Below are positions 1 to 64,000 of a stretch of 64,000 nucleotides of DNA, one piece after another. How positions within the stretch are numbered: position 1 is the stretch's first letter; every line of letters begins with the position of its first letter. The translations under genes were made by a program, and so were the position numbers. The notes below the pieces were generated by a model that ran no database searches, was not told where the DNA came from, and saw only the letters and a program-made list of their open reading frames with translations. The DNA lies in the IMG/VR virus record IMGVR_UViG_3300021962_000055, positions 28,848 to 92,847 of that record; one strand, given 5' to 3'. Source of the stretch: a virus.

Positions 1-794
1 TTTTCTTCGCGGGCCTCTCGTGCTTGCGGAGTAGATGTAATAGCCGAAACACCTAGGTCTTTACCGGAATCTTTAGTAGTTAGAGCTTGCGGCTGAACAA
101 ATGGGCGCTGGGGTTTTCCGGAGCGTGTTTCTCCAGACCAAAACCGCTGTTCTGCAACTAGTTCTCCCACGGTCTTTGCACGTGGAATGGCTGTACTCCT
201 ACGTGAAGATGTGGGGGCAGCAGGTTGTGCTGATCGTGCTGGACTTGGGGTCCTTGCAGCAGCACCACCCTCTTCTAGGCCTTTAGTGGTGGGGCCAAAA
301 GAGCGACGGGTTCCACGTGGTTGAGGTCCAAGCACATCAGAAACTGCTCTGCTTACTAACCCAGTACCAGCTAAATCTTGGTTCTCGATGTCTTCGTAGT
401 CTTCGATGTCACCGAGGTCTTCTGAGGTACCAGCAGCAATGTCCCTCTTAGCACCGGTAACATCAACCGGGGCTAATCCTACATCTTGTAGAAAAGCAGG
501 GTCGATTCCAGAACTAGCGAGGATCTCGTTGTAGGTATCGGGGTCATACTCGGGGTGGTCTGGGTTCCTGAGGTTTTCAAGTGATGAAAAGGAATCAGTA
601 GAAGGGTCGTAATAATCACTTTCAAAAGTGGCCATACGAGCAACCTGCTGTTGCCTAAAATTGCGAACTGCTTCGTCGGCAGCTTTCTGTGCTGCCTTAG
701 TTGGCTGACCTTTGGTCGTGTACCCCTTACTGCGTACAGTATCCTTTACTGCCTTAGCAAGCGGATCAACAGTCTTTCTTTTCCTTGCGGCCAT
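1..794 (-). CDS. Low-complexity hypothetical protein, C-terminus beyond the window
   Basis: An open frame runs from an ATG at 792-794 off the left edge, giving at least 264 residues. The first 50 residues are basic (start MAARKRKTVD) and Lys/Ala rich. The middle is acidic (ED, DIE repeats) and the rest is rich in Pro, Ser, Thr and Arg, so most of it is probably disordered. I do not recognise a family. It is the last gene of the leftward replication operon that I can see, downstream of the SpoVS-like gene. Composition suggests a nucleic-acid or protein-binding accessory protein, but no function can be assigned. Confidence 0.7.
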   Translation of the reverse strand, partial: MAARKRKTVDPLAKAVKDTVRSKGYTTKGQPTKAAQKAADEAVRNFRQQQVARMATFESDYYDPSTDSFSSLENLRNPDHPEYDPDTYNEILASSGIDPAFLQDVGLAPVDVTGAKRDIAAGTSEDLGDIEDYEDIENQDLAGTGLVSRAVSDVLGPQPRGTRRSFGPTTKGLEEGGAAARTPSPARSAQPAAPTSSRRSTAIPRAKTVGELVAEQRFWSGETRSGKPQRPFVQPQALTTKDSGKDLGVSAITSTPQAREAREE

Positions 795-862
795 TCATAC
801 ACCTCGCAAAACGGGAATCGCTAACTAAGATATTACCACTTATTGGTGAGCCCTAATGAGGG

Positions 863-1147
863 TCAGCGCACCACGGGCTTGAATGTAATAGCCGATATGA
901 CTTCGCCGTTTTCGCCCTTGATATCATCAAATCCGATTACAAACGACAGGTCGATACCTCGTGGGGCAACAAATCCTCGGGCAATGGCGCAAGCCTTTGC
1001 TGCCTGGTTGACAGCGCTTGCTCCGATGGCCCTCATCCTTGGTGCTTGCCCAGCAACAACAGCTCGGGCAACGATAGAGGCGACACTCTGTGGGTTACTG
1101 GTTCCTGAAACCTTTACGACTTCATCAACCTGTTGATCTTGTGACAT
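863..1147 (-). CDS. SpoVS-like (stage V sporulation protein S) protein
   Basis: The 94-residue product matches the SpoVS family along its length: an N-terminal EVVKVSGTSNP strand, then RMRAIGASAVNQAAKA and IARGFVAPRGIDLSF, the signature of this small Alba-like fold. Family members are about 86 residues, so it is full length. In Bacillus SpoVS affects sporulation and septation; its biochemical role is not settled, though the fold suggests nucleic-acid binding. Here it ends a leftward replication operon, which fits a DNA- or RNA-binding role in the infected cell. Family assignment is firm, function is inference. Confidence 0.88.
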   Translation of the reverse strand: MSQDQQVDEVVKVSGTSNPQSVASIVARAVVAGQAPRMRAIGASAVNQAAKACAIARGFVAPRGIDLSFVIGFDDIKGENGEVISAITFKPVVR

Positions 1148-1188
1148 AATGTACTCCGTATAAAACAGTCGGTAATGACTGCTCTATA

Positions 1189-1551
1189 CTATGAGTACCC
1201 AGCTTCCTTCAATAGTTCAACCAAGTCACTCAAGCGCATCACAGCGTATGAATCACCCAGGGCTTTTTCGCCTTTACCAGGGCGTTTAACAACGAGTGCA
1301 GGTACTGCCCCACCTAGGTTCTCGGCCTGCTCGACGGTGTCGTTCAACCACTGGCTAAGTGAGAATGACTTCTGATTCTTACATTGTACAGTTACCTGTC
1401 GGTTAACCTGGTTACGGATACCGTTGATATCTCCTGTGTCTCCCCCGCCCTTTAGCACAGTACGGTGGGCAACTGGAAATCCGTTATCGTTCAAATACTG
1501 CCTTACCAGGGTTTCAAACGAGGTTCCTTTTTGCTTAGCCCTATTCGCCAT
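1189..1551 (-). CDS. Holliday-junction resolvase-like PD-(D/E)XK nuclease
   Basis: The 120-residue protein begins MANRAKQKGTSFE and has the order expected for Hjc/phage resolvases: Glu13 in the first helix (SFETLVRQYL), Asp38 in GGGDTGDI, and Gln-Cys-Lys (QCKNQK) on the next strand. Size is typical (about 110-150). Such enzymes cut branched DNA made by recombination or replication. RecA and a Cas4-like nuclease are encoded a few genes upstream in the same operon, which supports that role. A VRR-NUC-like or restriction-type nuclease is the alternative. Confidence 0.75.
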   Translation of the reverse strand: MANRAKQKGTSFETLVRQYLNDNGFPVAHRTVLKGGGDTGDINGIRNQVNRQVTVQCKNQKSFSLSQWLNDTVEQAENLGGAVPALVVKRPGKGEKALGDSYAVMRLSDLVELLKEAGYS

Positions 1552-1816
1552 GGTACGGCCCTATGTACTCTTCCCAGATTATCTGGGGCTTTTCACCACA
1601 CTGTTTACAACTTCCACCTTGCCCGGGTGGTACAGCTGGCCAATCCCTACAGCATCTGGCGATAATAAGACCCTCAAAAGCAAAGTAGCTGTCGACAACA
1701 TTGCGCCAGTGGTCACGGTCGGCTCGCATTTTGTCAAACATCTCCTTTAGGGCGTGGAAATCATCTTCGCATTCTTGAAGTTCGGCTCGTAGACGGGCAA
1801 CTAGATCGTCAGTCAC
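1541..1816 (-). CDS. Small hypothetical protein with a CxxC motif
   Basis: I chose the GTG at 1816 (91 residues) because it overlaps the upstream stop by only 8 bases; the longer frame to another GTG at 1849 would overlap by 41. The N-terminal half is a charged helix suited to a coiled coil (RLRAELQECEDDFHALKEMF). The C-terminal half has paired cysteines (CKQCGEKP) and another Cys pair (ARCCRDW) that may bind zinc. It overlaps the resolvase gene by 11 bases, indicating translational coupling. No family recognised. Confidence 0.6.
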   Translation of the reverse strand: MTDDLVARLRAELQECEDDFHALKEMFDKMRADRDHWRNVVDSYFAFEGLIIARCCRDWPAVPPGQGGSCKQCGEKPQIIWEEYIGPYHGE

Positions 1817-1976
1817 GATTAAGTTTCTCGGTGATCTTGCGGAGCTCACTCAAGATGTCCTGTAAGGTGTGGTTGATCTTATTGAGTGGTTCAGTGGTAT
1901 ACCGATAGGTATCTTGTTGTCGGCGGTACCGTTCGTTGGCTTCACGTGCTGCTTGGTGTCCATAGGGGTCTGACAT
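1809..1976 (-). CDS. Small hypothetical coiled-coil protein
   Basis: A 55-residue protein starting at ATG 1974-1976 (MSDPYGHQAARE). The start is set by GGAG six bases upstream and by lying just past the stop of the previous gene; a longer 68-residue frame would overlap that gene. The C-terminal 25 residues (LNKINHTLQDILSELRKI) show heptad spacing of Leu/Ile and probably form a coiled coil. Function unknown. Confidence 0.6.
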   Translation of the reverse strand: MSDPYGHQAAREANERYRRQQDTYRYTTEPLNKINHTLQDILSELRKITEKLNRD

Positions 1977-1977
1977 G

Positions 1978-2478
1978 TCATGCTCCAAATCTAGATGTAC
2001 GTTGGTCTTTCCCATGCAAGCCGATCCTGCGGCTTAGCTCTCGTGAGAGTAGTTGGGCTCCTCGTTCGCAACCTTCGAACATGGCTTCCATCAACTTTCG
2101 GTACGCCCTGGCTACTTGGTACTTTTCTTGCTGGGCTACAACGTTAATATCTACGTCGCGTCTGGCTTTGGCGATGGTTACTCGGTCACCCTTGGCGTCT
2201 GCACCCCACTGAGATATGAGTACTCGAGCCTCGACAACCCTACAGTTGTTTGCCTCTTTGTCTTCGTCAATCTCAGCCTTCACAAGCTGGCCTTTAAGAT
2301 ATGACACCCAAGACATGAACTGTGTATACAAATCCATGAGGTCACTGTCGTCCATATCGTCAAGGTGTACTGGCAGCGACGGTGGTTCATCACCTGGTCG
2401 CTGTGGAAGTGAAAACTTTGAGTTAAAACGTTCCATGGCCGGGTGCTCCGGCGGTTCTTGAGAAAGCACTCTCACCAT
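1978..2478 (-). CDS. Hypothetical helical protein of the recombination operon
   Basis: ATG at 2476-2478 overlaps the stop of the Cas4-like gene (TGATG), giving 166 residues. The protein has an acidic patch (LDDMDDSDLMDLY) followed by long amphipathic helices with many Lys, Arg, Glu and Ala. There are no catalytic motifs or membrane segments. It is translationally coupled to the Cas4-like nuclease and may be its partner, but that is inference from position. Family not recognised. Confidence 0.65.
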   Translation of the reverse strand: MVRVLSQEPPEHPAMERFNSKFSLPQRPGDEPPSLPVHLDDMDDSDLMDLYTQFMSWVSYLKGQLVKAEIDEDKEANNCRVVEARVLISQWGADAKGDRVTIAKARRDVDINVVAQQEKYQVARAYRKLMEAMFEGCERGAQLLSRELSRRIGLHGKDQRTSRFGA

Positions 2479-3344
2479 CACCAACACACCTTTTTGTAGG
2501 GGCAGTACGTGCAGCCTTTGCATTTTGAGTCTGTAGCCCACGACGGACGTTCTGGAGTTGTCCCCTCGTCTAGGTGGGCAATAACAGTCTTGCAGTTTTC
2601 CAACAATGGGGCAACTATCTCTTCGTTGTACTTTACAGAAAACTCTTTAATTTCTTGCGTCGGTTTCCACTCATAGATGAACACCATCTCATGCACCCCA
2701 GTGCAGTACATATACAAGTTACCTTGTCGAAGATGTGAGGCAAATGGTGTCTTAATGTTTTTCCATACCTCGTCAATGGTGATTTGACCCTTTTGGTAAT
2801 CGGCGTGCAGTGAGGGCTTCTCAAAACGAACAGTGCCGATACCAACACTCTTAATTTCGATTAACGCTTGCCCCTGGGAGTCTTTAATTTCCCCATCAGC
2901 ATGCCCGAGGATCCTGTGGTCATCATCTTGAATAGGTACCTCGTTATACCTAATGCTAGTAGAACCGCAGCTGACACAGGAATTAGGAGAAGTTGCAACC
3001 CATACCACAGAGCACCTTTTACAGGACCACGCACCATGTAACACCCCAGCTTTCCAAAGCCATGTTTGCCATTTTTCGTGAATGGCATGGCCTTCCTCAA
3101 ATACATTTAACCTACTAAATGACATGGAGTCCGGGGCAGCGGAGACACCAGTAATCTTGTACACCGCCGCACGTGCACACCAATCCTTTTTAGACAGCTC
3201 ACTGGGGTGCAGGTGGTCTGTATCCCTGTGCATGTTGCGCTCTTTTTGCATACGCATAATCTGCGCTTCAGCCAATGGGATAACCCGCCCCTTGGACTTC
3301 ATTGCCTTTTTGTAATCCTTGAGATACCAAGGTTGTTCAGTCAT
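2478..3344 (-). CDS. Cas4/RecB-like PD-(D/E)XK exonuclease with Fe-S cluster cysteines
   Basis: The 288-residue protein has the Cas4/AddB-type layout: a lone Cys near the front (KKDWCARAA, about residue 56), a nuclease core with HADGE and LIEIKS (the D and ExK motif), and a C-terminal cysteine cluster (CKGCTYCPYKKVC) that with the first Cys would hold a 4Fe-4S cluster. An inserted zinc-ribbon-like pair (CKRC and CVSCG, about 108-128) is unusual for a minimal Cas4. Phage Cas4-like nucleases process DNA ends for recombination. No CRISPR array or other cas gene was seen, and RecA is encoded two genes upstream, so a recombination role is likelier than spacer acquisition. Confidence 0.8.
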   Translation of the reverse strand: MTEQPWYLKDYKKAMKSKGRVIPLAEAQIMRMQKERNMHRDTDHLHPSELSKKDWCARAAVYKITGVSAAPDSMSFSRLNVFEEGHAIHEKWQTWLWKAGVLHGAWSCKRCSVVWVATSPNSCVSCGSTSIRYNEVPIQDDDHRILGHADGEIKDSQGQALIEIKSVGIGTVRFEKPSLHADYQKGQITIDEVWKNIKTPFASHLRQGNLYMYCTGVHEMVFIYEWKPTQEIKEFSVKYNEEIVAPLLENCKTVIAHLDEGTTPERPSWATDSKCKGCTYCPYKKVCW

Positions 3345-3682
3345 TGCGCACCGATGATTTCTTGAAAGTCATCTTCATTAAGGATTACGTAATGCCTACC
3401 ACCAAGGTCAAACTGTAGTACCGCCAATCGATCCTCCAAGATCGCCCTTTGAGTCAGCTCTTGCAGTTCCTTAGCCTTGATTGAATAAGACTTTTCATTA
3501 TTCGTTAGTTTGTTTTCGATTAGTAGTTCATGGGTACGCACATCGTTTTTACGCAACCACCCTGATCCAGAACCAGCATTTCTGCTTCCCCTGTAGATCT
3601 TTGCAGATCTGTTCTCTTGCCTCTTTGAGGCTTTCATTATTTCTCGTTGCTGGTCTGCCCGGTCTTCGCGCCCAAAAATCAC
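3341..3682 (-). CDS. Second small PD-(D/E)XK/resolvase-like nuclease (putative)
   Basis: GTG start at 3680-3682 overlaps the recA stop (GTGA). The 113-residue protein has a basic Gly/Ser-rich N-terminus and then the ordered elements KNDVRTHELLIENKLT and YSIKAKELQEL, followed by LAVLQFDLGGRHYVIL. This matches small phage nucleases of the Holliday-junction resolvase fold, where D47, the E-x-K in IENK and a following Lys would form the active site. It differs from the resolvase at 1189-1551, so the operon carries two such nucleases. A non-catalytic homologue is possible. Confidence 0.6.
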   Translation of the reverse strand: MIFGREDRADQQREIMKASKRQENRSAKIYRGSRNAGSGSGWLRKNDVRTHELLIENKLTNNEKSYSIKAKELQELTQRAILEDRLAVLQFDLGGRHYVILNEDDFQEIIGAQ

Positions 3683-4695
3683 AGGAACTTCTCCAGTGCC
3701 TTTTGCTTTAGGTCTGCTTGAAGGTCGAGGTCTTCACGAACACCGGTAAGTAATGCATCTTTACCTTGCCACTTTTGACCACCGTAGTTGTAGTACGCAC
3801 CAGTACGAGTAATGATCTCCGTAGCGATACAGATATTTACAACGTCTTTGATAACGTCAAACTCACCTAAACCAAACCCGTGGGAAGCGGCAAAGTAGAA
3901 ATCTACTTGCGCTACCTGTTGTGGACGGTATGTCTTGTTCTTCATGGTGCGGCCACGGATCGTCTGACCTACAGGCTCGTCCTTATCCTTGATCCACTCA
4001 TCACGCTTAACTTCGACGCGGACAAAGTAATGAAAGTTCTTTGCCTTACCACCTGGTGTGGTGCGGGGGTCACCATACATAACACCAATCTTTTCCCGCC
4101 ACTGGTTGATGATCAAGCCAGTGCACCCACGGTCTTCATTGATGAGTGAACGTTTTTGTGCTTTGCTGCTCTTGCGAAAGAACTTGCCGGTAAGACGGGC
4201 ACCGAGTCCTACGGAGAACTCTTCCATCATCTTTTCTGCCTCGTCACCTGGGACAAGGGCAGGAAGGGAATCGAGGACAATGCAGTCAACGGCGCGGTTT
4301 TCCATAGCCCTGATGATCAGGTCGTAGGCATGCTCCATGACGTTGGTCTCTACCACCCAAAGACGTTCAAGGTCAACACCAATAGCCTTGGCGTAGTCAG
4401 GAACAAATTCTTCAGCAGCTACCCACATGGCAATCCAATCTGGGTCTGCGGCCTGGTTGGCAGCGATGGTCTTGTAGGCCAGGGCTGTCTTGCCGGATGA
4501 TTCGTCACCAATGATCTCTGACCACTGGTTCATTGGCCAGCCGCCTCCGAGCATCAAGTCAAAGGCAAGAATACCCGTGGTAATCCTAGGAACTTCTTCC
4601 TTTACTCGGTTACCTTGTACGATGATGTCCTCACCGTACTTCTTGTTGATGGACGCAACAATGGACTCAAGAGTCTCACGCTGTTCGCTTTTCAA
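3679..4695 (-). CDS. recA: RecA-like recombinase
   Basis: The 338-residue protein has a complete RecA core: N-terminal region ending RITTGILAFDLMLGGG, Walker A GDESSGKT (residues 63-70), a following Glu pair (AAEEF), Walker B CIVLDSLPAL, and loop-2 region TTPGGKAKNF. It would polymerise on single-stranded DNA and drive strand exchange. The start is TTG at 4693-4695, fixed by AGGAG six bases upstream. It is shorter than bacterial RecA (about 350) and diverged, as in phage RecA/UvsX-type proteins. It sits between nuclease genes and the polymerase. Confidence 0.92.
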   Translation of the reverse strand: MKSEQRETLESIVASINKKYGEDIIVQGNRVKEEVPRITTGILAFDLMLGGGWPMNQWSEIIGDESSGKTALAYKTIAANQAADPDWIAMWVAAEEFVPDYAKAIGVDLERLWVVETNVMEHAYDLIIRAMENRAVDCIVLDSLPALVPGDEAEKMMEEFSVGLGARLTGKFFRKSSKAQKRSLINEDRGCTGLIINQWREKIGVMYGDPRTTPGGKAKNFHYFVRVEVKRDEWIKDKDEPVGQTIRGRTMKNKTYRPQQVAQVDFYFAASHGFGLGEFDVIKDVVNICIATEIITRTGAYYNYGGQKWQGKDALLTGVREDLDLQADLKQKALEKFL

Positions 4696-4708
4696 ATTGT
4701 GCTCCTAG

Positions 4709-5116
4709 TTAGACAGCCCAAGAGGACTGTGACCCTTGATCATACAGGCCATTCCACCCACATTCAAAGCATCGTGGGGCTGGTGAGTTTCCACCCACCA
4801 TGGTGTTTCCACCTTTTGCAGTTCGCACGAATACATGTTGACTACCGCATTCCGGGCAGGTCATGTCGCCCTGTTTACGTGCAGCCTCTCCACCCTTCCA
4901 TAGTCGAATTGCTTCTCCCATGGTTACGTTTTCTGTGGGAGCCCTTGACTCATCAAGAACTCGTTGGTTACCAGCATTAGGTTGATGTTGAACCGGAGCC
5001 ATGGGAACCTGGATACCAACCCTCATTGGAGGGCTAGTCGGAGGAACTGACGTTTCAGTTCTAGGTAGCTGGCGTGGTGTGGAACCGGAAAGTCGCTGGG
5101 ACCACCAATCACTCAT
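4709..5116 (-). CDS. Zinc-ribbon hypothetical protein
   Basis: I chose ATG 5114-5116 (MSDWWSQRLSG, 135 residues) since it overlaps the previous stop by 8 bases and has AGGA eight bases upstream. The first 60 residues are Pro/Ser/Thr rich and likely disordered. The C-terminal third carries a four-cysteine zinc ribbon (CPECGSQH and CFECGWNG). A role binding DNA or another replication protein is likely from context between recA and polA, but unproven. Confidence 0.65.
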   Translation of the reverse strand: MSDWWSQRLSGSTPRQLPRTETSVPPTSPPMRVGIQVPMAPVQHQPNAGNQRVLDESRAPTENVTMGEAIRLWKGGEAARKQGDMTCPECGSQHVFVRTAKGGNTMVGGNSPAPRCFECGWNGLYDQGSQSSWAV

Positions 5117-5555
5117 CCTCTTCATCCTCTTCGTCGTCGTACTCTTCGTCTTCGTCTATGATAAACGTAAACAAATTAAATATTGCCGAGGCATTTACAC
5201 TACCAACCCTATCGGCAACAGGGATGTCAGGCAATATCAATTGCTCGTTATCTACTAGATGAGAAACTAGGGCCATGCCAAAAGACTGGATAACGTTCTT
5301 TGTGTTCTCTAGATCCTCTTCATCAAGGTCATTATGTACCTTGACAACTTCCATCATCCATTCGGTGCAGTTTTGTACGGTCTCAAAAATGCCTAGGCCT
5401 GTAAGAACAACCCACTTGCTGATGATGTCCATGATCTCGCTCTCCTGTACTTCAGGAGAAGGTACGGAGAACCCAGCCGAAGACGCAATCTTCTGCCCTT
5501 CCATTATGGACAGGGACAGATAAAAGTTTCTTTTATCGACTGGTGTTGTAGACAT
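5109..5555 (-). CDS. Hypothetical protein with extremely acidic C-terminus
   Basis: 148 residues, mostly helical, ending in a run of about 17 Asp/Glu with a few Tyr (DEDEEYDDEEDEEDE). Acidic tails of this type are used by SSBs and DNA mimics to touch replication proteins or basic surfaces. The ATG overlaps the polymerase stop (TAATG), so it is coupled to polA. There are no cysteine or nucleotide-binding motifs. Function unknown; interaction with the polymerase or SSB is a guess from position. Confidence 0.7.
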   Translation of the reverse strand: MSTTPVDKRNFYLSLSIMEGQKIASSAGFSVPSPEVQESEIMDIISKWVVLTGLGIFETVQNCTEWMMEVVKVHNDLDEEDLENTKNVIQSFGMALVSHLVDNEQLILPDIPVADRVGSVNASAIFNLFTFIIDEDEEYDDEEDEEDE

Positions 5556-7645
5556 TACTTACCTTTGGCCTCTGCCCAGCTAATAGCGGAATGGCAGGAA
5601 ACCTTTAACGGAATCCCGTTGTATGTTACACCATCTCCCATGGAGGACACCAGCTTGTCAAGTAACCTGTCTACCTGGTCTTTTTCTACCAGTACAACTA
5701 GTTCGTCGTGTACCTGTACCAGGATGTTGGCACCCAGTGGGGTTAGGTCGTTATACACATCGACCATGGCTTTCTTACAAATGTCGGCAGCTGACCCCTG
5801 TACAACTGCGTTAACTGCCTGACGCTCTGCCCTAGACCTTAAGGCGGGGTCAGTGGAAACTAGATCGGATAAATGCCTGCGGCGACCAGACAGGGTCTGC
5901 ACATAACCTTTGGCTCTTCCCTCTGCGATCACAGACTGCTTCCACTTGGTGATCCCAGAAAACTGCTTGTAGTACTGGTCGATGACATGGCGGGCATGCT
6001 CTTCATCGATACCCGTGGTGCGAGCAAGTTTCTGCGGGCCACCGCCATAGGCCGTCAAGAAGTTGACGCCCTTACCAAGCTGTCGCTCTTCTGAGGTTAC
6101 TTCGGTAACCGGCTTACCAAGCACCAAGGCGGCAGCACCAGAGTGAATGTCGGCCCCGGTCAGGAAGAACTCACTCATCTTCTTGTCTCCGGAGAACATG
6201 CACATTACACGGAGCTCGATCTGGTCATAGTCGGCAACCAGCAGCTCATACCCCTCAGGGGCAACGAATAGTCCTCTAACGCTACTGTCACGTGGGATGT
6301 TCTGCAGGTTGGGGTTGCTGGACGACAGGCGTCCAGTGGCGGTCCTGTGCAGGTGAAACGACGGGTGCAGTCGGCTCTTGTTTAGCTTCGGGAGCAACCC
6401 ATCAACGTAAGTTGATACCAGCTTTTTGGTTTCAGCCCACTCCAAAAGCATCGGGACAACTGGGTGCTTAGTCTCTAACTTACGAAGTGACTCTTCGTCA
6501 ACTGATGCGCTTCCACCAGGGGTGGTCTTTACTGGCTTAAGCCCTAGCCCACCCTCTCGCTTTTTGTTGAACAGCAGCTGTTGTTTATGCTTTGAACTGT
6601 CAGGGTTAAACCCCGGTGGGGCGTAATCCATCATTGAAACCAGAAGGTCGTTCAGGCGGTTCTCCAACTGTTTGCCAAGCACAGTCATAGACCTCTGGTT
6701 GACTGGAATACCGTTGTCCTCCATCTCCATGAGGACGCGAAGAACTTCCATGTCTTGACGAAGGGAATTGAGAAGTTCTGGTACAGCTACAACCTTGCGG
6801 TACAGCGACTTGTACAAATTCCACGTCCAGCGAACATCTAGGTGTACGTACCGTAGAGCCTGTGTAAATGACGTCTCACTAATGATCGCTCCAAGCTTTC
6901 CATCTTTGTGGTACGCCTTAAACGATTCAAAGTTGTGGGAGATCAGGTGATCCAAACTGTACTCAGACAGGTTCTCATTAAGCACATGCTGTAGGAGCAT
7001 GGTATCCAAGTAGGGGCCCGGGGGAAGGCTTCCACCAAAGTATTTACGTATGGACCTGGCATCAAACTTTACGTTGTGCCCAATCTTAACAATGTCGCTA
7101 AAGAAGATTGGGCGTAGGGCCTCAAATACTTGTGATGGTGAGAGCTGTGGGGGAGGGGGGCTGTATACGGCTGGTTTGTAATACTTGGCTTTGGCCATGG
7201 ACTCTTTACCACTCTTCAAAAGAGCTCGGTATCCAGGTGGTGGAACAGTTGACCCATCACCACGTTCGGCAGGTTCAATGATGCTTCCATTGGGGTGACC
7301 CATTGGAATAGCCCACGAATGTCCCTGGGTAGCAATCCCAATCCAAAATACGTTGTTACGGATTGGGTCTAGCGCCAGGGTGTTGCGCCACCTGTTGGTA
7401 ATGATGTCTTTGGCGCGATTGACAATATCAACATTTGTGGTCTTAAGAGTGGCGACGTGGTCTTTCCACTCCTTTTCAATCCACTGCTGTACATCTGGGT
7501 GCCGCTCTACAGCACCCATCGTCTCAACGTCGAAAGCGAATGCTCCGACGTTTTTTACAACCTCAACGATCTCGTTAAGTTGCTCCACTGTAGTAACGAA
7601 GTGGGGGGCATTGCTGCCCCCCACTCGTGCCGTGATATTGCTCAC
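5555..7645 (-). CDS. polA: Family A DNA polymerase with 3'-5' exonuclease domain
   Basis: The 696-residue enzyme has an N-terminal DnaQ-like proofreading domain (FDVET with D39 and E41; KIGHNVKFDA as Exo II) and a Pol I core: motif A VADYDQIELR (catalytic D472), motif B RQLGKGVNFLTAYGGG, and motif C VQVHDEL (D647). The 5'-3' exonuclease domain of bacterial Pol I is absent, as in phage replicative polymerases. The start is GTG at 7643-7645 with a weak Shine-Dalgarno. Motif B has Leu/Thr-Ala-Tyr, consistent with the Tyr form of family A enzymes. It lies directly downstream of the putative SSB gene, so the two are probably made together. Confidence 0.96.
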   Translation of the reverse strand: MSNITARVGGSNAPHFVTTVEQLNEIVEVVKNVGAFAFDVETMGAVERHPDVQQWIEKEWKDHVATLKTTNVDIVNRAKDIITNRWRNTLALDPIRNNVFWIGIATQGHSWAIPMGHPNGSIIEPAERGDGSTVPPPGYRALLKSGKESMAKAKYYKPAVYSPPPPQLSPSQVFEALRPIFFSDIVKIGHNVKFDARSIRKYFGGSLPPGPYLDTMLLQHVLNENLSEYSLDHLISHNFESFKAYHKDGKLGAIISETSFTQALRYVHLDVRWTWNLYKSLYRKVVAVPELLNSLRQDMEVLRVLMEMEDNGIPVNQRSMTVLGKQLENRLNDLLVSMMDYAPPGFNPDSSKHKQQLLFNKKREGGLGLKPVKTTPGGSASVDEESLRKLETKHPVVPMLLEWAETKKLVSTYVDGLLPKLNKSRLHPSFHLHRTATGRLSSSNPNLQNIPRDSSVRGLFVAPEGYELLVADYDQIELRVMCMFSGDKKMSEFFLTGADIHSGAAALVLGKPVTEVTSEERQLGKGVNFLTAYGGGPQKLARTTGIDEEHARHVIDQYYKQFSGITKWKQSVIAEGRAKGYVQTLSGRRRHLSDLVSTDPALRSRAERQAVNAVVQGSAADICKKAMVDVYNDLTPLGANILVQVHDELVVLVEKDQVDRLLDKLVSSMGDGVTYNGIPLKVSCHSAISWAEAKGK

Positions 7646-7650
7646 GGATA

Positions 7651-8364
7651 TCAGTCGTCCAGATCTTCAAGAGCAATCTGCTGGAGATCCTTACGTGCAG
7701 GGATCTGAATGATATCCGGAGTGTAAGCCTTGCCCTTGAAAGAGCGGATGTCTTCCGGGGTAAGCGGCTCAATGTTCCACTCTTCCAGGTCCCGCTCCTT
7801 GACCAACTGATGGTTGGTGGCAGAAGTGGCACCCTTGCCGGAACGGCTTACCGCCCAGAAGTGCTTGGAGAGAGGTCCCTGACGGGGGTCATTGTGGAAG
7901 TTCTTGAGCTGGTCGATGACCCGAGGTCCCACTTCGTAGGACTTGATGGACGGCTCGCTGTCGGAACTCAGAAGCACCACATTGAATGCAAACCGAGTTG
8001 ACGGACGGCTACCGGCATCACAAAGCGGACAACCCTTTGGGTCGATGTCCGCAATGCAGGTAAACGACTTCTGACCCGAACGCTCAACCCAGTGTTGGCG
8101 GTATGAAGCGTAGGGCTCATCCTCCAAGAACTTGATGATGATGGGGTCTTCCATCACGCGAAGACGCTGAGCGTACGGTGAGTCGGCATTCTTGACCGAG
8201 TCCGCTGCACCCCAACCACGACGGATTACCCGTGATGCGGCAGCGGGGCGCTCTTCAGCTTCTTCCTTTTCTTCGTCTTCCACGACGAGCTTCAATCCCT
8301 TGGTTGAACGCACCGGGGCGTCTTCCATGATTTCCTGCTCGTCATCATCTTCATATCTGCTCAT
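7651..8364 (-). CDS. Putative single-stranded DNA-binding protein (gp32-like)
   Basis: 237 residues with an acidic N-terminus, a central core containing a Cys cluster (SFTCIADIDPKGCPLCDAG) followed by RFAFNVVLLSSD, and an acidic tail (LEDLDD). A zinc-binding CPLC next to a hydrophobic strand, and an acidic C-terminus, are hallmarks of T4 gp32-like phage SSBs, which coat template strands and recruit partners through the tail. Position immediately upstream of polA supports this. I rely on motif layout, not alignment, so another zinc protein is possible. Confidence 0.7.
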   Translation of the reverse strand: MSRYEDDDEQEIMEDAPVRSTKGLKLVVEDEEKEEAEERPAAASRVIRRGWGAADSVKNADSPYAQRLRVMEDPIIIKFLEDEPYASYRQHWVERSGQKSFTCIADIDPKGCPLCDAGSRPSTRFAFNVVLLSSDSEPSIKSYEVGPRVIDQLKNFHNDPRQGPLSKHFWAVSRSGKGATSATNHQLVKERDLEEWNIEPLTPEDIRSFKGKAYTPDIIQIPARKDLQQIALEDLDD

Positions 8365-8374
8365 TGTTTGTTCC

Positions 8375-8809
8375 TTAATCGTTGGGCCATTGGTTTTTGA
8401 TGTGCTGTCTGAATCCGTCCCAGTTGGCCTTGGCTGGGTCGTCTATCTCAAACCGCGACAGCGCGGTAAGTAGGAACTCTACTTGCTCTAGCGAGTAAAG
8501 CCTACGTCCTTTCAAAGCTTTTCCAGGAATTTGTTCCGCCTTGGGGGCAGGTGTCCTGTACTTTGCCTTGGGGAGCCACCCTTTGGACTCCCACATCCTG
8601 ATTGTAACCGGTTTTCTATTGAGGGCTTTGGCTAACTCGCCTACGGTAAAGAACTGCCGTTCAACCCCGTTGACCCTCATTATTTTGGACTTAGCTCCGT
8701 TCAGCCGGTCCTCGGCTAGTGGATCCTTGGTTGTCACCTTCCTGTTTTTGGGAGGCGTCCTTCCCGGAAAATCAGGAAGGCTGTTGAACATGTCCAGCGG
8801 ATCTCGCAT
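8375..8809 (-). CDS. MerR-like helix-turn-helix protein
   Basis: 144 residues. The centre reads FFTVGELAKALNRKPVTIRMWESKGWLP, the helix-turn-helix plus wing of the MerR/excisionase superfamily, followed by RRLYSLEQVEFLL, the usual continuation. The N-terminal 45 residues are basic and flexible. No effector domain is present, so it is an excisionase-sized or replication-associated DNA binder rather than a classical MerR sensor. It could control the operon or mark the origin; the sequence does not decide. Confidence 0.75.
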   Translation of the reverse strand: MRDPLDMFNSLPDFPGRTPPKNRKVTTKDPLAEDRLNGAKSKIMRVNGVERQFFTVGELAKALNRKPVTIRMWESKGWLPKAKYRTPAPKAEQIPGKALKGRRLYSLEQVEFLLTALSRFEIDDPAKANWDGFRQHIKNQWPND

Positions 8810-8821
8810 CGGTGCTCCTGA

Positions 8822-9241
8822 TCACTCGTCGTCGTAGCTTTTTTGGTCTACTACTTTGAAAGCCCACGATTCCTTTTCGACGTAAAAACTGGCCAGAGTG
8901 TCTTGGTGCTCTTGATGGTCCCAGCAGTACGTCAATACGGCGTTCTCGGTGATGGTCACGATGGTCTCTTGAACTTCTTCAAGGATACCCAGTTGCTCGG
9001 CCCACTCCTCTGCCGCACCCAAGTCAAATGACCTGCTGACCCTACGTTCATGTTTGACCTGGGTGTTGACCCCAGGTAGCCACTTATGCCCACGGTCGTC
9101 TGGAACACCATGCTCAGAGACCATGGCGAGCAGTTCTTTTTTGAGGCTGTCGGTGCGGGCCGTGGCCTTATCCGAGAACTCCTTGGCTGCTCGGTACTCC
9201 TGAACGAGGCGCTCAACCATACCCTTTTCAATCTTTGACAT
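8822..9241 (-). CDS. Hypothetical protein of the replication operon
   Basis: 139 residues. The first 45 are a charged helix (RLVQEYRAAKEFSDKA), followed by a mixed region with RRVSRSFDLGAAEEWA and a C-terminal strand-rich part ending in acidic residues. I see no catalytic or metal motif. It lies between the MerR-like protein and the SNF2 helicase with gaps of 1-13 bases, so it belongs to the replication operon. Family not recognised. Confidence 0.65.
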   Translation of the reverse strand: MSKIEKGMVERLVQEYRAAKEFSDKATARTDSLKKELLAMVSEHGVPDDRGHKWLPGVNTQVKHERRVSRSFDLGAAEEWAEQLGILEEVQETIVTITENAVLTYCWDHQEHQDTLASFYVEKESWAFKVVDQKSYDDE

Positions 9242-9242
9242 C

Positions 9243-10790
9243 TTACACCTGTGATTCTCTTAGGAAGGACGACAGACTACTCAACGAAATATCAAACCCG
9301 CCACGATGGTCGTGGTGCTTTCCGTCGATGAAGGCTTCGTTGATGGAACGTTTTTGCTGGAGCATCTCGTACTGACGCTCTTCGATAGACCCCTGCATTA
9401 CGAATGTCGCAATCGTAACGTGAGCAAACTGCGAAGACAACCTGATGATTCTTGCTTCTCGTTGTTCTAGTTTCCCACTGCTCCATGGGAGGTCGTAAGA
9501 GATCAGATAGTTGGCCATAGGTAGGTCGACACCGTACCCTCCGGCATCAGAAGACAAGAACAACCTGACGTCCTGATCATTGGAGAACGCCTGCTTTGCT
9601 TCGTCTTTTTCCTCAGCGTTCATGTCTCCTGTAAATAACACACTTCGTGTCATGGATCTTGAGGCGGCTTGTATCAACTTTAAGTTGTCTTTGAAAAACG
9701 AAAACAAAACTACCTTGTTCTTGGGGTCTTCGTTTAACACCTGTTGGATGTACTCAAGCACTGCGTCCAGCTTGGGGGTGCCTATATTTGCAGGCACTAG
9801 GCCAAGCTTGTACACCTCATCAGCGTATGCGCTTCCCTCTTTGGGGTAGTTAGGGTCGCTGTATTTACGGGCTGAGTTAACTACCAGTTGCGGGTTATCG
9901 CAGAGCATCCGCAACACGGTAAGACGGGACATGATTTGCCCCTGGGCCTCATTAGATTCTGGGTCGTTGTAATGCTTCCAGATGTTGAAAGCCCCACCAT
10001 GGCTACCTATTACCTGCTGTAACTGGTGTAGCAGGTCAGTTGAAATGGTTCGATATAGCCTGGCACCTACGTCGTCAAAAGCCACCGGGATGGTTTGGTG
10101 AATGATGTCTGGTAGCTGATCGGCAATATCTTCCCTGGTCTTACGCACCATGCAGTCAGCCATAGAGGCATGAAGGTTCTTTAGGTTTCGATACCTAGTT
10201 GGCTTGCCAAAGTGATCTCGGACAATAAAGGTCCTGTCAAACTGATCAAACTTGCCTAGGACGTCCGGGTCAACAAATTCCATGATGGAGAACAGTTCCT
10301 CGGGGCGGTTCTCGATTGGCTGTCCGGTAAGGGCAAATCGATAAGGCACTCGCTTACCAATCTTCTTTATCATCTTAGACCGCTTACTTACCCTGGATTT
10401 GATGATGGTGGCCTCGTCTACGACGACAGCTTGGATACCAACTTTGAGACACTGAGCCATATCCCGTATCAATGTCTCTGGGTTTACGATGATATAGTCA
10501 GCTGACAGTGTGGCGCGCCAGCACTTCTCACGAGCTTTTGGTGAGCCATCGATTACAAGAACTCTAGAATTAGTAAATCGTTTAATCTCACGCATCCACT
10601 GGTACTTGAGGGATGCAGGAACAATGACAAGGCATTTATCGATGTCGTTGGATTCCATCAACCTCTCGATGGCTGCAATGGTGGTGACGGTCTTACCTGC
10701 ACCCATAACCAGGCCGAGGAGCATCTGCCCGCGATCAACCATACGGTCGACAGACTCTTCTTGGTACGGGTACAAAGTTCCTTTAAACAT
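9243..10790 (-). CDS. SNF2-type DEAD/DEAH-box helicase
   Basis: About 515 residues. The N-terminal RecA domain has YPYQEESVDRM, Walker A GLVMGAGKT, DEAT (motif II) and ALTGQPIENRPEEL (motif III), a phrase typical of SNF2 proteins. The C-terminal domain has VVLFSFFKDN, GDMNAEEKDEA and the motif VI region QREARIIRL. Such proteins translocate on duplex DNA, remodelling protein-DNA complexes or branched DNA. ATG at 10788-10790 overlaps the primase stop (TGATG). Confidence 0.92.
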   Translation of the reverse strand: MFKGTLYPYQEESVDRMVDRGQMLLGLVMGAGKTVTTIAAIERLMESNDIDKCLVIVPASLKYQWMREIKRFTNSRVLVIDGSPKAREKCWRATLSADYIIVNPETLIRDMAQCLKVGIQAVVVDEATIIKSRVSKRSKMIKKIGKRVPYRFALTGQPIENRPEELFSIMEFVDPDVLGKFDQFDRTFIVRDHFGKPTRYRNLKNLHASMADCMVRKTREDIADQLPDIIHQTIPVAFDDVGARLYRTISTDLLHQLQQVIGSHGGAFNIWKHYNDPESNEAQGQIMSRLTVLRMLCDNPQLVVNSARKYSDPNYPKEGSAYADEVYKLGLVPANIGTPKLDAVLEYIQQVLNEDPKNKVVLFSFFKDNLKLIQAASRSMTRSVLFTGDMNAEEKDEAKQAFSNDQDVRLFLSSDAGGYGVDLPMANYLISYDLPWSSGKLEQREARIIRLSSQFAHVTIATFVMQGSIEERQYEMLQQKRSINEAFIDGKHHDHRGGFDISLSSLSSFLRESQV

Positions 10791-11707
10791 CACGCAATCC
10801 AGGGGGGAACAACAGTGGCGTTTAGCAGACCGTATTCAATCTGCTCATCCGTCATGTCTCCGATGTCCTTTACATCTACTCCCTTGTAGTTCCACCACTT
10901 TATACCACGTCGAGGTGTACCAAGGAACTTGTAAAGTTTCTTGCTGGACTCCAGACCAGCAGCATCGTTGTCCATGGCTACGACTACCTGGTCAGCCACG
11001 TGAAGTAGCAAGTTCATCTGGTCTCTAGTCATGTGGGCGCCAAACGAAGCTAGAGCCCTGGGCTTTTCAAAGACCGCTGCAAACCGAACAATGTCAAGAG
11101 GGGACTCCACGATCACGGCGGTGCGTCCTCGAAACCTTTCGATGCCAAACAAGGTGCTTCCTTTGGAGACCCCAACTGGGTAGTTGCGCACCCAGTCTCG
11201 TTTCTTCTCCTGCCACCCTATGAGTTGCCCAATTGAAGACACCACGGGCAAAGCCCATGATTTGTTCTCTGGGTTCCAACGAACACCGAACTGGTACACA
11301 AGGTCTGGGTCAAGGTTGCGGAATGCGCAATGCTTGTCAGGAACTCGGGTGAACTTTGAGAAAGCCGAAACGTTTAGAACTGGGTCTACGGTGTCTTTGG
11401 TTTTGGTGGCTAGTAGCCGATCCATCCCAGCGTTGATCAAGAACTGCTGGGCTGACATGGCGTCGTTGCCAACCAGCTCGTACAGGAGGGAAGACAGAGA
11501 ACCACGGGCACCGCATGAGAAACAGATCCACAAACCGGTAGTTGCGTTAATGCTCCATGAGGGAGAGTTGTCCTCACGGCCTACGGTACGGATGTGCACG
11601 GGGCACTTGCCAGTAATCTCTCGATCACCGATCTTAGATATTTCAACACCGGCAGTCTCAAGGATTAGAGCTATGTCAGTCGAAGGACGGGTCGATGTCT
11701 CCGCCAT
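10790..11707 (-). CDS. DnaG-like primase (CHC2 zinc finger and TOPRIM)
   Basis: 305 residues. The N-terminal CHC2 zinc-binding domain has CPVH (C35, H38) and CFSCG (C62, C65). The TOPRIM core has AVIVESPLDIVRF (Glu of motif I) and VVVAMDNDAAG (DxD). It lacks the C-terminal helicase-binding domain of bacterial DnaG, but the next gene encodes a DnaB-like helicase and overlaps it by 32 bases, so the two should act as a pair making lagging-strand primers. Confidence 0.93.
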   Translation of the reverse strand: MAETSTRPSTDIALILETAGVEISKIGDREITGKCPVHIRTVGREDNSPSWSINATTGLWICFSCGARGSLSSLLYELVGNDAMSAQQFLINAGMDRLLATKTKDTVDPVLNVSAFSKFTRVPDKHCAFRNLDPDLVYQFGVRWNPENKSWALPVVSSIGQLIGWQEKKRDWVRNYPVGVSKGSTLFGIERFRGRTAVIVESPLDIVRFAAVFEKPRALASFGAHMTRDQMNLLLHVADQVVVAMDNDAAGLESSKKLYKFLGTPRRGIKWWNYKGVDVKDIGDMTDEQIEYGLLNATVVPPWIA

Positions 11708-12929
11708 CCATCATCACCTCTTCAAACTCCATTGTGGTCCAGTCCCATTTGATGTGTACTTCCCCTGTAGGAGAAGACCTAGCCAGTACGACTCGGATAA
11801 TTGCTTGATCGTCTATGTCCGGGTTGCGTTCTACGCCAAGAATCAAGTCGGCGTCTTGTGCAAACGATGATGTGTACCCGATGGCGTCAGCGGTAACTGC
11901 ACGTGTCTTCTTGTTGCCAAGTTTCCATGAAAGGACCTGAGTGGTGGCTACTACGGGAATGTCAAACCTTTGAGCAAGCCTTTTGAGCGATCTGGTGATG
12001 TTGGTCAAAGCTTGTGGGGAACCTTTGGGCTCTCCCTCTTCGTCATCCATCAGGTATACGCCGTCTACCACCAACAAGTCTGGTTGATACTCCTGTACTT
12101 TTCCAGCCAACGCACTCACCGTGGTGAGCGATGAGGAATCTTCACTGAACACAAACGGTTGCATGTTCTTGCGCAGAGCCAAAGCACTTTTGATCTTGGC
12201 CATGTCCTGCTTGTTCAAGTCACCAGACAGAATGCGCCCATACGGGACACGAGAGATCAAGGCGTCATAACGTGCTTCTTGCTCTTCAATGCTCATCTCA
12301 AAGGAAATGAAGAGGGGCCGTTTCCCGTGGATGTGTGCAGCGTTACCAATAATGAGGGCGAAGAGAGACTTACCTCGTTTGGGTTCACCTGCGAAGACGA
12401 TGAACTGCTGAGGACGTAGTCCGTGGGTAATTCGGTCAAGCCCGTGGAATCCGGTAGGAATGCCACGAAGAGCATTGGGTTGTTGGCGCATCTCTTCGTA
12501 ACGAGCAAGACGGTTCTCCCAGTTCTGAATAATGTCTACGTCGCGTAGACGAGCGGACTCTACTGAAGCTTTTTGTAGGCCGGAGCTAAGCACCTCCATG
12601 GCCTTGGCGATGTTGTCGTCGTTGAGCTCATTGATGGCGGGTTGCAGCGCATCAAGCATGCACCGCTTCCTGTAGGCGTTGAAGACCTCATCGAGAAGAC
12701 GAGAGAACGGTTCATCATCTGCGTCGTACAGGGTGATGCCGCCAAACTCCTGCATGAACACTCGCTCACTGGGAACAGTGCCATGGGCGCGGTAGAACTC
12801 CAGGATCCACTGCCAGATTGCAGGCCACTCACCAGTCAGGTGGTCGGGCTTCAATCCAGCACGTACTACTGGTTGTAGATCCTTGCTGTGGATGACTTTA
12901 GAGATTAAGTACAATTCACTAGACGACAT
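11676..12929 (-). CDS. DnaB-like replicative helicase
   Basis: 417 residues from ATG 12927-12929, chosen because GGAGG precedes it by five bases and it overlaps the upstream stop (TGATG); a longer frame adds four residues. The N-terminal 120 residues resemble a DnaB N-domain (LISKVIHSKDLQPVV). The RecA-like motor has RGIPTGFHGLDRI, Walker A GEPKRGKS, FISFEMS, and Walker B LLVVDG. It would form a ring that unwinds the fork, loaded by the DnaC-like protein encoded upstream. Confidence 0.93.
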   Translation of the reverse strand: MSSSELYLISKVIHSKDLQPVVRAGLKPDHLTGEWPAIWQWILEFYRAHGTVPSERVFMQEFGGITLYDADDEPFSRLLDEVFNAYRKRCMLDALQPAINELNDDNIAKAMEVLSSGLQKASVESARLRDVDIIQNWENRLARYEEMRQQPNALRGIPTGFHGLDRITHGLRPQQFIVFAGEPKRGKSLFALIIGNAAHIHGKRPLFISFEMSIEEQEARYDALISRVPYGRILSGDLNKQDMAKIKSALALRKNMQPFVFSEDSSSLTTVSALAGKVQEYQPDLLVVDGVYLMDDEEGEPKGSPQALTNITRSLKRLAQRFDIPVVATTQVLSWKLGNKKTRAVTADAIGYTSSFAQDADLILGVERNPDIDDQAIIRVVLARSSPTGEVHIKWDWTTMEFEEVMMDGGDIDPSFD

Positions 12930-13369
12930 CACAGCCTCCACGCAGACTCAGGGCTGACCACTGTAGCGCGCATGCCTAGCGAATACGCAACATCTTTGTT
13001 CGGCGCGTAAACAACTTTGATTGCTCTGTTGTACTTCAGATCATCTGCATAAGCGGCAACGTCTTCGTAGAAGTACACCGGTGTAGTTACGCCTTTGCGA
13101 AGAAGCCAACGGTAGATGGGCTCTACGGCATCAACCGATAGAAACGTTATCACCTCGGTTGAAATACCAAGGCGCTCAACAGAGTCAATCAATGATTTCA
13201 GAGGTAGCTCGTTGGGCGACCACAGCGCGAGCGCAGCGTCCCAGTCATTGCGGCGAATATAAAACTTCTCTTTGACCGCAGAAACCCCAGAAGGTGGGGA
13301 GGCCAGGACGCCCTCAAAGATAGAGGCTTGTCCCACTCCGCTAGAGATGGCGATGTCTCCTCGTTCCAT
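12929..13369 (-). CDS. Hypothetical protein between helicase and loader
   Basis: 146 residues with alternating strands and helices: STEVITFLSVDAVEPIYRWLLRKG, then TPVYFYEDVAAYADDLKY and IKVVYAPNKDVAYSLGM. The pattern looks Rossmann-like or HAD-like, yet no nucleotide loop or catalytic Asp motif stands out. It sits between the genes for the DnaB-like helicase and the DnaC-like loader, overlapping both by 1 base, so it may join that assembly. No family can be named with confidence. Confidence 0.7.
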   Translation of the reverse strand: MERGDIAISSGVGQASIFEGVLASPPSGVSAVKEKFYIRRNDWDAALALWSPNELPLKSLIDSVERLGISTEVITFLSVDAVEPIYRWLLRKGVTTPVYFYEDVAAYADDLKYNRAIKVVYAPNKDVAYSLGMRATVVSPESAWRL

Positions 13370-13959
13370 CAGGCCACCTTTACTTTTTCCATCTCAACTA
13401 CCGCACTTGTTACCCGCTCTCCATAACGGCGAGTAAAGTCGGTGACACCAAGCGTGGTGGTCACGATGGTGGTGCGCATGTCTTCATGCCTGCGGCGGAT
13501 GAGACTTCCAATCTCGTGGGTTGCAAACTCCGTTTCTCGTTCTTGCCCCACACCGTCTAGAAGCACCACGTCAAATGTTCCCTGGATGTACTTGATCAAG
13601 TACGGACTGGAATACATCTCCGGCAAAAGGTTGTCGTTGTCAAACTGGTCTTTGAGCATCTCGATGTACCGATCAGCCGTAACAAACCGGCCAGACGCTG
13701 TGTCTGCAATCAGTTCTTGAAGCACCAGTTGTGCTAGTACGGTTTTTCCAACTCCGGATTTTCCGTGGATAAAGATGCTGCTTCCGGGCTCAAACGTTTG
13801 TAGCCACTTGACGACCTGCGCCGGTACCTGAACAGATTCTGTTGGGATTTGGGAGAACCTTTTTGGAATCTTTGCATGGAACAACCGCTCTTCAACAGGA
13901 CGGTTTCTCCACCACGCGGCTGACTTCCAATCAGTCGGGGTCTGAAATTGCTGTGTCAT
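13369..13959 (-). CDS. DnaC-like AAA+ helicase loader
   Basis: 196 residues from ATG 13957-13959, which has AGGA eight bases upstream; an ATG at 13974 is an alternative. Walker A HGKSGVGKT, Walker B DVVLLDGVG, and a sensor-1-like TTIVTTTLG place it with DnaC/IstB ATPases. The N-terminal region (WRNRPVEERLFHAKIPKRF) matches the helicase-binding end of such loaders. It would place the DnaB-like ring on DNA. The 29-base overlap with the zinc-finger gene suggests coupled translation. Confidence 0.88.
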   Translation of the reverse strand: MTQQFQTPTDWKSAAWWRNRPVEERLFHAKIPKRFSQIPTESVQVPAQVVKWLQTFEPGSSIFIHGKSGVGKTVLAQLVLQELIADTASGRFVTADRYIEMLKDQFDNDNLLPEMYSSPYLIKYIQGTFDVVLLDGVGQERETEFATHEIGSLIRRRHEDMRTTIVTTTLGVTDFTRRYGERVTSAVVEMEKVKVA

Positions 13960-14293
13960 TTTTGTGGTCCTCATTGTTTTCCGTGTAGGCGTTGTTTACG
14001 ATTTCCCAAAACTCATCGTTGTCCTGTTTACGCTTGTGCAGGACCTTGTTGTGGACCTCAAGCCCCGATTTTGTCGAGAACTGCGCTCCACAATCCGAGC
14101 ACCGGAGCATAGTCTGCCGAGAGCGTAGCGGACGGGCACAGAAGGCATCGGGTGGGATCACTGACTCTAGCGAGTGGTCAAACCAAAGTTCATACTCGTC
14201 AGTGGACTTGAAGTTGTCATGCAACCATTGTACGAACACCAAGATGTCCTCTAGGTTATTAAATACATATCTGTTGCGGTCATCTCTTCCCAT
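13931..14293 (-). CDS. Protein with a single C2H2-type zinc finger
   Basis: 120 residues. Residues about 64-86 read RCSDCGAQFSTKSGLEVHNK followed by a second His, giving Cys-x2-Cys-x12-His-x4-His, a classic C2H2 finger with the conserved Phe and Leu. The N-terminal half is an acidic helical region with many aromatic residues; the C-terminus is acidic. C2H2 fingers are uncommon in bacteria and phages (Ros/MucR is the known bacterial type). It probably binds DNA or RNA within the replication operon. Target unknown. Confidence 0.72.
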   Translation of the reverse strand: MGRDDRNRYVFNNLEDILVFVQWLHDNFKSTDEYELWFDHSLESVIPPDAFCARPLRSRQTMLRCSDCGAQFSTKSGLEVHNKVLHKRKQDNDEFWEIVNNAYTENNEDHKNDTAISDPD

Positions 14294-15509
14294 GACTAGC
14301 CCTTCGGTAGTTGTACACCGCTTCCAGGATTGACCCGGCCGCAGGGCGTAGGTTTGTCTTGGAAGGTTTATGTAGTTCTGGTGGAAGTTGAACTGACCCT
14401 ACAGCTGCCTGTAGCTCCAGCAAGTCCCCATCTTCTTCCCCGGCTAGTACCCGTATAAACGAGTTTAGCGCAGACAAAGTACTCCTGAACTCGGGGCTGA
14501 CCACACCTTTGTGAGATGTAATCAAGTCCGCCACAACTTCAGGGTACCGGAAGCAAATGTCCATGCCGTGCATAATCACCGCATGTCGGATTGTGGAGTC
14601 GTTCAGCTCTGGCCAGGGCATGTCAATTCCGTTGCGCTCAAAATCCCCCATGATGAACATCAACGCAGGGTCTTCGACAGATACTTCGGTGTCAACCTGC
14701 TCCATCAACTTTTGCTGAACGCCCTTGTTGGTAAACACCATGATCGGGTTCTCTGCTGTGCGCCAGTGCTCTACGTCCATGAAACGTTTAATCATCTGCG
14801 AAACTGTGAACTCTGTTAACCCAGAATCCCGCAAGGTGTTCAAAGTCTTACGAAGAATGATGATGTCTCGATAGGCGTAGGTGGTCCCCATGATCGACCT
14901 TGGGTCGCTTAAAAACTGGCTGACCAAGTTGGTTACATCCCGTCGGGTTTTCTTTTCTGGGGGCTTGGGGTCAAACGACTTTTCAGGCTTGTCTGGGTCT
15001 GCTCCAAGAATCATAAAATCCTCCAGACCGCTCGCGGTCCTCTTTATGTTTTCAGTATCTATATCTAATATCTCTATTAAAGGGTCCGAGATTTGTGCTG
15101 TTAGCAGGGGTGACTCAGTTTTAGATGGGGTCAGCCGTGACCCATTGATAGGGTCAGCCGTGACCCTATCTACACCCCTGTTTGGGGAGTCAATAGGGTC
15201 AGCAGTGACCCCATCTGGAGCGTTGTAGTTGATCCGGTAAGAGTTGGTGAGGGGCTTGCGATAACGTACAACGGTAACGATTCCCTGCTCCGCCAACCAC
15301 TTAAGAGACCGTTTTACGGTCTCCTTGGAGAGCTCCGAATACTCAGAAATTTGGGCGACGGAGGCGCGCACTTCTTTGGTACGTCGCTCCATGAGCGCAA
15401 CAAGTGAAACCAACAATTGTAAATCTCTGGCGTGCCCAGACTGGCGTATGCGCTCAGTCGCCCATAGGGGGATGGCCAAGAACGGCCCCTGGAACAAGTT
15501 GGTGGTCAT
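14280..15509 (-). CDS. Winged-helix replication-initiator-like protein
   Basis: 409 residues from ATG 15507-15509; a longer frame starts at a TTG (15548) without a clear Shine-Dalgarno. Residues about 30-95 form a winged helix: VRASVAQISEYSELSKETVKRSLKWLAEQG, then a strand VTVVRYRKP. A low-complexity linker follows, then a helical C-terminal half (FLSDPRSIMGTTYAYRDIII). This layout resembles phage initiator or DnaD-like proteins, and it is the promoter-proximal gene of the replication operon. It could bind the origin or the operon's own promoter. Assignment by layout only. Confidence 0.65.
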   Translation of the reverse strand: MTTNLFQGPFLAIPLWATERIRQSGHARDLQLLVSLVALMERRTKEVRASVAQISEYSELSKETVKRSLKWLAEQGIVTVVRYRKPLTNSYRINYNAPDGVTADPIDSPNRGVDRVTADPINGSRLTPSKTESPLLTAQISDPLIEILDIDTENIKRTASGLEDFMILGADPDKPEKSFDPKPPEKKTRRDVTNLVSQFLSDPRSIMGTTYAYRDIIILRKTLNTLRDSGLTEFTVSQMIKRFMDVEHWRTAENPIMVFTNKGVQQKLMEQVDTEVSVEDPALMFIMGDFERNGIDMPWPELNDSTIRHAVIMHGMDICFRYPEVVADLITSHKGVVSPEFRSTLSALNSFIRVLAGEEDGDLLELQAAVGSVQLPPELHKPSKTNLRPAAGSILEAVYNYRRASHGKR

Positions 15510-15554
15510 GGGTCGGTGACTGTACAGTATGGAGGGCACCGGATGCAACCATGC

Positions 15555-15584
15555 TTGACATGGTTACGATCCGGTTGTTAGTAT
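15555..15584 (+). promoter_or_regulatory. Candidate rightward promoter for the Dps cassette
   Basis: TTGACA (15555-15560) followed after 18 bases by TAGTAT (15579-15584, 4 of 6 consensus matches) points rightward. A second possible -10, TAAAAT at 15653-15658, lies closer to the gene. This is the only divergent gap in the left part of the window, between the leftward replication operon and the rightward Dps cassette, so it should hold promoters for both. Confidence 0.5.
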
Positions 15585-15694
15585 CCCATTAACCAGTAAG
15601 TTGGTGGTTCTCCTGACTGGTTGTAGGTTCAGCGAGCGCCGGGTGTGTGCGGTAAAATGCTCATACCCGGCGTTAGCTTTACCCTAGGAGCACA

Positions 15695-16129
15695 ATGGAC
15701 GATCTAATCAAATCACTAAAGGTCCTGGTAGCGGACGTGGTGACTTTTTACTTTATGGCGCATGGGTACCATTGGAACGTTGAAGGGGAAGACTTCAGCC
15801 AGTACCACGGCCTCTTTTCTGACATCTATGAAGATGCCTACGGTTCTATTGACGCCATCGCTGAAAACATTCGAAAGCTCGATGACTACGCCCCGTTCAG
15901 TCTAAAAAAATTCAACGAGCTGACCACAGTTACTTTTAAAGATGTAGAGCCCACACCAAAGGCAATGGCTAAGGCTCTTCTAACGGCCAACGAATCCGTC
16001 ATTAAAACCCTGAATGATTCTTTTAAGAAAGCCACAAAGGCGGACGAGCAGGGTATTGCCGACTTCCTCGCTGGGCGTATTGACATGCATAAAAAATGGG
16101 CGTGGCAACTCCGCGCTTCAACCAAGTGA
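15695..16129 (+). CDS. dps: Dps-like ferritin (DNA protection / iron storage)
   Basis: 144 residues with the Dps signature FYFMAHGYHWNVEGEDF and the ferroxidase ligands in place: His26, His38, Asp53 and Glu57 (IDAIAENI). Dps forms a 12-subunit shell that oxidises iron with peroxide and can bind DNA. It is slightly shorter than bacterial Dps (about 160) and lacks a long Lys-rich tail, but the next four small genes encode Lys-rich proteins. The ATG follows AGGAGCACA. First gene of a five-gene plus-strand cassette. Confidence 0.93.
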   Translation: MDDLIKSLKVLVADVVTFYFMAHGYHWNVEGEDFSQYHGLFSDIYEDAYGSIDAIAENIRKLDDYAPFSLKKFNELTTVTFKDVEPTPKAMAKALLTANESVIKTLNDSFKKATKADEQGIADFLAGRIDMHKKWAWQLRASTK

Positions 16130-16136
16130 GGTAATT

Positions 16137-16430
16137 ATGGCAGAGAAGAAAAAGGATCCCCGCCTTGAGCGCGCTGGTGTATCTGGCTACAACAAGCCCA
16201 AGCGTACCCCCGACCACCCTACCAAGTCACACATCGTTGTAGCCAAAGAGGGAGACAAGGTTAAGACGATCCGCTTTGGTGAGCAGGGGGCAGAGACCGC
16301 TGGCAAACCTAAGGCTGGGGAGTCGGAGCGCATGAAGGAAAAGCGTGCTTCCTTTAAGGCTCGCCATCGTGCCAATATCGCCAAGGGAAAGATGTCAGCA
16401 GCGTATTGGGCAGACAAGGTCAAGTGGTGA
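16137..16430 (+). CDS. Small basic conserved phage protein
   Basis: 97 residues starting MAEKKKDPRLERAG after GAGG. It is Lys/Arg rich; the C-terminal half carries SERMKEKRASFKARHRANI followed by SAAYWADKVKW, an ending I know from small uncharacterised proteins in cyanophages and other aquatic viruses (a DUF family; number not certain). It may bind DNA or RNA. It shares a transcript with Dps and overlaps the next gene at TGATG. Confidence 0.7.
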   Translation: MAEKKKDPRLERAGVSGYNKPKRTPDHPTKSHIVVAKEGDKVKTIRFGEQGAETAGKPKAGESERMKEKRASFKARHRANIAKGKMSAAYWADKVKW

Positions 16431-16621
16431 TGGCTGCCAAGAAGAAGGCCGAGTCAAAGGTAAACGAGGCTGGCAACTACACCAAGCCCGCACTCCGCAA
16501 GCGTCTGTTCAATGAGATCAAGGCTGGCACCAAGGGCGGCGACCCAGGTGAGTGGTCTGCCCGTAAAGCACAGCTTCTGGCCAAGCGCTACAAGGAAGCT
16601 GGCGGCGGTTACAAGGACTGA
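16430..16621 (+). CDS. Small basic conserved protein (GEWSARKAQLLA motif)
   Basis: 63 residues starting at ATG 16430, which overlaps the previous stop. The core, YTKPALRKRL then KGGDPGEWSARKAQLLAKRY and EAGGGYK, is highly conserved in aquatic phages and some bacteria and giant viruses (an uncharacterised DUF; from memory it can be fused to the domain found in the next gene). Function unknown; strongly basic. Confidence 0.75.
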   Translation: MAAKKKAESKVNEAGNYTKPALRKRLFNEIKAGTKGGDPGEWSARKAQLLAKRYKEAGGGYKD

Positions 16622-16623
16622 CC

Positions 16624-16872
16624 ATGGCCAAGAAAGAGCCCCAGAAGGATCTCGACAAGTGGACCAAGGAAAAGTGGCGCACATCCGACGGCTCGGAATC
16701 CAAGGGCAAAAAGCGCTACTTACCAGACAAGGCTTGGAATGCCCTTTCTCCAGAAGAGAAGGCGGCCACCAACAAGGCCAAAGCTGAAGGAAACAGTAAG
16801 GGCAAGCAGTTTGTTCCTCAGCCAAAAAGCATCGCAAAGAAGACTGCGAAGCATAGGAAAGGAGGTAAGTAG
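16624..16872 (+). CDS. Small basic conserved protein (KWRTSDG/YLPDKAW motif)
   Basis: 82 residues: LDKWTKEKWRTSDG, then KRYLPDKAWNALSPEEKAATN and GKQFVPQPKSIAKKTA. This is another conserved, uncharacterised, Lys-rich domain often found beside or fused to the motif in the preceding gene. Having the two as separate, adjacent genes supports a joint function. High charge suggests nucleic-acid binding; no experiment is known to me. Confidence 0.75.
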   Translation: MAKKEPQKDLDKWTKEKWRTSDGSESKGKKRYLPDKAWNALSPEEKAATNKAKAEGNSKGKQFVPQPKSIAKKTAKHRKGGK

Positions 16873-16873
16873 T

Positions 16874-16990
16874 ATGTGTACATCGTGTGGATGTGGGCTC
16901 AAGGACAAGAAAGACCCCGGCTACGGCAAGGGTCCCAAGAAGGGCGGCAAGAAAGCCGCTCCGAAGAAGGCAGCGGCCAAGAAGAAGTGA
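16874..16990 (+). CDS. Tiny Cys-cluster plus Lys-rich tail protein
   Basis: 38 residues starting at ATG 16874, nine bases after GGAGG. It opens MCTSCGCGLKDKKDPGYG, a CxxCxC cluster, and ends in a Lys/Ala-rich tail like histone H1 (KKAAPKKAAAKKK). It is the last gene before a strong terminator. The tail should bind DNA or RNA; the cysteines may bind zinc. Short, but its start signals and position make it credible. Confidence 0.7.
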   Translation: MCTSCGCGLKDKKDPGYGKGPKKGGKKAAPKKAAAKKK

Positions 16991-17018
16991 CCTTGTAACG
17001 GAGGTGACCGTATCTAGC

Positions 17019-17050
17019 AAAAAGCCCCTGGTTTGCACCGGGGGCTTTTT
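17019..17050. terminator. Bidirectional Rho-independent terminator
   Basis: An inverted repeat with AAAAAGCCCC on the left and GGGGCTTTTT on the right, flanked by A-runs and T-runs, so it works in either direction. It sits between the rightward Dps cassette (ends 16990) and the leftward virion operon (ends 17119), where convergent transcription must stop. Confidence 0.9.
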
Positions 17051-17118
17051 GTTGGGGTGGGGGAACCCCTAGGGCCCTAGCTCGCGTGGTAGCAGCTAGG
17101 TATGTAATGGTGAGAGTA

Positions 17119-17856
17119 TCAGGTGTGCTGTGACCTGACAACCAAATCCATGATGTTTTTTAGAAGTTCTTCTGTACCGGTAAAGCCAAGTTCAGATCCG
17201 TCTTTCATCATGATTATGATGGTAGCCACCTCGGTGGATTCTTTGCTCGGCTCATTGGAAAGCATGGTTACCGCTTCCTGCTTTGACTTGGGATCAAAAC
17301 CCTTGTCCTTGGCCATGCGCTTTACCAGAGCCGTTGGCATCATTTCCAAGGTCTCTCGGTCATAGGCGGTGTCCCCAAGATCTGGAAGCTGGTCGTCAGT
17401 GACTTCATCGTCTTTGGGCATCTGCTCATCCTCATCAAAAATGATTGGTACCAATCCATTGGTCAATTCCAACGTCGGCAACTTTAGGTTGATTGCTAGT
17501 TCTGCAAGTTTCATGGATTGAGCAACACGGTCCTCGTCCCAGAGCAAGAGGGCAAGCCCACGAACTTCACGAGAGTCGAGATCCTTAACAACAGATTCGT
17601 CTACGTCATCAACTACAACCACGTTGGTGGCTTTGGTGGCCAGCGCCTTTGGCACCGACTTAACACCTTCCTTGGCGACGACACTAAACTCTGCCTCGTT
17701 GTCCAGAACCCAGTCATAGACAACCTCAAGACCCTGAGTTACTTTTCCGTACCAGGGGATGATGAACTGGCAAGACGCACCAATGTCGTTTAGACCCGCC
17801 TCGATTACTTTCTTTGGCGCAGACCCGGAGCCGATTACCCCGTATGTTTCTTTCAT
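17119..17856 (-). CDS. Hypothetical protein at the end of the virion operon
   Basis: 245 residues. The first 150 form alternating strands and helices (MKETYGVIGSGSAP, VVVVDDVDES, GLALLLWDED), suggesting a nucleotide-binding-like or receiver-like fold without a P-loop. A linker of acidic residues follows, then a C-terminal helix pair. ATG preceded by AAGGAG. It is the last gene of the leftward structural block. No family recognised. Confidence 0.7.
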   Translation of the reverse strand: MKETYGVIGSGSAPKKVIEAGLNDIGASCQFIIPWYGKVTQGLEVVYDWVLDNEAEFSVVAKEGVKSVPKALATKATNVVVVDDVDESVVKDLDSREVRGLALLLWDEDRVAQSMKLAELAINLKLPTLELTNGLVPIIFDEDEQMPKDDEVTDDQLPDLGDTAYDRETLEMMPTALVKRMAKDKGFDPKSKQEAVTMLSNEPSKESTEVATIIIMMKDGSELGFTGTEELLKNIMDLVVRSQHT

Positions 17857-17865
17857 GGTTTCTCC

Positions 17866-18120
17866 TTAGCGTAGGCTTTTGCGTTGGAAGGAATCACCAG
17901 CCAACGTCATGCATCGTAACGCTGAGTGTACAGCTCCTGCAAGTGAGGCAACCGCCAAACCTGAAAGTTTTAAGTCGCCCACTCCACCAACCCACGCACC
18001 AAGGTATCCAAACAAAACACCGGCCAAGATTTTTACCCACGGCATTGGTTCTTTGGGTAGGAGGGCGTCAATAGTTTGCATGGTTTTGTATACCGCTAGT
18101 GAGACTACTAGTAGTTCCAT
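17866..18120 (-). CDS. Small membrane protein
   Basis: 84 residues with two or three hydrophobic stretches (LLVVSLAVYKTM; WVKILAGVLFGYLGAWVGG; GLAVASLAGAVHSAL) and a basic C-terminus. Size and topology fit a holin or accessory membrane protein. It lies downstream of the baseplate genes rather than beside the endolysin, so a holin role is not certain. Confidence 0.65.
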   Translation of the reverse strand: MELLVVSLAVYKTMQTIDALLPKEPMPWVKILAGVLFGYLGAWVGGVGDLKLSGLAVASLAGAVHSALRCMTLAGDSFQRKSLR

Positions 18121-19881
18121 TTATACTCCTGGTATGTGGTTATAGGTGACAGACCATCTAGGACTTGGCACTGCACCATTACTGTACACCGGAGACGTTC
18201 CAGTTGTTAGCTCGGTTACAGGCAATAGTTGGGGAATAAGCCTGGTTACAACGGCTCGAGTTTTTTGGTAGTTCGAGTTGTATACAGAAAAGTTTTCGAT
18301 AGGTAGTCCTGGTGATGCGCCATTTGGAGCAGCAGGGTTGTACCAGCGATAATCAGAAATGGTGTTGCCATCGACTAACCATCCGCCAAAAGTGGTGTCC
18401 CCATCAAAGAACAACCCACCAACCTGACGCTCCAAAAGCATCCTGCTAAAGTGCTGTGGTGCGTCAACTGTTGACAGTTGAAAAATTGATAGATACATAT
18501 TGGTGTAGGCAGTAACACTGTCTGGTACGGTAAGCCCCCAGTATTTGATACCACCCAATGTTGTTGATGTTGCTTGGCTGGCAACTAGCGTTGCAGATGC
18601 ACCGCCATATGGGGCCCCGCTGTACAACTCCACTTTAGTTACACTCTCTTGAGCCAGAGATCCCAATCCTGATTGAACTGAGAAATATAGGGTATCCCCA
18701 CCCTTGGCTCTGATATACCCTGAGGTTGTTTGTAAAACATTTACAGAACCACCAGAAGAAAGATCGGGGTCGTAAGACCATAGTTCATTGCCGATGACCG
18801 TTCCACCTGTTGCAGATGGGGTACCGCCACTGTAGGTGGTAGTGAACGACGCGGTGCCGGGCACGCCAGAATCAATCTGCAAAGAAAACACTGTCGAGCT
18901 TGGGGACCCTGCATCAAACAAACTGGAGAGAACTCTTGTAAGGTTCGGATCTTTTAGAAGGTTTACCCTTTGAGCATAGACCTTAATAGTGTTTGTAGCG
19001 TAATCAAACTCAATGTCAGAGCCGGTGATGGCTTGTAGGGCCAGCTCAATAGAGGTAGCCGTACCCTCACTCCTGCGTAGATACCCAATTATATCCAGCA
19101 GAGATCGAAGACGTGATGCACCCAGTTCCCTCGATTGCAGATCAACACCAAGATCCTGAGCAAGATAATCCAGTACTTCGCTATCTGCTACTTGTGGGTC
19201 TTTGCACGAGATAACGTAATCAATGGTCGTACGCACTCGATCAATTTCAAATCCAAAGATACTAAGGTATCTTTCTAGAGGACCACCAGAACCTTCATCT
19301 AAATCGGAGTCCAACAGTCTGTAGTGCTCTGGTATTTTTTTAAACAGATCTTTGGCTGACCCATAGTTTTTGGGGGAAAGAACTGAAATGGTGGCTGCCG
19401 GTTCATAGTAAAGATCGCCATCGCGTGATTCAAACTTTACAAATAAAGTGTAGTAAGCCCACTTACCAGGGGTTACATAGTGTGTGTATTCGCGTGTTCG
19501 GTTATCAAACATTAGTGTTTGCCCGTCACTGATTGTTTCAGGTTCTCCTGACTCGGAATACACAAGTACCAAGACAGTTGGTACAACCGTGTAAGGAGAA
19601 ACAACCGTTGTTAGATCAACCAGGGGCGCATCCCAGGAAAGGTGGTTTTCTCCATAGTCAACAACAGATACATCAAAAAAAGAAACAAACGAAAGAAGAC
19701 CGCCAGAAGAAACAGGGGTGTCCAAGATCGGCGCTACTAGAATGCCGTCTGCTTTTAATTTGGTGTCATCGTCTGCACGTACTGCCAAACCAACCGATGC
19801 TGCCGCTGACCCAGATGGATACTGGGTGTAAGAGCCATAGTTTGGCGTTATTTTTTGTAGCGTAAATGATTTACGTGCCAT
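18121..19881 (-). CDS. Baseplate / tail protein I-like (P2 gpI family)
   Basis: 586 residues. The middle (about 185-320) matches the gpI-like tail protein family: LFKKIPEHYRLLDSD, YLSIFGFEIDRVRTTIDY, YLAQDLGVDL, and RLRSLLDIIGYLRRSEGT. The N-terminal region is strand-rich and the C-terminal 250 residues are a beta-rich extension, probably exposed. In P2-like tails gpI caps the baseplate wedge beside gpJ, whose homologue is encoded just upstream, 1 base away. The extension may hold a fibre or a receptor-facing domain. Confidence 0.82.
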   Translation of the reverse strand: MARKSFTLQKITPNYGSYTQYPSGSAAASVGLAVRADDDTKLKADGILVAPILDTPVSSGGLLSFVSFFDVSVVDYGENHLSWDAPLVDLTTVVSPYTVVPTVLVLVYSESGEPETISDGQTLMFDNRTREYTHYVTPGKWAYYTLFVKFESRDGDLYYEPAATISVLSPKNYGSAKDLFKKIPEHYRLLDSDLDEGSGGPLERYLSIFGFEIDRVRTTIDYVISCKDPQVADSEVLDYLAQDLGVDLQSRELGASRLRSLLDIIGYLRRSEGTATSIELALQAITGSDIEFDYATNTIKVYAQRVNLLKDPNLTRVLSSLFDAGSPSSTVFSLQIDSGVPGTASFTTTYSGGTPSATGGTVIGNELWSYDPDLSSGGSVNVLQTTSGYIRAKGGDTLYFSVQSGLGSLAQESVTKVELYSGAPYGGASATLVASQATSTTLGGIKYWGLTVPDSVTAYTNMYLSIFQLSTVDAPQHFSRMLLERQVGGLFFDGDTTFGGWLVDGNTISDYRWYNPAAPNGASPGLPIENFSVYNSNYQKTRAVVTRLIPQLLPVTELTTGTSPVYSNGAVPSPRWSVTYNHIPGV

Positions 19882-19882
19882 A

Positions 19883-21334
19883 TCACACCGATGTGGTTAT
19901 ACCACCAGAGGTGGTGATTGTGTAAGAGCCCTTACGGATCAGTTGAACGTTTGTTGGTGAACTTCCACCTAATGTTACGGTCGCGTATTCAACACCCTCT
20001 ACATTGTGTATTGCCCTATAGATATCACCAATTTTAATGTCTACACCAAACTGAATCCTCGGCAATTCAAACAGGGCATCTAACGCCCTTTCAACGGCTC
20101 TTTGTACAGATACTGCTACGTAGCTTTCTTGTACGTAAACAGTTGCGGTAATTGTTTTTGGAACTAAAGTTATTGAACTCTCAGCAACAACTGTTACCCC
20201 AAGAGTAGATAGTGGTTGAATCAATGCCTCAATCTCATCTTGGACAGTACTAGTTACTGCTACTGAGTTTGATGTGTAACTTGTGTATTCAGAAATATAA
20301 GGCATTCCATACACAGATACGCTTCCCCCACCACCGCCTGAAGCGTTTGGCGTATAGGCCACTACAGCTTTGTATACACTAGGTACCCGAAGAGCCAGGT
20401 CAACATAATCTTGAAGTGTTACCGCTCGGTCTTGTGACCTAATCATTGCTTTTAATGAGCTCTTAATTGAGTCGACAGTTTCACCATTACTGCCACCAGT
20501 AGCAGTTGTTGACGAAACAACTGCTAGTCCTACTGGCTGAGTAGTTTTAAACGCTGATATTTTGTTTTGTCCAACGTTCCCACTACCACCAGAGGTGGTG
20601 TTGTAGGTTGCAGTTATTTTGGTGTTTGTTGCTGGGATGCGTCCGCTTAAGCGGTTACCAAACAAAACTTGTGTTTCATTGTCAGCATTTACGATTACTG
20701 AATAAACACTGTTACCTGAATTACTAAGGGATATATTTGGTACTGGGTTCCACGCGGTTGGGTCTATACCGTTTTCATACACATAAACCTGCACGGATGA
20801 CGGAACGGCATTTGTTTTTGATAGCGAGTATTTTTGGTTTACTTGCCCATTTGCCGAAGTAGTCAATACTTCTTCTATAACTTTTTTACCTTCTGTAACT
20901 AAAACTCCTACAGTTTGACCAGCCAACACCGTTGTCTCTTGGTTTGAAAAGAACTCGTACTGAGATCCATCGCTAATTGCAACAAACACCGTTCCGGCGG
21001 CTAGTGAAACGGATGCCGACGATGAGTTGGAAACATACACAGTAGCGGTAGCAGATGAACGATTAAACGGGGTGTAGTCAAATAGGTTGGCCAATGCCAA
21101 CACGCTTTCACGTTGAGTGGCAGTTGTAATAAAAGCCTCGCCAGCAGCACGGTCAACGTAATAATGTAGGACGTCACCCATGTAAGCCCATAGGTCAACA
21201 AAAAGCATTCCAAAATCAGACGGGTCCCTATCGGTCCAGTCTGGAACAACACGTGATGCACGGGCCAACAAATCACGACGAATGTTTTCGTAATCGCGGC
21301 TAGCAAAGTCAAAACCTGGGGTTCCTAAAGGCAT
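19883..21334 (-). CDS. Baseplate wedge protein J-like
   Basis: 483 residues opening GFDFASRDYENIRRDLLARA and DWTDRDPSDFGMLFVDLWAYMGDVLHYYVDR, the diagnostic N-terminus of the baseplate J / T4 gp6 family. A central domain is a Ser/Thr/Val-rich beta region, and the C-terminal half (DRAVTLQDYVDLALRVPSVYKA, RAVERALDALFELPRIQFG, IYRAIHNVEGVEY) is the conserved J domain. It forms the wedge ring around the hub. Confidence 0.93.
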   Translation of the reverse strand: MPLGTPGFDFASRDYENIRRDLLARASRVVPDWTDRDPSDFGMLFVDLWAYMGDVLHYYVDRAAGEAFITTATQRESVLALANLFDYTPFNRSSATATVYVSNSSSASVSLAAGTVFVAISDGSQYEFFSNQETTVLAGQTVGVLVTEGKKVIEEVLTTSANGQVNQKYSLSKTNAVPSSVQVYVYENGIDPTAWNPVPNISLSNSGNSVYSVIVNADNETQVLFGNRLSGRIPATNTKITATYNTTSGGSGNVGQNKISAFKTTQPVGLAVVSSTTATGGSNGETVDSIKSSLKAMIRSQDRAVTLQDYVDLALRVPSVYKAVVAYTPNASGGGGGSVSVYGMPYISEYTSYTSNSVAVTSTVQDEIEALIQPLSTLGVTVVAESSITLVPKTITATVYVQESYVAVSVQRAVERALDALFELPRIQFGVDIKIGDIYRAIHNVEGVEYATVTLGGSSPTNVQLIRKGSYTITTSGGITTSV

Positions 21335-21342
21335 TGTTACTC

Positions 21343-21753
21343 CTAGATCGGGCTGTCTTCGGCAGTTACACCGGGTACGGCTACGTTAAATGCTACAACC
21401 TGGGGAGCCCCAAGTGGTAGACGATAAACAATTGTGATGGCCAGTGTCGTGTCTTGGTTCCCAAATGCAGCGACACTGTAGGATGGGGCTAGTCGAATAT
21501 CGAGAATAGAAACTCGGCTTATACTGTTTGACATTTCCTGCTTAGCGTCGATTACAAAGTCAGCAATAGACAATTCGTCAATCGGTTCAAATAGCAGTTG
21601 TCTGACACCAGCGCCATACCGATGGTTCATAACACGTTCGTACTTGCTGGTTGTAGCAACATTTATGATTTTTTGCTCAGCCACAACTGTTGGGGATGAG
21701 GTTGTTACAACCCGTCCTCCCGAAAATGAAAAAGGAACTTTTATTGACTTCAC
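21343..21753 (-). CDS. Baseplate wedge protein, gp25/W-like
   Basis: 136 residues fitting the GPW/gp25 family: VMNHRYGAGVRQLLFEPIDEL followed by DFVIDAKQEM and RVSILDIRLAP. The EPR-like element (here FEP) near the middle is typical. gp25 sits at the inner baseplate and starts sheath assembly. It overlaps the next gene by 4 bases, in the usual order W-J-I. Confidence 0.85.
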   Translation of the reverse strand: MKSIKVPFSFSGGRVVTTSSPTVVAEQKIINVATTSKYERVMNHRYGAGVRQLLFEPIDELSIADFVIDAKQEMSNSISRVSILDIRLAPSYSVAAFGNQDTTLAITIVYRLPLGAPQVVAFNVAVPGVTAEDSPI

Positions 21754-21995
21754 GCCGACCCTCCGTCAAGACCTGCGGTTGCAGAATACCCAGAGTTTAC
21801 TATATGTATGTTTGACACTTTTTCATCTTCAACAGCAACTAACACTTGGTCTCCTGTGGTTAAAGGCCCGTAAGAAATGTTACGTGATAGTTGTACTGAC
21901 ACGGCGTTACCTAGTAACGAAGGGATCTTTACGTACACCGCATCATTTGATGAATACGCAACGACAGCACGATAGACGCACATTCCGTCATACAT
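21750..21995 (-). CDS. Small baseplate-module protein
   Basis: 81 residues from ATG 21993-21995 (a TTG two codons earlier is less likely, AGGG being nine bases before the ATG). Strand-rich: VYRAVVAYSSNDAVYVKIP, VSVQLSRNISYGP, TGDQVLVAVED. Length, beta content and place between hub and gp25 fit an OB-fold spike or hub-adaptor protein (gpV-like), but it lacks a visible apex motif, so this is tentative. Confidence 0.6.
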   Translation of the reverse strand: MYDGMCVYRAVVAYSSNDAVYVKIPSLLGNAVSVQLSRNISYGPLTTGDQVLVAVEDEKVSNIHIVNSGYSATAGLDGGSA

Positions 21996-23154
21996 ATTCA
22001 ACCACCCTTTCTACTGATGTTTTCCACTCTCCATTTACGTATTTTGCAGGTGGTGGCGAATCAAACAATTCAGTGGGAGGGATTATGTATTCACTAGTTA
22101 AGTTAAAGTCCCTTGATATATCAAGGGTTGAAATACAACTAGATCCACCAATGGTGTGTTTAACAGAGTTAACATACCATAATCCTTCAAACTTTGCTCC
22201 GTAACCCGTGACCTCAACAACCCCACCAGGAACGGTGCCAATTGCTGCGTGTACATCAAGGATTGCATTAAACGGTAAGTTTTTACGTATCTTTGCCCCG
22301 ATTATCTTTTCAGACTCTATAACAGAGTTGGAGGATGTAGAGAGAGCAGATGTGTATTTTGATCGGTGCCCAACACCAGACCACGACATTTCAGACGATA
22401 GGTGGTCTCCTGTAGAGGTTACGGATACACCAGCGTTATCTAGAGAATCAACTTGGTAATTCCAAGAAACTCCATCCGGTGTTAAATACCCAAAGCTTCC
22501 GTGAAATTTTAAGATACCCCCAGGTTGCGGTGATGTTACCGTGTTGGGACTGACCAAGGTTTCGAATGAGGGTCGTCTACCAATTGCCTTAAACGGGTCC
22601 CATATATGCATGTGGGTTCCATGAACAGTAAACGAGTACCCGTAGGTGTCACAGAACCACGACAGGAACTCCCAATCTGATTTTTTTGCTTGAGCAATCT
22701 GGGGAATTGAAAACCCGTCGTTGACTACGTCGACACTAAATCCGTATTTGTCAGACATCTCTTTGGCGATAGACACCACTGAGCAGTTTTCCCATATCCT
22801 AGAGTTGGTGCTTTTCATGTTAATTGAAGCACCAAAACAAACAATGTTCGCCATTTGAAACTGGCTTCCATTTACAACTTGCCCACCGGCTGAATATTCG
22901 GGCTCAATGTATAAAACGTAACCATAAAACTCAAACTTGCGTCCTGTACCCAAAACAGCTGTGACTCTTACGGGTGCATCAATATAGTCCGTAATAGCTT
23001 TAGCTGGTATACCAGCCATTTGTAATGACAACATGTCATGCTTGTTGGCTGATAGGCTTAACGTAAGCTTGCTAATTGACAGGTAATTGACTTCAGATTC
23101 ACCAATGTCAATAGACACTTTGGGAGATAGCGGACTTCCGCTATTGATAATCAT
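21988..23154 (-). CDS. Baseplate hub protein, gpD/gp27-like
   Basis: 388 residues. Features of the late-control D family: N-terminal strands, then WENCSVVSIAKEMSDKYGFSVDVV, KKSDWEFLSWFCDTYGYSFTVHG, and a long beta region ending with WYVNSVKHTIGGSSCIS. gpD-like proteins make the trimeric hub on which tube and spike assemble. It overlaps the LysM gene upstream by 4 bases, matching the LysM-D-V-W-J order of contractile tails. Confidence 0.85.
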   Translation of the reverse strand: MIINSGSPLSPKVSIDIGESEVNYLSISKLTLSLSANKHDMLSLQMAGIPAKAITDYIDAPVRVTAVLGTGRKFEFYGYVLYIEPEYSAGGQVVNGSQFQMANIVCFGASINMKSTNSRIWENCSVVSIAKEMSDKYGFSVDVVNDGFSIPQIAQAKKSDWEFLSWFCDTYGYSFTVHGTHMHIWDPFKAIGRRPSFETLVSPNTVTSPQPGGILKFHGSFGYLTPDGVSWNYQVDSLDNAGVSVTSTGDHLSSEMSWSGVGHRSKYTSALSTSSNSVIESEKIIGAKIRKNLPFNAILDVHAAIGTVPGGVVEVTGYGAKFEGLWYVNSVKHTIGGSSCISTLDISRDFNLTSEYIIPPTELFDSPPPAKYVNGEWKTSVERVVEYV

Positions 23155-23393
23155 CGAGGAATCCTCAACAGCGTCCCTGTTGGTATGGTGTCAGGCCATT
23201 GCACTTGCGGGTTGATGTCAGCTATTTCCCAATACCTAGAACCGTCATTTAAAACCCTTGCAGCAATGTTTGCAAAGGTTTCACCATCTTTTGTTATGTA
23301 CTGGTAATACGAAGTAGCTTCTCCAGCTACACGGGAAGCAATAATCCCACCATGATAACTACGGTATCTGCTTGAAGTTCTGTAAACGGCCAT
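23151..23393 (-). CDS. LysM-type tail protein (protein X-like)
   Basis: 80 residues from ATG 23391-23393, which overlaps the upstream stop (a 5-codon longer frame exists). The C-terminal 45 residues form a LysM domain: YITKDGETFANIAARVLNDGSRYWEIADINP followed by IPTGTLLRIP. In contractile tails such proteins (gpX, T4 gp53-like) bind the wedge or peptidoglycan. Context between the hub and the tube-initiator candidate supports that role. Confidence 0.85.
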   Translation of the reverse strand: MAVYRTSSRYRSYHGGIIASRVAGEATSYYQYITKDGETFANIAARVLNDGSRYWEIADINPQVQWPDTIPTGTLLRIPR

Positions 23394-25180
23394 CACGCAC
23401 CTGACCATGTGAGCGCAAGCCTCTGCGCCCCTATTGACTGGTTCCCTTGAACAACACCCTTATTAGTCGCACTGGCGGTCAAATTAACCCCAGATGTCGT
23501 AGTGGCCGTAAGGTCTACAGTCACTTCAAAAATGTAATAAGAGTTTTTAATAGAGGACGGCACATCATTTCTTGTGCTAGCGTTAAACCGGCTAGATGAT
23601 TCATTTGGGATGTCTTTGTTATCGGTGCTCGTGTGTATGGATCTACGTCTTATACGTGCTCCACTGGCTCCAGATCCAGATGTACCGGCACCCCACTCAG
23701 ACTTACTTGCAGCTGTTTCACTTTTAGTAAACGACCCCATCTGTACAACACCTGAAGAGCTTTCTTTGTAAGTGTTGTTGTTTAACAAAGAAGTTGCCTC
23801 TGATTGGGTTAACCCTACTGACCCTGATCGTTTCCCGTACATAGAAAGTTTTGTTGTGTAACTAATCGTTATACCTGCATCTGCCTCAAACAATTTAAGA
23901 ATGTCGTCGTCATCAGCACCGGTTCTGGTGCGTTCACCAGTTTCTGCGTCGTCGACGTCTTCTCCACCTCTAATTGCCCGTACTTTATCGAACCCCATGA
24001 AAAGGGCTCTACCAGTAGAATCGTTTGTAAAGCCAGCCGAGTCATTAACAACATAGACCCAAGCCCCGTTATCGTCTATCTTGTTGTTGAATGCATCGTC
24101 GATATCTTTTTCGCTGTCTTCATATTCAACAGTAAACACTGCCGTAAAGCTGCTACCGGTAGTTGACAAAGCCTTCAATAGTTCTTTCTTTTCCCCTTCT
24201 TTGGCAGCGTCTTCTTGTTGCTTAGCCACCGCAGCACTTTTAAATTGCTTGGTAAGGAAAGTGTCTTGTTGAGCAAATCCAATGTACATGGCGCTCATAG
24301 ACAAGTACACCTTGCACTGCAGGGGTACCATGTTCGTGTTGAACTTGAGAAACTCAACTTTAGACGCGGTAATAAACCCATCTAACATGAACAAGCTTGA
24401 AAACATAACACGTACTGGGTTTGGCATCAAGAAAGCTGAGTTGCCAAAGTTTGCTTTCATAATCTCAGTTGCGGCAACGTCGTCAACTACCAGACCAGCG
24501 TCATCTGTTGTTGTAGAATCTTCTCCGTCGTCCTCCCCATCATCCTCTCCGTCAGTAGAGGGTTCTGGTTGTTGATTGTTATATACGCTACTGGCATTTG
24601 TTTTCAACGACGCCAACTGCCAGTTAAGCATCTCAGCTGAGAAACCTTGCCCAATAACAGAATACAAGACCCGCAGGTCTGACATTACGCCAATGTCATA
24701 CACATCCTTTGAGTCGTAATCACCCTTAACGTCGGCAGCGGGGTTGCTATTGGGGTCAGAAAATCGGCTATTACCAGCCGCAACTTCAGCAGACCTATCA
24801 AACAATAAGTCAAACTGAAAGTTCATAACAGCCCCCACTGGTTGGGCCAACTGCTCCGGAGTTTGCAAGATTGACAAATACATGTCTTCTCGCATTGCAA
24901 CGTTTTGTTGAATATCTTGTGGGTTAAATTGAAAGTTGCACCGACTAATTGGAACACCTTCTCCTAAAGCTGGTTGTTCTAAGTTGCGTATGTACCCTCT
25001 ATGCAACCTGTAATTGCCCCCAGCTACAGCCTGCTCATGCCCCCGAGCCGCTAGGGCGTGTTCAGCTTCAAGAAATCTAATACTACGGCTGGGGTATATA
25101 AAGGGTGGGTTTGTTATTCCCGTAGCTGATTTTTGCTCGTTCCAGTTAACACCAAAATCTCCGTCCTCACGGTAACCCAT
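23393..25180 (-). CDS. Tail tube initiator / hub-connector-like protein (putative)
   Basis: 595 residues. Near residue 80 it carries SRCNFQFNPQDI, an FxFNPxx motif that I associate with the proteins joining the tube to the hub in contractile injection systems (Afp7/CIS-type). A Glu/Asp-rich low-complexity insert (about 205-220, GEDDGEDDGED) and large Ser-rich regions follow. It is much larger than typical connectors (about 200-250), so it must include extra domains. It sits between LysM and tape-measure genes, which fits. Assignment is motif plus context. Confidence 0.6.
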   Translation of the reverse strand: MGYREDGDFGVNWNEQKSATGITNPPFIYPSRSIRFLEAEHALAARGHEQAVAGGNYRLHRGYIRNLEQPALGEGVPISRCNFQFNPQDIQQNVAMREDMYLSILQTPEQLAQPVGAVMNFQFDLLFDRSAEVAAGNSRFSDPNSNPAADVKGDYDSKDVYDIGVMSDLRVLYSVIGQGFSAEMLNWQLASLKTNASSVYNNQQPEPSTDGEDDGEDDGEDSTTTDDAGLVVDDVAATEIMKANFGNSAFLMPNPVRVMFSSLFMLDGFITASKVEFLKFNTNMVPLQCKVYLSMSAMYIGFAQQDTFLTKQFKSAAVAKQQEDAAKEGEKKELLKALSTTGSSFTAVFTVEYEDSEKDIDDAFNNKIDDNGAWVYVVNDSAGFTNDSTGRALFMGFDKVRAIRGGEDVDDAETGERTRTGADDDDILKLFEADAGITISYTTKLSMYGKRSGSVGLTQSEATSLLNNNTYKESSSGVVQMGSFTKSETAASKSEWGAGTSGSGASGARIRRRSIHTSTDNKDIPNESSSRFNASTRNDVPSSIKNSYYIFEVTVDLTATTTSGVNLTASATNKGVVQGNQSIGAQRLALTWSGA

Positions 25181-27843
25181 TAGCTGCTCCTCAACGATTC
25201 GATTTCAAGTTCACGCCTAATCATTGCTACTAACTCCGAAGCAATCTTTTTAAGATCTTGAGAGTTTCCACTACCCATCAAGTTGATCGTTGGGCTCATA
25301 TTGATAGTGGTGCCTCCGGTTACCGATACAGCACCGCCAACAGACTGAGACACACGGCTAGCAACCGGTGTTGGGTCTCCAGACGGGTTAGGTACGCCTC
25401 GACTTTGGAGCACCTCGGTGGTCTGGTAGTCCGGGGCCCAAGACGAGTGGGCTTTCTCGATGGCTGCTGCTACCGCGTAGGGGTCATTACTCTTGTTCTT
25501 TAGAGCGTTGATAACACCCTTTTGGTAATTGGTCATATGGTAAACGCTGGCCAACATACCCTGTTCGTAGTTGGCAAAGTTCCATACGTGCCTTTTACCC
25601 CCCTCCCCAAAGGAGTTAAATGGTGTTGCTTCGCCCAGGTGAGCGCCCCCAGAACTTTGGGGAGAAGAGATGGTAGCGAGTGGGTTGAACTTAGCTCGAG
25701 TTCCTTCCGAGGCAATCCATGCAGACATCACCTGAAGGTTTGCTTCGGTTACAGGTGCCCCAATCCTTCTAAGGAAATCGCTACTCCACTGAGCAATGTC
25801 TACGCCAGATTTAGCGGTGCCCCCACTTGGGCCAAGGTCAATAGACATTGACGTTCCGCTGGCTCCTACGATGCGACCTGGCCTACGCCTTCTCTGCGTA
25901 GTCGACCCATCGGTTTGAACTGCCGTTCCACCAATACTACGTGCTACCCGCTCAGAAATAGAGGCGTAGCCAGAGGTGCCACCCTCCGAAAGGGCCGGAG
26001 AAGCTAGGCCAGTACGCGGACTGTCTCCCATCATTTCGCCAAAGTTACTGTTGGGGTCAAACGGAGCTGCACTTGTCGGCCCATGTCCCCAAGGTGCTCC
26101 CATTCGTTCGTATTCACCACGACCACCCGGAAGGTCTGCTGGCTGCACGTGCCACGGTTCGTTGTTAACGTCTTTGAAGTGGCGTAGGCCGTATTTGTGA
26201 GCGTTGGCTACCACCCAATCAAGATCTCCAGTAAGGTCGGCAGCAAGACCGATCTCATGCATCGATCGTCCCGGAGGGGCTGCTGCTGCCCCGCTGGTGT
26301 GCTCCCAGTATGAACCGTCCCACTGAATGTTCTTCTCACCACGGGAGTTAGTAGGACTGGTTGTCTTCGTGTATCGAGACAGGAACATACGACGTTGCTC
26401 GTCAGAACTACGTACACCTGTACCAATCTTTACGTTGGGGTTATCCGCCATCATCTTTGATAGGCGTTGTTGGAATGTTGGGTGTAACCCAGACATCCTT
26501 CCGCCAGACGACGGAGCTGTTGGGGTATTTGGATCCCCACCAAAGTTCAGGCCACTTGGGTCAGACCCAAACCCCAGCCCATTAGTAACATTTTGGAAAA
26601 CACTTGTGGCAATTCGGTTACTGCCGACCAATCCAAGAATCCCAGACAGACTGTCTTCTAGGGCTCCAAATGCCCTGGTAAGTGACTGTGTCTGACGCTC
26701 TAGGTATGCGTAGTTGTCTACCTGGCGTCTATAAAAGTTTTCATCGCGCCTTGTCTCTAGACGTTGGGTTTCTTCGACCTGAGTAGCAAAGTTCTCCTCA
26801 ATACCCATACGACGGCGGTCGGCTTCTTTACTGGGGTCATACATACCCCGCCCACCCTTACCCTGGAACGTAAGGTTTTGCTGGGCGTATTGAATAAGCT
26901 GGGTCTGCATCTCTTGCGGCACACCCATCATTGTCAACTTGGATCGTGTCACCGATCCTGGGAGTAGGGCTGATTTGACAGTCTTCTCGTCGGTCAACCC
27001 AGCAGCCCGTACGAGGCCTTGCATAACACTCATACCAGAGTTCTGTGTACCACCAGGTCCAATGATGGAGGTACCAGTCATCATGAACATTCGGTTGGCC
27101 ACAGGAGCACTGGCCAAGGTGCCCAGCATCCCGGTTACATCACTGGCCGACATGGAGTAACCGCTCATAGTGCGGAATGCCTCAACAGAGGCGGCCTGCT
27201 GGCGACCACTAAGTCCGATGGATGCTTCCATGGACATCAAGTCATTTATGCCTCCAGCACCAAGACGGTAGTTGGTCAAGGGCATACGATAGGTAGAACT
27301 AACCCCAAGCTGGCTTTGCCCTGTCAACTGCTGGTACAGCACCGACATCCGGTCAGCTGCCAAAACCCCTTCACGCCCCCTGTCAAACCGGGAGTTAGCA
27401 GCGTTAATGCCCATGTTAGCCATGGACAAACCAACGGCGGCTGCGCCAAACATACGCCCACCGCCAGCCATCTTGGTTTTTCCGATGGCGCCCATAACGC
27501 CACCCTCATTGAAGGTTCCTGCAATATCGGCTCGGCGTTCAAACAGCCTCTTTGCAGCGCTTAAGTTGGTACCAGCCATCTTGGTGCCCGCTGCACCACG
27601 AGCGTCCCCACCCCCGTCACCTCCGCCTGCTGCACCCTCGGCACGGTCTTCAAGGTCCCCCATGGCCTCAGAGACGGCCTTCTTAAGACCCTTCTCAAAC
27701 CGTGTGATTACACGATCAACAAAAGCGTTTACAGATTTTTCAATGGCCTGGACATCCTGGTTCACAGAACTTGAAACAGGGCGTGCGTCTCCACCAAGGG
27801 TGGATTCTTCTGCCCCTGACTGTGATAGTGGATCTATTGCCAT
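25180..27843 (-). CDS. Tape measure protein with M15 peptidase and lysozyme-like domains
   Basis: 887 residues. Residues 1-420 are helical and Gly/Ala/Met rich, as in tape measures. Residues 450-570 form an M15 (VanY/L-Ala-D-Glu) peptidase with SMHEIGLAADL (H529, D536) and EPWH (H565) as zinc ligands. Residues 683-805 form a lysozyme-like domain of a type found in actinophage tape measures (VMSAWIASEGT with candidate Glu713, then NPLAT, and WNFANYEQGMLASV). It sets tail length and would open the wall during entry. The frameshifted chaperone gene lies just upstream. Confidence 0.9.
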   Translation of the reverse strand: MAIDPLSQSGAEESTLGGDARPVSSSVNQDVQAIEKSVNAFVDRVITRFEKGLKKAVSEAMGDLEDRAEGAAGGGDGGGDARGAAGTKMAGTNLSAAKRLFERRADIAGTFNEGGVMGAIGKTKMAGGGRMFGAAAVGLSMANMGINAANSRFDRGREGVLAADRMSVLYQQLTGQSQLGVSSTYRMPLTNYRLGAGGINDLMSMEASIGLSGRQQAASVEAFRTMSGYSMSASDVTGMLGTLASAPVANRMFMMTGTSIIGPGGTQNSGMSVMQGLVRAAGLTDEKTVKSALLPGSVTRSKLTMMGVPQEMQTQLIQYAQQNLTFQGKGGRGMYDPSKEADRRRMGIEENFATQVEETQRLETRRDENFYRRQVDNYAYLERQTQSLTRAFGALEDSLSGILGLVGSNRIATSVFQNVTNGLGFGSDPSGLNFGGDPNTPTAPSSGGRMSGLHPTFQQRLSKMMADNPNVKIGTGVRSSDEQRRMFLSRYTKTTSPTNSRGEKNIQWDGSYWEHTSGAAAAPPGRSMHEIGLAADLTGDLDWVVANAHKYGLRHFKDVNNEPWHVQPADLPGGRGEYERMGAPWGHGPTSAAPFDPNSNFGEMMGDSPRTGLASPALSEGGTSGYASISERVARSIGGTAVQTDGSTTQRRRRPGRIVGASGTSMSIDLGPSGGTAKSGVDIAQWSSDFLRRIGAPVTEANLQVMSAWIASEGTRAKFNPLATISSPQSSGGAHLGEATPFNSFGEGGKRHVWNFANYEQGMLASVYHMTNYQKGVINALKNKSNDPYAVAAAIEKAHSSWAPDYQTTEVLQSRGVPNPSGDPTPVASRVSQSVGGAVSVTGGTTINMSPTINLMGSGNSQDLKKIASELVAMIRRELEIESLRSS

Positions 27844-27855
27844 TGGTTCCTCGCT

Positions 27856-28786
27856 TTAGGTACTACGCCATTTTGCCATACGGAACCAGAAGTCACGTTG
27901 GCGAACGGTCATGGACCGTAAATCCGAGAGATTGAACCCTTTGTAAACAGAGGCGATTAATTCGTATTCCCAATAAGTATATTTCAGATTAGCTAAGTAG
28001 AAGGGAGATCCAGTCGATCCTGATGGTCATATCATGACCGCAGTGAGCGCACGGGACATCCACCTCCCCGAGCTTCGGGCCTGCCGAGATGGAGGTCAGG
28101 GACTTGATAAGTGTATTACGATCACCGAGGTTAAGGCCCTTGGCCCAAGATTCAGCCTGAGCCTGCGTTTCCCCGTTCTCCCACACACGGCACTTTGCCA
28201 GCATGGCGGAGTTCTGTTCTGCTACAGACTTGGACACCTTGGCAGCAAAAGAGTTATCTGCTGCTGTAGGGATCCTCAGCTTGATAATCTCACCATTACG
28301 GATCTTGACATCGATTGTTGATCGCAGGTCTACGTTTGGTTCTAGCAGAGGAAAGTCTTCCTCAAGATCTACTGTCACATCATTGAGTTTCTCACAGTTA
28401 CCGCACTGGGCCTGAAACGACTTGGTGCGTCCGTACGTGGCCCGGATTACCCCAAGGAACAGGATATCCCTGTCACCGATTGTAAGGGCGTCAAGTACAG
28501 ACGGGTTGTCACTAGTTGACATCTGGCCAACCCTAACCACAGTTCTCTTAATAAGAGAAGACATGTATTCGGCGTAGGTCAAAGTACTCTTTGACTCGAG
28601 CCCTGCCATGTACTCCTCATCAGCGCCTGTCATCTCCCGTACCTCGGCATCCGTGTACCAGATGCCCGTGTTTGGGTCCACCAATCCACGTTGAAGCTCG
28701 ACGATCACCCGCTCGGGTGAGTTAAGTTCTGGGGCTGGTTCTTTGATGGCGTTGTTTACTGCGTCCGCGTCGTTTGCGATTCCCAC
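27856..28786 (-). CDS. Frameshift-extended tail assembly chaperone (predicted)
   Basis: Past the stop of the 265-residue gene (TAA at 27989-27991), the +1 (or -2) frame stays open to TAA at 27856-27858 and has no start codon of its own near the overlap. It reads NLKYTYWEYELIASVYKGFN then RSMTVRQRDFWFRMAKWR, a compact, protein-like domain. The shared open overlap is about 38 bases, with CTT-AGC-TAA at the end as a possible +1 site resembling CTT-AGG. Gene position directly upstream of the tape measure is where gpG/gpGT-type frameshifts occur. Site and efficiency are not proven. Confidence 0.65.
27989..28786 (-). CDS. Tail assembly chaperone, short form (gp26-like zinc protein)
   Basis: 265 residues from a GTG preceded by GGAG. 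The central region has CGNCEKLNDVTVDLEEDFPLLEP and the end has CAHCGHDMTIRIDW, two CxxC pairs that would bind zinc, as in T4 gp26-like and related baseplate or chaperone proteins. The N-terminus contains VIVELQRGLVDPNTG. Between the tube gene and the tape-measure gene it should be the tail assembly chaperone; see the frameshift entry for its longer form. Confidence 0.75.
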   Translation of the reverse strand: MGIANDADAVNNAIKEPAPELNSPERVIVELQRGLVDPNTGIWYTDAEVREMTGADEEYMAGLESKSTLTYAEYMSSLIKRTVVRVGQMSTSDNPSVLDALTIGDRDILFLGVIRATYGRTKSFQAQCGNCEKLNDVTVDLEEDFPLLEPNVDLRSTIDVKIRNGEIIKLRIPTAADNSFAAKVSKSVAEQNSAMLAKCRVWENGETQAQAESWAKGLNLGDRNTLIKSLTSISAGPKLGEVDVPCAHCGHDMTIRIDWISLLLS

Positions 28787-28806
28787 TTATGCTCCTATTG
28801 TTATGG

Positions 28807-29403
28807 TCAGATAGATGCGAGGGCTTCTACCTCTGCCTTGGTCCAAGCTACCACAAAACCTTCGTGATGCACTGTTAGCTGCTGAACCATGATGCCGCTG
28901 TCGCCAGCATTAAGGTCGCTCAACGAGTAGGCGCCTGGCCAGCAGTTAAACACCTTGAAACCAAAGCGAGCATCGCCGGGGGATGGGGCCTGACCGTCTA
29001 CGTCACCAGGGCTGGAATATGAACCGCTGGATACTGGGTGGTCAAATACCTTTACCAGGATGTCGCAGCGGTAGTTGTTGTCAGCACTGGTGGAGTTACC
29101 AGATGCCTGGTTCCATGAGTGCAAGAACTGCTGCCACTTGTACATCTGAGACTGATCAGAGAACACACCACGGCTAAAGGTGATTGGTGCAAAGTCTGAC
29201 TGGCCAATGAACTTGTGTGGGTGGGTGTTCATTCCACCCTCGCGGTAACCGACCATCTCGTTCTGTACCGACAGACCAGACATGGCGGCAAACCCCAACT
29301 TGTCGAGCCCCCTGGCAGCGTTGCCAAGAACCCCGGGGCCAGGGTTGATCGTAACTTGGAATTTAAAGTTACGGATTGGATCGCTAATTGCTGAACGTGC
29401 CAT
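28807..29403 (-). CDS. Tail tube protein (T4 gp19-like)
   Basis: 198 residues with the gp19-family layout: SDPIRNFKFQVTI near the start, a FAAMSGLSVQNEMVGYREGG segment (the conserved E-x-x-x-Y-R-E-G motif), FAPITFSRGV, and C-terminal QQLTVHHEGFVV. It polymerises to the inner tube. Placement next to the sheath gene confirms the call. Confidence 0.93.
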   Translation of the reverse strand: MARSAISDPIRNFKFQVTINPGPGVLGNAARGLDKLGFAAMSGLSVQNEMVGYREGGMNTHPHKFIGQSDFAPITFSRGVFSDQSQMYKWQQFLHSWNQASGNSTSADNNYRCDILVKVFDHPVSSGSYSSPGDVDGQAPSPGDARFGFKVFNCWPGAYSLSDLNAGDSGIMVQQLTVHHEGFVVAWTKAEVEALASI

Positions 29404-29413
29404 CTATGACTCC

Positions 29414-30946
29414 TCAGATGTTTGAAATGGTATTGGATCCGCCAGTCCACTGGCTAAGATTGATTACAATGAACTCTGCGGGGTACTGCAGGGCGACACC
29501 GACCTCTACACGAACTTCACCGTTATTGATGGTGGTTGAGGTGTTGTTGGTCTCATTGCAGATTACATAGAAAGCCTGGGTCGAGTTGGCACCCTTAAGG
29601 CCACCCGAACGCCAGAAATCACCGAGCAGTGAAGAGGCGGTCATGGTGATGCGATCCCACAGACGCTGGTCGTTGGGCTCAAACACAGCAAATGCGGTAG
29701 CGTCCTGTAGTGCCTGCTTCAAGTAGTTGAGTGACCGGCGGATTGGGATGTACTTGCCAGGGGTCTGTTTGTCTAGGGTGCGGGTACCGTTGATTACGAT
29801 ACCGGCTCCTGGAATTGCTTTGAACAGGTTTACACCATAGGTGTCGTAAAGTGATGCCGACTCAGCGCTAGTGAATGAAGCGGTAAGGCCGATGGCGTTA
29901 CGGATGTCAGTGCCATAACCAGCAGGGGCCTTAGCTACCGTACGAGCAACTTCCGAACGGACGTACGCACCAGCAACAGCTCCACCAGGGTAGGTGTCAC
30001 GGATAGCGGCTGGGCCGGTCTTGGTTGGGTCAGCCATCTTCAACATTGGGTAGTAAACAGCAGCGTATGAAGAGGTTGTGTAGGAGTTCACAGTGCCTGC
30101 GCCGATGGTCGATGCGTCAGTAGCAGACGAGGGGTCGATGATTACAAACGAGTTTCCACGAGCCTCGGCCTTTGCAATAAGGGCGTTTACAACGGTGCTA
30201 GAAGTGCGACCCACTGCGTTAAGCAATAGGACTCCCTCGACGGTCTCTAGTTTAGTGGAAATTGATGCCGTGTAGTCAGCGTCAACTACCGATGCTCCAT
30301 CAACTGCCGCCGAAAAAGCTACCGGGCTGGTGAACCATGACCAGTTGTTGTTGGCGGTTGGGGTGGGGCAGGAAGTTACCTTGATGTATTTTGAGTAGGT
30401 ATTAACAACGGTGGTTACATACCGGTTGTTGGAGGCGCTGTTGGAAACCTCGTTCCAACGTTCAACTTCAACTCCACCCAAGTGCACAGTAAGGTTGAAT
30501 GTGGGGATAACTGAAGCGGTTGGGGATACGGTTCCGCCGCTTACAGTTACAGTGAGGTCACTGCCCCAAGCACCAGGGCTAGATGCCTCTACGGCAATCA
30601 ACGTTGCCGATGCTCCGGAAAGACCACTTGGGTAATAAGGAACAGTAGTGGAGGCGGTAGAAGCAAGTGTTCCGGCTCCTGACGTGTGGAGTACGCGAAC
30701 TACATATGCGTCACGACCACCGTTTGCAAAGTAGTGGTAGACGGCATACCCAAGATCGTGGTTAGCATCGATATCCCCATAGAAGGACTTGAAAGCACTC
30801 CAAGAGTTAATCAACGTAGCAGTCAAAGGACCACGTGGGGCGGTGCCAAAGAACACCGCAGTTGACTGAGCGGAGTTGGAACGTTGGGCGTTATTGGTAA
30901 GAGTTGACTCTGTTACGTATACGCCTGGATTTGAATATGTGGGCAT
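29414..30946 (-). CDS. Tail sheath protein
   Basis: 510 residues. N-terminus PTYSNPGVYVTESTLTN and the AVFFGTAPRGP strand are typical of contractile sheaths. The C-terminus has the conserved sheath domain: GTRTLDKQTPGKYIPIRRSLNYLKQALQ, FEPNDQRLWDRI, FLGDFWRSGGLKG-like region and VEVGVALQYPAEFIVINL. It forms the contracting outer tube. The middle (150-330) is a variable protruding domain. Confidence 0.95.
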   Translation of the reverse strand: MPTYSNPGVYVTESTLTNNAQRSNSAQSTAVFFGTAPRGPLTATLINSWSAFKSFYGDIDANHDLGYAVYHYFANGGRDAYVVRVLHTSGAGTLASTASTTVPYYPSGLSGASATLIAVEASSPGAWGSDLTVTVSGGTVSPTASVIPTFNLTVHLGGVEVERWNEVSNSASNNRYVTTVVNTYSKYIKVTSCPTPTANNNWSWFTSPVAFSAAVDGASVVDADYTASISTKLETVEGVLLLNAVGRTSSTVVNALIAKAEARGNSFVIIDPSSATDASTIGAGTVNSYTTSSYAAVYYPMLKMADPTKTGPAAIRDTYPGGAVAGAYVRSEVARTVAKAPAGYGTDIRNAIGLTASFTSAESASLYDTYGVNLFKAIPGAGIVINGTRTLDKQTPGKYIPIRRSLNYLKQALQDATAFAVFEPNDQRLWDRITMTASSLLGDFWRSGGLKGANSTQAFYVICNETNNTSTTINNGEVRVEVGVALQYPAEFIVINLSQWTGGSNTISNI

Positions 30947-31651
30947 TTAAAAGACCTCCGAGAACGGGGTGGTGAATACAGAAGGTGACTGATTGTCTGC
31001 GTTTGTAATAGTACCAACTACAGAGGTTACCTGCTTGACCTGTTCGAGGTCGGAGGCTGGCAGCTCTGCTGACATATTAATAGTATACACTTTTCTAAAT
31101 ACTCTCTTGCGGTACCCAGCTTCCCCATCAAGTAGGTCACTGTTACCCCATGAGACCAGGTCAAATCTCCTGATAGTCCCATCTTCCGGGACATCTATAA
31201 AACCTCTACGAAAAGGCACTACCCTACGTAGGATCTTGGCCGTTAGCTGCCTGTCGTGAAGGGCGCTTCGTGCATAGGTGGTGATTTGATAAATAAGTGT
31301 TACCGGTACAAATGAGTCGGTACGCAGGTACGCGGCCCCATTCATCTCTGCGTCTAGATCCGCAGCGGTCATTTCAGAAGGGTAGTAATTAATAAAGTTT
31401 GGACTCAGGGAAGCCCCGGCGACACTGTTGCTGTAGTAATACTCGGTCTCAGAATGCTGTAGAGAACGGTTGTGTGTTATGCCGACGTTCTCGATTGTTA
31501 TGAAAGGGTATTCTTTTTCGGTCTCCCCTTCTGGGTACCTAAAGAAAACCTTGGCCACACGCTGGGCAGACCGATCGTCTGACACCGCGATGTTAGCAAA
31601 CCTTGCCTTTACGGCAGCGTCTTCAGCTAATAGGAACCCGGGGTTAGGCAT
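30947..31651 (-). CDS. Putative tail terminator / neck protein
   Basis: 234 residues. Strand-helix pattern with YPFITIENVGIT and VTLIYQITTYARSALHDRQLTAKIL, resembling tail-terminator-type folds. It lies 0 bases from the sheath gene, where contractile phages keep the terminator (T4 gp15-like). Not recognised by motif alone. Confidence 0.65.
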   Translation of the reverse strand: MPNPGFLLAEDAAVKARFANIAVSDDRSAQRVAKVFFRYPEGETEKEYPFITIENVGITHNRSLQHSETEYYYSNSVAGASLSPNFINYYPSEMTAADLDAEMNGAAYLRTDSFVPVTLIYQITTYARSALHDRQLTAKILRRVVPFRRGFIDVPEDGTIRRFDLVSWGNSDLLDGEAGYRKRVFRKVYTINMSAELPASDLEQVKQVTSVVGTITNADNQSPSVFTTPFSEVF

Positions 31652-32027
31652 TGAACCCCCTCATGGACAAAGCGACATCATCAGAAAACTCAGTTTCAAA
31701 TACTCGCAATAGGGATTGAGGGGCAGCTGTTGATGAGCCGTATTCAAGAAGCTCCGCCTGCTTCTGTACTTCTGCGGATCCCTTTACGGAAATCTTTACA
31801 AAGTTACTTTCAGTAATCTCAACATCAAGGAGATCAGCAAACTCTTTCCAACGTGGGTGCTGTTTTGCCCTATCACGAGCCTGCTTACGGTATTTATCAG
31901 CAAGAATCTTATTGCGCGTATTTTTGTTTACGGCATCCTTTACAACCTTTTCAGCACCAATGGCTTTGGTCATCATGGACGCAAACGCAGAACTAGGGGA
32001 TGTGTTATTTGAATAAGCCCTGATCAC
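31644..32027 (-). CDS. HK97-gp10-like neck protein (putative)
   Basis: 127 residues from GTG. Mostly helical and basic, then a hallmark near the end: QKQAELLEYGSSTAAPQSLLRVF, which resembles the E-[YF]-G-T...P...LR segment of HK97 gp10-type neck proteins. It is in the neck cluster between terminator and head-tail connector genes. Tentative. Confidence 0.55.
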   Translation of the reverse strand: MIRAYSNNTSPSSAFASMMTKAIGAEKVVKDAVNKNTRNKILADKYRKQARDRAKQHPRWKEFADLLDVEITESNFVKISVKGSAEVQKQAELLEYGSSTAAPQSLLRVFETEFSDDVALSMRGFNA

Positions 32028-32088
32028 GGCATACTCTCCCAGTTCTAAGCAGTTGTGATGTCAAGACGCGCATCTTGACACCAATATT

Positions 32089-32625
32089 CTACCCTACTGA
32101 GGGCAACTGCGCAGGCCAGGGGAATGTGTCAACTCTGGCTGGCTCTGGGCCTGGGTCGTTCAAAAACTCCTGGTTGACGTATATTTCTTGTCCAGCTACC
32201 AGGATTGAAACGTCGTCTTTCAAACGCCCTCGAACTCGGTAGTCGTAGACTCCGTAGTACCTACCATCGTAGTAGAACACGTCATTGAGGTGGTTACGGT
32301 ACTCCCATGGGAAAGACACTCCAGCTGACCGCATGTCTGCCATGGCGATAAAGATGTCCATGGTTTGTACCGGCTGGCGGCCCTCTGGTATTGACCGCCT
32401 CTGGTCTTCGTTCTCCGCACCAAGAAGGATAGGGATTACAACACCAGTTTTGTAGCTTTTCCCGCCAGTACCACGAACTCCCTCGTCGTATACATCGTCG
32501 TATATACTATTTACACTAGCTGACCCAAGTAAATTAAACTCATACCAAATAACACTTTCGTTAGCCACTTTGTGGTGGCGTCGAAAGTGCCTGTTGATTA
32601 GGTCTAGCTCCCTGCGTACGTCCAT
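32089..32625 (-). CDS. Head-to-tail connector / stopper-like protein
   Basis: 178 residues. A helical start (VRRELDLINRHFRRHH) is followed by a beta-rich core (GVVIPILLGA, TMDIFIAMADMRSAG, VFYYDGRYYGVYDYRVRGRLKDDVS). This order is common in phage stopper proteins, which plug the head before tail joining. It shares an end base with the upstream neck gene. Family not named; role by position. Confidence 0.6.
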   Translation of the reverse strand: MDVRRELDLINRHFRRHHKVANESVIWYEFNLLGSASVNSIYDDVYDEGVRGTGGKSYKTGVVIPILLGAENEDQRRSIPEGRQPVQTMDIFIAMADMRSAGVSFPWEYRNHLNDVFYYDGRYYGVYDYRVRGRLKDDVSILVAGQEIYVNQEFLNDPGPEPARVDTFPWPAQLPSVG

Positions 32626-33422
32626 CAGTAGTATGCGTTAGTTGTTTGACCTGACCTTGGGGAAGTATCCACGAACACATCCTCTCGCAGGTTGTCTTCC
32701 TGTACCTCGTGGTCGATAACACCAGTATCGACTGGTGGCCACAGGCGCTCCATTGGCGAGTAGTCGCCAAACTCCTTTGGCTTGTACAGTGGCACAAGAC
32801 GGTTTGTACCACGGGAGATACGGCGCAAGGTAAAGACCTCAATACGGTCAATGCCAATGTTAAGAGCGGTGGCGTGACGCTGGTACTCGGACTCCCACTG
32901 CATTAGAAGACTCTGGGCCATCCTAAACCGCTGGCTGGCAGGGATGTGCACTGACTCTGAGGTGATGACGTCAATGTCTCGGCTGTACTCGGTCATTAAG
33001 GCCCATAAGCATTCACAAATGGTTGCAATGCCAATGGCGTTGATTAGTACATCTGACATCTCGGAGATTCCAACACCAATTCCTCTAACGTGTTTTTCTA
33101 CAGCCCTCTGTGTGTAGAAGGTCAGATCATCAGGGGTAACCCATTCATAGTAGTAACCCTCAATAAGGATCTTTGATCCAGAGGCAGGCAGTGACGCTAG
33201 TCGAAGGATGCCGTTACGCTCATCAAGCGAATAAGCAGACGGAGCTAGTTCGGTTGTTGACCCACCAACTGTGTACACCGCAATCCACAAGCTTGTGGAA
33301 TCGATGTTGGTATGGCCCAACTCATAGGTCCTCCCAGCTACATCGAAGGTAACCTGAAAGAACCTAGGGAAGTCACGAAGATAGGTTCGTGCTATGTTGC
33401 TGATGTCGGAAAGGGTAGCCAC
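32625..33422 (-). CDS. Head-tail adaptor / neck protein
   Basis: 265 residues. Starts ATLSDISNIARTYLRDFPRFF, then a small beta domain (YELGHTNID, SAYSLDERNGIL) and a helical bundle (RAVEKHVRGIGVGISEMSDVL, SEYQRHATALN). It resembles phage head-tail adaptor proteins that sit on the portal. No enzymatic motif. Named by position between portal-side genes and the stopper candidate. Confidence 0.6.
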   Translation of the reverse strand: MATLSDISNIARTYLRDFPRFFQVTFDVAGRTYELGHTNIDSTSLWIAVYTVGGSTTELAPSAYSLDERNGILRLASLPASGSKILIEGYYYEWVTPDDLTFYTQRAVEKHVRGIGVGISEMSDVLINAIGIATICECLWALMTEYSRDIDVITSESVHIPASQRFRMAQSLLMQWESEYQRHATALNIGIDRIEVFTLRRISRGTNRLVPLYKPKEFGDYSPMERLWPPVDTGVIDHEVQEDNLREDVFVDTSPRSGQTTNAYY

Positions 33423-33434
33423 ACCTACAGTTTA

Positions 33435-33584
33435 CTACGAGTTCGTTTGGTTTGCCCCGGCCAGGGTGTCCTGCCTGGGCTGCTCGTAAGCAGGTTGGTT
33501 TTCCCGGTGGCGGCTGCTCGACACAGTGCGTTTTGTGATTACTTGTTGAGCGGGCAAGTTTGTGGGCTTGGGCAACTGTGTCAT
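33435..33584 (-). CDS. Small Pro/Gln-rich hypothetical protein
   Basis: 49 residues from ATG 33582-33584, which overlaps the upstream fibre stop (ATGA). It is hydrophilic and low-complexity (PKPTNLPAQQV, ENQPAYEQPRQD). There is no good Shine-Dalgarno, so it would depend on coupled translation. It fills the only gap in this operon; it could be a real small gene or a chance frame. Confidence 0.45.
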   Translation of the reverse strand: MTQLPKPTNLPAQQVITKRTVSSSRHRENQPAYEQPRQDTLAGANQTNS

Positions 33585-34921
33585 GCGCATCGAATGTAGT
33601 ACTTAACGTACATTGTACGTGGCTGCACCGAGACCGAGGATGGGGCGGCCTGACCGGCTGGCCCAGAGGTCAATCCTGAAGTTAGGTTGATGGTTACGTT
33701 ATGAGTGTGCGCAACTGAAGGGGCAGTCTCTTCTACATAGTTGATGGCCATACCGCCCTGAGGAGTTGAGAAATATAGGTAATCATCTGCAAGGCCACCG
33801 CTTGGGTCGACGAAGTTACGCGGGGCAATATATGACTCACTGGCGTAAGTGCGCAGTCGAGTTGCAAAGTCAACACTAGTAACACTAGGTGTGTGAGTGT
33901 GCACGCCACCATCTAGGGCTACCCCGCTTGAGTGGGAGTGATCAATTGTGTGGGTGTGTTCCGGTACCTGAGCAATGGTCAATGTGGTTTGGTGGTTGAC
34001 ATTGCCTGTGGGCGTTGCAAGAGAGCCACCAGATACGGGCAACCCTCCGAGATACATTCCTCGGAAGTCGGGAAGATTGAATGTTGTTGAGCCGTCTCCC
34101 CCGCCGTACTCGGTGCCCAACACCTGAAACAGGGGCTGGTATATCGACCTGCTGATCGGTGCCCCATTACACTCCAGCCACACAGCTCCGTTTGGAGGGG
34201 TGCTAGACACCCAAGTAATTACCGTACCAACAGGTACGCCCGGATCTACGGGAACCCCTGCCAGTTGTTGCCAAGTGGTTGAGTCCCGCTTTACATATAC
34301 TCCAGACTCACCGTTTGACAGTGCTGAAGTTCGGAGATACAAGTCTCCTGTTGATCCCTGGGATGCTGACGGTACAGATGTACCACGGTACGCAATTGGG
34401 GTTTGGATGTTACGGCGTTTGTCCACAATGTGGCTAGACAGGATTGTGGGGATCCCTTCACCACGGTAAACCGCCGCTATAGCCACATCTGTAGCCGGAT
34501 TAAAGTAGCTAAGTACGGGCAGTCCCGCCGTAGATACAAGCCTGGTTGAGCTACGGGGCAGCGTTGGATTTTGTACTGACTCGGTACCATACAGACCAAC
34601 AAAAGTCATTGTTGACCCACTTAACCGTGCCACAATCAAGTCAAATCGACCAGCTGTTGGCGTGGTCGGTGTGGCTGGAATTGTTAGGTATGAGTTTTCT
34701 TCAACTGCGTAAACAACACCATTGAGTACTACAACACCCCCGGCAACCGACACGGCGGTATTACCACCAGAAGATGGTGGTGTTACGACGCAACCGGAAA
34801 TTACGCCAGTTGTGTCATTACCTAAAATTTCGAAGTCAAGTGAGTCCGGTTCGGATTGATCAAGAACCGCATACTTGTTCCCCGACGTCGTGTCGGTTGC
34901 ATTGGGGATGATGAAGGGCAT
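33581..34921 (-). CDS. Tail-collar-domain fibre protein
   Basis: 446 residues. N-terminal beta region (NGVVYAVEENSYLTIPATPT), a central trimeric-looking segment, then a phage tail-collar domain: PVGTVITWVSSTPPNGAVWLECNG, YGGGDGSTTFNLPDFRGMYLGG, followed by a His/Thr-rich tip (HTHTIDHSHSS) of the kind that binds metal in fibre shafts. It lies among head and neck genes, away from the main fibre cluster at 44-54 kb. Possibly a head or collar fibre (whisker). Confidence 0.85.
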   Translation of the reverse strand: MPFIIPNATDTTSGNKYAVLDQSEPDSLDFEILGNDTTGVISGCVVTPPSSGGNTAVSVAGGVVVLNGVVYAVEENSYLTIPATPTTPTAGRFDLIVARLSGSTMTFVGLYGTESVQNPTLPRSSTRLVSTAGLPVLSYFNPATDVAIAAVYRGEGIPTILSSHIVDKRRNIQTPIAYRGTSVPSASQGSTGDLYLRTSALSNGESGVYVKRDSTTWQQLAGVPVDPGVPVGTVITWVSSTPPNGAVWLECNGAPISRSIYQPLFQVLGTEYGGGDGSTTFNLPDFRGMYLGGLPVSGGSLATPTGNVNHQTTLTIAQVPEHTHTIDHSHSSGVALDGGVHTHTPSVTSVDFATRLRTYASESYIAPRNFVDPSGGLADDYLYFSTPQGGMAINYVEETAPSVAHTHNVTINLTSGLTSGPAGQAAPSSVSVQPRTMYVKYYIRCA

Positions 34922-34929
34922 CAGTTACC

Positions 34930-35184
34930 TCAGAGGGTGTCGTAGATGTTGCCGCTCTTGCGAAGATAGGTGTACAGGTCCTTGGGGATCTTGTACCGGG
35001 AGCCATCCTTAAAATCGTATGATTCCTGACCCCAGAACATTTTCCAGGTGCCCTTGACACGGGCGTTTACGTAATCGCTATCGGTTGACGTAACGGTTAC
35101 TGGCTCGTCTACTACAACATTGTCGTATTCTTCAACATCCTCGATTGGCTCAACGAATACGTCTGGCTTCTTACGGGGTGGCAT
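34930..35184 (-). CDS. Small hypothetical protein downstream of the capsid gene
   Basis: 84 residues. Acidic N-terminal half (VEPIEDVEEYDNVVVDEPV) then TWKMFWGQESYDFKDGSRYKIPKDLYTYLRKSG. The FWGQ...YDFKDG...P.....L pattern recurs in small proteins beside N4-gp56-like capsid genes. Could be a decoration or maturation factor; not known. Confidence 0.65.
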   Translation of the reverse strand: MPPRKKPDVFVEPIEDVEEYDNVVVDEPVTVTSTDSDYVNARVKGTWKMFWGQESYDFKDGSRYKIPKDLYTYLRKSGNIYDTL

Positions 35185-35214
35185 ATTGGCTCCTTATTGA
35201 GTACATAAAAGCAA

Positions 35215-35240
35215 GGTGGGGGCGGTTGCCCACCCCCACC
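35215..35240 (-). terminator. Leftward terminator after the capsid gene
   Basis: Perfect 8-bp GC-rich stem (GGTGGGGG / CCCCCACC) with a 10-base loop. On the minus strand it is followed by TTGCTTTT, so it would stop or attenuate leftward transcription just after the major capsid gene. A partial terminator here would let the capsid gene be expressed more than later genes. Confidence 0.7.
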
Positions 35241-35266
35241 ATACTACATCATTGAACTGGTTAGGT

Positions 35267-36346
35267 TCAGGAGATTGCGCCGCCCAAAGTGTTGAGGATG
35301 ACGCGGCTCTCGTGGGTGATTACCCCGAAGCCCCAGATGGCGTACCATGCGAGACCGTGCTCACGACCGAAGTCGATGACACCACCGTCACGGAGTTCAA
35401 CCGGGAGGGCGATGGCATGACCGAAGGCGTTGTCACCGATCATGATGGCGCTGTAGGACTCGGCACCAGGGGCCTGAGCGCCACCGGTGTTGGGATCGAG
35501 GTCGGCTGGGATGCTGAGACCCTTCTTGACCTGAGTGGTCTCGATGAAGACTACGTCGTACAGGCGACCGATTTCACCGAGCATGAAGTTGCCGGGAGCG
35601 GCGTACTTGGTGACTTCGATGAACTCGGGCCAGTCGCGGAGCGAACGAGCCTGCGAGGGGTGTACGAAGCAGACGTAGGTGTCACCCAGACGGGGGATGT
35701 TCTGACCGGCGAGAATCTCAACGGCGTCCTTGATGGAAGCTGGGCTGAGGTAACCGGGAGCAGAAGCTGAGCCGACAGTACCGGCGTCGTAGGGGCTGAT
35801 CGAGCCACGGGTAGCGGCTGCGGTCCGTCCGAATACAACGCTGGGGGCTACGGCCGAGCCACCACCGAATGGAACGCCGTTGGCGTACAGGGTGTTACGG
35901 GCCTGGATGTCCATGCTCTGGGCCATGTGACGGCCGAGAAGACGGCTGGCGGAAGCCATGACGTCGTCGAAAGCTGCGTTGAGAAGCAGTTCGGTGACGG
36001 CAACAGCCTTACCATGCTCGGTAACGGTGATCTGGATCTGGCTAGCCGAGAGGGCTACAGGATCCATACGTACACCCTCGGTGAGGGTTGCGCCAGCGGC
36101 CTCGTCTACTGAGAGGTTGTTGTAGCGCATGAAGTTGATGGTCAAACCGGGCATGACACCGAGTTCGGTCTTCTTCACAGCGAACTGCTCAAAGCGAAGC
36201 ACGGGCATGGCCTGGAAAAGAATTTCCTTTGACCAAATTTGCTGGATTGCTGGTGAGAGGGTGGTGTCACTGGTGTAACCTGTGGTCGAAATTGACGCGA
36301 GGTTAGCTCCGGTGATTGCACCACCTACGGGGCCTGGAAATGCCAT
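35267..36346 (-). CDS. Major capsid protein (N4-gp56-like)
   Basis: 359 residues fitting the N4-gp56 capsid family: TTLSPAIQQIWSKEILFQAMP near the N-terminus, then VMPGLTINFMRYNNLS, ITVTEHGKAVAVTELL, GDTYVCFVHPSQARSLRD, GEIGRLYDVVFIETTQ, and HGLAWYAIWGFGVIT. HK97-fold shell subunit. Strong GGAGG seven bases before ATG suits an abundant protein, and codons are G/C-ending and tidy compared with neighbours. The scaffold is encoded just upstream. Confidence 0.95.
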   Translation of the reverse strand: MAFPGPVGGAITGANLASISTTGYTSDTTLSPAIQQIWSKEILFQAMPVLRFEQFAVKKTELGVMPGLTINFMRYNNLSVDEAAGATLTEGVRMDPVALSASQIQITVTEHGKAVAVTELLLNAAFDDVMASASRLLGRHMAQSMDIQARNTLYANGVPFGGGSAVAPSVVFGRTAAATRGSISPYDAGTVGSASAPGYLSPASIKDAVEILAGQNIPRLGDTYVCFVHPSQARSLRDWPEFIEVTKYAAPGNFMLGEIGRLYDVVFIETTQVKKGLSIPADLDPNTGGAQAPGAESYSAIMIGDNAFGHAIALPVELRDGGVIDFGREHGLAWYAIWGFGVITHESRVILNTLGGAIS

Positions 36347-36380
36347 TGTTTATCCTCCGATGGATAGGGTTGATTGGGTT

Positions 36381-37157
36381 TTAAAACCGGCCTTTTGTAG
36401 ACCGGGCACTTAGTAGCCTGTCACGCATCTTCACGTATTGATCCATCGGCATGTTGCGAATGTCATCCGCAGTCAACGTTTGGTATTCCTGTTGGTTTTC
36501 CAGTGGTCCAGTTGGGGGAGCCGTTACCGGAGCCCCCTTAGGGCGAGGCGGCTGACTCGCCCTCTGGATTGATTCGATTATAGCATTACTTCGTTCCTTA
36601 AGTACGGAGATGCTATTTTCGATTTCTTCTTCGGTGTTTCCAGTGACTAAGTCACGGAGTTCAGGAATGATTGTTTCCTGTTCAACTTGGAGACGGCGCT
36701 GGCGGTAGGTGTCTAGCTGCTGTAGGTACCGCTCCTTTTCCAGGAGGGCATCCTGAGCCTGACGCTGCTGCTCTAGCTCGCTGAACTTCTGGCCCCACTC
36801 ATGCTCAACCTGGTTAATACGCTGGTTGAACTCATCTTCGCGCTTGGCCAGAAGCTCTTTGGCACTTAGTTCCTCGATTTCACGCTGGCGAAGGATCTCT
36901 GCTTCCTTCTTGGCGCGCTCCTCAGCTTCCTTGATTGCCTTCTCACGCTCTGAGCTAAGGAGGCTCAACTGCTCCTCCATAGCCTTCACACGTCCGTCAG
37001 CATCCTCAAGACGCTTATACATCTTGTCTTTTTCCTGCTGACGGATCTTGTGTACTTCCTCTTCTGAAAAGAGACGCTGATCCTTTGGCATATCCTGGCT
37101 CGGCTCGGGGGTATCGATGGGTACCTGAATACCGTCTTCTCTTGACTGAACTGACAT
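36381..37157 (-). CDS. Capsid scaffolding protein
   Basis: 258 residues. After an acidic start (PIDTPEPSQDMPKDQ) a very long charged helix occupies most of the protein with heptads of Leu and Glu/Lys/Arg/Gln, then a Pro-rich linker (PPRPKGAPVTAPP) and a short C-terminal helix (PMDQYVKMRDRLL) that likely binds the capsid protein. This is the normal form and place of a phage scaffold. No protease gene was seen. Confidence 0.85.
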   Translation of the reverse strand: MSVQSREDGIQVPIDTPEPSQDMPKDQRLFSEEEVHKIRQQEKDKMYKRLEDADGRVKAMEEQLSLLSSEREKAIKEAEERAKKEAEILRQREIEELSAKELLAKREDEFNQRINQVEHEWGQKFSELEQQRQAQDALLEKERYLQQLDTYRQRRLQVEQETIIPELRDLVTGNTEEEIENSISVLKERSNAIIESIQRASQPPRPKGAPVTAPPTGPLENQQEYQTLTADDIRNMPMDQYVKMRDRLLSARSTKGRF

Positions 37158-37207
37158 AAATTCACCTCTGTTGGTTTGGCTTTTAATGGCTTAGGTAATG
37201 TTAGGAA

Positions 37208-38905
37208 TTATTCTTCGTCCGGTACACGGCGCTGGGCGAACCTAGCTCCGTATGCCTTTGCAACTATGTTGTTAATCATTCCCGCATCTGGAGCAACGGC
37301 GGTGGCCGTTACGCCAGGCAGGGGCCCCTGTTCGGGGCTTGGGCTCCCTGCACTTGTTACATTAGCACCTCCGGCGGGTACCGTGCTGGTACCGTCGGGT
37401 CCTGGTAACAAACCTGTAAACATCATTACAGCTTGATTGATTTGGGCTGTAAGCATATCTAGCGCACCTTGGTCAATGGCGTCATCACGAAGTTCTTCAA
37501 AGATCTCGGCAAGCTTCTCACGGGGGAACTCTTCACCAAGAGCGCGTAGGGCGCCTTCTTTGGATTCCAACCCAAGGGCCATCTTGGCCTGCACTTCATT
37601 TAGTTTAATGAGTACATCAACAGGCAACGGCTCTGGCCAGTGGATTTGTGTTTTGTATGTCAGCGGGTCGGATGGGTCTAGCTGTGGAAGCTGATCCATT
37701 TCAGGTGGTTCGCCCAATGCAGGGTTATACATTAAGGATTCGGGGCTGAACACAGCTGCGGTACGTATGATCAGCTCGTTTACTTTTTCCAAACCTTTAG
37801 TAAAGTGGATACGCTTCATGTGGAAGCGGTTCATCATTGGCTGGTATTGGATGGCTAGAGCCACACCTGAGGTGTTGGATACGGGCTGGAATTGACCTAG
37901 AGCGGTCTCAGGCACACCTGTAATTTCATGCATTGTGCGCTTTAAAAATTCAATGTACTGAAGTGCCCCAGCCATCTCACCCCGTGATTCAAGGTTGAAC
38001 ACTGAAGCGTCTTTAGGTAGACCTGCCCATACCTTCTTTGGCCCTCGCTCCAGTTGGCTGGCCTTGGCTCCAGTAATAATGGTTACTGGAGCAGCGTGGT
38101 AGTTGATGATGTCCGAAACCTCGGTCATCTTTTCGTTTAGCTCCCTGTTTAAGGGAATTACGTCCCAGATATCCGACTGTCCCCATGGGGATGAAGAGAT
38201 CGTCATGTTAGGGATGTGGACAATGGGGATCTGACCTAGAGGGTTTTCATATTGATCAATGAGCTCATCGTTGATGTATTGCTCGATAACTTCGTCTGTA
38301 GAAATCTCCGTAAAGGTATAAACCTGTCGGGTGCCCTCGGGGCTGGTGCCCCAGAATCGGTACTTAAGCTTGAACCGCATGATGCGGTCGCGGTCGTGGG
38401 GGTGGTATTCGGGGAAGCAGTGAGAAGGGTTCAGGGGAATAACCCGGATCCGTCCCTCGTGGGTAATACCAAGCGGGTCGACATAGGGCTCTTCGTACGC
38501 TACCTTGACAAAGCAGTCACCAGTAACACTGGCCAGCTGGCCCATTTCCCAAAGAACATAATGCTTTGAGTTATCTACTTCCCAAACTTTATGTAAAAGG
38601 TGGGGGATAACAGCACCGTTCTGGTTTGGTACTTTCCACTGAACACCCTTGCCAAAACAAAAGTTTGTAATGTAATCCGACATGGTTCGGATATAGTTCA
38701 TCGTGATGTTCTGCTCGCCCATCTCACGGCGATATGACCAGTGGTGCCCTAGGTACCAAGCCCAGCAGGTGGAGTACCTGTTCAATCGGGGTCCGTGTAC
38801 TTCGAACTCTTCGTCTGCAAGTTCGACCAACCCCAATGGGGATATGGCAACCGTGAGGTCACTCGACGAAGCCCTGTAGCTTGGTGACCAAAAATCAATC
38901 GGCAT
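37208..38905 (-). CDS. Portal protein
   Basis: 565 residues. Typical portal features: NRYSTCWAWYLGHHWSYR, NYIRTMSDYITNFCFGKG, a hub with VAYEEPYVDPLG, a stem region with LNEKMTEVSDIINYHAAPVTI, and MHEITGVPETALGQFQPVSNTSGVALAI, the conserved phrase of large phage portals. The C-terminal 80 residues are Pro/Gly/Ala rich. The dodecamer is the DNA channel and packaging platform. Confidence 0.93.
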   Translation of the reverse strand: MPIDFWSPSYRASSSDLTVAISPLGLVELADEEFEVHGPRLNRYSTCWAWYLGHHWSYRREMGEQNITMNYIRTMSDYITNFCFGKGVQWKVPNQNGAVIPHLLHKVWEVDNSKHYVLWEMGQLASVTGDCFVKVAYEEPYVDPLGITHEGRIRVIPLNPSHCFPEYHPHDRDRIMRFKLKYRFWGTSPEGTRQVYTFTEISTDEVIEQYINDELIDQYENPLGQIPIVHIPNMTISSSPWGQSDIWDVIPLNRELNEKMTEVSDIINYHAAPVTIITGAKASQLERGPKKVWAGLPKDASVFNLESRGEMAGALQYIEFLKRTMHEITGVPETALGQFQPVSNTSGVALAIQYQPMMNRFHMKRIHFTKGLEKVNELIIRTAAVFSPESLMYNPALGEPPEMDQLPQLDPSDPLTYKTQIHWPEPLPVDVLIKLNEVQAKMALGLESKEGALRALGEEFPREKLAEIFEELRDDAIDQGALDMLTAQINQAVMMFTGLLPGPDGTSTVPAGGANVTSAGSPSPEQGPLPGVTATAVAPDAGMINNIVAKAYGARFAQRRVPDEE

Positions 38906-39239
38906 TCAAACCCCTGGTGTTTGTTTCTTTTACGATGAGTGGAAGGATATCACTCGGCACATCGATGTACGTTACAGATTGTATCATCCCACTTGGGATA
39001 TGGGCCGGATTGCTGTAGTAAACCTGGTTGTCTTCGTTCTTGTCAAGAAGTATGGTGCCAGCCAGGGTTATATGTTTATCCAGCATGCCAGGGACTACCC
39101 AACCAATGCTAATTGGTCTTACAAACTGGGGCTTATAGTCTCTGGGGTCAACCCATCCAGTGGGACCGTCAAAGGCGTCTAACCATTCAATAATGGCTAG
39201 CCGTGGTTGTTCTTCAGATTTCCGTTTCTTTTTGGGCAT
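38895..39239 (-). CDS. Hypothetical protein beside the portal
   Basis: 114 residues from ATG 39237-39239 (MPKKKRKSEEQ) preceded by AGGGA; a longer frame would overlap the phosphoesterase gene more. Basic start, then a beta-rich part with FVRPISIGWVVPGMLDKHITLAGTILLD and QVYYSNPAHIPSGMI. It ends 11 bases inside the portal gene. Appearance is of a small virion or assembly protein; family unknown. Confidence 0.65.
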   Translation of the reverse strand: MPKKKRKSEEQPRLAIIEWLDAFDGPTGWVDPRDYKPQFVRPISIGWVVPGMLDKHITLAGTILLDKNEDNQVYYSNPAHIPSGMIQSVTYIDVPSDILPLIVKETNTRGLNAD

Positions 39240-40371
39240 AGTAAAACTTCCCTCTGAAGAACGCCGTCCCGTTATGGAACGGTACTTGCTCGTAGAAAAA
39301 ACTGCCATCTCCAGGTTCATATGTTACTACGCCTACGCCCTGCTGCCAGTCCTCAACAATGGTCATTGGGCGCCCATCCAGATCGATTGATCCTTTTGTA
39401 CTTGGTACAGTACCGTCACACCTAGCTAGCGTTCCGGGTGACGCGGCCATGATGGTCTTTGGTCCATCGTAATCTTCACGAGACCGTTCAGCCCACTCAC
39501 GTCGGTGAATGTGGCCGTAGATGACGGATGTCTTTTCCGTGCCGAGGTATGCGTGAGCCGTGGAACCGTTCGATCGTACCTTGGTGCCGTGGATGATGCG
39601 AAGTCGTTGGTTGACCCAAAACTGACCGGCTGGGTATCCCGGTATGTACTCCACATTGAAATCATCAAACTTACAAAGGTAAGGAACGCTAAGAACAGGC
39701 CAGCTGTCAGGAGTGTTGCCACGACGTAGAGAAAACGCTGCTTTTGCATTATCGATAACATAGTTAACCAACCTTTCCTCGTGGTTTCCGGCAAGCCACA
39801 CAATCCTGGCTCGTGGTGCCGCCATCCGAAGTTGCGCGCAGAGTGTGGTAGCCCTGTCAATTGACGCTTGTGTGGTTAGGGCGTACGCGCTACTCAGCCT
39901 GTACTTACCAAACTCTGGTAGGTCTAGGTTGTCCCCTACCAACACCACCAAATCGGGGTTTGTCGACTGGATGATGGACAGAGCCATTTCGATAGCCGCT
40001 TCATCTTGGGTTGGTTCCAGATCGCCATTTGCATTTCTGAAATACCCAATCTGCATGTCTGGTAAGACGACGCAGGTCTCGTAGCCATTTGTGTTTGTAC
40101 TTGGTTTGGGGGCTTTCAAGGACATCTTGACTGCAGGCCCAGGCTGTACTACTGGCCATTGTGGTCCAGCCTCAAACGCTGGGCTGAACTGGATGCCCAT
40201 GAGGTCATGTACCTCAGCCTCACCTTCGTCGTTCTTTGTGAGAGACTGGTATAGGGAGACACGCTTAACGGCACCGATCTCATCTACATCGATGTCGTTG
40301 CGCTTGAGTAGTTCTGCGATTTTACCTAGAGCGTATTTAGAGTTGCCCAAATCCTTTGACAGGTCAGTCAC
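39214..40371 (-). CDS. Calcineurin-like metallophosphoesterase
   Basis: 385 residues from GTG with GAGG seven bases before. Ordered metal motifs: VVLPDMQIGYF (motif I, with Gln where most members have His), LVVLVGDNLDL (GD), LAGNHEERL (GNHE), and IHG / YGHIHR. The family cleaves phosphoesters of DNA, nucleotides or proteins with two metals. Replacement of the motif I His is notable. It lies between a small HTH gene and the portal, where phages sometimes keep DNA-repair or packaging-related nucleases. Confidence 0.9.
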   Translation of the reverse strand: MTDLSKDLGNSKYALGKIAELLKRNDIDVDEIGAVKRVSLYQSLTKNDEGEAEVHDLMGIQFSPAFEAGPQWPVVQPGPAVKMSLKAPKPSTNTNGYETCVVLPDMQIGYFRNANGDLEPTQDEAAIEMALSIIQSTNPDLVVLVGDNLDLPEFGKYRLSSAYALTTQASIDRATTLCAQLRMAAPRARIVWLAGNHEERLVNYVIDNAKAAFSLRRGNTPDSWPVLSVPYLCKFDDFNVEYIPGYPAGQFWVNQRLRIIHGTKVRSNGSTAHAYLGTEKTSVIYGHIHRREWAERSREDYDGPKTIMAASPGTLARCDGTVPSTKGSIDLDGRPMTIVEDWQQGVGVVTYEPGDGSFFYEQVPFHNGTAFFRGKFYYAQKETEI

Positions 40372-40639
40372 AACGGCACCTCTTTGCTACGTGTCGAGAA
40401 ACGGTACTTTCACTGATGTCGTATTTGTGTTTACGCAAAACGCCAGTTAACCAACGAGCAGAGTAAACCTTGGATCGACCAGACCCTTCGTCTTCTCTAA
40501 TCATGTCAATTGCCCGATCCAAAGCCATTGCTTCGTCTTCGGTCATTTGGTTTCTGACTTTTGTTAAACCGCACACCGTCTTAGAGTCTTGCTCTTTTGG
40601 TGAAGCAAGATCCTCTGATAGTGAGGATTCTTGAACCAT
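40364..40639 (-). CDS. Small winged-helix/HTH protein
   Basis: 91 residues. The C-terminal half reads SARWLTGVLRKHKYDISESTVSRHV, a helix-turn-helix in which the second helix (ESTVSRHV) would read DNA. An N-terminal helix (TEDEAMALDRAIDMI) precedes it. In the packaging region it could be a small terminase-type DNA binder or a regulator; the sequence does not choose. Confidence 0.6.
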   Translation of the reverse strand: MVQESSLSEDLASPKEQDSKTVCGLTKVRNQMTEDEAMALDRAIDMIREDEGSGRSKVYSARWLTGVLRKHKYDISESTVSRHVAKRCRCD

Positions 40640-40663
40640 GTTGTGCTCCTATTGTGCTTCAGG

Positions 40664-40834
40664 TCATGCGACCTTTGTGCTTGATTCAGTATACACATTC
40701 TTGACTTTGGTGCTGCGCTTAATCTGCGCGTTTATTTTCCCCATCAACTTAACAAGCTCGTCTTCATCCTCAAACCCACGTACGGGCACGCGCGACAAGT
40801 AATGGAGAATTGTTTGTAGGTCATTGACAGTCAT
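40664..40834 (-). CDS. Small hypothetical protein
   Basis: 56 residues from ATG 40832-40834 with AGGAG five bases upstream, a better Shine-Dalgarno than most neighbours. MTVNDLQTILHYLSR, then acidic GFEDEDELVKLMGKI and basic KRSTKVKNV. Probably a two-helix protein. The gene ends 24 bases before the start of the HTH gene. Function unknown. Confidence 0.6.
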   Translation of the reverse strand: MTVNDLQTILHYLSRVPVRGFEDEDELVKLMGKINAQIKRSTKVKNVYTESSTKVA

Positions 40835-40902
40835 GGTAACTCCTGGAGTGCTCTGGGTGAGTCACTGTACCAGACCTTGTCAAGTACGCGGTTCAGGAAA
40901 GC

Positions 40903-40933
40903 AAAAAGGGGCGGGGGATTAACCCCGCCCCTT
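40903..40933 (-). terminator. Leftward Rho-independent terminator
   Basis: A perfect 11-bp stem (AAGGGGCGGGG / CCCCGCCCCTT) with a 6-base loop; on the minus strand it is followed by a T-run (complement of AAAAA at 40903-40907). It lies just after the gene ending at 40955, so it separates the terminase block from the portal block. Confidence 0.85.
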
Positions 40934-40954
40934 CTCTCCTTGTCGGTGGATCTA

Positions 40955-41356
40955 TCAGTCGTAGACGACTGTGGGGTTCGGCCTGTTCATGTGCCCACCC
41001 GTTCCAAAGGCATACTCAAACTGGGGCATGCTTTCACCTGACATGGTACCTTGCAAGAAATCTCCAAGCATCTCTGGGGCTTCAATCCATGAAGCGGAAC
41101 CAACGTGAGCACGCTCGCGCATGGTCTCCTCAGCGTACTTGTAGAACATCTCAGGGTTGTTGTGGTTCATGCGCATGCGAGAGGGAGCGGTGTCCTCATA
41201 TGCACCAACACCGAAATCCATGGGGACGTCGGTATCACTTTCGATACCCTCCTGGAAACGCTGAGGGCCCCTGTTGCCGGGGATGCTTGGAGCGAGGGTA
41301 CGCTCGAACATGGGCGTTCCCTTTTCTGGGAACATGGGGTTGGGAGCTACGGCCAT
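40955..41356 (-). CDS. Hypothetical protein after the terminase
   Basis: 133 residues with AGGAGGATAC before the ATG. Pro, Met, Gly and acidic rich (MAVAPNPMFPEKGTPMFERT, SDTDVPMDFGVGAYED), with little predictable secondary structure and a helical middle (FYKYAEETMRERAHVG). The good ribosome site and terminator suggest a strongly made protein, perhaps a minor virion protein. No family recognised. Confidence 0.7.
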   Translation of the reverse strand: MAVAPNPMFPEKGTPMFERTLAPSIPGNRGPQRFQEGIESDTDVPMDFGVGAYEDTAPSRMRMNHNNPEMFYKYAEETMRERAHVGSASWIEAPEMLGDFLQGTMSGESMPQFEYAFGTGGHMNRPNPTVVYD

Positions 41357-41405
41357 ATGTATCCTCCTACGAATACGATGTCTGATTAAATATTAGCACC
41401 TTTTG

Positions 41406-42983
41406 TCACCTTCCGAAGAAGGGCGACTCGCTGACAGTTATTGAAGGCATTGTATCTTGTACAGATAGTGAACAGGCGATTGCTAGGGAATCTGGGAAGT
41501 CGTCGAAAGCCCCCTTTTCGTCCGGGGCTGCCGCCAGCAAATACGGGCCTCGATAAACTTTTTCAAGATCCAGCATTTGTTGGTTGAACTTCTTCCATAT
41601 CTTAGTACGTCTGGCTTTAGAGTGCCCAGGAACGATCAATTGATTACGTTGTATAAGTTCTGTTAGGTGTACCCAACGTTCGTTCTGTGCTTTGGAATCT
41701 GAAGATACGGCAGATACCTCAATGTGGGGCATCAAGATCTGCAGACGTTCTGCTACGGCTCCACCAACACCTTGGGCATCGACTCCAATTCGATATACGT
41801 CGTAGTTACGCACAAAGTCAACTATCTCAAAGTACTGCTGTTCCCATTCGGTGTTGTTTATCTCCAACCAGTTGAGAACACGGTGTTCGTAGAAACCAAA
41901 TCCGTCTGGGTGATCCCAGTCAACCCACACCGCCGTGACAACGGTTGAGTCGTTTGTTCTGGCTACGTCGATGCCAACAACAATAGGTGTGCGCCACCAT
42001 TGTTTTACCAGGGGCATTGATGGGTCATACAGCTGGGTAAGACGCTCGTCTGTTACAAACATTCCCTTTTCGAGAATCCATTTGTTGCAGTAGGACATTT
42101 GGAATTCGTCTGAATCCTCGCCAATACGCACCTTTTCTTTGGCAATGAACTTGGCGTAGTTTGGGTTGTACTTAGAAGCTGTACGCCAGTCATACTCGAA
42201 GTGGGCCTGACGGTGGTTTCGCTTACCGTTGATATCGCGCCGTTTGTTATATTGGATCATCTTGTAAAAGTACGACTTGTTACGAGTAGCCGTGCCAGTC
42301 AAGACAATCGATCCGTTGTTGAACGCCAACATGGGCTTGATTGACTTGGTGATCATGAATTCGTCGGCTTCCTGGGCCTCGTCAATGAGCACGAAATGGT
42401 AGGTCTTTGATTCGATCTTGGCCTTTGGGTTACAGGTTTGCATACGGCAAAGTGACCCCGAATGCTTGAGGCTTATTATGCGCCCCTTACCTCGCGAACC
42501 ACCTGAAGTAGCTTTGTCATCGATCTCCGGATCGAGAAGAAAGTCCAATGCATGATCGCTAGTAAGCTTGCTAACGATACGGCTAAAAACCGTATCAGCT
42601 TGGTCTTCAACGGGCGCGAATACACCACACCAAAACCCCTTTTCAAACTTACCCAACCAAGTTGGGTACACCTTAGATAGCTTGGGAAGGATGACCATCA
42701 TTGCGGCCATCACATTAGAAAGTACTTCGGATTTACCTGACTGGCGGGTTGCCACCAGGGTTACCTCTTCACCGTCACCGAGAACTATTGATTCGATAAT
42801 GCGGTAAGCAATAGGTATTTGGTAAGGAAACAGTTTTACGTTACAGAATTCTTCTGTAAACAGAATTAATTTGTAAATTAATTGATCTACAAATTCTGCT
42901 GACGTCTCATCAAGTTCTTCAGAGTCGTCAGCAAATTGATCTTGCTCCTCGTCAAGGAGACCCTCAGCCGTTAGGTTGTCCAT
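41406..42983 (-). CDS. Terminase large subunit
   Basis: 525 residues. ATPase part: YQIPIAYRIIESIVLGDGEEVTLVATRQSGKSE (Walker A at 78-85), Walker B HFVLIDEAQEAD, coupling motif VLTGTATRN. Nuclease part: VVGIDVARTNDST (Asp), RIGVDAQGVGG and GAFDDFPDSLAIA (Asp cluster). It packages DNA through the portal and cuts it. No adjacent small terminase was recognised with certainty; the HTH protein at 40364 is one candidate. Confidence 0.95.
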   Translation of the reverse strand: MDNLTAEGLLDEEQDQFADDSEELDETSAEFVDQLIYKLILFTEEFCNVKLFPYQIPIAYRIIESIVLGDGEEVTLVATRQSGKSEVLSNVMAAMMVILPKLSKVYPTWLGKFEKGFWCGVFAPVEDQADTVFSRIVSKLTSDHALDFLLDPEIDDKATSGGSRGKGRIISLKHSGSLCRMQTCNPKAKIESKTYHFVLIDEAQEADEFMITKSIKPMLAFNNGSIVLTGTATRNKSYFYKMIQYNKRRDINGKRNHRQAHFEYDWRTASKYNPNYAKFIAKEKVRIGEDSDEFQMSYCNKWILEKGMFVTDERLTQLYDPSMPLVKQWWRTPIVVGIDVARTNDSTVVTAVWVDWDHPDGFGFYEHRVLNWLEINNTEWEQQYFEIVDFVRNYDVYRIGVDAQGVGGAVAERLQILMPHIEVSAVSSDSKAQNERWVHLTELIQRNQLIVPGHSKARRTKIWKKFNQQMLDLEKVYRGPYLLAAAPDEKGAFDDFPDSLAIACSLSVQDTMPSITVSESPFFGR

Positions 42984-43212
42984 GTTCCCTGGAAATCAAT
43001 TCTCTCCACATTTCGTTAGCAGCCTCAAGCTGCTTTGAAAACTCGGAGGCTGGCTCTCCTCGGTACCTCCAACCGTCATAGGTTGAACCGAGCGCCATAA
43101 GGGTGCTATTGAGCCACTGGTGAAGTTCGGGAGTACTCATTTTATTGATACGTGAAATGGAAGACCCAGGGTTTTTTGACCCCTCATCTCGTGGCCGCAT
43201 AAACAGCTTCAT
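42964..43212 (-). CDS. Small hypothetical protein
   Basis: 82 residues from ATG 43210-43212, chosen for AGAGG six bases upstream; a TTG two codons earlier is less likely. Arg/Gly-rich start (MRPRDEGSKNPGSS) then helices (TPELHQWLNSTLMALGSTYDG, FSKQLEAANEMWRELI). Overlaps terminase by 20 bases. Possibly terminase-associated by coupling; no family. Confidence 0.6.
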   Translation of the reverse strand: MKLFMRPRDEGSKNPGSSISRINKMSTPELHQWLNSTLMALGSTYDGWRYRGEPASEFSKQLEAANEMWRELISREHGQPNG

Positions 43213-43478
43213 TTCCAACCTCTGATATCCCGTAAAGGCGCTTCCATTTCCCTAGCTTGCATAGCATACAACAGACCGTTGGTGTCATCAAGTTCTTTTG
43301 GTTTCCCACATAGCCCAATCTGGAATACATACTTACCAAAGCGCATTTGAATACCAGTTCCGGTCAACCATGGTGCTGATGTTTGGCGCATAAATCCACG
43401 GGATACAACTTTTGTTTTCTTTTTTCCCGTGTTTTTTAGAATCCAATAGACATTTTTTACGACGTATAAGTTGTTCAT
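43209..43478 (-). CDS. Small hypothetical beta-rich protein
   Basis: 89 residues. Basic N-terminus (WILKNTGKKKTKVV) and a beta-like core (IQMRFGKYVFQIGLCGKPKELDDTNG). Weak ribosome site. A-rich DNA precedes it. It lies between the putative KTSC-domain gene and the terminase. Function unknown. Confidence 0.6.
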   Translation of the reverse strand: MNNLYVVKNVYWILKNTGKKKTKVVSRGFMRQTSAPWLTGTGIQMRFGKYVFQIGLCGKPKELDDTNGLLYAMQAREMEAPLRDIRGWK

Positions 43479-43489
43479 ATTTTTTTTTA

Positions 43490-44305
43490 TTACCCTTGGT
43501 CACCAAACAGCTTACGCTTGAGATCTTCCAATATGTCTTCTCCACCAGAGATTACACGATCTTTAGCAGCACGTTCTGCTTTTTTCTGAGCTCGAGTAGC
43601 CCTGCTAAGACGTCTAGCTTCTTTTGTGCTCTTGCGGCCAGACTCCGTAATGTCTGCGCGAGCAAGAACTTCCGCGTAGGTTTTACTTTCATTTCCTGGA
43701 CGACCACTATTAAGTTCTCCAAGCATGTTTGCGAACAACCCTGACTCAGAGGGGTGTAGCCCAGAATGCTTACTACCATCAGCTTTGGTGTAAGGGCGCC
43801 CACCGTTTAGGGCATTGATACCTTTTCCAAATGATGACCCGTACTTTAACGTCTCCCATGTCTTTTGTTCTTGGTCTGGGTAAATGTACACCGAAGTTGG
43901 TTGCGTATTAGAGGGTCTGGCAAAAGCTGCCACGATGTCACCAAAGATATTACCCGTGTCAGTTTCTGCGTCTGATAGGTAAGTAGGAATCCACTGTAGT
44001 CCCCAGACTCTTGTTGATTGTTTAACTACAGCCCTGCTATAAAACTCTCGGTTTTTATCGGGCCTTTTTACACCACGCTTACTTCCAGTGGACTGCTTAA
44101 TTGGGTAGATGGTTTCCACTGGTGGTAGTGAAGGTCCAGCTGTTACGTAAGTTAACGATTCTTTGACTTGCTCAGGAGTAGCTGTTACTTCTCCACCGTA
44201 AAGTACTGACTCAGTGCGCTCCCCTATCTCTGGGGTGCTTTCTAGTATTTCTCCAAGGCTCTTACCAAGAGCTTTGCCACCGGAGCGGCTATCACCAATG
44301 GCCAT
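43490..44305 (-). CDS. Hypothetical protein with possible KTSC-like domain
   Basis: 271 residues. The middle (about 90-170) reads SRAVVKQSTRVWGLQWIP, IVAAFARPSNTQPTSVYIYPD, QKTWETLKYGSSFGKGINAL, a strand layout and final G-S-x-G-K-x-x-N that recall the KTSC domain seen in phage proteins. The C-terminal 70 residues are Lys/Arg-rich helix (RRLSRATRAQKKAERAAKD). KTSC proteins are poorly understood. Assignment by pattern only. Confidence 0.55.
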   Translation of the reverse strand: MAIGDSRSGGKALGKSLGEILESTPEIGERTESVLYGGEVTATPEQVKESLTYVTAGPSLPPVETIYPIKQSTGSKRGVKRPDKNREFYSRAVVKQSTRVWGLQWIPTYLSDAETDTGNIFGDIVAAFARPSNTQPTSVYIYPDQEQKTWETLKYGSSFGKGINALNGGRPYTKADGSKHSGLHPSESGLFANMLGELNSGRPGNESKTYAEVLARADITESGRKSTKEARRLSRATRAQKKAERAAKDRVISGGEDILEDLKRKLFGDQG

Positions 44306-44307
44306 GA

Positions 44308-45462
44308 TCAGGTCTTAATGATGTAGTTGAGGATGATCGTTGGCTGGACGTTGTTGTGGAAACTGTTGTCGTTAACTCCGTTACCACCAATAATTGTGGT
44401 GTTAGCGGTTGATGGTCCCTCGGTAGCCGTGATGGCAGTGCCACTAGCGTCAACAGGAGTACCAGACCGTTGCTGATCGGTGATGCTGGTTACGCCGCCA
44501 GACTTACCAATCACGGCGTAACCAGTAGCAGTAGCTGGGTACTGAATGCTGTCGATCTGGACTAACGAACCAGAATAAAAATCCCAGTTAGGAGTCGACC
44601 CGCCCTGCCTTTGTAGGTAGCGGTTGGCAAGCACCTGTCCCGTGGTGCGCCCCTGCTCTGGGTGAGAGTGACCGCTATCAGAAAACGAGATGTTGTCGCC
44701 GTGACCGTGTGCAATACCATGTCGGTGTGAGCTAAGGCCGTGAGTGTGGCTGCTCAACCCGTGCTGGTGGGCAGGCATTTCAGCAGTAGACAACTTGTGG
44801 CTTTGGGCCCCTGTAGCGGTTCCAAGCGTCGTTGATGCCACGTTATTGAGGCGTGCTGCGCTAGTGCCCCCCATGTCGTCTTTGCCAGCTACTACTCGAC
44901 CACGAAGATCGGGTACTACCGCAGTATTGATGCCATCACCGCCATAAGTGCTGCCCAAGGCAGAAACAAGGTTAGGATACGTCGCAACATCGATAGATTG
45001 TCCATAGCAAAGTAGCCATCCTGAAGGGGCAGTAGTGCCAGCGTAAGGCATGATTGCGCCAGCCGGGATTACCTGTACCCAGGACACGCCGGTTGATTGA
45101 GTTGAGTCAGCCGTCAGTGAGGTTCCATTGGCACCCACCGACCGTTTGGCATAGGCGTTGTCGGCAGTACCAACAAGTAAGTCGCCCTTAGCGTCAATAG
45201 ACGCAGCAGTAAGAACTACACTAGTGTCTAAACCTAGTGTGACTGCGCCAGTCGTACCTCCACCAGTAAGCCCTGTTCCCGCGTTTACTTCGGTGATGTC
45301 TCCTGCAGCGGCAACTCCAAGGGAGTTCCACGCCGTTACACCGTCGCCAAACTTAATGGCTTTAGAGGTGCTTTCATACCCAAGTTCGCCCTCTGCCAAT
45401 ATTGGGTTAGCAGTTGACCACTCGGTGGCGGTACCCCGCCTAAACTGAATTCTTACTGCCAT
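44308..45462 (-). CDS. Tail fibre with Mtd-like N-terminus and collar domain
   Basis: 384 residues. N-terminus VRIQFRRGTATEWSTANPILAEGELGYE is the attachment module found in many phage fibres (major-tropism-determinant N-terminal type). A Gly/Thr-rich spacer follows, then a tail-collar domain: IPAGAIMPYAGTTAPSGWLLCYG, GSTYGGDGINTAVVPDLRG, and a His-rich tip (HQHGLSSHTHGLSSHRHG). Receptor binding is the expected role. The endolysin gene lies 13 bases upstream, on the same leftward transcript. Confidence 0.9.
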   Translation of the reverse strand: MAVRIQFRRGTATEWSTANPILAEGELGYESTSKAIKFGDGVTAWNSLGVAAAGDITEVNAGTGLTGGGTTGAVTLGLDTSVVLTAASIDAKGDLLVGTADNAYAKRSVGANGTSLTADSTQSTGVSWVQVIPAGAIMPYAGTTAPSGWLLCYGQSIDVATYPNLVSALGSTYGGDGINTAVVPDLRGRVVAGKDDMGGTSAARLNNVASTTLGTATGAQSHKLSTAEMPAHQHGLSSHTHGLSSHRHGIAHGHGDNISFSDSGHSHPEQGRTTGQVLANRYLQRQGGSTPNWDFYSGSLVQIDSIQYPATATGYAVIGKSGGVTSITDQQRSGTPVDASGTAITATEGPSTANTTIIGGNGVNDNSFHNNVQPTIILNYIIKT

Positions 45463-45475
45463 TTAAGGCTCCTTG

Positions 45476-46291
45476 TCAGCCGAACATCTTCTTCCATGTT
45501 ACAGGACCGACAATGCCGTCTGCTTTTAGCCCGTTGGCGGTTTGCCAGGCCTTTAGGGCCTGCTCCGAACGGGGACCAAAATCTCCGTCAGCAGTAGCAC
45601 CAATGATGGCTTGTACCAAGGCAGCGGCTGGGCCTTTCGATCCACGCTGCACCGGAGTGCCGGGGTAATCGAACTTCATCGGGCCAGCCTCAGGAGAACC
45701 GCCGGAAGGGACAATAGCCTCCACAGGGGCTGCTACAGAACCGTCCGGGGTGTTGTCTCCAAGGCAGTACTGCCAGTGCCATGACTCGAATTCCTTGGAG
45801 TTCTTGTCGCCAGTCTGGAGGTAGAACCCCCACTTAGGGGCATTGGCGCACATCCATTCAAAGCATGCACCGCCCATCGACTGGAGCTTGCCGCCAGCCT
45901 CGTAACCCAGGTCAATGGCAAGTCCCCAACCGTGGTTGGAGCCCTTCTTGCCGGTTGGGTCTGGGGCTGCCGAAGGGGCCTTTCCTGGCTTTAGGTACCA
46001 AGTCTTACCCTCATATTGACGGGTAACCTGTGGACTCCTACCCCGGTCAACTGTCTCATATCGATCCATGAACATGTTTAGCTGCCCCTGGAATGACCGG
46101 TAGTCACCTACGTTCTTAAGCTTGTGACCAGCAGCTAGAGCGGCGTCGTACATCTTGTTAAACTGCTCAGCTACGGGCTTGTACATCAAGCCGCCTGTGT
46201 TTACCTTAGCAAGCAACTCCTGTGGCAGTTGGCCGTTCTTGTGCGCGGCAAGAGCTGAAGGAAGTACAAGCTTAATGTAGGGGTAGTTCAC
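45476..46291 (-). CDS. Endolysin: M15 peptidase plus peptidoglycan-binding domain
   Basis: 271 residues. Residues 60-180 are a VanY-type M15 peptidase: GSNHGWGLAIDLG (H120, D127) and ESWHWQY (H172; Glu169 as base). Residues about 205-271 form a PG_binding_1 domain (TPVQRGSKGPAAALVQAIIG, TADGDFGPRSEQALKAWQ, DGIVGPVTWKKM). There is no signal peptide, so it needs a holin, and a small membrane protein gene overlaps it upstream. It would cut the stem peptide of the host wall. Confidence 0.93.
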   Translation of the reverse strand: MNYPYIKLVLPSALAAHKNGQLPQELLAKVNTGGLMYKPVAEQFNKMYDAALAAGHKLKNVGDYRSFQGQLNMFMDRYETVDRGRSPQVTRQYEGKTWYLKPGKAPSAAPDPTGKKGSNHGWGLAIDLGYEAGGKLQSMGGACFEWMCANAPKWGFYLQTGDKNSKEFESWHWQYCLGDNTPDGSVAAPVEAIVPSGGSPEAGPMKFDYPGTPVQRGSKGPAAALVQAIIGATADGDFGPRSEQALKAWQTANGLKADGIVGPVTWKKMFG

Positions 46292-46476
46292 TTGGACCCC
46301 TTACCAAAGGCGCTATCGTTGGGGTTGAGGAACCGAAGAGCTACTGGAAGTGCGGCGGCCCAAAGAGCGTTTAGGGTTACCTTCCAGTCCTGAGTAGCGG
46401 CGTACGTCGAAACTGCAGCACCTAGAACGCTGCGGGCATACGACGCAATGAGGGCTTTATTTTCCTTTGTCAACAT
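46288..46476 (-). CDS. Putative holin
   Basis: 62 residues: a basic/polar start (MLTKENKALIASYARS), hydrophobic stretches VLGAAVSTYAA and LNALWAAALPVALRFL, and a polar end. It overlaps the endolysin start by 4 bases, the classic holin position. The same kind of short protein, ending in a LNPNDSAF-type tail, is common in aquatic actinophage lysis cassettes. Likely makes the membrane hole that releases the endolysin. Confidence 0.75.
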   Translation of the reverse strand: MLTKENKALIASYARSVLGAAVSTYAATQDWKVTLNALWAAALPVALRFLNPNDSAFGKGSK

Positions 46477-46609
46477 TTGTGGCCTCCTTAGGGGCAGTCT
46501 TCATCGCATCAATTGTAGCCTCCAGCATGGCAATACGCTGGGCCTGAATGGCGATCTGTGTCGTCAGGGATTCTATTATCTTGTTAATATCTATCTGTAC
46601 GTCTGACAT
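46457..46609 (-). CDS. Small coiled-coil protein in lysis cassette
   Basis: 50 residues from ATG 46607-46609 preceded by AGGAG. Leu/Ile/Met heptads in IDINKIIESLTTQIAI and AQRIAMLEATIDAMK predict a short coiled coil. It overlaps the holin gene by 20 bases. Could modulate the holin or be a fibre chaperone; unknown. Confidence 0.6.
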   Translation of the reverse strand: MSDVQIDINKIIESLTTQIAIQAQRIAMLEATIDAMKTAPKEATNVDKGK

Positions 46610-46651
46610 TTTCTTCTCCTATAATTCTCGTACTTTAATACTTGGGTCATT

Positions 46652-46879
46652 CTAGGGGCTATCCGGAAATTGCACTATTTCAGATGGAATCCAAGTTGCA
46701 GGAAAGTCTCGTAGTTGTTGGCGGTAGGTTGCCCAAGCCTGCTTATCTACGGGAACATCAGCAAGTTGCGTCCAGTCAGACGCAGTAAGGAGCGCATCAC
46801 GTTGAATACGCAAACGCTCAAATAGCCATTCATCGGGAATAATTTCAGAGTCGAATGGTCCTCGTAAATTAGTAAACAT
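46652..46879 (-). CDS. Tail fibre assembly-like protein
   Basis: 75 residues: LRIQRDALLTASDWTQLADVPVDKQAWATYRQQLRDFPA, the conserved segment of small fibre-assembly (XkdW/Caudo_TAP type) proteins. It follows directly on the fibre gene ending at 46879 (1-base overlap). It probably chaperones folding of that fibre. Confidence 0.85.
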   Translation of the reverse strand: MFTNLRGPFDSEIIPDEWLFERLRIQRDALLTASDWTQLADVPVDKQAWATYRQQLRDFPATWIPSEIVQFPDSP

Positions 46880-47793
46880 TATGCCGCCTCGTAAATAATG
46901 TGACCGCTAATAACATCTCCTGTGGTAATAGCGATTGCACCACTGCCAAAATAGTTGCTATTAGCGTGTGGAATCAATCCTACTTCCGTAGAACTATAAG
47001 CAAACGCTATGCCCGAATAGTGGACATTGGCACTCTGATCATAGATATGCATATTTCCCGCAATAGCATAGGTTGCATTCGCCTGAAATGTTTGAGGCAA
47101 ACTAACCCGCACGGCATTTCCCGCTGTGCCAGTTCCTGAAATCAACAACGCAAACTGCCAGTTGATCATTTTGCCTATTTGGGCATAACGGCTAACATAC
47201 GTTCCGAAAGTAACGTTTACACCTTGGTTGATTGTGGTAGTAAAAGAAGTCCATCCAGTATTGGATCCTCGGGCACTGGTAAATGCCGCAAGGTCACCCG
47301 TAGTGTCAGGTAAGGTTATTGTGCGGTCAGCCGTCAAAGTAGTCGGTTGCAAAGTCACCTCATACGACGACGTGCCACCAGCACGACCAGCGAGAGCAAC
47401 ACCATCCTGAGTAGCACCAGAGCGAGCAGTAATTGTACCAATAACATCTAACGCCGTACCGGGAGATGTTGTATTTACACCAACACGGTTGTTGGTTGAA
47501 TCAACTTTTAGCGTGTTGGTGTCAACTGTTAGATCACCAGAGACTGCCAAAGACCCCAGCGTGCCAACGCTCGTGAGAGATGATGCAGTTACATTTGAGG
47601 CCAAGGTTGCGCCAGTGATGTCGGATGCGTCTGTTGCATAAAGAAGCGATGTCCATGCGGTGGAACCTGTGCCAACCTTCAATTTTCCGGTATCGGTTTC
47701 GAATCCGATCTCACCAGCGGCAAGGGTAGGGTTCACTGAAGTCCAGTTGGCGGCGGTGTCCCGCCGTACTTGAATTAATGCATTACGAGCCAT
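46879..47793 (-). CDS. Tail fibre protein (Mtd-like N-terminus)
   Basis: 304 residues. N-terminus LIQVRRDTAANWTSVNPTLAAGEIGFETDTGKLKVG is the same attachment module as in the 44308 fibre. A repetitive beta region (TLASNVTASSLTSVGTLGSL) follows and an aromatic C-terminal head (MINWQFALLISG, YSSTEVGLIPHANSNYFG). Paired with a short assembly gene on each side. Confidence 0.85.
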   Translation of the reverse strand: MARNALIQVRRDTAANWTSVNPTLAAGEIGFETDTGKLKVGTGSTAWTSLLYATDASDITGATLASNVTASSLTSVGTLGSLAVSGDLTVDTNTLKVDSTNNRVGVNTTSPGTALDVIGTITARSGATQDGVALAGRAGGTSSYEVTLQPTTLTADRTITLPDTTGDLAAFTSARGSNTGWTSFTTTINQGVNVTFGTYVSRYAQIGKMINWQFALLISGTGTAGNAVRVSLPQTFQANATYAIAGNMHIYDQSANVHYSGIAFAYSSTEVGLIPHANSNYFGSGAIAITTGDVISGHIIYEAA

Positions 47794-47965
47794 CTGTTAT
47801 CTCCGGGTTCCAAGGTTCGGGGGTGTTGCCTTCTTCTAGCCATTCTAGGTAACGCTGATAGTCGGGGTTGCCTTCATCCATCGGGATTTGCGCTCCGTCC
47901 TCACGACGCAACACGGTGATCTCTATGCCTTCAGGGTTTGCAAGTGCATGTAAATAATGTTTCAT
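47783..47965 (-). CDS. Small fibre-assembly-associated protein
   Basis: 60 residues: ITVLRREDGAQIPMDEGNPDYQRYLEWLEEGNTPEPW. The IP.DEGN.DYQ.YL.WL.EGN.P pattern is common in short proteins that accompany tail fibres. It overlaps the next fibre gene start by 11 bases. Probable fibre chaperone or attachment piece. Confidence 0.8.
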   Translation of the reverse strand: MKHYLHALANPEGIEITVLRREDGAQIPMDEGNPDYQRYLEWLEEGNTPEPWNPEITDGS

Positions 47966-49158
47966 TACAACTCCGAATCACAAGTCCAATGACCACCTGT
48001 ATTGCAAGCAACAAAATTACCTCCACCAATAGCAACGTATCCGCGACAACCAGCCTCAGAAAAATTGTCAGATGTTACTACTGGTGTTGTTGTTCCACCA
48101 TTATATGCAACATCCCACGACCCACTTGTTCCATTTGTTCTATAAAACGTCATCGTGTATGAACTATATCGTTTTTGTACAGCAAATTGAACTCTGAACA
48201 CCATACTGCTTGCGCCGTTTGATGTCCCAGCGTACTGCGCAAAACCGTTGGTTGTGTTTGACCCTGGTGCATCGGATTGTCTATATGTTTTTTCAAAGTA
48301 TCGCTGGCACAACGCCAACTCCACCCCAGGTGAACGACGCTCAAACGGGGTTGCAACGGAGCCTAATTCAAGTTGGACACCAGTAATACCAACATAGTAA
48401 TGACCGTTAGTGTTGAGCGTAAGTTGCAAATAACTGTTTGCACCCACGGTTTTTCCACTAATTGACGGCAACGTGAGCGTTTGAGACACCCGCACCCAAC
48501 TACTAGTGGTAGCCACATTGGAAAAGTTTGTTGTTACTGCCGTAGAACCACCAGAACCAAAGTTCTGTGTGAGGGAAGAAACGATAACGTTGTTGCCATA
48601 ACCAAAGTTGTTTACCCAATAAGAAAGTGTAACTGTTTGTCCAGCAAATGTGCGAACATCTTCAATACGCTGACTGAAAATATTTGGGTAATTTATATTA
48701 CTGAAACTTCCCATAAAATACTGTCCGTCGTATCCACTAATTCCGCCAATCGCCAAGTTCTGTCGCTCCATAATGTTGGTGCCGCCAGCCGAGACGGTAC
48801 TCCCAATCCACCTATCTGCGGCTGGGTAATAAGCAAACGTATATAAATAGTTGAAAGTTGATCTCTGCCATACGTCGAAACCACCGTTGATTATCGCATT
48901 ACGATAGCCGTGAAAAGGAGACAGGTAGTTTGTTCCCTGAAGAAACTGTGTGGACTGAGTGGTGCCTGTTACATCAAGCGTGTACGCAGGGGACTGGTTG
49001 TTGATACCAACCCGCGTGTTGGTGGAGTCTACCTTCAGTACGGTCGGGGACAGTGACGCACCGTAAGCTTTCCAGACGGTTCCGTCCCAAATCCAGGATT
49101 TGCCACCCTCGGTGTATATCATTCCGTTAAACGGTGAGTTAGGGAAGTCAATCGCCAC
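47965..49158 (-). CDS. Tail fibre protein, VAIDFPNSP family, with possible carbohydrate-binding head
   Basis: 397 residues from GTG 49156-49158, preceded by GGGGGTG; a longer in-frame extension is unlikely. It opens AIDFPNSPFNGMIYTEGGKSWIWDG, shared with two neighbouring fibres. The middle (130-300) resembles a jelly-roll carbohydrate-binding domain (RIEDVRTFAGQTVTLSYWV, WVRVSQTLTLPS, GVQLELGSVATPFERRS, the last a phrase common in phage fibre heads). Likely receptor binding. Confidence 0.85.
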   Translation of the reverse strand: MAIDFPNSPFNGMIYTEGGKSWIWDGTVWKAYGASLSPTVLKVDSTNTRVGINNQSPAYTLDVTGTTQSTQFLQGTNYLSPFHGYRNAIINGGFDVWQRSTFNYLYTFAYYPAADRWIGSTVSAGGTNIMERQNLAIGGISGYDGQYFMGSFSNINYPNIFSQRIEDVRTFAGQTVTLSYWVNNFGYGNNVIVSSLTQNFGSGGSTAVTTNFSNVATTSSWVRVSQTLTLPSISGKTVGANSYLQLTLNTNGHYYVGITGVQLELGSVATPFERRSPGVELALCQRYFEKTYRQSDAPGSNTTNGFAQYAGTSNGASSMVFRVQFAVQKRYSSYTMTFYRTNGTSGSWDVAYNGGTTTPVVTSDNFSEAGCRGYVAIGGGNFVACNTGGHWTCDSEL

Positions 49159-49300
49159 TTGGCACCCCCGGCAACATGAAACCGCCCTCACTTATGGGTG
49201 TTTGAGCCAATTCGCGTACCCTTAAAAGATTGGCGTACTCTTCATCGTTCATGGGGCGAACTAGGTCGCCAATTTGAATAAGAGGGCGTTCTGGTTCCAT
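49148..49300 (-). CDS. Small hypothetical protein between fibre genes
   Basis: 50 residues from ATG 49298-49300, with AGGA eight bases upstream and the ATG overlapping the upstream stop (TAATG). MEPERPLIQIGDLVRPMND, EEYANLLRVRELAQTP. Its stop lies inside the start of the next fibre gene (11-base overlap), so translation is coupled. Possible fibre accessory. No family. Confidence 0.65.
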   Translation of the reverse strand: MEPERPLIQIGDLVRPMNDEEYANLLRVRELAQTPISEGGFMLPGVPSGD

Positions 49301-50181
49301 TACGAGTTCCTATATCCGTAGACGCGAATAGTACCGCCAGTAAACGTACCTGCGGTAGCACTTAGCGTAAAATCGGTAAACGAAGTAAATGCCGCATGAA
49401 CTCCTGATGCATGACCAAACCCGGCGTCGGGCCACGCAATATAAGCACTTGTTTCCATACGGGTATGTCTGGTCAAAAACGGAGTAAATAATTTAAAATG
49501 AGCGTATGCGTCGTTCCCAGACCCACCACCAATCCACGGAAAACCCGCTTGTGTTGACGTAGTCGCCGCCAATGGCGTTGTGCTATTGACATTATATAAA
49601 AGCGTTGTTCTATAGTTTGTTGTTGCTGAACCAAGTTGACAAAAGAATTGAGCGTCCGTACCAGCCAGTGCAGTTCCAGTATAAATAATTTCATAATTAT
49701 CGTATGTAGACGAAAATGCGTTAGTAACAACAACGCTAGATGCGTTGCTGGTAACTGCTTGTGCTTTAACCAAAACCAAACCTGGCGCAAGACTGGCCGA
49801 CATCGCCGTCACCAAATTGCCGTAAGTGATCTTGTTCGCCGCCGTCGCACTCGACGGATTATCAACCACTGGAAACACGTCGTCGCTCGTCAAGCTCGTC
49901 ACCGCCGACAACGCGGTCACCTGCCCCGGTTGTAACGCCCCAGCAATATCAGTCGCGTTACCAATCTCCACCCACGTTGAGTCGTACCGTAAAAACCAAC
50001 GCCCCGTATCAGATTCATACCATTGGTCGCCGGTTTGTGGTGAAGATGGTTGGGAGTCTTGAACATAAATGTTTGGACTAGGAAATCTAACTGACCATGT
50101 AGAGCCGTCCCATACCCATGAACGAGACCCAACAGTAAAAACTTGATTAAGGGTAGGGCTATTCGGGAAGTCAATTGCCAT
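49300..50181 (-). CDS. Tail fibre protein, MAIDFPNSP family
   Basis: 293 residues. Starts MAIDFPNSPTLNQVFTVGSRSWVWDGSTW and has TGDQWYESDTGRWFLRYD, a repeated module of this cluster. The C-terminal half (LVLVKAQAVTSNASSVVVTNAF, TFTGGTIRVYGYRNS) is a beta head shared with other fibres. Its start overlaps the next gene upstream by 1 base. Confidence 0.85.
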   Translation of the reverse strand: MAIDFPNSPTLNQVFTVGSRSWVWDGSTWSVRFPSPNIYVQDSQPSSPQTGDQWYESDTGRWFLRYDSTWVEIGNATDIAGALQPGQVTALSAVTSLTSDDVFPVVDNPSSATAANKITYGNLVTAMSASLAPGLVLVKAQAVTSNASSVVVTNAFSSTYDNYEIIYTGTALAGTDAQFFCQLGSATTNYRTTLLYNVNSTTPLAATTSTQAGFPWIGGGSGNDAYAHFKLFTPFLTRHTRMETSAYIAWPDAGFGHASGVHAAFTSFTDFTLSATAGTFTGGTIRVYGYRNS

Positions 50182-50960
50182 TACACGCCCCCAATATCTT
50201 CAATCAACAAAAAATGTTTATTAGTAGTATCATCGGATGCAAGATTTATAGTTCCAGAAACAGTACCTATTGTCACAGTTACAGTTTGTGATGTTCCATT
50301 TCCGGTGACGACATATGACCCTTCGGCATGCGGGTAACCAATCTCGCTTAAGTCTTGTGTTCTGTGGTTGCCTAAACTTGTTGTGTTTGTTGTAATGATA
50401 TGCCGACCACTCGCTACTGATGTAGTCAAATGTGTGGTTATTTTATATCTTCGATTAGAAGTTGCCGTAAAAGTTGTAGTGAGCCCAGAAACTACATTAC
50501 TTGTAATAGTATTACTTGTAGAAGTTGTGTAAGTTACTAGGCCCCAGGCAGTGTTCCATGGCCTAGATGCCATTGTTGCAATCTGTGTCGTGTTAGTGCC
50601 AGCAGAAGCGGTTGGGGCAGTAGGGGTACCAGTAAAAGCAGGGCTAGTACCAAAACTGGTTAACGACGACGACACCACGTTGCTGGCGAGTGTTGTACCA
50701 GTCAAATCATTAGCATTTGTAATAACGGTTCCAGCGGTAGTAATTTCTACCCAAGCATTATCGTAGTAAACCAGCCACCTACCAGTGTCGGATTCAAACC
50801 ATTGGTCACCAATGTTTGGTGACGCCGGTGGTGTATCAGAGATGGTCAGGTCTGGGGAAGTGCCATAACCGGCCCAGAAAGTGCCGTTCCACTGCCAAGT
50901 TTTGCCGCCAACAGTGTACAAATCACCATTTGTGGGGCTATTCGGGAAGTCAATCGCCAT
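50181..50960 (-). CDS. Tail fibre protein, MAIDFPNSP family
   Basis: 259 residues. Same opening (MAIDFPNSPTNGDLYTVGGKTWQWNGTFW) and the NIGDQWFESDTGRWLVYYDNAW module as its neighbour; the C-terminal head differs (FTATSNRRYKITTHLTTSVAS and NGTSQTVTVTIG). Probably arose by duplication followed by exchange of the tip. Confidence 0.85.
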   Translation of the reverse strand: MAIDFPNSPTNGDLYTVGGKTWQWNGTFWAGYGTSPDLTISDTPPASPNIGDQWFESDTGRWLVYYDNAWVEITTAGTVITNANDLTGTTLASNVVSSSLTSFGTSPAFTGTPTAPTASAGTNTTQIATMASRPWNTAWGLVTYTTSTSNTITSNVVSGLTTTFTATSNRRYKITTHLTTSVASGRHIITTNTTSLGNHRTQDLSEIGYPHAEGSYVVTGNGTSQTVTVTIGTVSGTINLASDDTTNKHFLLIEDIGGV

Positions 50961-51805
50961 TACGCACTACCTCCGTCTAATCCTCCGTACGATGGTGTCA
51001 TCGTGTCAATCCAGTAAGAATCATAGTATACAAGGAGGTTTCCTGTGTCTGATTTAAACCATAGTTGTCCGACATACGGAGATGCTGGCGCGGTATCGGA
51101 TGTGGTAACAACTTTACGAGATACCCACAACGACCCGTTGTACCCGAGAAACTCACCAGAGTTGGGAGACGGCAAACTGACGTTGTGCAACTCATCCAAT
51201 TCGTAACCGTTTTGAGTAGCAACGTAGATAATTCCGTTGTTGGTGGCTCGGACAACGACACCGATAAAAACAAGGTGGTCGGGGGCTGTGGGCTTGGTTT
51301 TAGTAAACGCACCGTTGGTCCCCAACCACAAGATGTCTCCAGCGGTGTACCCCGTCGAAAGGTCGATACCATCGACATACCCACGAGTAATAATTGGACC
51401 ATTGTTACTGGCAGTAATGTCAGCACCAGCGACACCAATGGTCTTAGATGAAGTGGTGTCACTAGTGTTATCGGCCCTCTTAACAGTAGCGTGGTCACCA
51501 GTAGCACCGTACAGGTACACGCAGGTACCAGTTGTAATCGTGGTCGATTCAGCATTACGCACATAAGACACCAGCGGGATGTGGCTGTTTACCCACGACG
51601 TACCGTTATACGAAAGTCCTTGAAACTCCTCGGGAGCCGTAACTACAACATCGGAAAGATCATCCAGTGCACCAACACTGGACCCACCGCCAGCGGAGGC
51701 TGCACCGAACTTCGTCCCGTTGTACTTAAGAACATCACCGGTTACTGCCCCAGCCGTATCAATTTCTATGCCCTTTACAAAAAGGGACTTTAGAAAGTTA
51801 GCCAT
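50960..51805 (-). CDS. Tail fibre protein
   Basis: 281 residues. N-terminus MANFLKSLFVKGIEIDTAGAVTGDVLKYNGTKFG, with the YVGQLWFKSDTGNLLVYYDSYW module near the end, linking it to the MAIDFPNSP fibres. A middle region (TSSKTIGVAGADITASNNGPIITRGYVDGI) matches common phage fibre repeat units. Likely a shaft segment. Confidence 0.85.
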   Translation of the reverse strand: MANFLKSLFVKGIEIDTAGAVTGDVLKYNGTKFGAASAGGGSSVGALDDLSDVVVTAPEEFQGLSYNGTSWVNSHIPLVSYVRNAESTTITTGTCVYLYGATGDHATVKRADNTSDTTSSKTIGVAGADITASNNGPIITRGYVDGIDLSTGYTAGDILWLGTNGAFTKTKPTAPDHLVFIGVVVRATNNGIIYVATQNGYELDELHNVSLPSPNSGEFLGYNGSLWVSRKVVTTSDTAPASPYVGQLWFKSDTGNLLVYYDSYWIDTMTPSYGGLDGGSA

Positions 51806-51824
51806 ACGGCTCCTTTAAGTTTTA

Positions 51825-53048
51825 TCAGCCTACGACAACTACACGATACTGGTTGGAAGTTGGGGCTGTCGAGAACTCCAAGGTTACAGTTGAAGTAGTA
51901 GCATTCTTGACATCAGGGAAAACTTGTTGGTAGGGGCTTCCAGCTTCGTACACATACACCTGCACGTCCCGAGTTGAAAGGCTGTGGGTTACAGTGTAAG
52001 TGGTATTAGAACCATCGCCTACGTTAGTGGAGTACTTGGTGGTGGCCCCAAGGTTTGCACGAGCAGTAGCGGCATCGGTTGCGCCAGTACCACCGTAGGA
52101 CACTCCGACGGCGGTGCCTTGCCAGACGCCCGTTCCAATGGTTCCGACGCTGGTCAGGCTAGAGGAGGTTACCCCAGAACCAAGGGCGCTACCACTTAGA
52201 ACTTGGGTCCCGTTGATATAGTAAGCCTTGCCGGTGAGCAAGTTCATGTGCTCCGACGAGGTCCATGCGTCAGTGGAGTCAACCCAGTTAAAGGTCTTAT
52301 CGGTTGCGCCGTTTAGGGTGATACCACCACCATCTGCGGCGGCATCTGAGTTGTTACCGTCAGCAAGAATGATGTTCTTGTCGTTGACTGTCAGGGTCGT
52401 TGAGTCAATCGTGGTCGTGGTTCCCTCAACAGTCAGGTTACCCTTTACAACGACTGTACCAGCGGCGTTACCTACGTTAACTGTAGTAGCTGCACCGGCA
52501 AAGTTAACGGTGGTTGCGGTGGTGTTTACCAGGTCAAACGTGGTACTCGACGTAGTTATTGACGTTACAAATGAAGGACTGGTGTTGAACACCAAATACC
52601 CAGAACCGGTCTCATCGGAGATTACTCCTGCCAGAGATGAAGACGTGGTCGACGCAAACTGACCAAGGCCAGAGGTAGTTACGGCTACGTTAGTGATGGC
52701 CCCGGTTGCACCGTTAACACTGGTAACACCGGTGCTAGAAGTCAAGTACGTGCTGGTGTCGACAGACCATGTACCAGATCCGTTTGTCTTTAGAAAACCA
52801 GAGGTTCCGGTAAGAGCGGCAATTGAGGCGAGATCGGCGTCGTATGGTTGCCAAGTACCAGATCCACCGGCGGAGACGGTAACCCAGTTAGTACCATCGT
52901 GGTATTTGAGGACATTGGCCCCACCGCTGGTATCGAAATAAATACCACCGGCCTTGGCGTTGGTCGAGGGGGCGGTACCTGCGTTATGTACAACGGCATT
53001 GAGTAATTCGTTACCGGACAGGTTTACGTTATTTAAAAACTTAGCCAT
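51825..53048 (-). CDS. Tail fibre protein
   Basis: 407 residues. N-terminus MAKFLNNVNLSGNELLNAVVHNAG, then the KAGGIYFDTSGGANVLKYHDGTNW module, a long repeat-rich beta shaft (TTTIDSTTLTVNDKNIILADGN) and a C-terminal TVTHSLSTRDVQVYVYEAGSPYQQV head. ILADGNN and TLTVNDKNI are widespread in phage fibre shafts. Expected to form a trimeric shaft and tip. Confidence 0.85.
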   Translation of the reverse strand: MAKFLNNVNLSGNELLNAVVHNAGTAPSTNAKAGGIYFDTSGGANVLKYHDGTNWVTVSAGGSGTWQPYDADLASIAALTGTSGFLKTNGSGTWSVDTSTYLTSSTGVTSVNGATGAITNVAVTTSGLGQFASTTSSSLAGVISDETGSGYLVFNTSPSFVTSITTSSTTFDLVNTTATTVNFAGAATTVNVGNAAGTVVVKGNLTVEGTTTTIDSTTLTVNDKNIILADGNNSDAAADGGGITLNGATDKTFNWVDSTDAWTSSEHMNLLTGKAYYINGTQVLSGSALGSGVTSSSLTSVGTIGTGVWQGTAVGVSYGGTGATDAATARANLGATTKYSTNVGDGSNTTYTVTHSLSTRDVQVYVYEAGSPYQQVFPDVKNATTSTVTLEFSTAPTSNQYRVVVVG

Positions 53049-53054
53049 GGTGCC

Positions 53055-53477
53055 TCACGATAGGTAGGCCTTGCCGCCAAAGGTGGCGGAAAAGGAAATT
53101 GTTAGAGAGTTTAACGACACATATGTTACATCACCTATTACTACGTTTTCCCCGTTATCTACGACGTTAACGGAAGGGTAATAACCCAAGTTGTGATTAA
53201 TTGTCCACGTAGAAGCGGACACACTTTGTGTGTGGGTATAGAACCCACCCGAATCCCCCTGTAGACCCTGGGGACCTTGTGGGCCTTGTGGGCCCTGCGC
53301 GCCTTGTGGGCCCTGAACGCCAGTAGGTCCTTGGGCAATCTTTTCAACAATTGAAGTCTTGGTATCAGAGACCGTTACTGATGACCTGGGCTTTTGTGAA
53401 ACTACCTCAACAGTATTTGGGCCGTTCTTGACTACCTCGATAGAACCCTTATTGTTATCAACGTATACCGTTCCCAT
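53055..53477 (-). CDS. Collagen-like short fibre protein
   Basis: 140 residues. A beta start (VYVDNNKGSIEVVKNG) leads to about eight Gly-X-Y triplets (GPTGVQGPQGAQGPQGPQG), a collagen-like triple-helix stretch, then a globular C-terminal domain with INHNLGYYPSVNVVDNGENVV, the same fold type as phage fibre tips. Collagen triplets are common in phage fibres. Confidence 0.85.
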   Translation of the reverse strand: MGTVYVDNNKGSIEVVKNGPNTVEVVSQKPRSSVTVSDTKTSIVEKIAQGPTGVQGPQGAQGPQGPQGPQGLQGDSGGFYTHTQSVSASTWTINHNLGYYPSVNVVDNGENVVIGDVTYVSLNSLTISFSATFGGKAYLS

Positions 53478-54211
53478 TATGGCTTCACCGACACCGAAGG
53501 TTCAACTACGAGGGCACCCCTAGTCAACCTACTCCAGTCTCCACCAGAGTCCTGTACAAAGATGTCAAAGTCATACGATCCGGCTGCAATTGTGTTTGTG
53601 TTTGACACATGGACAATCAAACTTGCCCCTGTAGCTGGGGAAATGTAACCTCGACGGTTAGCGGTCAAACCTTCGATGGTTGCTTCATTGGGGGGTGTGG
53701 AATACCAACGAAGATCAAGAACAACGGTTCCCGATGAGTTGGCAGCCTGCATGTAAGCGTTCTGTACCGTGACAATGTCACCATCAGTGTCTCGCCATGT
53801 GAATGTACGATAGAAGTCTTCGCCCTCACTAAACCTGAGTTCCATGTAATCAATCTCCTCCAACGGCGTAATTGTCCCGACATCGGTAACAACAATTGTA
53901 CCTTTAGCCACTGGGGTGGTCACGTTTGATATGACCCCATTGGCGATAGACCTAATCGGAAGAATAGCCATGACGTCAAATTCCAAAGTACCTACTGGTA
54001 GGTCTTTAGTTTCTTCTTCCGAGAGAGATATGACAATACCACCCTCGGTTGTAATGGTGGTTGTTAACTCCGCCCTGGTGACGTCCCCAGTTTTGATTAG
54101 CCCCCAGGAGTCGGAGGGCTTAACAATGCGATGGCTATCCTTATCTTTAACCATGATAAGGCGCTCCCAAGGCAATCCCTTGGTAATTCGGTACTTGAGC
54201 TCGTTGGGCAT
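53477..54211 (-). CDS. Structural protein beginning the fibre operon
   Basis: 244 residues made of repeated beta strands (RIVKPSDSWGLIKTGDVTRAELTTT, LPVGTLEFDVMAILP, YDFDIFVQDSGGDW). It resembles baseplate-upper or fibre-linker proteins of Gram-positive phages in layout. First gene of the fibre block, directly after a terminator. Role inferred from position. Confidence 0.65.
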   Translation of the reverse strand: MPNELKYRITKGLPWERLIMVKDKDSHRIVKPSDSWGLIKTGDVTRAELTTTITTEGGIVISLSEEETKDLPVGTLEFDVMAILPIRSIANGVISNVTTPVAKGTIVVTDVGTITPLEEIDYMELRFSEGEDFYRTFTWRDTDGDIVTVQNAYMQAANSSGTVVLDLRWYSTPPNEATIEGLTANRRGYISPATGASLIVHVSNTNTIAAGSYDFDIFVQDSGGDWSRLTRGALVVEPSVSVKP

Positions 54212-54237
54212 ACCACCATTCTAACGCATAAATAAAG

Positions 54238-54267
54238 TGGGTGGACCGCCCGCAGACGGCCCACCCA
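54238..54267 (-). terminator. Leftward terminator-like hairpin
   Basis: Left arm TGGGTGGACCG and right arm CGGCCCACCCA form an 11-bp stem with one mismatch and an 8-base loop. On the minus strand CTTTATTTAT follows, a weak T-tract. It separates the small membrane-protein genes (ending 54287) from the fibre operon. Confidence 0.6.
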
Positions 54268-54286
54268 GTAGAGCACTCAGTGTTTA

Positions 54287-54547
54287 TTATACAGCTTTTG
54301 ATTTACGCTGTGTGGGCTTCGTGGGGCGAGAGGCCTCCAAAAATGTCACCCGTGTGTCGAGACGGTCCACTTTACCATCAAGTCTGTCTACTTTTCCGTC
54401 AACCCGATCCACCTTGGTTTCGACCCTTTCTAGGATCTCCATGGACCGCCCGTGCTGTTCGGTGTTTCTTTTGTCGAGCCGGTTAAGGAACCACATTACC
54501 GGACCACCAATCAGCGCTACCACAATCGGGATGTAGACAGGTTCCAT
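54287..54547 (-). CDS. Membrane-anchored coiled-coil protein
   Basis: 86 residues: a single N-terminal membrane segment (YIPIVVALIGGPVMWFLN), then a heptad coiled coil with tandem VDRVDGKVDRLDGKVDRLD repeats and a basic end. A membrane anchor plus repeated coil recalls spanin-like or DUF2746-type phage proteins. Translationally coupled to the membrane gene before it. May span the envelope gap or mediate lysis timing. Confidence 0.7.
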   Translation of the reverse strand: MEPVYIPIVVALIGGPVMWFLNRLDKRNTEQHGRSMEILERVETKVDRVDGKVDRLDGKVDRLDTRVTFLEASRPTKPTQRKSKAV

Positions 54548-54846
54548 CAGTCTTTGTCCTCCTGCTTGCTAGCGGACATGGCTCGTCCAGCGGCCAGGCC
54601 GGTTAGGGCGCCACCGATGCTGAACATCAGGGGCTCAAGGATCTTTAGAAACGCAGCATCATTCGGGGATTGCTCTGAAGGTTGGTACACAAAAATCAAC
54701 GAGTACAACAACGCGCAAACGCTGAACATCAATACACCGGCCAGGGTTAGGATTACTACCGCCCGTGTACGGGCCTCCAGTTCCTCAGGGGAGAGGCGCT
54801 TCCTGCGTTGGATAACTGGTCGTTGGGGTCTGGTTTCTTGGGTCAT
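54547..54846 (-). CDS. Two-segment membrane protein
   Basis: 99 residues: basic start (RRKRLSPEELEARTR), hydrophobic segments VVILTLAGVLMFSVCALLYSLIFVY and LEPLMFSIGGALTGLAAG. AGGA lies nine bases before the ATG. The first 62 bases overlap the lipoprotein gene in another frame. Holin-like size and topology. In the same cluster as three more small envelope proteins, so one may be the real holin and others regulators. Confidence 0.7.
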   Translation of the reverse strand: MTQETRPQRPVIQRRKRLSPEELEARTRAVVILTLAGVLMFSVCALLYSLIFVYQPSEQSPNDAAFLKILEPLMFSIGGALTGLAAGRAMSASKQEDKD

Positions 54847-54919
54847 CTGCGGGGTTCCTATATCTATCCGAACATGAAGTAACTGCCAGTAAGGTAAATA
54901 TTAGTACATATTTTCTCAC
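54785..54919 (-). CDS. Small predicted lipoprotein, partly overlapping a membrane-protein gene
   Basis: 44 residues from GTG 54917-54919, preceded by GGAGG five bases away. VRKYVLIFTLLAVTSCSDRY is a short signal with a lipobox (LAVTSC), so mature protein would start at Cys17 and be a 28-residue Pro/Thr/Arg chain (DPRNQTPTTSYPTQEAPLP). The last 62 bases overlap the next gene. Placement and Pro-richness recall Rz1-like outer spanin subunits, yet actinobacteria lack the usual outer membrane. Confidence 0.7.
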   Translation of the reverse strand: MRKYVLIFTLLAVTSCSDRYRNPADDPRNQTPTTSYPTQEAPLP

Positions 54920-55095
54920 TTGGCCTCCCCATCGTCTTTTGTAAAAAGAACACCCAAAAAATGGGCAATTAGACACACACCAGATATCCACAAACCAATC
55001 GCCTTGGTTGCGCCAGAAAGTGTAATTAGGACTAAGGCGGTGCCGCCCAGGGTCCACGAAAGTGAAGAGGTTTCTTTGAAAAGCTTCTTAATCAT
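54916..55095 (-). CDS. Small membrane protein, holin-like
   Basis: 59 residues from ATG 55093-55095, overlapping the previous stop (ATGA). Two hydrophobic stretches, SLSWTLGGTALVLITLSGA and IGLWISGVCLIAHFLGVLF, are separated by TKA and followed by an acidic end. It overlaps the lipoprotein gene by 4 bases. Together with the next three genes it looks like a small lysis or membrane cassette. Confidence 0.7.
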   Translation of the reverse strand: MIKKLFKETSSLSWTLGGTALVLITLSGATKAIGLWISGVCLIAHFLGVLFTKDDGEAK

Positions 55096-56303
55096 TTGAT
55101 CTTCCTTGAGCTTGTCGGTACAGGGGCTGCAAAACTAGCTATTGCGGCAGCAACTACTACTCGTCGTGTACCAACTGGGACGGCCGACCCGGTCGGAACA
55201 TACGAGTCGAACTGGCCTCCGAATACGTTGATCTGGGTTTCGAACTCTTCTTTGACGTCCTCGGGGGCGTTGGTTAGAGCCTCTGATAGGGCCTCAGCCT
55301 GGTCGTCGGAAAGCTCCTCGGGAACAATCGCGTCAATAAGTTCTGCTACCTGATCATCAGATAGTTCATCTAGTACATCTTCGCTAAAGACAGCGGTGAT
55401 GGATTCCTCGGTTAGTGAACTTACTTCTATAGATTCTACTAGGTCGTTAAGCTCTTCGCTAGATAGGTCAGCCAGTTCTTCTTCAGAAATCTGTGGGCCA
55501 TTCTCCACAGGCACAGTCGTCGTTGTGGTCGTGCTGGTAGACGAACTGGTTGACTCCGGTATGGAGGTGCTCGTAGACGTTGAGACGACCGTTGTTGTAG
55601 TGGAGGTAGAAGGGGGGAGCGTTGGGGGGGTTGCAGGTGGGGCAATCGGCAACGAGGGAGTCGTCGTAGTAGGTACCACAGGGGCAGTGGGTTCGACCGG
55701 GGTAACAGATGTAACAGTCGTTTCCACAACAGTCGTCGTCGTCTCTGGAGCTAAAGAGCTCGTAGTAGTCGTCGTGGAGGGGGGTTCTGTTGTCGTTGTC
55801 GTGGTAGTTGGTGGTTCGGTGACAGGTACAGTCGTTGTTGGGGCAGTGGTAGTACTGGTCGTCGTCGTAGTTGTGGATGTTGTAGTTTCCGGCCATGTCG
55901 TTGTTGTCTCTGGGGCGTTAGTGGGGGTGGTGTTTAGTTCAACTCGGTATGACGTACCATACCATGCGTCGGGATTTCCACAACACACACCTGTGCGAAG
56001 CCTATACGAGCCCGGTTGGACGGGTATTTCAATCCAAGAGTCCAGCCCGAAGTAATCATCATTTTGGGCAAGTAAGACACCGTTTGCGTCGTACAACCAG
56101 AGCATGGAGTCAATGCTGTATTCCCATGCGTAAGTGCGAACCTTGAAGTCTGAAGGTTCCGTGTAGGTAAACCAGAGGTCATTTGCTCCGGTAACCGTAT
56201 AAGTTGTAGGCTCGGCTCTCGCTGTGTTTACTGGAAAGATTGCTAAAACAAATAATGACCACTTTGAAATACCCATGATACTTCGAAGTACGTTTTTAAT
56301 CAA
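55092..56303 (-). CDS. Secreted mucin-like surface protein with Thr-rich stalk
   Basis: 403 residues from TTG (GGGAG precedes it by four bases; the TTG overlaps the previous stop as TTGA). Signal peptide 1-30 (WSLFVLAIFPVNTARA). Residues 31-125 are a beta domain with WFTYTEPSDF and IEIPVQPGSYRLRTGVCCGN. Residues about 130-270 are almost wholly Thr, Pro, Val and Ser (runs of TTTTTT). Residues 275-370 are acidic helical repeats (DDQVAELIDAI, DDQAEALSEAL). The end VVVAAAIASFAAPV may anchor in the membrane. Glycosylation of the stalk is likely. Resembles Acidimicrobiia surface proteins. Confidence 0.8.
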   Translation of the reverse strand: MIKNVLRSIMGISKWSLFVLAIFPVNTARAEPTTYTVTGANDLWFTYTEPSDFKVRTYAWEYSIDSMLWLYDANGVLLAQNDDYFGLDSWIEIPVQPGSYRLRTGVCCGNPDAWYGTSYRVELNTTPTNAPETTTTWPETTTSTTTTTTSTTTAPTTTVPVTEPPTTTTTTTEPPSTTTTTSSLAPETTTTVVETTVTSVTPVEPTAPVVPTTTTPSLPIAPPATPPTLPPSTSTTTTVVSTSTSTSIPESTSSSTSTTTTTTVPVENGPQISEEELADLSSEELNDLVESIEVSSLTEESITAVFSEDVLDELSDDQVAELIDAIVPEELSDDQAEALSEALTNAPEDVKEEFETQINVFGGQFDSYVPTGSAVPVGTRRVVVAAAIASFAAPVPTSSRKIK

Positions 56304-56437
56304 TATACTCCCTCACAGCAAGCGTCTCGGCGTCCACAATCCCTACACTTATAGTGTGCGTGTTCTGGTACAAGCTGGCCGCCACAGTAAACGCACTGCG
56401 TGGAGGTATCACATTGTTGAGCTGGTGGTTCGTTCAC
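56300..56437 (-). CDS. Small two-CxxC zinc-ribbon protein, possibly leaderless
   Basis: 45 residues from GTG 56435-56437. CVYCGGQLVPEHAHYKCRDCGRRDACCEG carries two zinc-binding CxxC pairs and a final CC, a form common in small aquatic-phage proteins. No Shine-Dalgarno is present; a -10-like TACAAT (minus strand) ends six bases upstream, so the transcript may begin at the GTG. Located just after tRNA-Ile. Confidence 0.65.
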   Translation of the reverse strand: MNEPPAQQCDTSTQCVYCGGQLVPEHAHYKCRDCGRRDACCEGVY

Positions 56438-56443
56438 TTATCA

Positions 56444-56449
56444 ATTGTA
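56444..56449 (-). promoter_or_regulatory. Candidate -10 element for a leaderless GTG gene
   Basis: On the minus strand TACAAT (5 of 6 consensus matches) ends six bases before the GTG at 56437. That spacing would put the transcript start at the G of the start codon, giving a leaderless mRNA, which is frequent in actinobacteria. No good -35 is visible; the -35 region falls inside the tRNA gene. Confidence 0.45.
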
Positions 56450-56453
56450 TCAG

Positions 56454-56527
56454 TACCGGGTGTGGGAGTTGAACCCACCTACGAGTGTGTATAAGACACC
56501 TTGCGTCAACCGGACGCATCACCCGGT
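56454..56527 (-). tRNA. tRNA-Ile (anticodon UAU)
   Basis: 74 bases on the minus strand. Acceptor arms ACCGGGT / ACCCGGT pair fully; D stem TGCG / CGCA with GG in the loop; anticodon stem GGTGT / ACACT around loop CTTATAC, giving UAU at positions 34-36; T arm GTGGG TTCAACT CCCAC; discriminator A; no encoded CCA. It would read AUA Ile codons, which are rare in many actinobacteria. Confidence 0.9.
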
Positions 56528-56564
56528 GTATTGGATGGTATCTTAAAGTGTTTAAGGAGTGTGC

Positions 56565-57659
56565 ATGAACGGTGTAGATGTTGTTGGATTCTTTACTGGA
56601 GAATTTGGTCTTGGTGAGGCGGGGCGGCTTCTTACTGAGACTCTTAAAAAGAGTAATGTCCCAGTGTCAACTATCAACATAGAAGTTCCAAACCACCGTA
56701 ACAGGCATCCCTTTGTACCAGATAACGCCTGGCATCACAAAATTATGATTGCTAGTGTCAACTCTACTGAGATGCCTTTGATCTTGCAACAACATGGTGC
56801 AGAAGTGTTTCGTGAACGACATGTCATCGGACAATGGTTCTGGGAATTAGAAGATGTACCAAAGCAGTACCGTGTTGGTTACCAATTTGTTGACGAGCTT
56901 TGGGCCCCAACAAAGTTTATCCAAGAGGCTGTAGGGAAGTACGCTCCAGCCGACATGGAAGTACACCATATGCCGTTGCCGTTGATAACTCCAGCAATAA
57001 AAAAAGATGTTACTAAAGAAAACTTTGCGCTTGATCCAGACAGGTTTACATTTTTATTTACTTTTGATTTTTGTAGTATCGAAGCCAGAAAAAACCCGGC
57101 TGCGGTTATAGAAGCTTTTAAAATTGCGTTTCATGAAAACGAGGGACCGGTACTGGTCATCAAATCCCTCAATGACCATGTGTTTCCACACTCCCTTAAG
57201 AACTTGATGGTTAAGGCTGATGGTCGGAGCGATATTAAATTCTTCAATCAGCATCTTGACCATGACTTGGTGTCTGCGTTAAGAAACGTGTGCGACTGTT
57301 ATGTCTCCTTACACCGATCAGAGGGTCTTGGCCTAACGATATCGGAAGCAATGTGCCTGGGTAAGCCCGTTATTGCAACTGCCTATTCAGGAAACATGGA
57401 CTTCATGACTGAGGACAACTCGATCCCAGTTCCGTGGGAATACACGTACATCAACACAAACCAGGGTCCATACGAAGCCGGTATGCGGTGGGCGGAACCC
57501 AACACCTCCTTTGCCGCCAACGCCATGCGCAAGGTTTATCAAGATCCTGTGTGGGCAGCCAACCTAGGCAAAAAAGCACAGAGGGATATCGCTAACAGGT
57601 TCTCGTTTGAGGCTACTGGGGCCAATATGGTGGAGCGACTCAGTAAGGTTCAGGTGTAG
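56565..57659 (+). CDS. GT4-type glycosyltransferase
   Basis: 364 residues from ATG 56565, five bases after AAGGAG. Rossmann elements: VVGFFTGEFGLGEAGR near the N-terminus, FTFLFTFDFCSIEARKNPAAVIEAF, and the donor-site segment CYVSLHRSEGLGLTISEAMCLGKPVIATAYSGNMDFM, a full E-x7-E-like motif of the GT4 family. It transfers a sugar from a nucleotide-sugar donor to a host or phage glycan. Convergent with the next gene; they overlap 20 bases at their ends. Confidence 0.92.
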   Translation: MNGVDVVGFFTGEFGLGEAGRLLTETLKKSNVPVSTINIEVPNHRNRHPFVPDNAWHHKIMIASVNSTEMPLILQQHGAEVFRERHVIGQWFWELEDVPKQYRVGYQFVDELWAPTKFIQEAVGKYAPADMEVHHMPLPLITPAIKKDVTKENFALDPDRFTFLFTFDFCSIEARKNPAAVIEAFKIAFHENEGPVLVIKSLNDHVFPHSLKNLMVKADGRSDIKFFNQHLDHDLVSALRNVCDCYVSLHRSEGLGLTISEAMCLGKPVIATAYSGNMDFMTEDNSIPVPWEYTYINTNQGPYEAGMRWAEPNTSFAANAMRKVYQDPVWAANLGKKAQRDIANRFSFEATGANMVERLSKVQV

Positions 57660-58284
57660 TACCTATAGGTACGGGCCATACATCGTATGGTTTGTAAAGC
57701 GGGTGGTCTCGGACAGTGCCAATCCACGCTTCAGCGCAGTGCCGGTGCTCCCGAGAGCACTTTTCTAACAGATTTATGTGCTGACCGGACGCCCACCAGA
57801 AGTTTCCGCCCCAAAATGGGTTCGGATTGTCCGGATTTATGCGGTAATAGTGGCATCCGACCGTGGATGCGCAGTCTTCGAGGGCTTGGACACACTTTTC
57901 CCACTCAACAACAAGCTTTTTGGTCATTCCACGACGCCAATTCTCGTTTACAGGGGCATAATTGGCTGCTCCCTTGGTGTGGCAGTACAAAAAGTGGGCT
58001 TCAGGGTCGGTTTTAGCGAGTTCCCACAGCGGATCGAGCGTAATTTGCTCCCATCCGGTCGGTCCACTGGCTATAAGGTTGCAATTTAAGCCTTGTATGT
58101 CAAAAAAATCGAGTACTTCGGTGATATTTCGGTTCGATCCAACGCAACCTACGTTAAATGAGGTCAAATTGTCGTACAAACCGTACTGCCGTAGGGCTCG
58201 TACGTGGTCTGACACCTTGTCTTTCCACGCCCCATCAGCGTAAACGTGGTAAAAGTGGTGAATTGGTCGCGTTACTTGCGCCAT
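57640..58284 (-). CDS. Putative glycosyltransferase, second type
   Basis: 214 residues. IHHFYHVYADGAWKDKVSDHVRAL, AHFLYCHTKGA, YRINPDNPNPFWGGNFWWASGQHI and HCAEAWIGTV form a pattern I know from glycosyltransferase-like proteins in phages and capsule loci (FWW.S..HI and AEAWI). A DxD-like site is not clear. Its gene ends inside the last 20 bases of the GT4 gene on the opposite strand, so the pair is probably functionally linked. Confidence 0.75.
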   Translation of the reverse strand: MAQVTRPIHHFYHVYADGAWKDKVSDHVRALRQYGLYDNLTSFNVGCVGSNRNITEVLDFFDIQGLNCNLIASGPTGWEQITLDPLWELAKTDPEAHFLYCHTKGAANYAPVNENWRRGMTKKLVVEWEKCVQALEDCASTVGCHYYRINPDNPNPFWGGNFWWASGQHINLLEKCSREHRHCAEAWIGTVRDHPLYKPYDVWPVPIGTTPEPY

Positions 58285-58484
58285 ACAGACGGCGAGTGGG
58301 CCTCTTCAACCGCCCGAGCGTGATCTTCGTCGGTGTACAACCGAACAATGTGGATACAAGGATCGTTTTCGTAGAAATCCTCGTACTCAGCCTCGCTCAT
58401 TGGAAGGCCATCATGGGTCTCACACACTGCTGGACCGCACCAATTGTTGTCCATTCCGTATTTAAGCCACTCATTGAAGTCCAT
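58272..58484 (-). CDS. Small acidic hypothetical protein
   Basis: 70 residues from ATG 58482-58484 (AGGA seven bases upstream). MDFNEWLKYGMDNNWCGP, HDGLPMSEAEYEDFYENDPC, IHIVRLYTDED. It overlaps the glycosyltransferase gene by 13 bases. Two Cys-containing loops might bind metal. Common in aquatic phages by appearance; function unknown. Confidence 0.65.
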   Translation of the reverse strand: MDFNEWLKYGMDNNWCGPAVCETHDGLPMSEAEYEDFYENDPCIHIVRLYTDEDHARAVEEAHSPSVWRK

Positions 58485-58491
58485 TTTGTTC

Positions 58492-58803
58492 CTATTCGTC
58501 AAATAGTGATGGTTGGTAAAAGGTTTCCCCGGGCTCATTCTTTCCGTGCCCAGCCGCGAAGTTAGCACTACGAGGGGTAGTTGTCACCTGTTCTCTTTGT
58601 TGAGGGTTGGCCTTAGCGGCCTCTCGATCAAATTCACGACCTTTACCCAACCTGTAGGCAGCGCATCGAGAGCAGAACAGACCAAGAACACGGTCACCCT
58701 TGGCGTTACGTGCCCGCATACCAAGGTTTTCGGTAGCTGGGACGCTCTGCCCTGATTCAGCGCAGTCATGGCAGGGCCGGGAGGGGCCCATGTATTTGGC
58801 CAC
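58492..58803 (-). CDS. Zinc-ribbon-like hypothetical protein
   Basis: 103 residues with CHDCAESGQ near the start and LFCSRCAAYRLG in the middle, giving two CxxC pairs about 30 residues apart: a zinc ribbon. The C-terminal half is polar, ending PGETFYQPSLFDE, which contains a QxSLF-like sequence resembling sliding-clamp-binding peptides. Function unknown. Confidence 0.65.
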   Translation of the reverse strand: MAKYMGPSRPCHDCAESGQSVPATENLGMRARNAKGDRVLGLFCSRCAAYRLGKGREFDREAAKANPQQREQVTTTPRSANFAAGHGKNEPGETFYQPSLFDE

Positions 58804-58805
58804 TG

Positions 58806-59180
58806 TCAGTCACCAAGCTTCTTGCGAAGCCCGTAGGCAGAGGCAGCACCGATAGCTGCACCGGCAACTGCACCTGGGACGCCTGAAGCGATACGTGATG
58901 GGTCGAGGAACTCACCTACGGTTCCGTGCATCATGGGGTTAATGGTGACCATGCCACCTAGTGCCCCACCAATTGCCGCTCCGGTGGCCATACCACGAGC
59001 CATACTGTCGGTGCTCATGGCCCGACGCATACTCTCAACGGTCCTACGACCGGCGTGGATCTTGCGACCACGATGATCAGTTGCGTGGTGCGCGGTGGTG
59101 TAAGGAGCATCGAGTACTTCGTCGTGGTAGTCGCCGTACCGCTGGCCACCTGGAAACAATACGTCGTCTGGTTTGAACAT
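58806..59180 (-). CDS. Glycine-zipper membrane-type protein
   Basis: 124 residues. Soluble basic N-terminal half (TTAHHATDHRGRKIHAGRR), then two Gly/Ala-rich hydrophobic segments with GxxxG spacing (MATGAAIGGALGGM and GAVAGAAIGAASAYG) that suit membrane insertion. Such glycine-zipper proteins appear in phages as virion ejection or membrane-permeabilising factors. A perfect -10 (TATAAT) lies upstream. Confidence 0.65.
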   Translation of the reverse strand: MFKPDDVLFPGGQRYGDYHDEVLDAPYTTAHHATDHRGRKIHAGRRTVESMRRAMSTDSMARGMATGAAIGGALGGMVTINPMMHGTVGEFLDPSRIASGVPGAVAGAAIGAASAYGLRKKLGD

Positions 59181-59223
59181 GGCTGCCCCTAAGTCTCTAG
59201 TAGCTCTTACGCTGTATAAGCAT

Positions 59224-59229
59224 ATTATA
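59224..59229 (-). promoter_or_regulatory. Candidate promoter -10 (TATAAT)
   Basis: A perfect TATAAT on the minus strand, about 44 bases before the ATG of the glycine-zipper gene. No clear -35 is visible 16-18 bases upstream, so it may need an activator or be an extended or phage-type promoter. Confidence 0.45.
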
Positions 59230-59333
59230 GATCATCGCGTAACCGCCCAGGTAACCCGGAAAATTTCCAATTTCACGGCTACCAAGGCCGCGCAACCGGC
59301 CAGATAGCAATAAATACTGAAAAGCGTATTACG

Positions 59334-59356
59334 CCGGTACCATTACACGGTACCGG
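59334..59356 (-). terminator. Hairpin at the end of the methyltransferase gene
   Basis: CCGGTACC and GGTACCGG form a perfect 8-bp stem with a 7-base loop, overlapping the last codons of the methyltransferase gene. On the minus strand a smaller GCGTAATACGC palindrome and TTTT follow 1 base further on. Together they may end leftward transcription; the T-run is short. Confidence 0.4.
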
Positions 59357-60014
59357 TGAACACCCACCTAGTACCGGTACGTAATCCCTTAGAAGTGATG
59401 TTCTTGAACCCAATATCCTGCATCATGCCCTGAACAGCTGCCGGGTTGAATCCCCAGAAGTTTGTATCGTCACTGTTCAACTCATCCTTAATATAGTACC
59501 GAGCTGCTGGGTATGGTATGTCTAACATGTCCACATGGGTCTCGATGACTACTAAACCGTTGGACATGGCCTTGGCCTTCTCTAGGTACCCAATCGGATC
59601 TTTAGCGTGGTAGATAACCCCAAGCATGAGTACGATGTCAAACTTCCCATGCTTCTTAGGACTCAACTCCTCAACAGACGCTACTAACTTCTCTACGTTG
59701 GAGTTCCTGTGCTTCTTGGCAAAGTCGAATCCAGAGTCACCGACTTGAGACCCGTTGTGGATAACTCTTCCCTTCCATACGAACTTGTCGGAAGCGACCA
59801 CTCGGGCCGCATTACGTTGTTCACAAGCAAATGAGTAATACCCATCCCAGGCCCCAATGTCCAGTACAGACAGTCCAGATAGATCTTCAGGTAGTCCTAG
59901 GTTCTCAAAGGTGTTAGGGGCCTCTACGCTCAGCCCATTGGTGGTGTGCTCCCCAATCTGAATGGGGTGCCACCATACGATGGAGTTCATCTCGTCTAGT
60001 GTACTTTGATCCAT
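59343..60014 (-). CDS. SAM-dependent methyltransferase, CmoB/DUF1698-like
   Basis: 223 residues. VWWHPIQIGEHTTNGL then LSVLDIGAWDGYYSFACEQRNAARVVASD (SAM motif I, residues 50-58) and FDIVLMLGVIYHAKDPIGYLEK follow the layout of CmoB/DUF1698 tRNA and FkbM-type methyltransferases. Missing is the longer N-terminal domain of CmoB (about 320 residues). Substrate could be tRNA wobble uridine, a glycan or a small molecule. AAGGAGG precedes the ATG. Confidence 0.85.
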   Translation of the reverse strand: MDQSTLDEMNSIVWWHPIQIGEHTTNGLSVEAPNTFENLGLPEDLSGLSVLDIGAWDGYYSFACEQRNAARVVASDKFVWKGRVIHNGSQVGDSGFDFAKKHRNSNVEKLVASVEELSPKKHGKFDIVLMLGVIYHAKDPIGYLEKAKAMSNGLVVIETHVDMLDIPYPAARYYIKDELNSDDTNFWGFNPAAVQGMMQDIGFKNITSKGLRTGTRWVFTGTV

Positions 60015-60045
60015 AGATCCTCCTTGTGAATAGGTCTACATTACC

Positions 60046-60399
60046 TTATCCACAGGTGCCCAGTTATCCACAGGTAACCCCCCCCATTTCGAATAGGGCT
60101 ATTACGCAGTGGTGTGTTTATCGGCGGGTGGGTACTGCCCCCGCTCCGGCGACCTGCTAGCGACTAGTGATGGGGGTCACCCCCCACCCCCCACTTAGTT
60201 GTGGGGTGGTGGCATCGGGGTGCGCTAGTCACTAGCGTACCTGATCCTCCCCTGCTAGGCAAGGCGCCTACCGGCCTGGCAGAAGCATCATGGGGACATC
60301 TGTGGTTATCCACAGGGTCAGCCCCCTACCAGTGGTTATCCACAGGGTTATCCACAGGCCTAGCAATGGGTCTATGAGTTATCCACAGGTTTATCCACA
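60046..60399 (+). other. Cluster of seven perfect DnaA boxes (candidate replication origin)
   Basis: TTATCCACA occurs at 60046, 60064, 60306, 60336, 60348, 60379 and 60391 (start positions), all on the plus strand, seven exact copies in 354 bases. This is the strong DnaA-box consensus. Two pairs have 12-base spacing (60336/60348 and 60379/60391), placed 43 bases apart, about four helical turns. The stretch is non-coding, between the leftward methyltransferase gene and the rightward 60491 gene. An eighth copy is at 61185. No AT-rich unwinding stretch was obvious. Confidence 0.85.
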
Positions 60400-60490
60400 G
60401 AGGTGGGGGCTGGCTAGTCACTAGCATTACGGTGCGCGGAGTTGCTATCTCTCTGTCCAGTGTCCATTCACTACCAGAGAGGGGAACATC

Positions 60491-61132
60491 ATGGCTACCA
60501 TGACCCGCAGCAACATCCAACCGATGACCGACATCGTCGAGGCCTTCAAGGCTGACTACGACAAGGTCGTCGCTGACAACGGCAACGGTGCCGTCGAACT
60601 GTACGCCCGAGGCGTGCTGATTGGCGATGCCGGTGACCTGGTGCGCGACCTCGCGTTCGACCTGGCGAAGCGCTTCGGCGCCACCTGGGGCGAGAGCGAC
60701 GTCGCTCGTGCGTTCGGTCTCAAGACCGCCGCAGCCAAGGTCATGACCGAGACCGTGCGCTACCTGGCCACGCTCACCGATGACGGCACTCCGGCCGTCG
60801 ACGTGCGCAAGGCCGTGTACGCGGTCCACAACCAGACCGGTACCGGTGTGGTCGCGCTGTCCAACTTCCTCAAGGTCAAGGCCTCGAAGTTGAAGGACGG
60901 CAAGACCCTCCCGTACAAGGCGGTGGTCAGCGCATCGGACCACCTCGTCAAGGAGGCCAAGAAGGCGGGCGAAGAGCCCAAGCCCGAGGCCACCCCTGCC
61001 GAGCAGGTCGATGCCATCATCAAGCGCATCGAGCGCGCTCTCAACGACCTCGCCCCCTTCACGGAGGCCGGTTACGAGTTCGCACTCGAGCAGTCGGTCA
61101 AGCTCGCCGCCATCAAGGCGCGCTTGGCCTGA
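60491..61132 (+). CDS. GC-rich hypothetical protein next to the DnaA boxes
   Basis: 213 residues from ATG with GAGAGGGG nine bases upstream; that ribosome site lies in a 7-bp hairpin (CTCTCTG / CAGAGAG), which could hide it. Residues about 55-90 (LAFDLAKRFGATWGESDVARAFGLKTAAAKVM) look like a helix-turn-helix; the C-terminal 60 are charged helices. Codons are almost all G/C-ending, unlike most of the window. Sitting beside the DnaA boxes, it may be a regulator or initiator, but no family is recognised. Confidence 0.75.
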   Translation: MATMTRSNIQPMTDIVEAFKADYDKVVADNGNGAVELYARGVLIGDAGDLVRDLAFDLAKRFGATWGESDVARAFGLKTAAAKVMTETVRYLATLTDDGTPAVDVRKAVYAVHNQTGTGVVALSNFLKVKASKLKDGKTLPYKAVVSASDHLVKEAKKAGEEPKPEATPAEQVDAIIKRIERALNDLAPFTEAGYEFALEQSVKLAAIKARLA

Positions 61133-61139
61133 GAGATGG

Positions 61140-62003
61140 TGACTCCGCGCATCTAGTGTGACGTGACCGGCCAGCCTCCTCCCCTGTGGATAAGCCGCGC
61201 TAGTGGCTAGCGAGTAGGCCTGATAAGGGCCTGTTTGTAATCCATGGGAATCACATGGGAGGGGTGCTGACCTCTGTGTAACAACGCGCGAACCCCCCAT
61301 CCTGCCAGGCAATACGTAAGCCGAACGGCCCAACCGCAATGTACTCCGGTACGTTGGTCAAGGAGGTATGGCCAAACCAACTTATGTTGGGGGCGCAGGA
61401 TGTGGACGGCCTTCAAGCCTGGGTTGTAAGCCGCGCCCTGTAACCGCAGAGCAAGGGAGTTGGCCTCAGTGCCGGGATATCCCTGTCCCCTACATCAACG
61501 TGTAAGAGTTAGGCCCGCCCAAGTGGTGGGGCGACCACCCCTAAGCAAGGTGGATACTACATCGCCCCCATGAGAGCCACGGGCAGAAGCGACCCCCACA
61601 AGGGGCGCGCGCACGACCCAGCGAGTACACCATACTCGCATGCCGTCCGGTTGTATCCGGGTAAGTCTGGTACCAGGCGGGAGACACTCTGACCACGTTC
61701 ATAAGGGGCCGAGGATGCCGAGGGATTACCCCTCGGTGTCCTCTGCCCCTTCCGACCATTGGGAGCAAGGCCGGTGGGTTGGTGCTAGTCACTAGCCCAC
61801 CGGCCAAGATCTTAGTCAATATTGTAATTGACTAGGACAAGCGGCCATCGCCACACCGGGCAGGCCGCTTGTTTAACCGGGGGCGAGGGTACGCTACTAC
61901 TAGCAACCCTTGCCCCCACCTCTTGGGGAGTCGACCGACCCCCATAAGGCAGCAGGCATACCCCCTATCATGCCAGCGCCATCGGTCCCCTTCTCCCCGA
62001 TGG
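61140..62003 (+). ncRNA. Candidate large structured non-coding RNA
   Basis: No convincing gene spans 61133-62038, but hairpins are dense. Examples on the plus strand: GCGAGTA/TACTCGC (61621-61639); CCGG/CCGG (61647-61660); nested stems around 61705-61748; GGCCGGTGGG/CCCACCGGCC (61769-61805, with a CTAG repeat in its loop); TAGTCAAT/ATTGACTA (61813-61834); ACAAGCGGCC/GGCCGCTTGT (61837-61872); GGGGGCGAGGGT/ACCCTTGCCCCC (61879-61917, one G-U); CCATCGG/CCGATGG (61979-62003). Length and tRNA context recall large ornate phage RNAs such as GOLLD or ROOL. The family is not identified. Confidence 0.5.
61185..61193 (-). promoter_or_regulatory. Eighth perfect DnaA box
   Basis: TGTGGATAA, the reverse complement of TTATCCACA, lies 53 bases after the stop of the 60491 gene. 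With the seven boxes upstream it brackets that gene, so DnaA bound on both sides could loop the DNA. Confidence 0.8.
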
Positions 62004-62020
62004 TTGGAGTGGCTCATGAA

Positions 62021-62435
62021 CCCTTGAAAGGGGAACCCATGAGCAAGTTCCACGTGGAGCACTACGATGTCCTCGGTCTGTTGGGCATCGACCACCTCAT
62101 CTTGAGGTGGGAGTACACAAAGGAAAGGGTCTGCCCGGTCACCGGTGCGCCGGTGGCGTTCGAGCAGGTCCTCGCGGGGCAGTACCACCTGCCCCGCATC
62201 GGTGGCGACTCGGCCAACGGGTACGAAGTGTACCCGACCGAGTCGTACCTCCGCCACCTGGCCGACAAGGTGTCGGCCTTCCTCGCTGACTGAGTCAGCA
62301 CGGTTAGGAGAACCAACCGAGCCACTCCAACCATCAACCGTTCTCGGACAGGCGCGCGTCGCGACTGTGCTGCCGTCCAAACCAATCTGCTCCTAGTGGC
62401 TAGCGGGCCCGTCTTCCTACGACCCTTGAAAGGGG
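62021..62435 (+). repeat. CCCTTGAAAGGGG leader repeat carrying the ribosome site
   Basis: The 13 bases CCCTTGAAAGGGG occur at 62021-62033 and 62423-62435, each 4-5 bases before a start codon. The AAGGGG part is the Shine-Dalgarno; CCCT can pair with AGGG around a TGAA loop, so the repeat may both provide and mask the ribosome site. Two unrelated genes share it. Confidence 0.75.
62039..62293 (+). CDS. Small hypothetical protein
   Basis: 84 residues from ATG 62039 preceded by GAAAGGGG. MSKFHVEHYDVLGLLGID, RWEYTKERVCPVTGAPVAF, RIGGDSANGYEVYPTESYLRHLADKV. The sequence looks folded (strands then helix). GC-rich codons. Not a family I know. Confidence 0.75.
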   Translation: MSKFHVEHYDVLGLLGIDHLILRWEYTKERVCPVTGAPVAFEQVLAGQYHLPRIGGDSANGYEVYPTESYLRHLADKVSAFLAD

Positions 62436-62439
62436 AAAT

Positions 62440-62883
62440 ATGAAGACACACAAGAAGAAGCCCAAGACAGACAACACCATCCGCCGTGAGGCGGAGGTCG
62501 CCCTCTCCAAGTTGGATGGGGCAACCCGCGAGCTGACGGGATCCTCCCAGGAGGAAGCCGACGAGCTGATGGCTCTCCTGCGGGAGTGCCAGAAGCACAT
62601 CAGCGAGATGGAGTTCGTGGCCCGTAAGGGCTACGCCATCATGAAGCGGGCAGAGAAGGCGCTCAAGTTGCCGTCTCTGGAGTTGCCCAGCAAGGCAATG
62701 CCCTTGGCCGACTTCCAGAAGGAAGTCAAGCGCCAGGAGAAGGCATTCAAGCAGAAGGCCACGGAGTCGATGAAGAAGATCGTCGACGCCGACTACGCCC
62801 TTCTCAAGGGCCTCGATGCCGTGGCGGACGCCATCAGCAGCCGTATCACCGAGGCCGCATACCGAGGGTTCGCCCTCAACTGA
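62440..62883 (+). CDS. Helical hypothetical protein
   Basis: 147 residues, Lys/Glu/Ala rich and almost all helix: basic start (MKTHKKKPKTDN), then RREAEVALSKLDGATRELTG, ADELMALLRECQKHISEMEF and KEVKRQEKAFKQKATESMKK. Likely a coiled-coil protein that may bind nucleic acid or a partner. Shares its leader repeat with the gene before it. Family unknown. Confidence 0.75.
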   Translation: MKTHKKKPKTDNTIRREAEVALSKLDGATRELTGSSQEEADELMALLRECQKHISEMEFVARKGYAIMKRAEKALKLPSLELPSKAMPLADFQKEVKRQEKAFKQKATESMKKIVDADYALLKGLDAVADAISSRITEAAYRGFALN

Positions 62884-62920
62884 CCCAGACGGGTCCGCTA
62901 GTCACTAGTAGCACACTCCT

Positions 62921-63023
62921 GGTGGGAGCCCTCTTATCCCCCATAAGAGGAGAAGGCGCGGCGCTTACAACCCCCATAAGAGGGGAGGGTGCCGGTGTGG
63001 TTCGACTCCACCTCCCACCACCA
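62921..63023 (+). ncRNA. tRNA-like element with encoded CCA
   Basis: GGTGGGA (62921-62927) pairs fully with TCCCACC (63013-63019), followed by A and an encoded CCA (63021-63023). A T-arm TGTGG TTCGACT CCACC precedes, with one T-C mismatch at its base. Between them, where a tRNA has D and anticodon arms, there is a perfect 8-bp hairpin (CCTCTTAT/ATAAGAGG) and an irregular region. No usable anticodon loop (needs U33) is seen. CCCCCATAAGAGG occurs twice inside it. It begins 12 bases after a CTAG repeat. Confidence 0.55.
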
Positions 63024-63035
63024 TGCTAGCCACTA

Positions 63036-63108
63036 GCCCACGTAGCTCAGGGGATAGAGCAACGGTTTCCTAAACCGTGTGTCGCAGGTTCGAATCCTGC
63101 CGTGGGCA
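63036..63108 (+). tRNA. tRNA-Arg (anticodon CCU)
   Basis: 73 bases. Acceptor GCCCACG / CGTGGGC, D stem GCTC / GAGC, anticodon stem ACGGT / ACCGT around TTCCTAA (anticodon CCU), variable loop GTGTC, T arm GCAGG TTCGAAT CCTGC, discriminator A, no encoded CCA. It reads AGG. Its first base is the last base of a CTAG repeat. Confidence 0.95.
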
Positions 63109-63110
63109 CT

Positions 63111-63181
63111 CTGGTCAAAAGGCACGAGATGGGGCATCACTCCCCATCGGGACTAACGGGGGCTTGCCACCCGTGAACCAG
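63111..63181 (+). ncRNA. Candidate three-way-junction RNA after tRNA-Arg
   Basis: CTGGT (63111-63115) pairs with ACCAG (63177-63181), closing two hairpins: GATGGGG/CCCCATC (63128-63148) and ACGGG/CCCGT (63156-63174). All stems are perfect. It starts two bases after the tRNA and has no gene in it, so it could be a processing or regulatory element of the transcript leading to the 63255 gene. Confidence 0.45.
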
Positions 63182-63254
63182 ACGAGTTTATCCGTTCTCG
63201 ACAAAAACGGACAATTCTCCCAGTCCCAGCTAGTCACTAGAGGAGGTGACAACA

Positions 63255-63488
63255 ATGGCAAAAATTACCATCACAACGTCCACCGAGACGCTTCAGTTGC
63301 TGGAGGACATCCTCCAGTCATACGAAAATGCGTTGGACGACCACCTGTACCGCATCTTTCCCGAGTCTTCTACTCGGCAGGCTCAGGGCGACATCGCCAC
63401 CATGCGTGCCGAGATGAACCGAATGATCGGTCAGGCGGAACGCCAGATCGAGAAGACCCGCCCCGACTTGTCGGGAGTCCACGACTAG
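63255..63488 (+). CDS. Small hypothetical protein behind a CTAG repeat
   Basis: 77 residues from ATG 63255, with GGAGG eight bases upstream. MAKITITTSTETLQLLEDILQ, IFPESSTRQAQGDIATMRAEM, RMIGQAERQIEKTR. A short beta start then two helices. Its stop TAG is the first CTAG of the following repeat. Family unknown. Confidence 0.7.
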   Translation: MAKITITTSTETLQLLEDILQSYENALDDHLYRIFPESSTRQAQGDIATMRAEMNRMIGQAERQIEKTRPDLSGVHD

Positions 63489-63503
63489 TCACTAGGAGGT
63501 GAC

Positions 63504-63743
63504 ATGAACAGCATCCAATTCTCTCTCCCCAATGGGTTCACATTCTCTGTGGCCCAGTGGGGAAAGGTTAAGGAATGCGCCGTTCTCCGGAGCGATGATT
63601 TCGTTCCTCTGGGCGTGTGGTACGCACCAAGCCTTGAAGACGACAGCGTTCTCATTCTCAGTGGGAGCGCAGAAAGCTTGGCAGCGGCCATGGAAAGAGC
63701 AATCGATTGGGCGAAAGACAACGCGCCCAACGCTAGTCACTAG
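63504..63743 (+). CDS. Small hypothetical protein behind a CTAG repeat
   Basis: 79 residues from ATG 63504 (GGAGGTGAC precedes). MNSIQFSLPNGFTFSVAQWG, LILSGSAESLAAAMERAID. Looks like a small alpha-beta protein. Its stop codon is made by the second CTAG of the next repeat (AGT-CAC-TAG). Family unknown. Confidence 0.75.
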   Translation: MNSIQFSLPNGFTFSVAQWGKVKECAVLRSDDFVPLGVWYAPSLEDDSVLILSGSAESLAAAMERAIDWAKDNAPNASH

Positions 63744-63751
63744 GAGGTGAC

Positions 63752-63907
63752 ATGGCGCACATGATGGGCGACAAGCGCGCCCGCAACGAGTGTCCCTGGG
63801 GTTGCTGTTCCGACAGCAAGGCTCAGGGGAAAAGAGGTGCCTACAGGTGGCACCGCATGTTCCGCTCCCGTGAAAAGCGGGAGTGGAGGAAGGAGCAATG
63901 GTCATGA
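63752..63907 (+). CDS. Small Arg-rich Cys-containing protein
   Basis: 51 residues from ATG 63752, again after GGAGGTGAC. MAHMMGDKRARNECPWGCC, then RGAYRWHRMFRSREKREWRKE: a short Cys cluster followed by a strongly basic helix. It may bind RNA or DNA. Its stop overlaps the next gene's start region. Confidence 0.7.
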   Translation: MAHMMGDKRARNECPWGCCSDSKAQGKRGAYRWHRMFRSREKREWRKEQWS

Positions 63908-64000
63908 GAACCAAGCGCAAGGCCCGAGCCATCGGGTCGGATCGGTGGGGCACCATCTACCGATACGGCCTTTACGAGGACATGGACATCCTCCAGCAGG
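63898..64000 (+). CDS. Partial gene running off the right edge
   Basis: Starts at ATG 63898 (GGAGG eight bases upstream) or ATG 63904 (AGGAG eight bases upstream), in the same frame. Visible part: MRTKRKARAIGSDRWGTIYR then YGLYEDMDIL. Basic start. It overlaps the 63752 gene by a few bases. Too short to name. Confidence 0.6.
   Translation, partial: MVMRTKRKARAIGSDRWGTIYRYGLYEDMDILQQ

Follow-up and report, generated by a model that had tools for sequence, protein, structure and literature searches.

The known systems that most closely resemble the array described here are the 17-bp repeats of the Cluster O mycobacteriophages and the stoperators of phage L5. The Cluster O phages, such as Corndog, carry the dyad repeat TGTTCGG-N3-CCGAACA, the function of which is unknown, and few if any of its copies are tied to insertions, deletions, or rearrangements (PMC4351075). 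The stoperators of the Cluster A phages (L5, Bxb1) are asymmetric 13-bp sites that follow the direction of transcription and to which the repressor gp71 binds as a monomer; phages of this cluster carry an integrase or parABS (PMC6550527, PMC9283540).

Here, we describe an array of the palindrome CTAG-N3-CTAG in a contractile-tailed phage whose terminase is 48% identical to that of Streptomyces phage BRock. The phage is of an actinobacterial type. As in Cluster O, invariant inverted arms enclose a variable 3-base center, the number of copies per genome is similar (27 here, about 30 there), and the copies are enriched between the small genes of one transcription unit, with some being intragenic and without linkage to promoters. 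The arms are CTAG/CTAG rather than TGTTCGG/CCGAACA, and the genome is that of an unrelated myovirus. Relatives of this phage vary the arms within one region, with a link between the arms and the first gene, whereas the Cluster O report presents a single conserved sequence (PMC4351075). The Cluster O genome record examined was that of Catdawg, and a search with the 17-mer gave matches confined to phages of Mycobacterium and Gordonia.

The array is also like the Cluster A stoperators, which number 20–30 sites per genome with many in short intergenic spaces, and there, as apparently here, related phages have diverged jointly in the motif of the sites and in their own DNA-binding protein. Unlike stoperators, the sites of this phage are palindromic, with centers in both orientations. 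The Phage_integrase (PF00589) and Resolvase (PF00239) domains had no match in this phage, and a ParA-like fragment is present. Since no integrase was found, a lysogeny repressor is not evident. The sequence-only reading, made before this analysis, had likened the placement of the element to that of the start-associated sequences (SAS) of the Cluster K phages, which are short gene-boundary repeats, some of them joined to a ribosome-binding site (PMC3203893, as contrasted in PMC4351075). The likeness extends to the gene boundaries and to the copies joined to such a site, but only 7 of the 27 copies are near starts, and the sequence is different. The element also differs in being a palindrome and in being found at the ends of genes, upstream of a tRNA, and within frames as well.

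Results

The window (the whole 64,000-nucleotide stretch of viral record IMGVR_UViG_3300021962_000055 that was analyzed, positions 28,848 to 92,847) was found to contain 11 copies of CTAG-N3-CTAG in its last 4 kb, where 0.71 would be expected by chance and 0 shuffles reached 11. All 11 copies are located where the sequence-only reading had placed them, and their composition was confirmed as 7 copies of CTAGTCACTAG and 4 variants with the centers CGA, TGG, TGG, and CCA (Table 1). The proposed confinement to the last 4 kb holds for the window and is an artifact of it. The two ends of the 92.8 kb contig share an overlap of 197 bp (98% identity), and thus the contig closes as a circular map of approximately 92,650 bp, on which the array runs past the window end with 15 further copies (contig positions 252–11673); a lone outlier is found at 22798. 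The whole contig contains 27 copies, compared with 0.75 expected, and 26 of these are within one rightward early region of 15.5 kb. The remaining 77 kb contain a single copy. The 4-base arms are invariant in all 27 copies, which have 13 different 3-base centers. The centers are mostly Y-N-R, the symmetry-related pairs TCA/TGA and TGG/CCA are each present, and copies occur in operons of either direction.

Table 1. Repeat copies and associated features in the window coordinates
Feature	Position	Strand	Remarks
Copy 1, CTAGCGACTAG	60157..60167	.	divergent intergenic region, DnaA-box-like sequences
Copy 2, CTAGTCACTAG	60225..60235	.	only copy of the array in this phage whose flanks pair at length (7 contiguous pairs)
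Copy 3, CTAGTCACTAG	60414..60424	.	66 bp upstream of the first gene of the array
Copy 4, CTAGTGGCTAG	61200..61210	.	67 bp downstream of first gene
Copy 5, CTAGTCACTAG	61785..61795	.	
Copy 6, CTAGTGGCTAG	62393..62403	.	36 bp upstream of gene at 62440
Copy 7, CTAGTCACTAG	62898..62908	.	14 bp past gene ending 62883
Copy 8, CTAGCCACTAG	63026..63036	.	abuts tRNA-Arg gene
Copy 9, CTAGTCACTAG	63230..63240	.	fused to AGGAGGTGACAACAATG
Copy 10, CTAGTCACTAG	63485..63495	.	first TAG is stop of gene 63255-63488; fused to GAGGTGACATG
Copy 11, CTAGTCACTAG	63733..63743	.	second TAG is stop of gene 63504-63743; fused to GAGGTGACATG
First gene of the array, 213 aa	60491..61132	+	candidate cognate DNA-binding protein; 3 copies before, 1 after
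Seven TTATCCACA (DnaA-box-like)	60046..60399	.	interspersed with copies 1-3; probable origin region
tRNA-Arg (CCT)	63036..63109	+	within array

The copies had been described as always lying between genes, which is correct for the window; across the whole array, 6 of the 26 copies lie elsewhere. Twenty copies fall in intergenic space or overlap the end of a gene, 2 are just within a gene start, and the other 4 are located in open frames. With simple gene calling, the 20 of 26 copies at or between gene ends compare with 20% expected (binomial P = 7e-10). The repeat supplies a stop codon in 9 copies genome-wide, and the copies at 63485 and 63733 do provide the TAG of the preceding gene, as first read. 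The final three copies of the window are likewise followed directly by (A)GGAGGTGACA with a start codon; genome-wide, a start codon is no more than 30 bases away for 7 of the 27 copies. No positioned promoter element was found in the flanks of the copies. The tRNA was the single above-threshold match in an Rfam search.

The element persists in a relative that is 70–90% identical, where all eight fixed bases are kept in 12 of 15 aligned copies versus 25 of 86 lone CTAGs (Fisher P = 3e-4). The single copy in a leftward operon is also kept in a relative. In relative G001, the copy within the ParA-like gene (5505) is absent and is replaced by a copy just upstream of the gene start. A scan of viral contigs with CTAGTCACTAGGAGG returned 23 loci, of which one is a real relative (L015/L031, the same as G001). 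The high-GC loci among L008–L030 have an element of the CCTACTAGTNACTAGTAGG type, which is unrelated, and most of the remaining loci have one copy each. Streptomyces phage BRock contains a single chance copy, and the array was not found in the prophage-like relatives searched in the chromosomes of Terracoccus and Nonomuraea.

Persistence does not extend to the more distant relatives (terminases 85–92% identical), which are without CTAG-N3-CTAG. Several of these carry a repeat of their own with a 3-base center in the equivalent early region: CTAA-N3-TTAG, GTCTCA-N3-TGAGAC, TGTCCCA-N3-TGGGACA, or TGCGTTA-N3-TAACGCA. Whole sets of copies differ among relatives through symmetric changes, and a single symmetric substitution per arm separates CTAA-N3-TTAG (G022 and G004) from CTAG-N3-CTAG. 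One repeat copy directly follows the stop codon of the SNF2-helicase gene in G007, G017, and G018. No repeat enrichment was found in six other relatives. Clusters of DnaA boxes are located where the array begins in this phage (G000) and in G007, G018, and G004; G017 has repeats and lacks the cluster. G006 has a DnaA-box cluster and a first gene of its own without a repeat, and the system is therefore dispensable.

The gene at 60491–61132 is in the same position as the lineage-specific first genes of other repeat-bearing relatives. Each lineage has its own first gene, and contigs with one repeat in common also have this gene in common (71–100% identity), a coupling that is drawn from a single repeat lineage in which three first-gene sequences are distinct. 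The TGTCCCA-N3-TGGGACA contigs that cover the locus carry homologues of the G017 first gene at 100, 96, and 71% identity. The first genes of lineages with different repeats gave no tblastn match to one another, and the 60491 product has no significant similarity to those of the other lineages. Among pairs across lineages, G004 versus G018 alone beats shuffles, and a profile made from these two did not pick out the other first genes. In the first-gene proteins of G017 and L396, a helix-turn-helix (HTH)-like segment is 80–93% identical, compared with 30–67% for the ends. The 60491 product had no relatives in viral contigs, phage records, Pfam, PHROGs, or the PDB, and it contains no recognized domain or database family. 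This contig was the only one found to include the first gene of the CTAG lineage. Its structure model is all-helical at low confidence (pLDDT 44), and with no recognized domain and an unreliable model an HTH is not established for this protein. The AlphaFold2 models of two first-gene proteins were of too low a quality for a fold search.

Position and lineage coupling point to the product of 60491–61132 as the most likely, putative reader of the repeats. A short protein that looks MerR/AlpA-like by eye is a weaker candidate, since its family has members in repeat-free relatives too. A 117-aa gene (6013–6366), found by profile as common to the repeat-bearing genomes first compared, was set aside because the G018 family has a match in repeat-free G008 and because of its acidic look. 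A ParB-like 277-aa gene was found in G000, G001, and G002 alone.

Discussion

We lean toward the interpretation that the repeats are the sites of a dimeric phage protein, probably that of the first gene, which controls early transcription at gene boundaries. The sequences show the array, where its copies lie, how far these are conserved, the different repeats that take their place in relatives, and the link between one repeat sequence and one first gene; DNA binding, dimerization, the identity of the binder, and the effect on transcription are what we infer. CTAG-N3-CTAG would be a two-fold symmetric DNA site, and the candidate reader gene, with 3 sites upstream and 1 downstream, adjoins the probable DnaA-box-rich origin. 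A protein bound at the gene boundaries of a long early unit may act on transcription during elongation or on the accessibility of individual genes, by roadblock or silencing in a "stoperator-like" mode, and its own gene would also be a target. Such control would not operate via a promoter at each site. The site and the protein would change jointly between lineages, such that the protein of each lineage reads its own sites alone, and the uniformity of the sites may allow gene boundaries to tolerate the gain and loss of cassettes.

The sequence-only reading had offered an operator, a transcript-processing signal, and a recombination joint as possible functions. The operator for a dimer is the best supported of these, given the invariant arms, the free center with two-fold symmetry, the presence in operons of both directions, and the symmetric changes between relatives. 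It is distinctly unlikely that the repeats are mainly recombination joints, whereby short identical words between small genes would allow early-gene cassettes to be acquired, lost, or moved with no dedicated binding protein, and the evidence for such exchange is partial. In the TGTCCCA lineage, L396 has a repeat-gene-repeat arrangement versus a single repeat in G017, homology stops and resumes at the repeats, and a homologue of the extra gene (51% identity) lies behind another, downstream repeat in G017. One deletion between L342 and G017 starts at a repeat edge, and homology between G000 and G001 breaks at copy 539. However, other indels are away from repeats (3 of 6 between G017 and L342 are far from any repeat), and 11 bases is short for homologous recombination. 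Passive joints would not predict strongly conserved isolated copies, in-frame copies, or a wholesale change of repeat sequence between relatives, and the Cluster O precedent also counts against this explanation (PMC4351075).

A role in RNA as small hairpins, whether as terminators, sites of RNase action, or translational operators upstream of ribosome-binding sites, is very unlikely. The 7 copies within 20 bases of a start codon in G000 would suit this role, and many copies in G017, G011, and G018 do have flanks that pair with each other, using different sequences at different copies. In G000, G007, G022, and G004, however, flank pairing was no greater than that of permuted flanks, the arms never covary, nonpairing C/A centers are about as frequent as T/G centers, and the lone leftward-operon copy is conserved. 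A processing signal is accordingly not supported for this phage, where flank pairing does not exceed chance. As judged by flank pairing (3.48 of 10 versus 3.76 for permuted flanks), the repeats do not have the extended flank stem of an intrinsic terminator. Equally improbable, in our view, is a role of the sites in replication or partition, in which a replication protein or a ParB-like one would read them as a centromere- or iteron-like array starting at the DnaA-box origin. The DnaA-box clusters at the array heads favor such a role, as does the ParA-like gene inside the array, whose Walker motif is degenerate, but the copies follow gene boundaries across 15 kb without clustering at the origin, boxes and repeats occur without each other (G006 and G017, respectively), and the ParA-like gene was not recovered as common to all repeat-bearing relatives.

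A more far-reaching version of the operator interpretation, which we regard as unlikely in full, is one of self-recognition. Each lineage would place its own palindrome at early-gene boundaries and encode a fast-evolving first-gene protein that reads it alone; together, these would silence early transcription or set its pace and would delimit swappable cassettes, and the pair of word and reader would have been repeatedly replaced among phages with terminases that are 85–92% identical.

The dispersed dyad repeats of phages such as Corndog have hitherto had no known binding partner or function. The related phages described here offer several repeat "words" in equivalent positions together with a candidate reader gene, and these can be tested pairwise. 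If the pairing holds, it would provide new orthogonal pairs of operators and DNA-binding proteins and a handle on how a phage changes about 10–30 scattered sites and their reader jointly.

Repeat Array in the Source Phage

The source phage is contractile-tailed, as marked by its tail sheath, portal, and terminase genes, and its terminase is 48% identical to those of Streptomyces phages of the BRock group. It encodes a DNA polymerase, with RecA, DnaB-type helicase, and primase domains among its smaller proteins. Most long genes lie on the leftward strand, and the rightward early region contains MoxR-like AAA proteins, a VWA protein, an SNF2-type helicase, and numerous small genes. A match to queuine tRNA-ribosyltransferase (phrog_887), with which BRock is also annotated, may indicate deazaguanine DNA modification. 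Chromosomal contigs of Terracoccus and Nonomuraea contain distant relatives (terminase identity about 50%); the large BRock-like stretches within them (L303–L308, L309–L314, and L315–L320) are probably large prophages.

The virus record is 92,847 bases long, with the window at bases 28848–92847. Its two ends share a 197-base overlap that has 3 mismatches, and an alignment with a contig of the relative G001 runs through the end-to-end join; the map is therefore circular, about 92,650 bp. The sequence-only reading described eleven CTAG-N3-CTAG repeats near the end of the window, and its details were correct when checked against the sequence: 11 exact sites are found where 0.71 are expected, and 0 of 100 shuffles reach 11. 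The whole record contains 27 copies, 26 of them within one 15.5 kb span. CTAG alone is little enriched (263 vs 221), and CTAG pairs occur 27 times at a spacing of seven and at most three times at any other short spacing. No other 4+4 dyad tested is as extreme in this genome as CTAG-N3-CTAG. The array starts in a divergent intergenic region, amid seven TTATCCACA sequences.

Twenty of the 26 array copies are intergenic or run across the end of a gene, compared with 20% of positions (P = 7e-10); two are just inside a start and four are inside open frames, these figures being approximate because a simple purpose-made gene caller was used. At nine copies the repeat itself provides a TAG stop, at seven a start codon lies no more than 20 bases away, and one copy abuts the tRNA-Arg gene.

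Coordinates of the features discussed
Feature	Position	Description
CTAG-N3-CTAG sites	window 60157-63743	11 exact
Array	record 89004 to end to 11673	26 copies
Isolated copy	record 22798	1 copy
First gene	window 60491-61132	213 aa
Segment 3' of first gene	window 61133-62038	about 0.9 kb; two repeat copies, no convincing gene, no Rfam match
Exception copy	record 252	replacement copy 6 bases away in relative
Exception copy	record 5505	codon 7 of ParA-like gene; replaced by copy just upstream of ParA-like start
Exception copy	record 7348	lost in relative
ParA-like protein	L005:5487-6002	171 aa; Walker motif KGGQGITT without usual second lysine
Queuine tRNA-ribosyltransferase match	L006:950-2338 (contig 20950-22338)	minus strand

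Repeats and First Genes of Related Phages

The closest array-bearing relatives are G002, which is identical at the proteins tested, and G001 with G003, contigs of one sample that are probably, not certainly, one phage. All eight fixed bases are retained in 12 of 15 aligned copies, compared with 25 of 86 lone CTAGs (Fisher P = 3e-4), and the centers of several aligned copies differ (CCA to TCA, TGG to TGA, and CCA to TCG).

In some 60 other related records, collected as terminase or polymerase matches, CTAG-N3-CTAG occurs only 0–3 times per record. When the relatives retrieved in full were searched for repeated palindromes of any kind, other words emerged, for which order-1 Markov controls gave means of 0–0.25.

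Repeat words exceeding family-wise shuffles
Relative	Word	Copies
G007	GTCTCA-N3-TGAGAC	16 exact
G017	TGTCCCA-N3-TGGGACA	12
G011	TGTCCCA-N3-TGGGACA	8
G018	TGCGTTAC-N-GTAACGCA	5 exact + 1 near
G022	CTAA-N3-TTAG	8
G004	CTAA-N3-TTAG	5

Family-wise shuffles were not, or barely, exceeded in G006, G008, G010, G012, G014, and G019. The excess in G004 is modest by itself and appears credible because G022 carries the same word, which differs from CTAG-N3-CTAG by one symmetric substitution per arm. The homologous early region holds nearly all copies of G007, G017, and G018, and these three and the source phage each have one copy on or just after the SNF2 helicase stop; G022 has none there.

The first gene past the probable origin also differs in each lineage. 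Those of G004, G007, G017, and G018 encode proteins of 181–253 aa. The first genes of the source phage, G007, G017, and G018 gave no tblastn match in other lineages, and the G004 protein recovered only itself among viral contigs. Scanning for TGTCCCA-N3-TGGGACA added three contigs from this phage family that span the locus, one of them identical to G017. In these contigs the first gene is directly flanked by repeats and shares 100, 96, and 71% identity with that of G017; the contig with the 71% gene has a neighboring helicase that is 95% identical. Within this lineage an HTH-like segment is 80–93% identical and the ends 30–67%. The G004 and G018 proteins align better than all 300 shuffles and have GVS..V..Y..L..I in common; their joint profile found no further members. 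Given its position and the coupling in one other lineage, the first-gene product of the source phage is a candidate reader of CTAG-N3-CTAG, a role that we infer since its profile comparisons were not significant and structure models of the first-gene proteins were of low confidence.

Proposed Function of the Repeats

This kind of element is already known from the Cluster O repeats of Corndog-type mycobacteriophages, which are dispersed and unexplained, and from the Cluster A stoperators, which are explained and asymmetric, whereas the arms here are symmetric. A limited literature search found no description of palindrome-for-palindrome exchange among related phages accompanied by a first gene specific to each lineage. 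The same architecture is seen in another group: five low-GC phage contigs, apparently unrelated (L326, L339, L364, L365, and L400), carry 3–10 copies of TGTCCCAA(G/C)TTGGGACA, mostly at gene boundaries in L326 and L400 and around a small first gene in L326. L400 encodes an integrase, a DnaB-like helicase, and a DNA methyltransferase. In six high-GC contigs (L008, L011, L013, L025, L029, and L030) the element CCTACTAGTCACTAGGAGG / CCTACTAGTGACTAGTAGG recurs at constant intervals of about 2.5 and 6.4 kb and resembles an independent mobile or terminator element.

The symmetric, invariant arms, free center, and indifference to orientation point to recognition on DNA by a dimer. Many copies in G017, G011, and G018 show flank pairing, as for a hairpin, which is absent in the source phage, G007, G022, and G004; hairpins are thus not shared by all lineages and may have been added in some. 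Promoters at every site are unlikely, since the flanks contain no other positioned element except a C that follows the site and the ribosome-binding G; the Cluster O authors likewise judged promoters unlikely at their repeats (PMC4351075). The proposal that the repeats are recombination joints is partly supported. In L396, a contig of the G017 lineage, an extra 77-aa gene and one repeat stand between two genes parted by a single repeat in G017, the blocks of homology join at the repeat, and a homologue of the extra gene lies behind a different repeat in G017. Between G017 and L342 of the same lineage, about half of the indels fall on or close to repeats and the other half away from them. Cassette exchange is real at some repeats, but it need not be what they are for.

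With features pointing to a dimer-bound DNA site, hairpins not shared by all lineages, and promoters unlikely, we favor a putative stoperator-like effect of the sites on transcription elongation or access, in which the first gene would be autoregulated. A domain search found no integrase in the source phage, and the setting may therefore be lytic timing rather than lysogeny.
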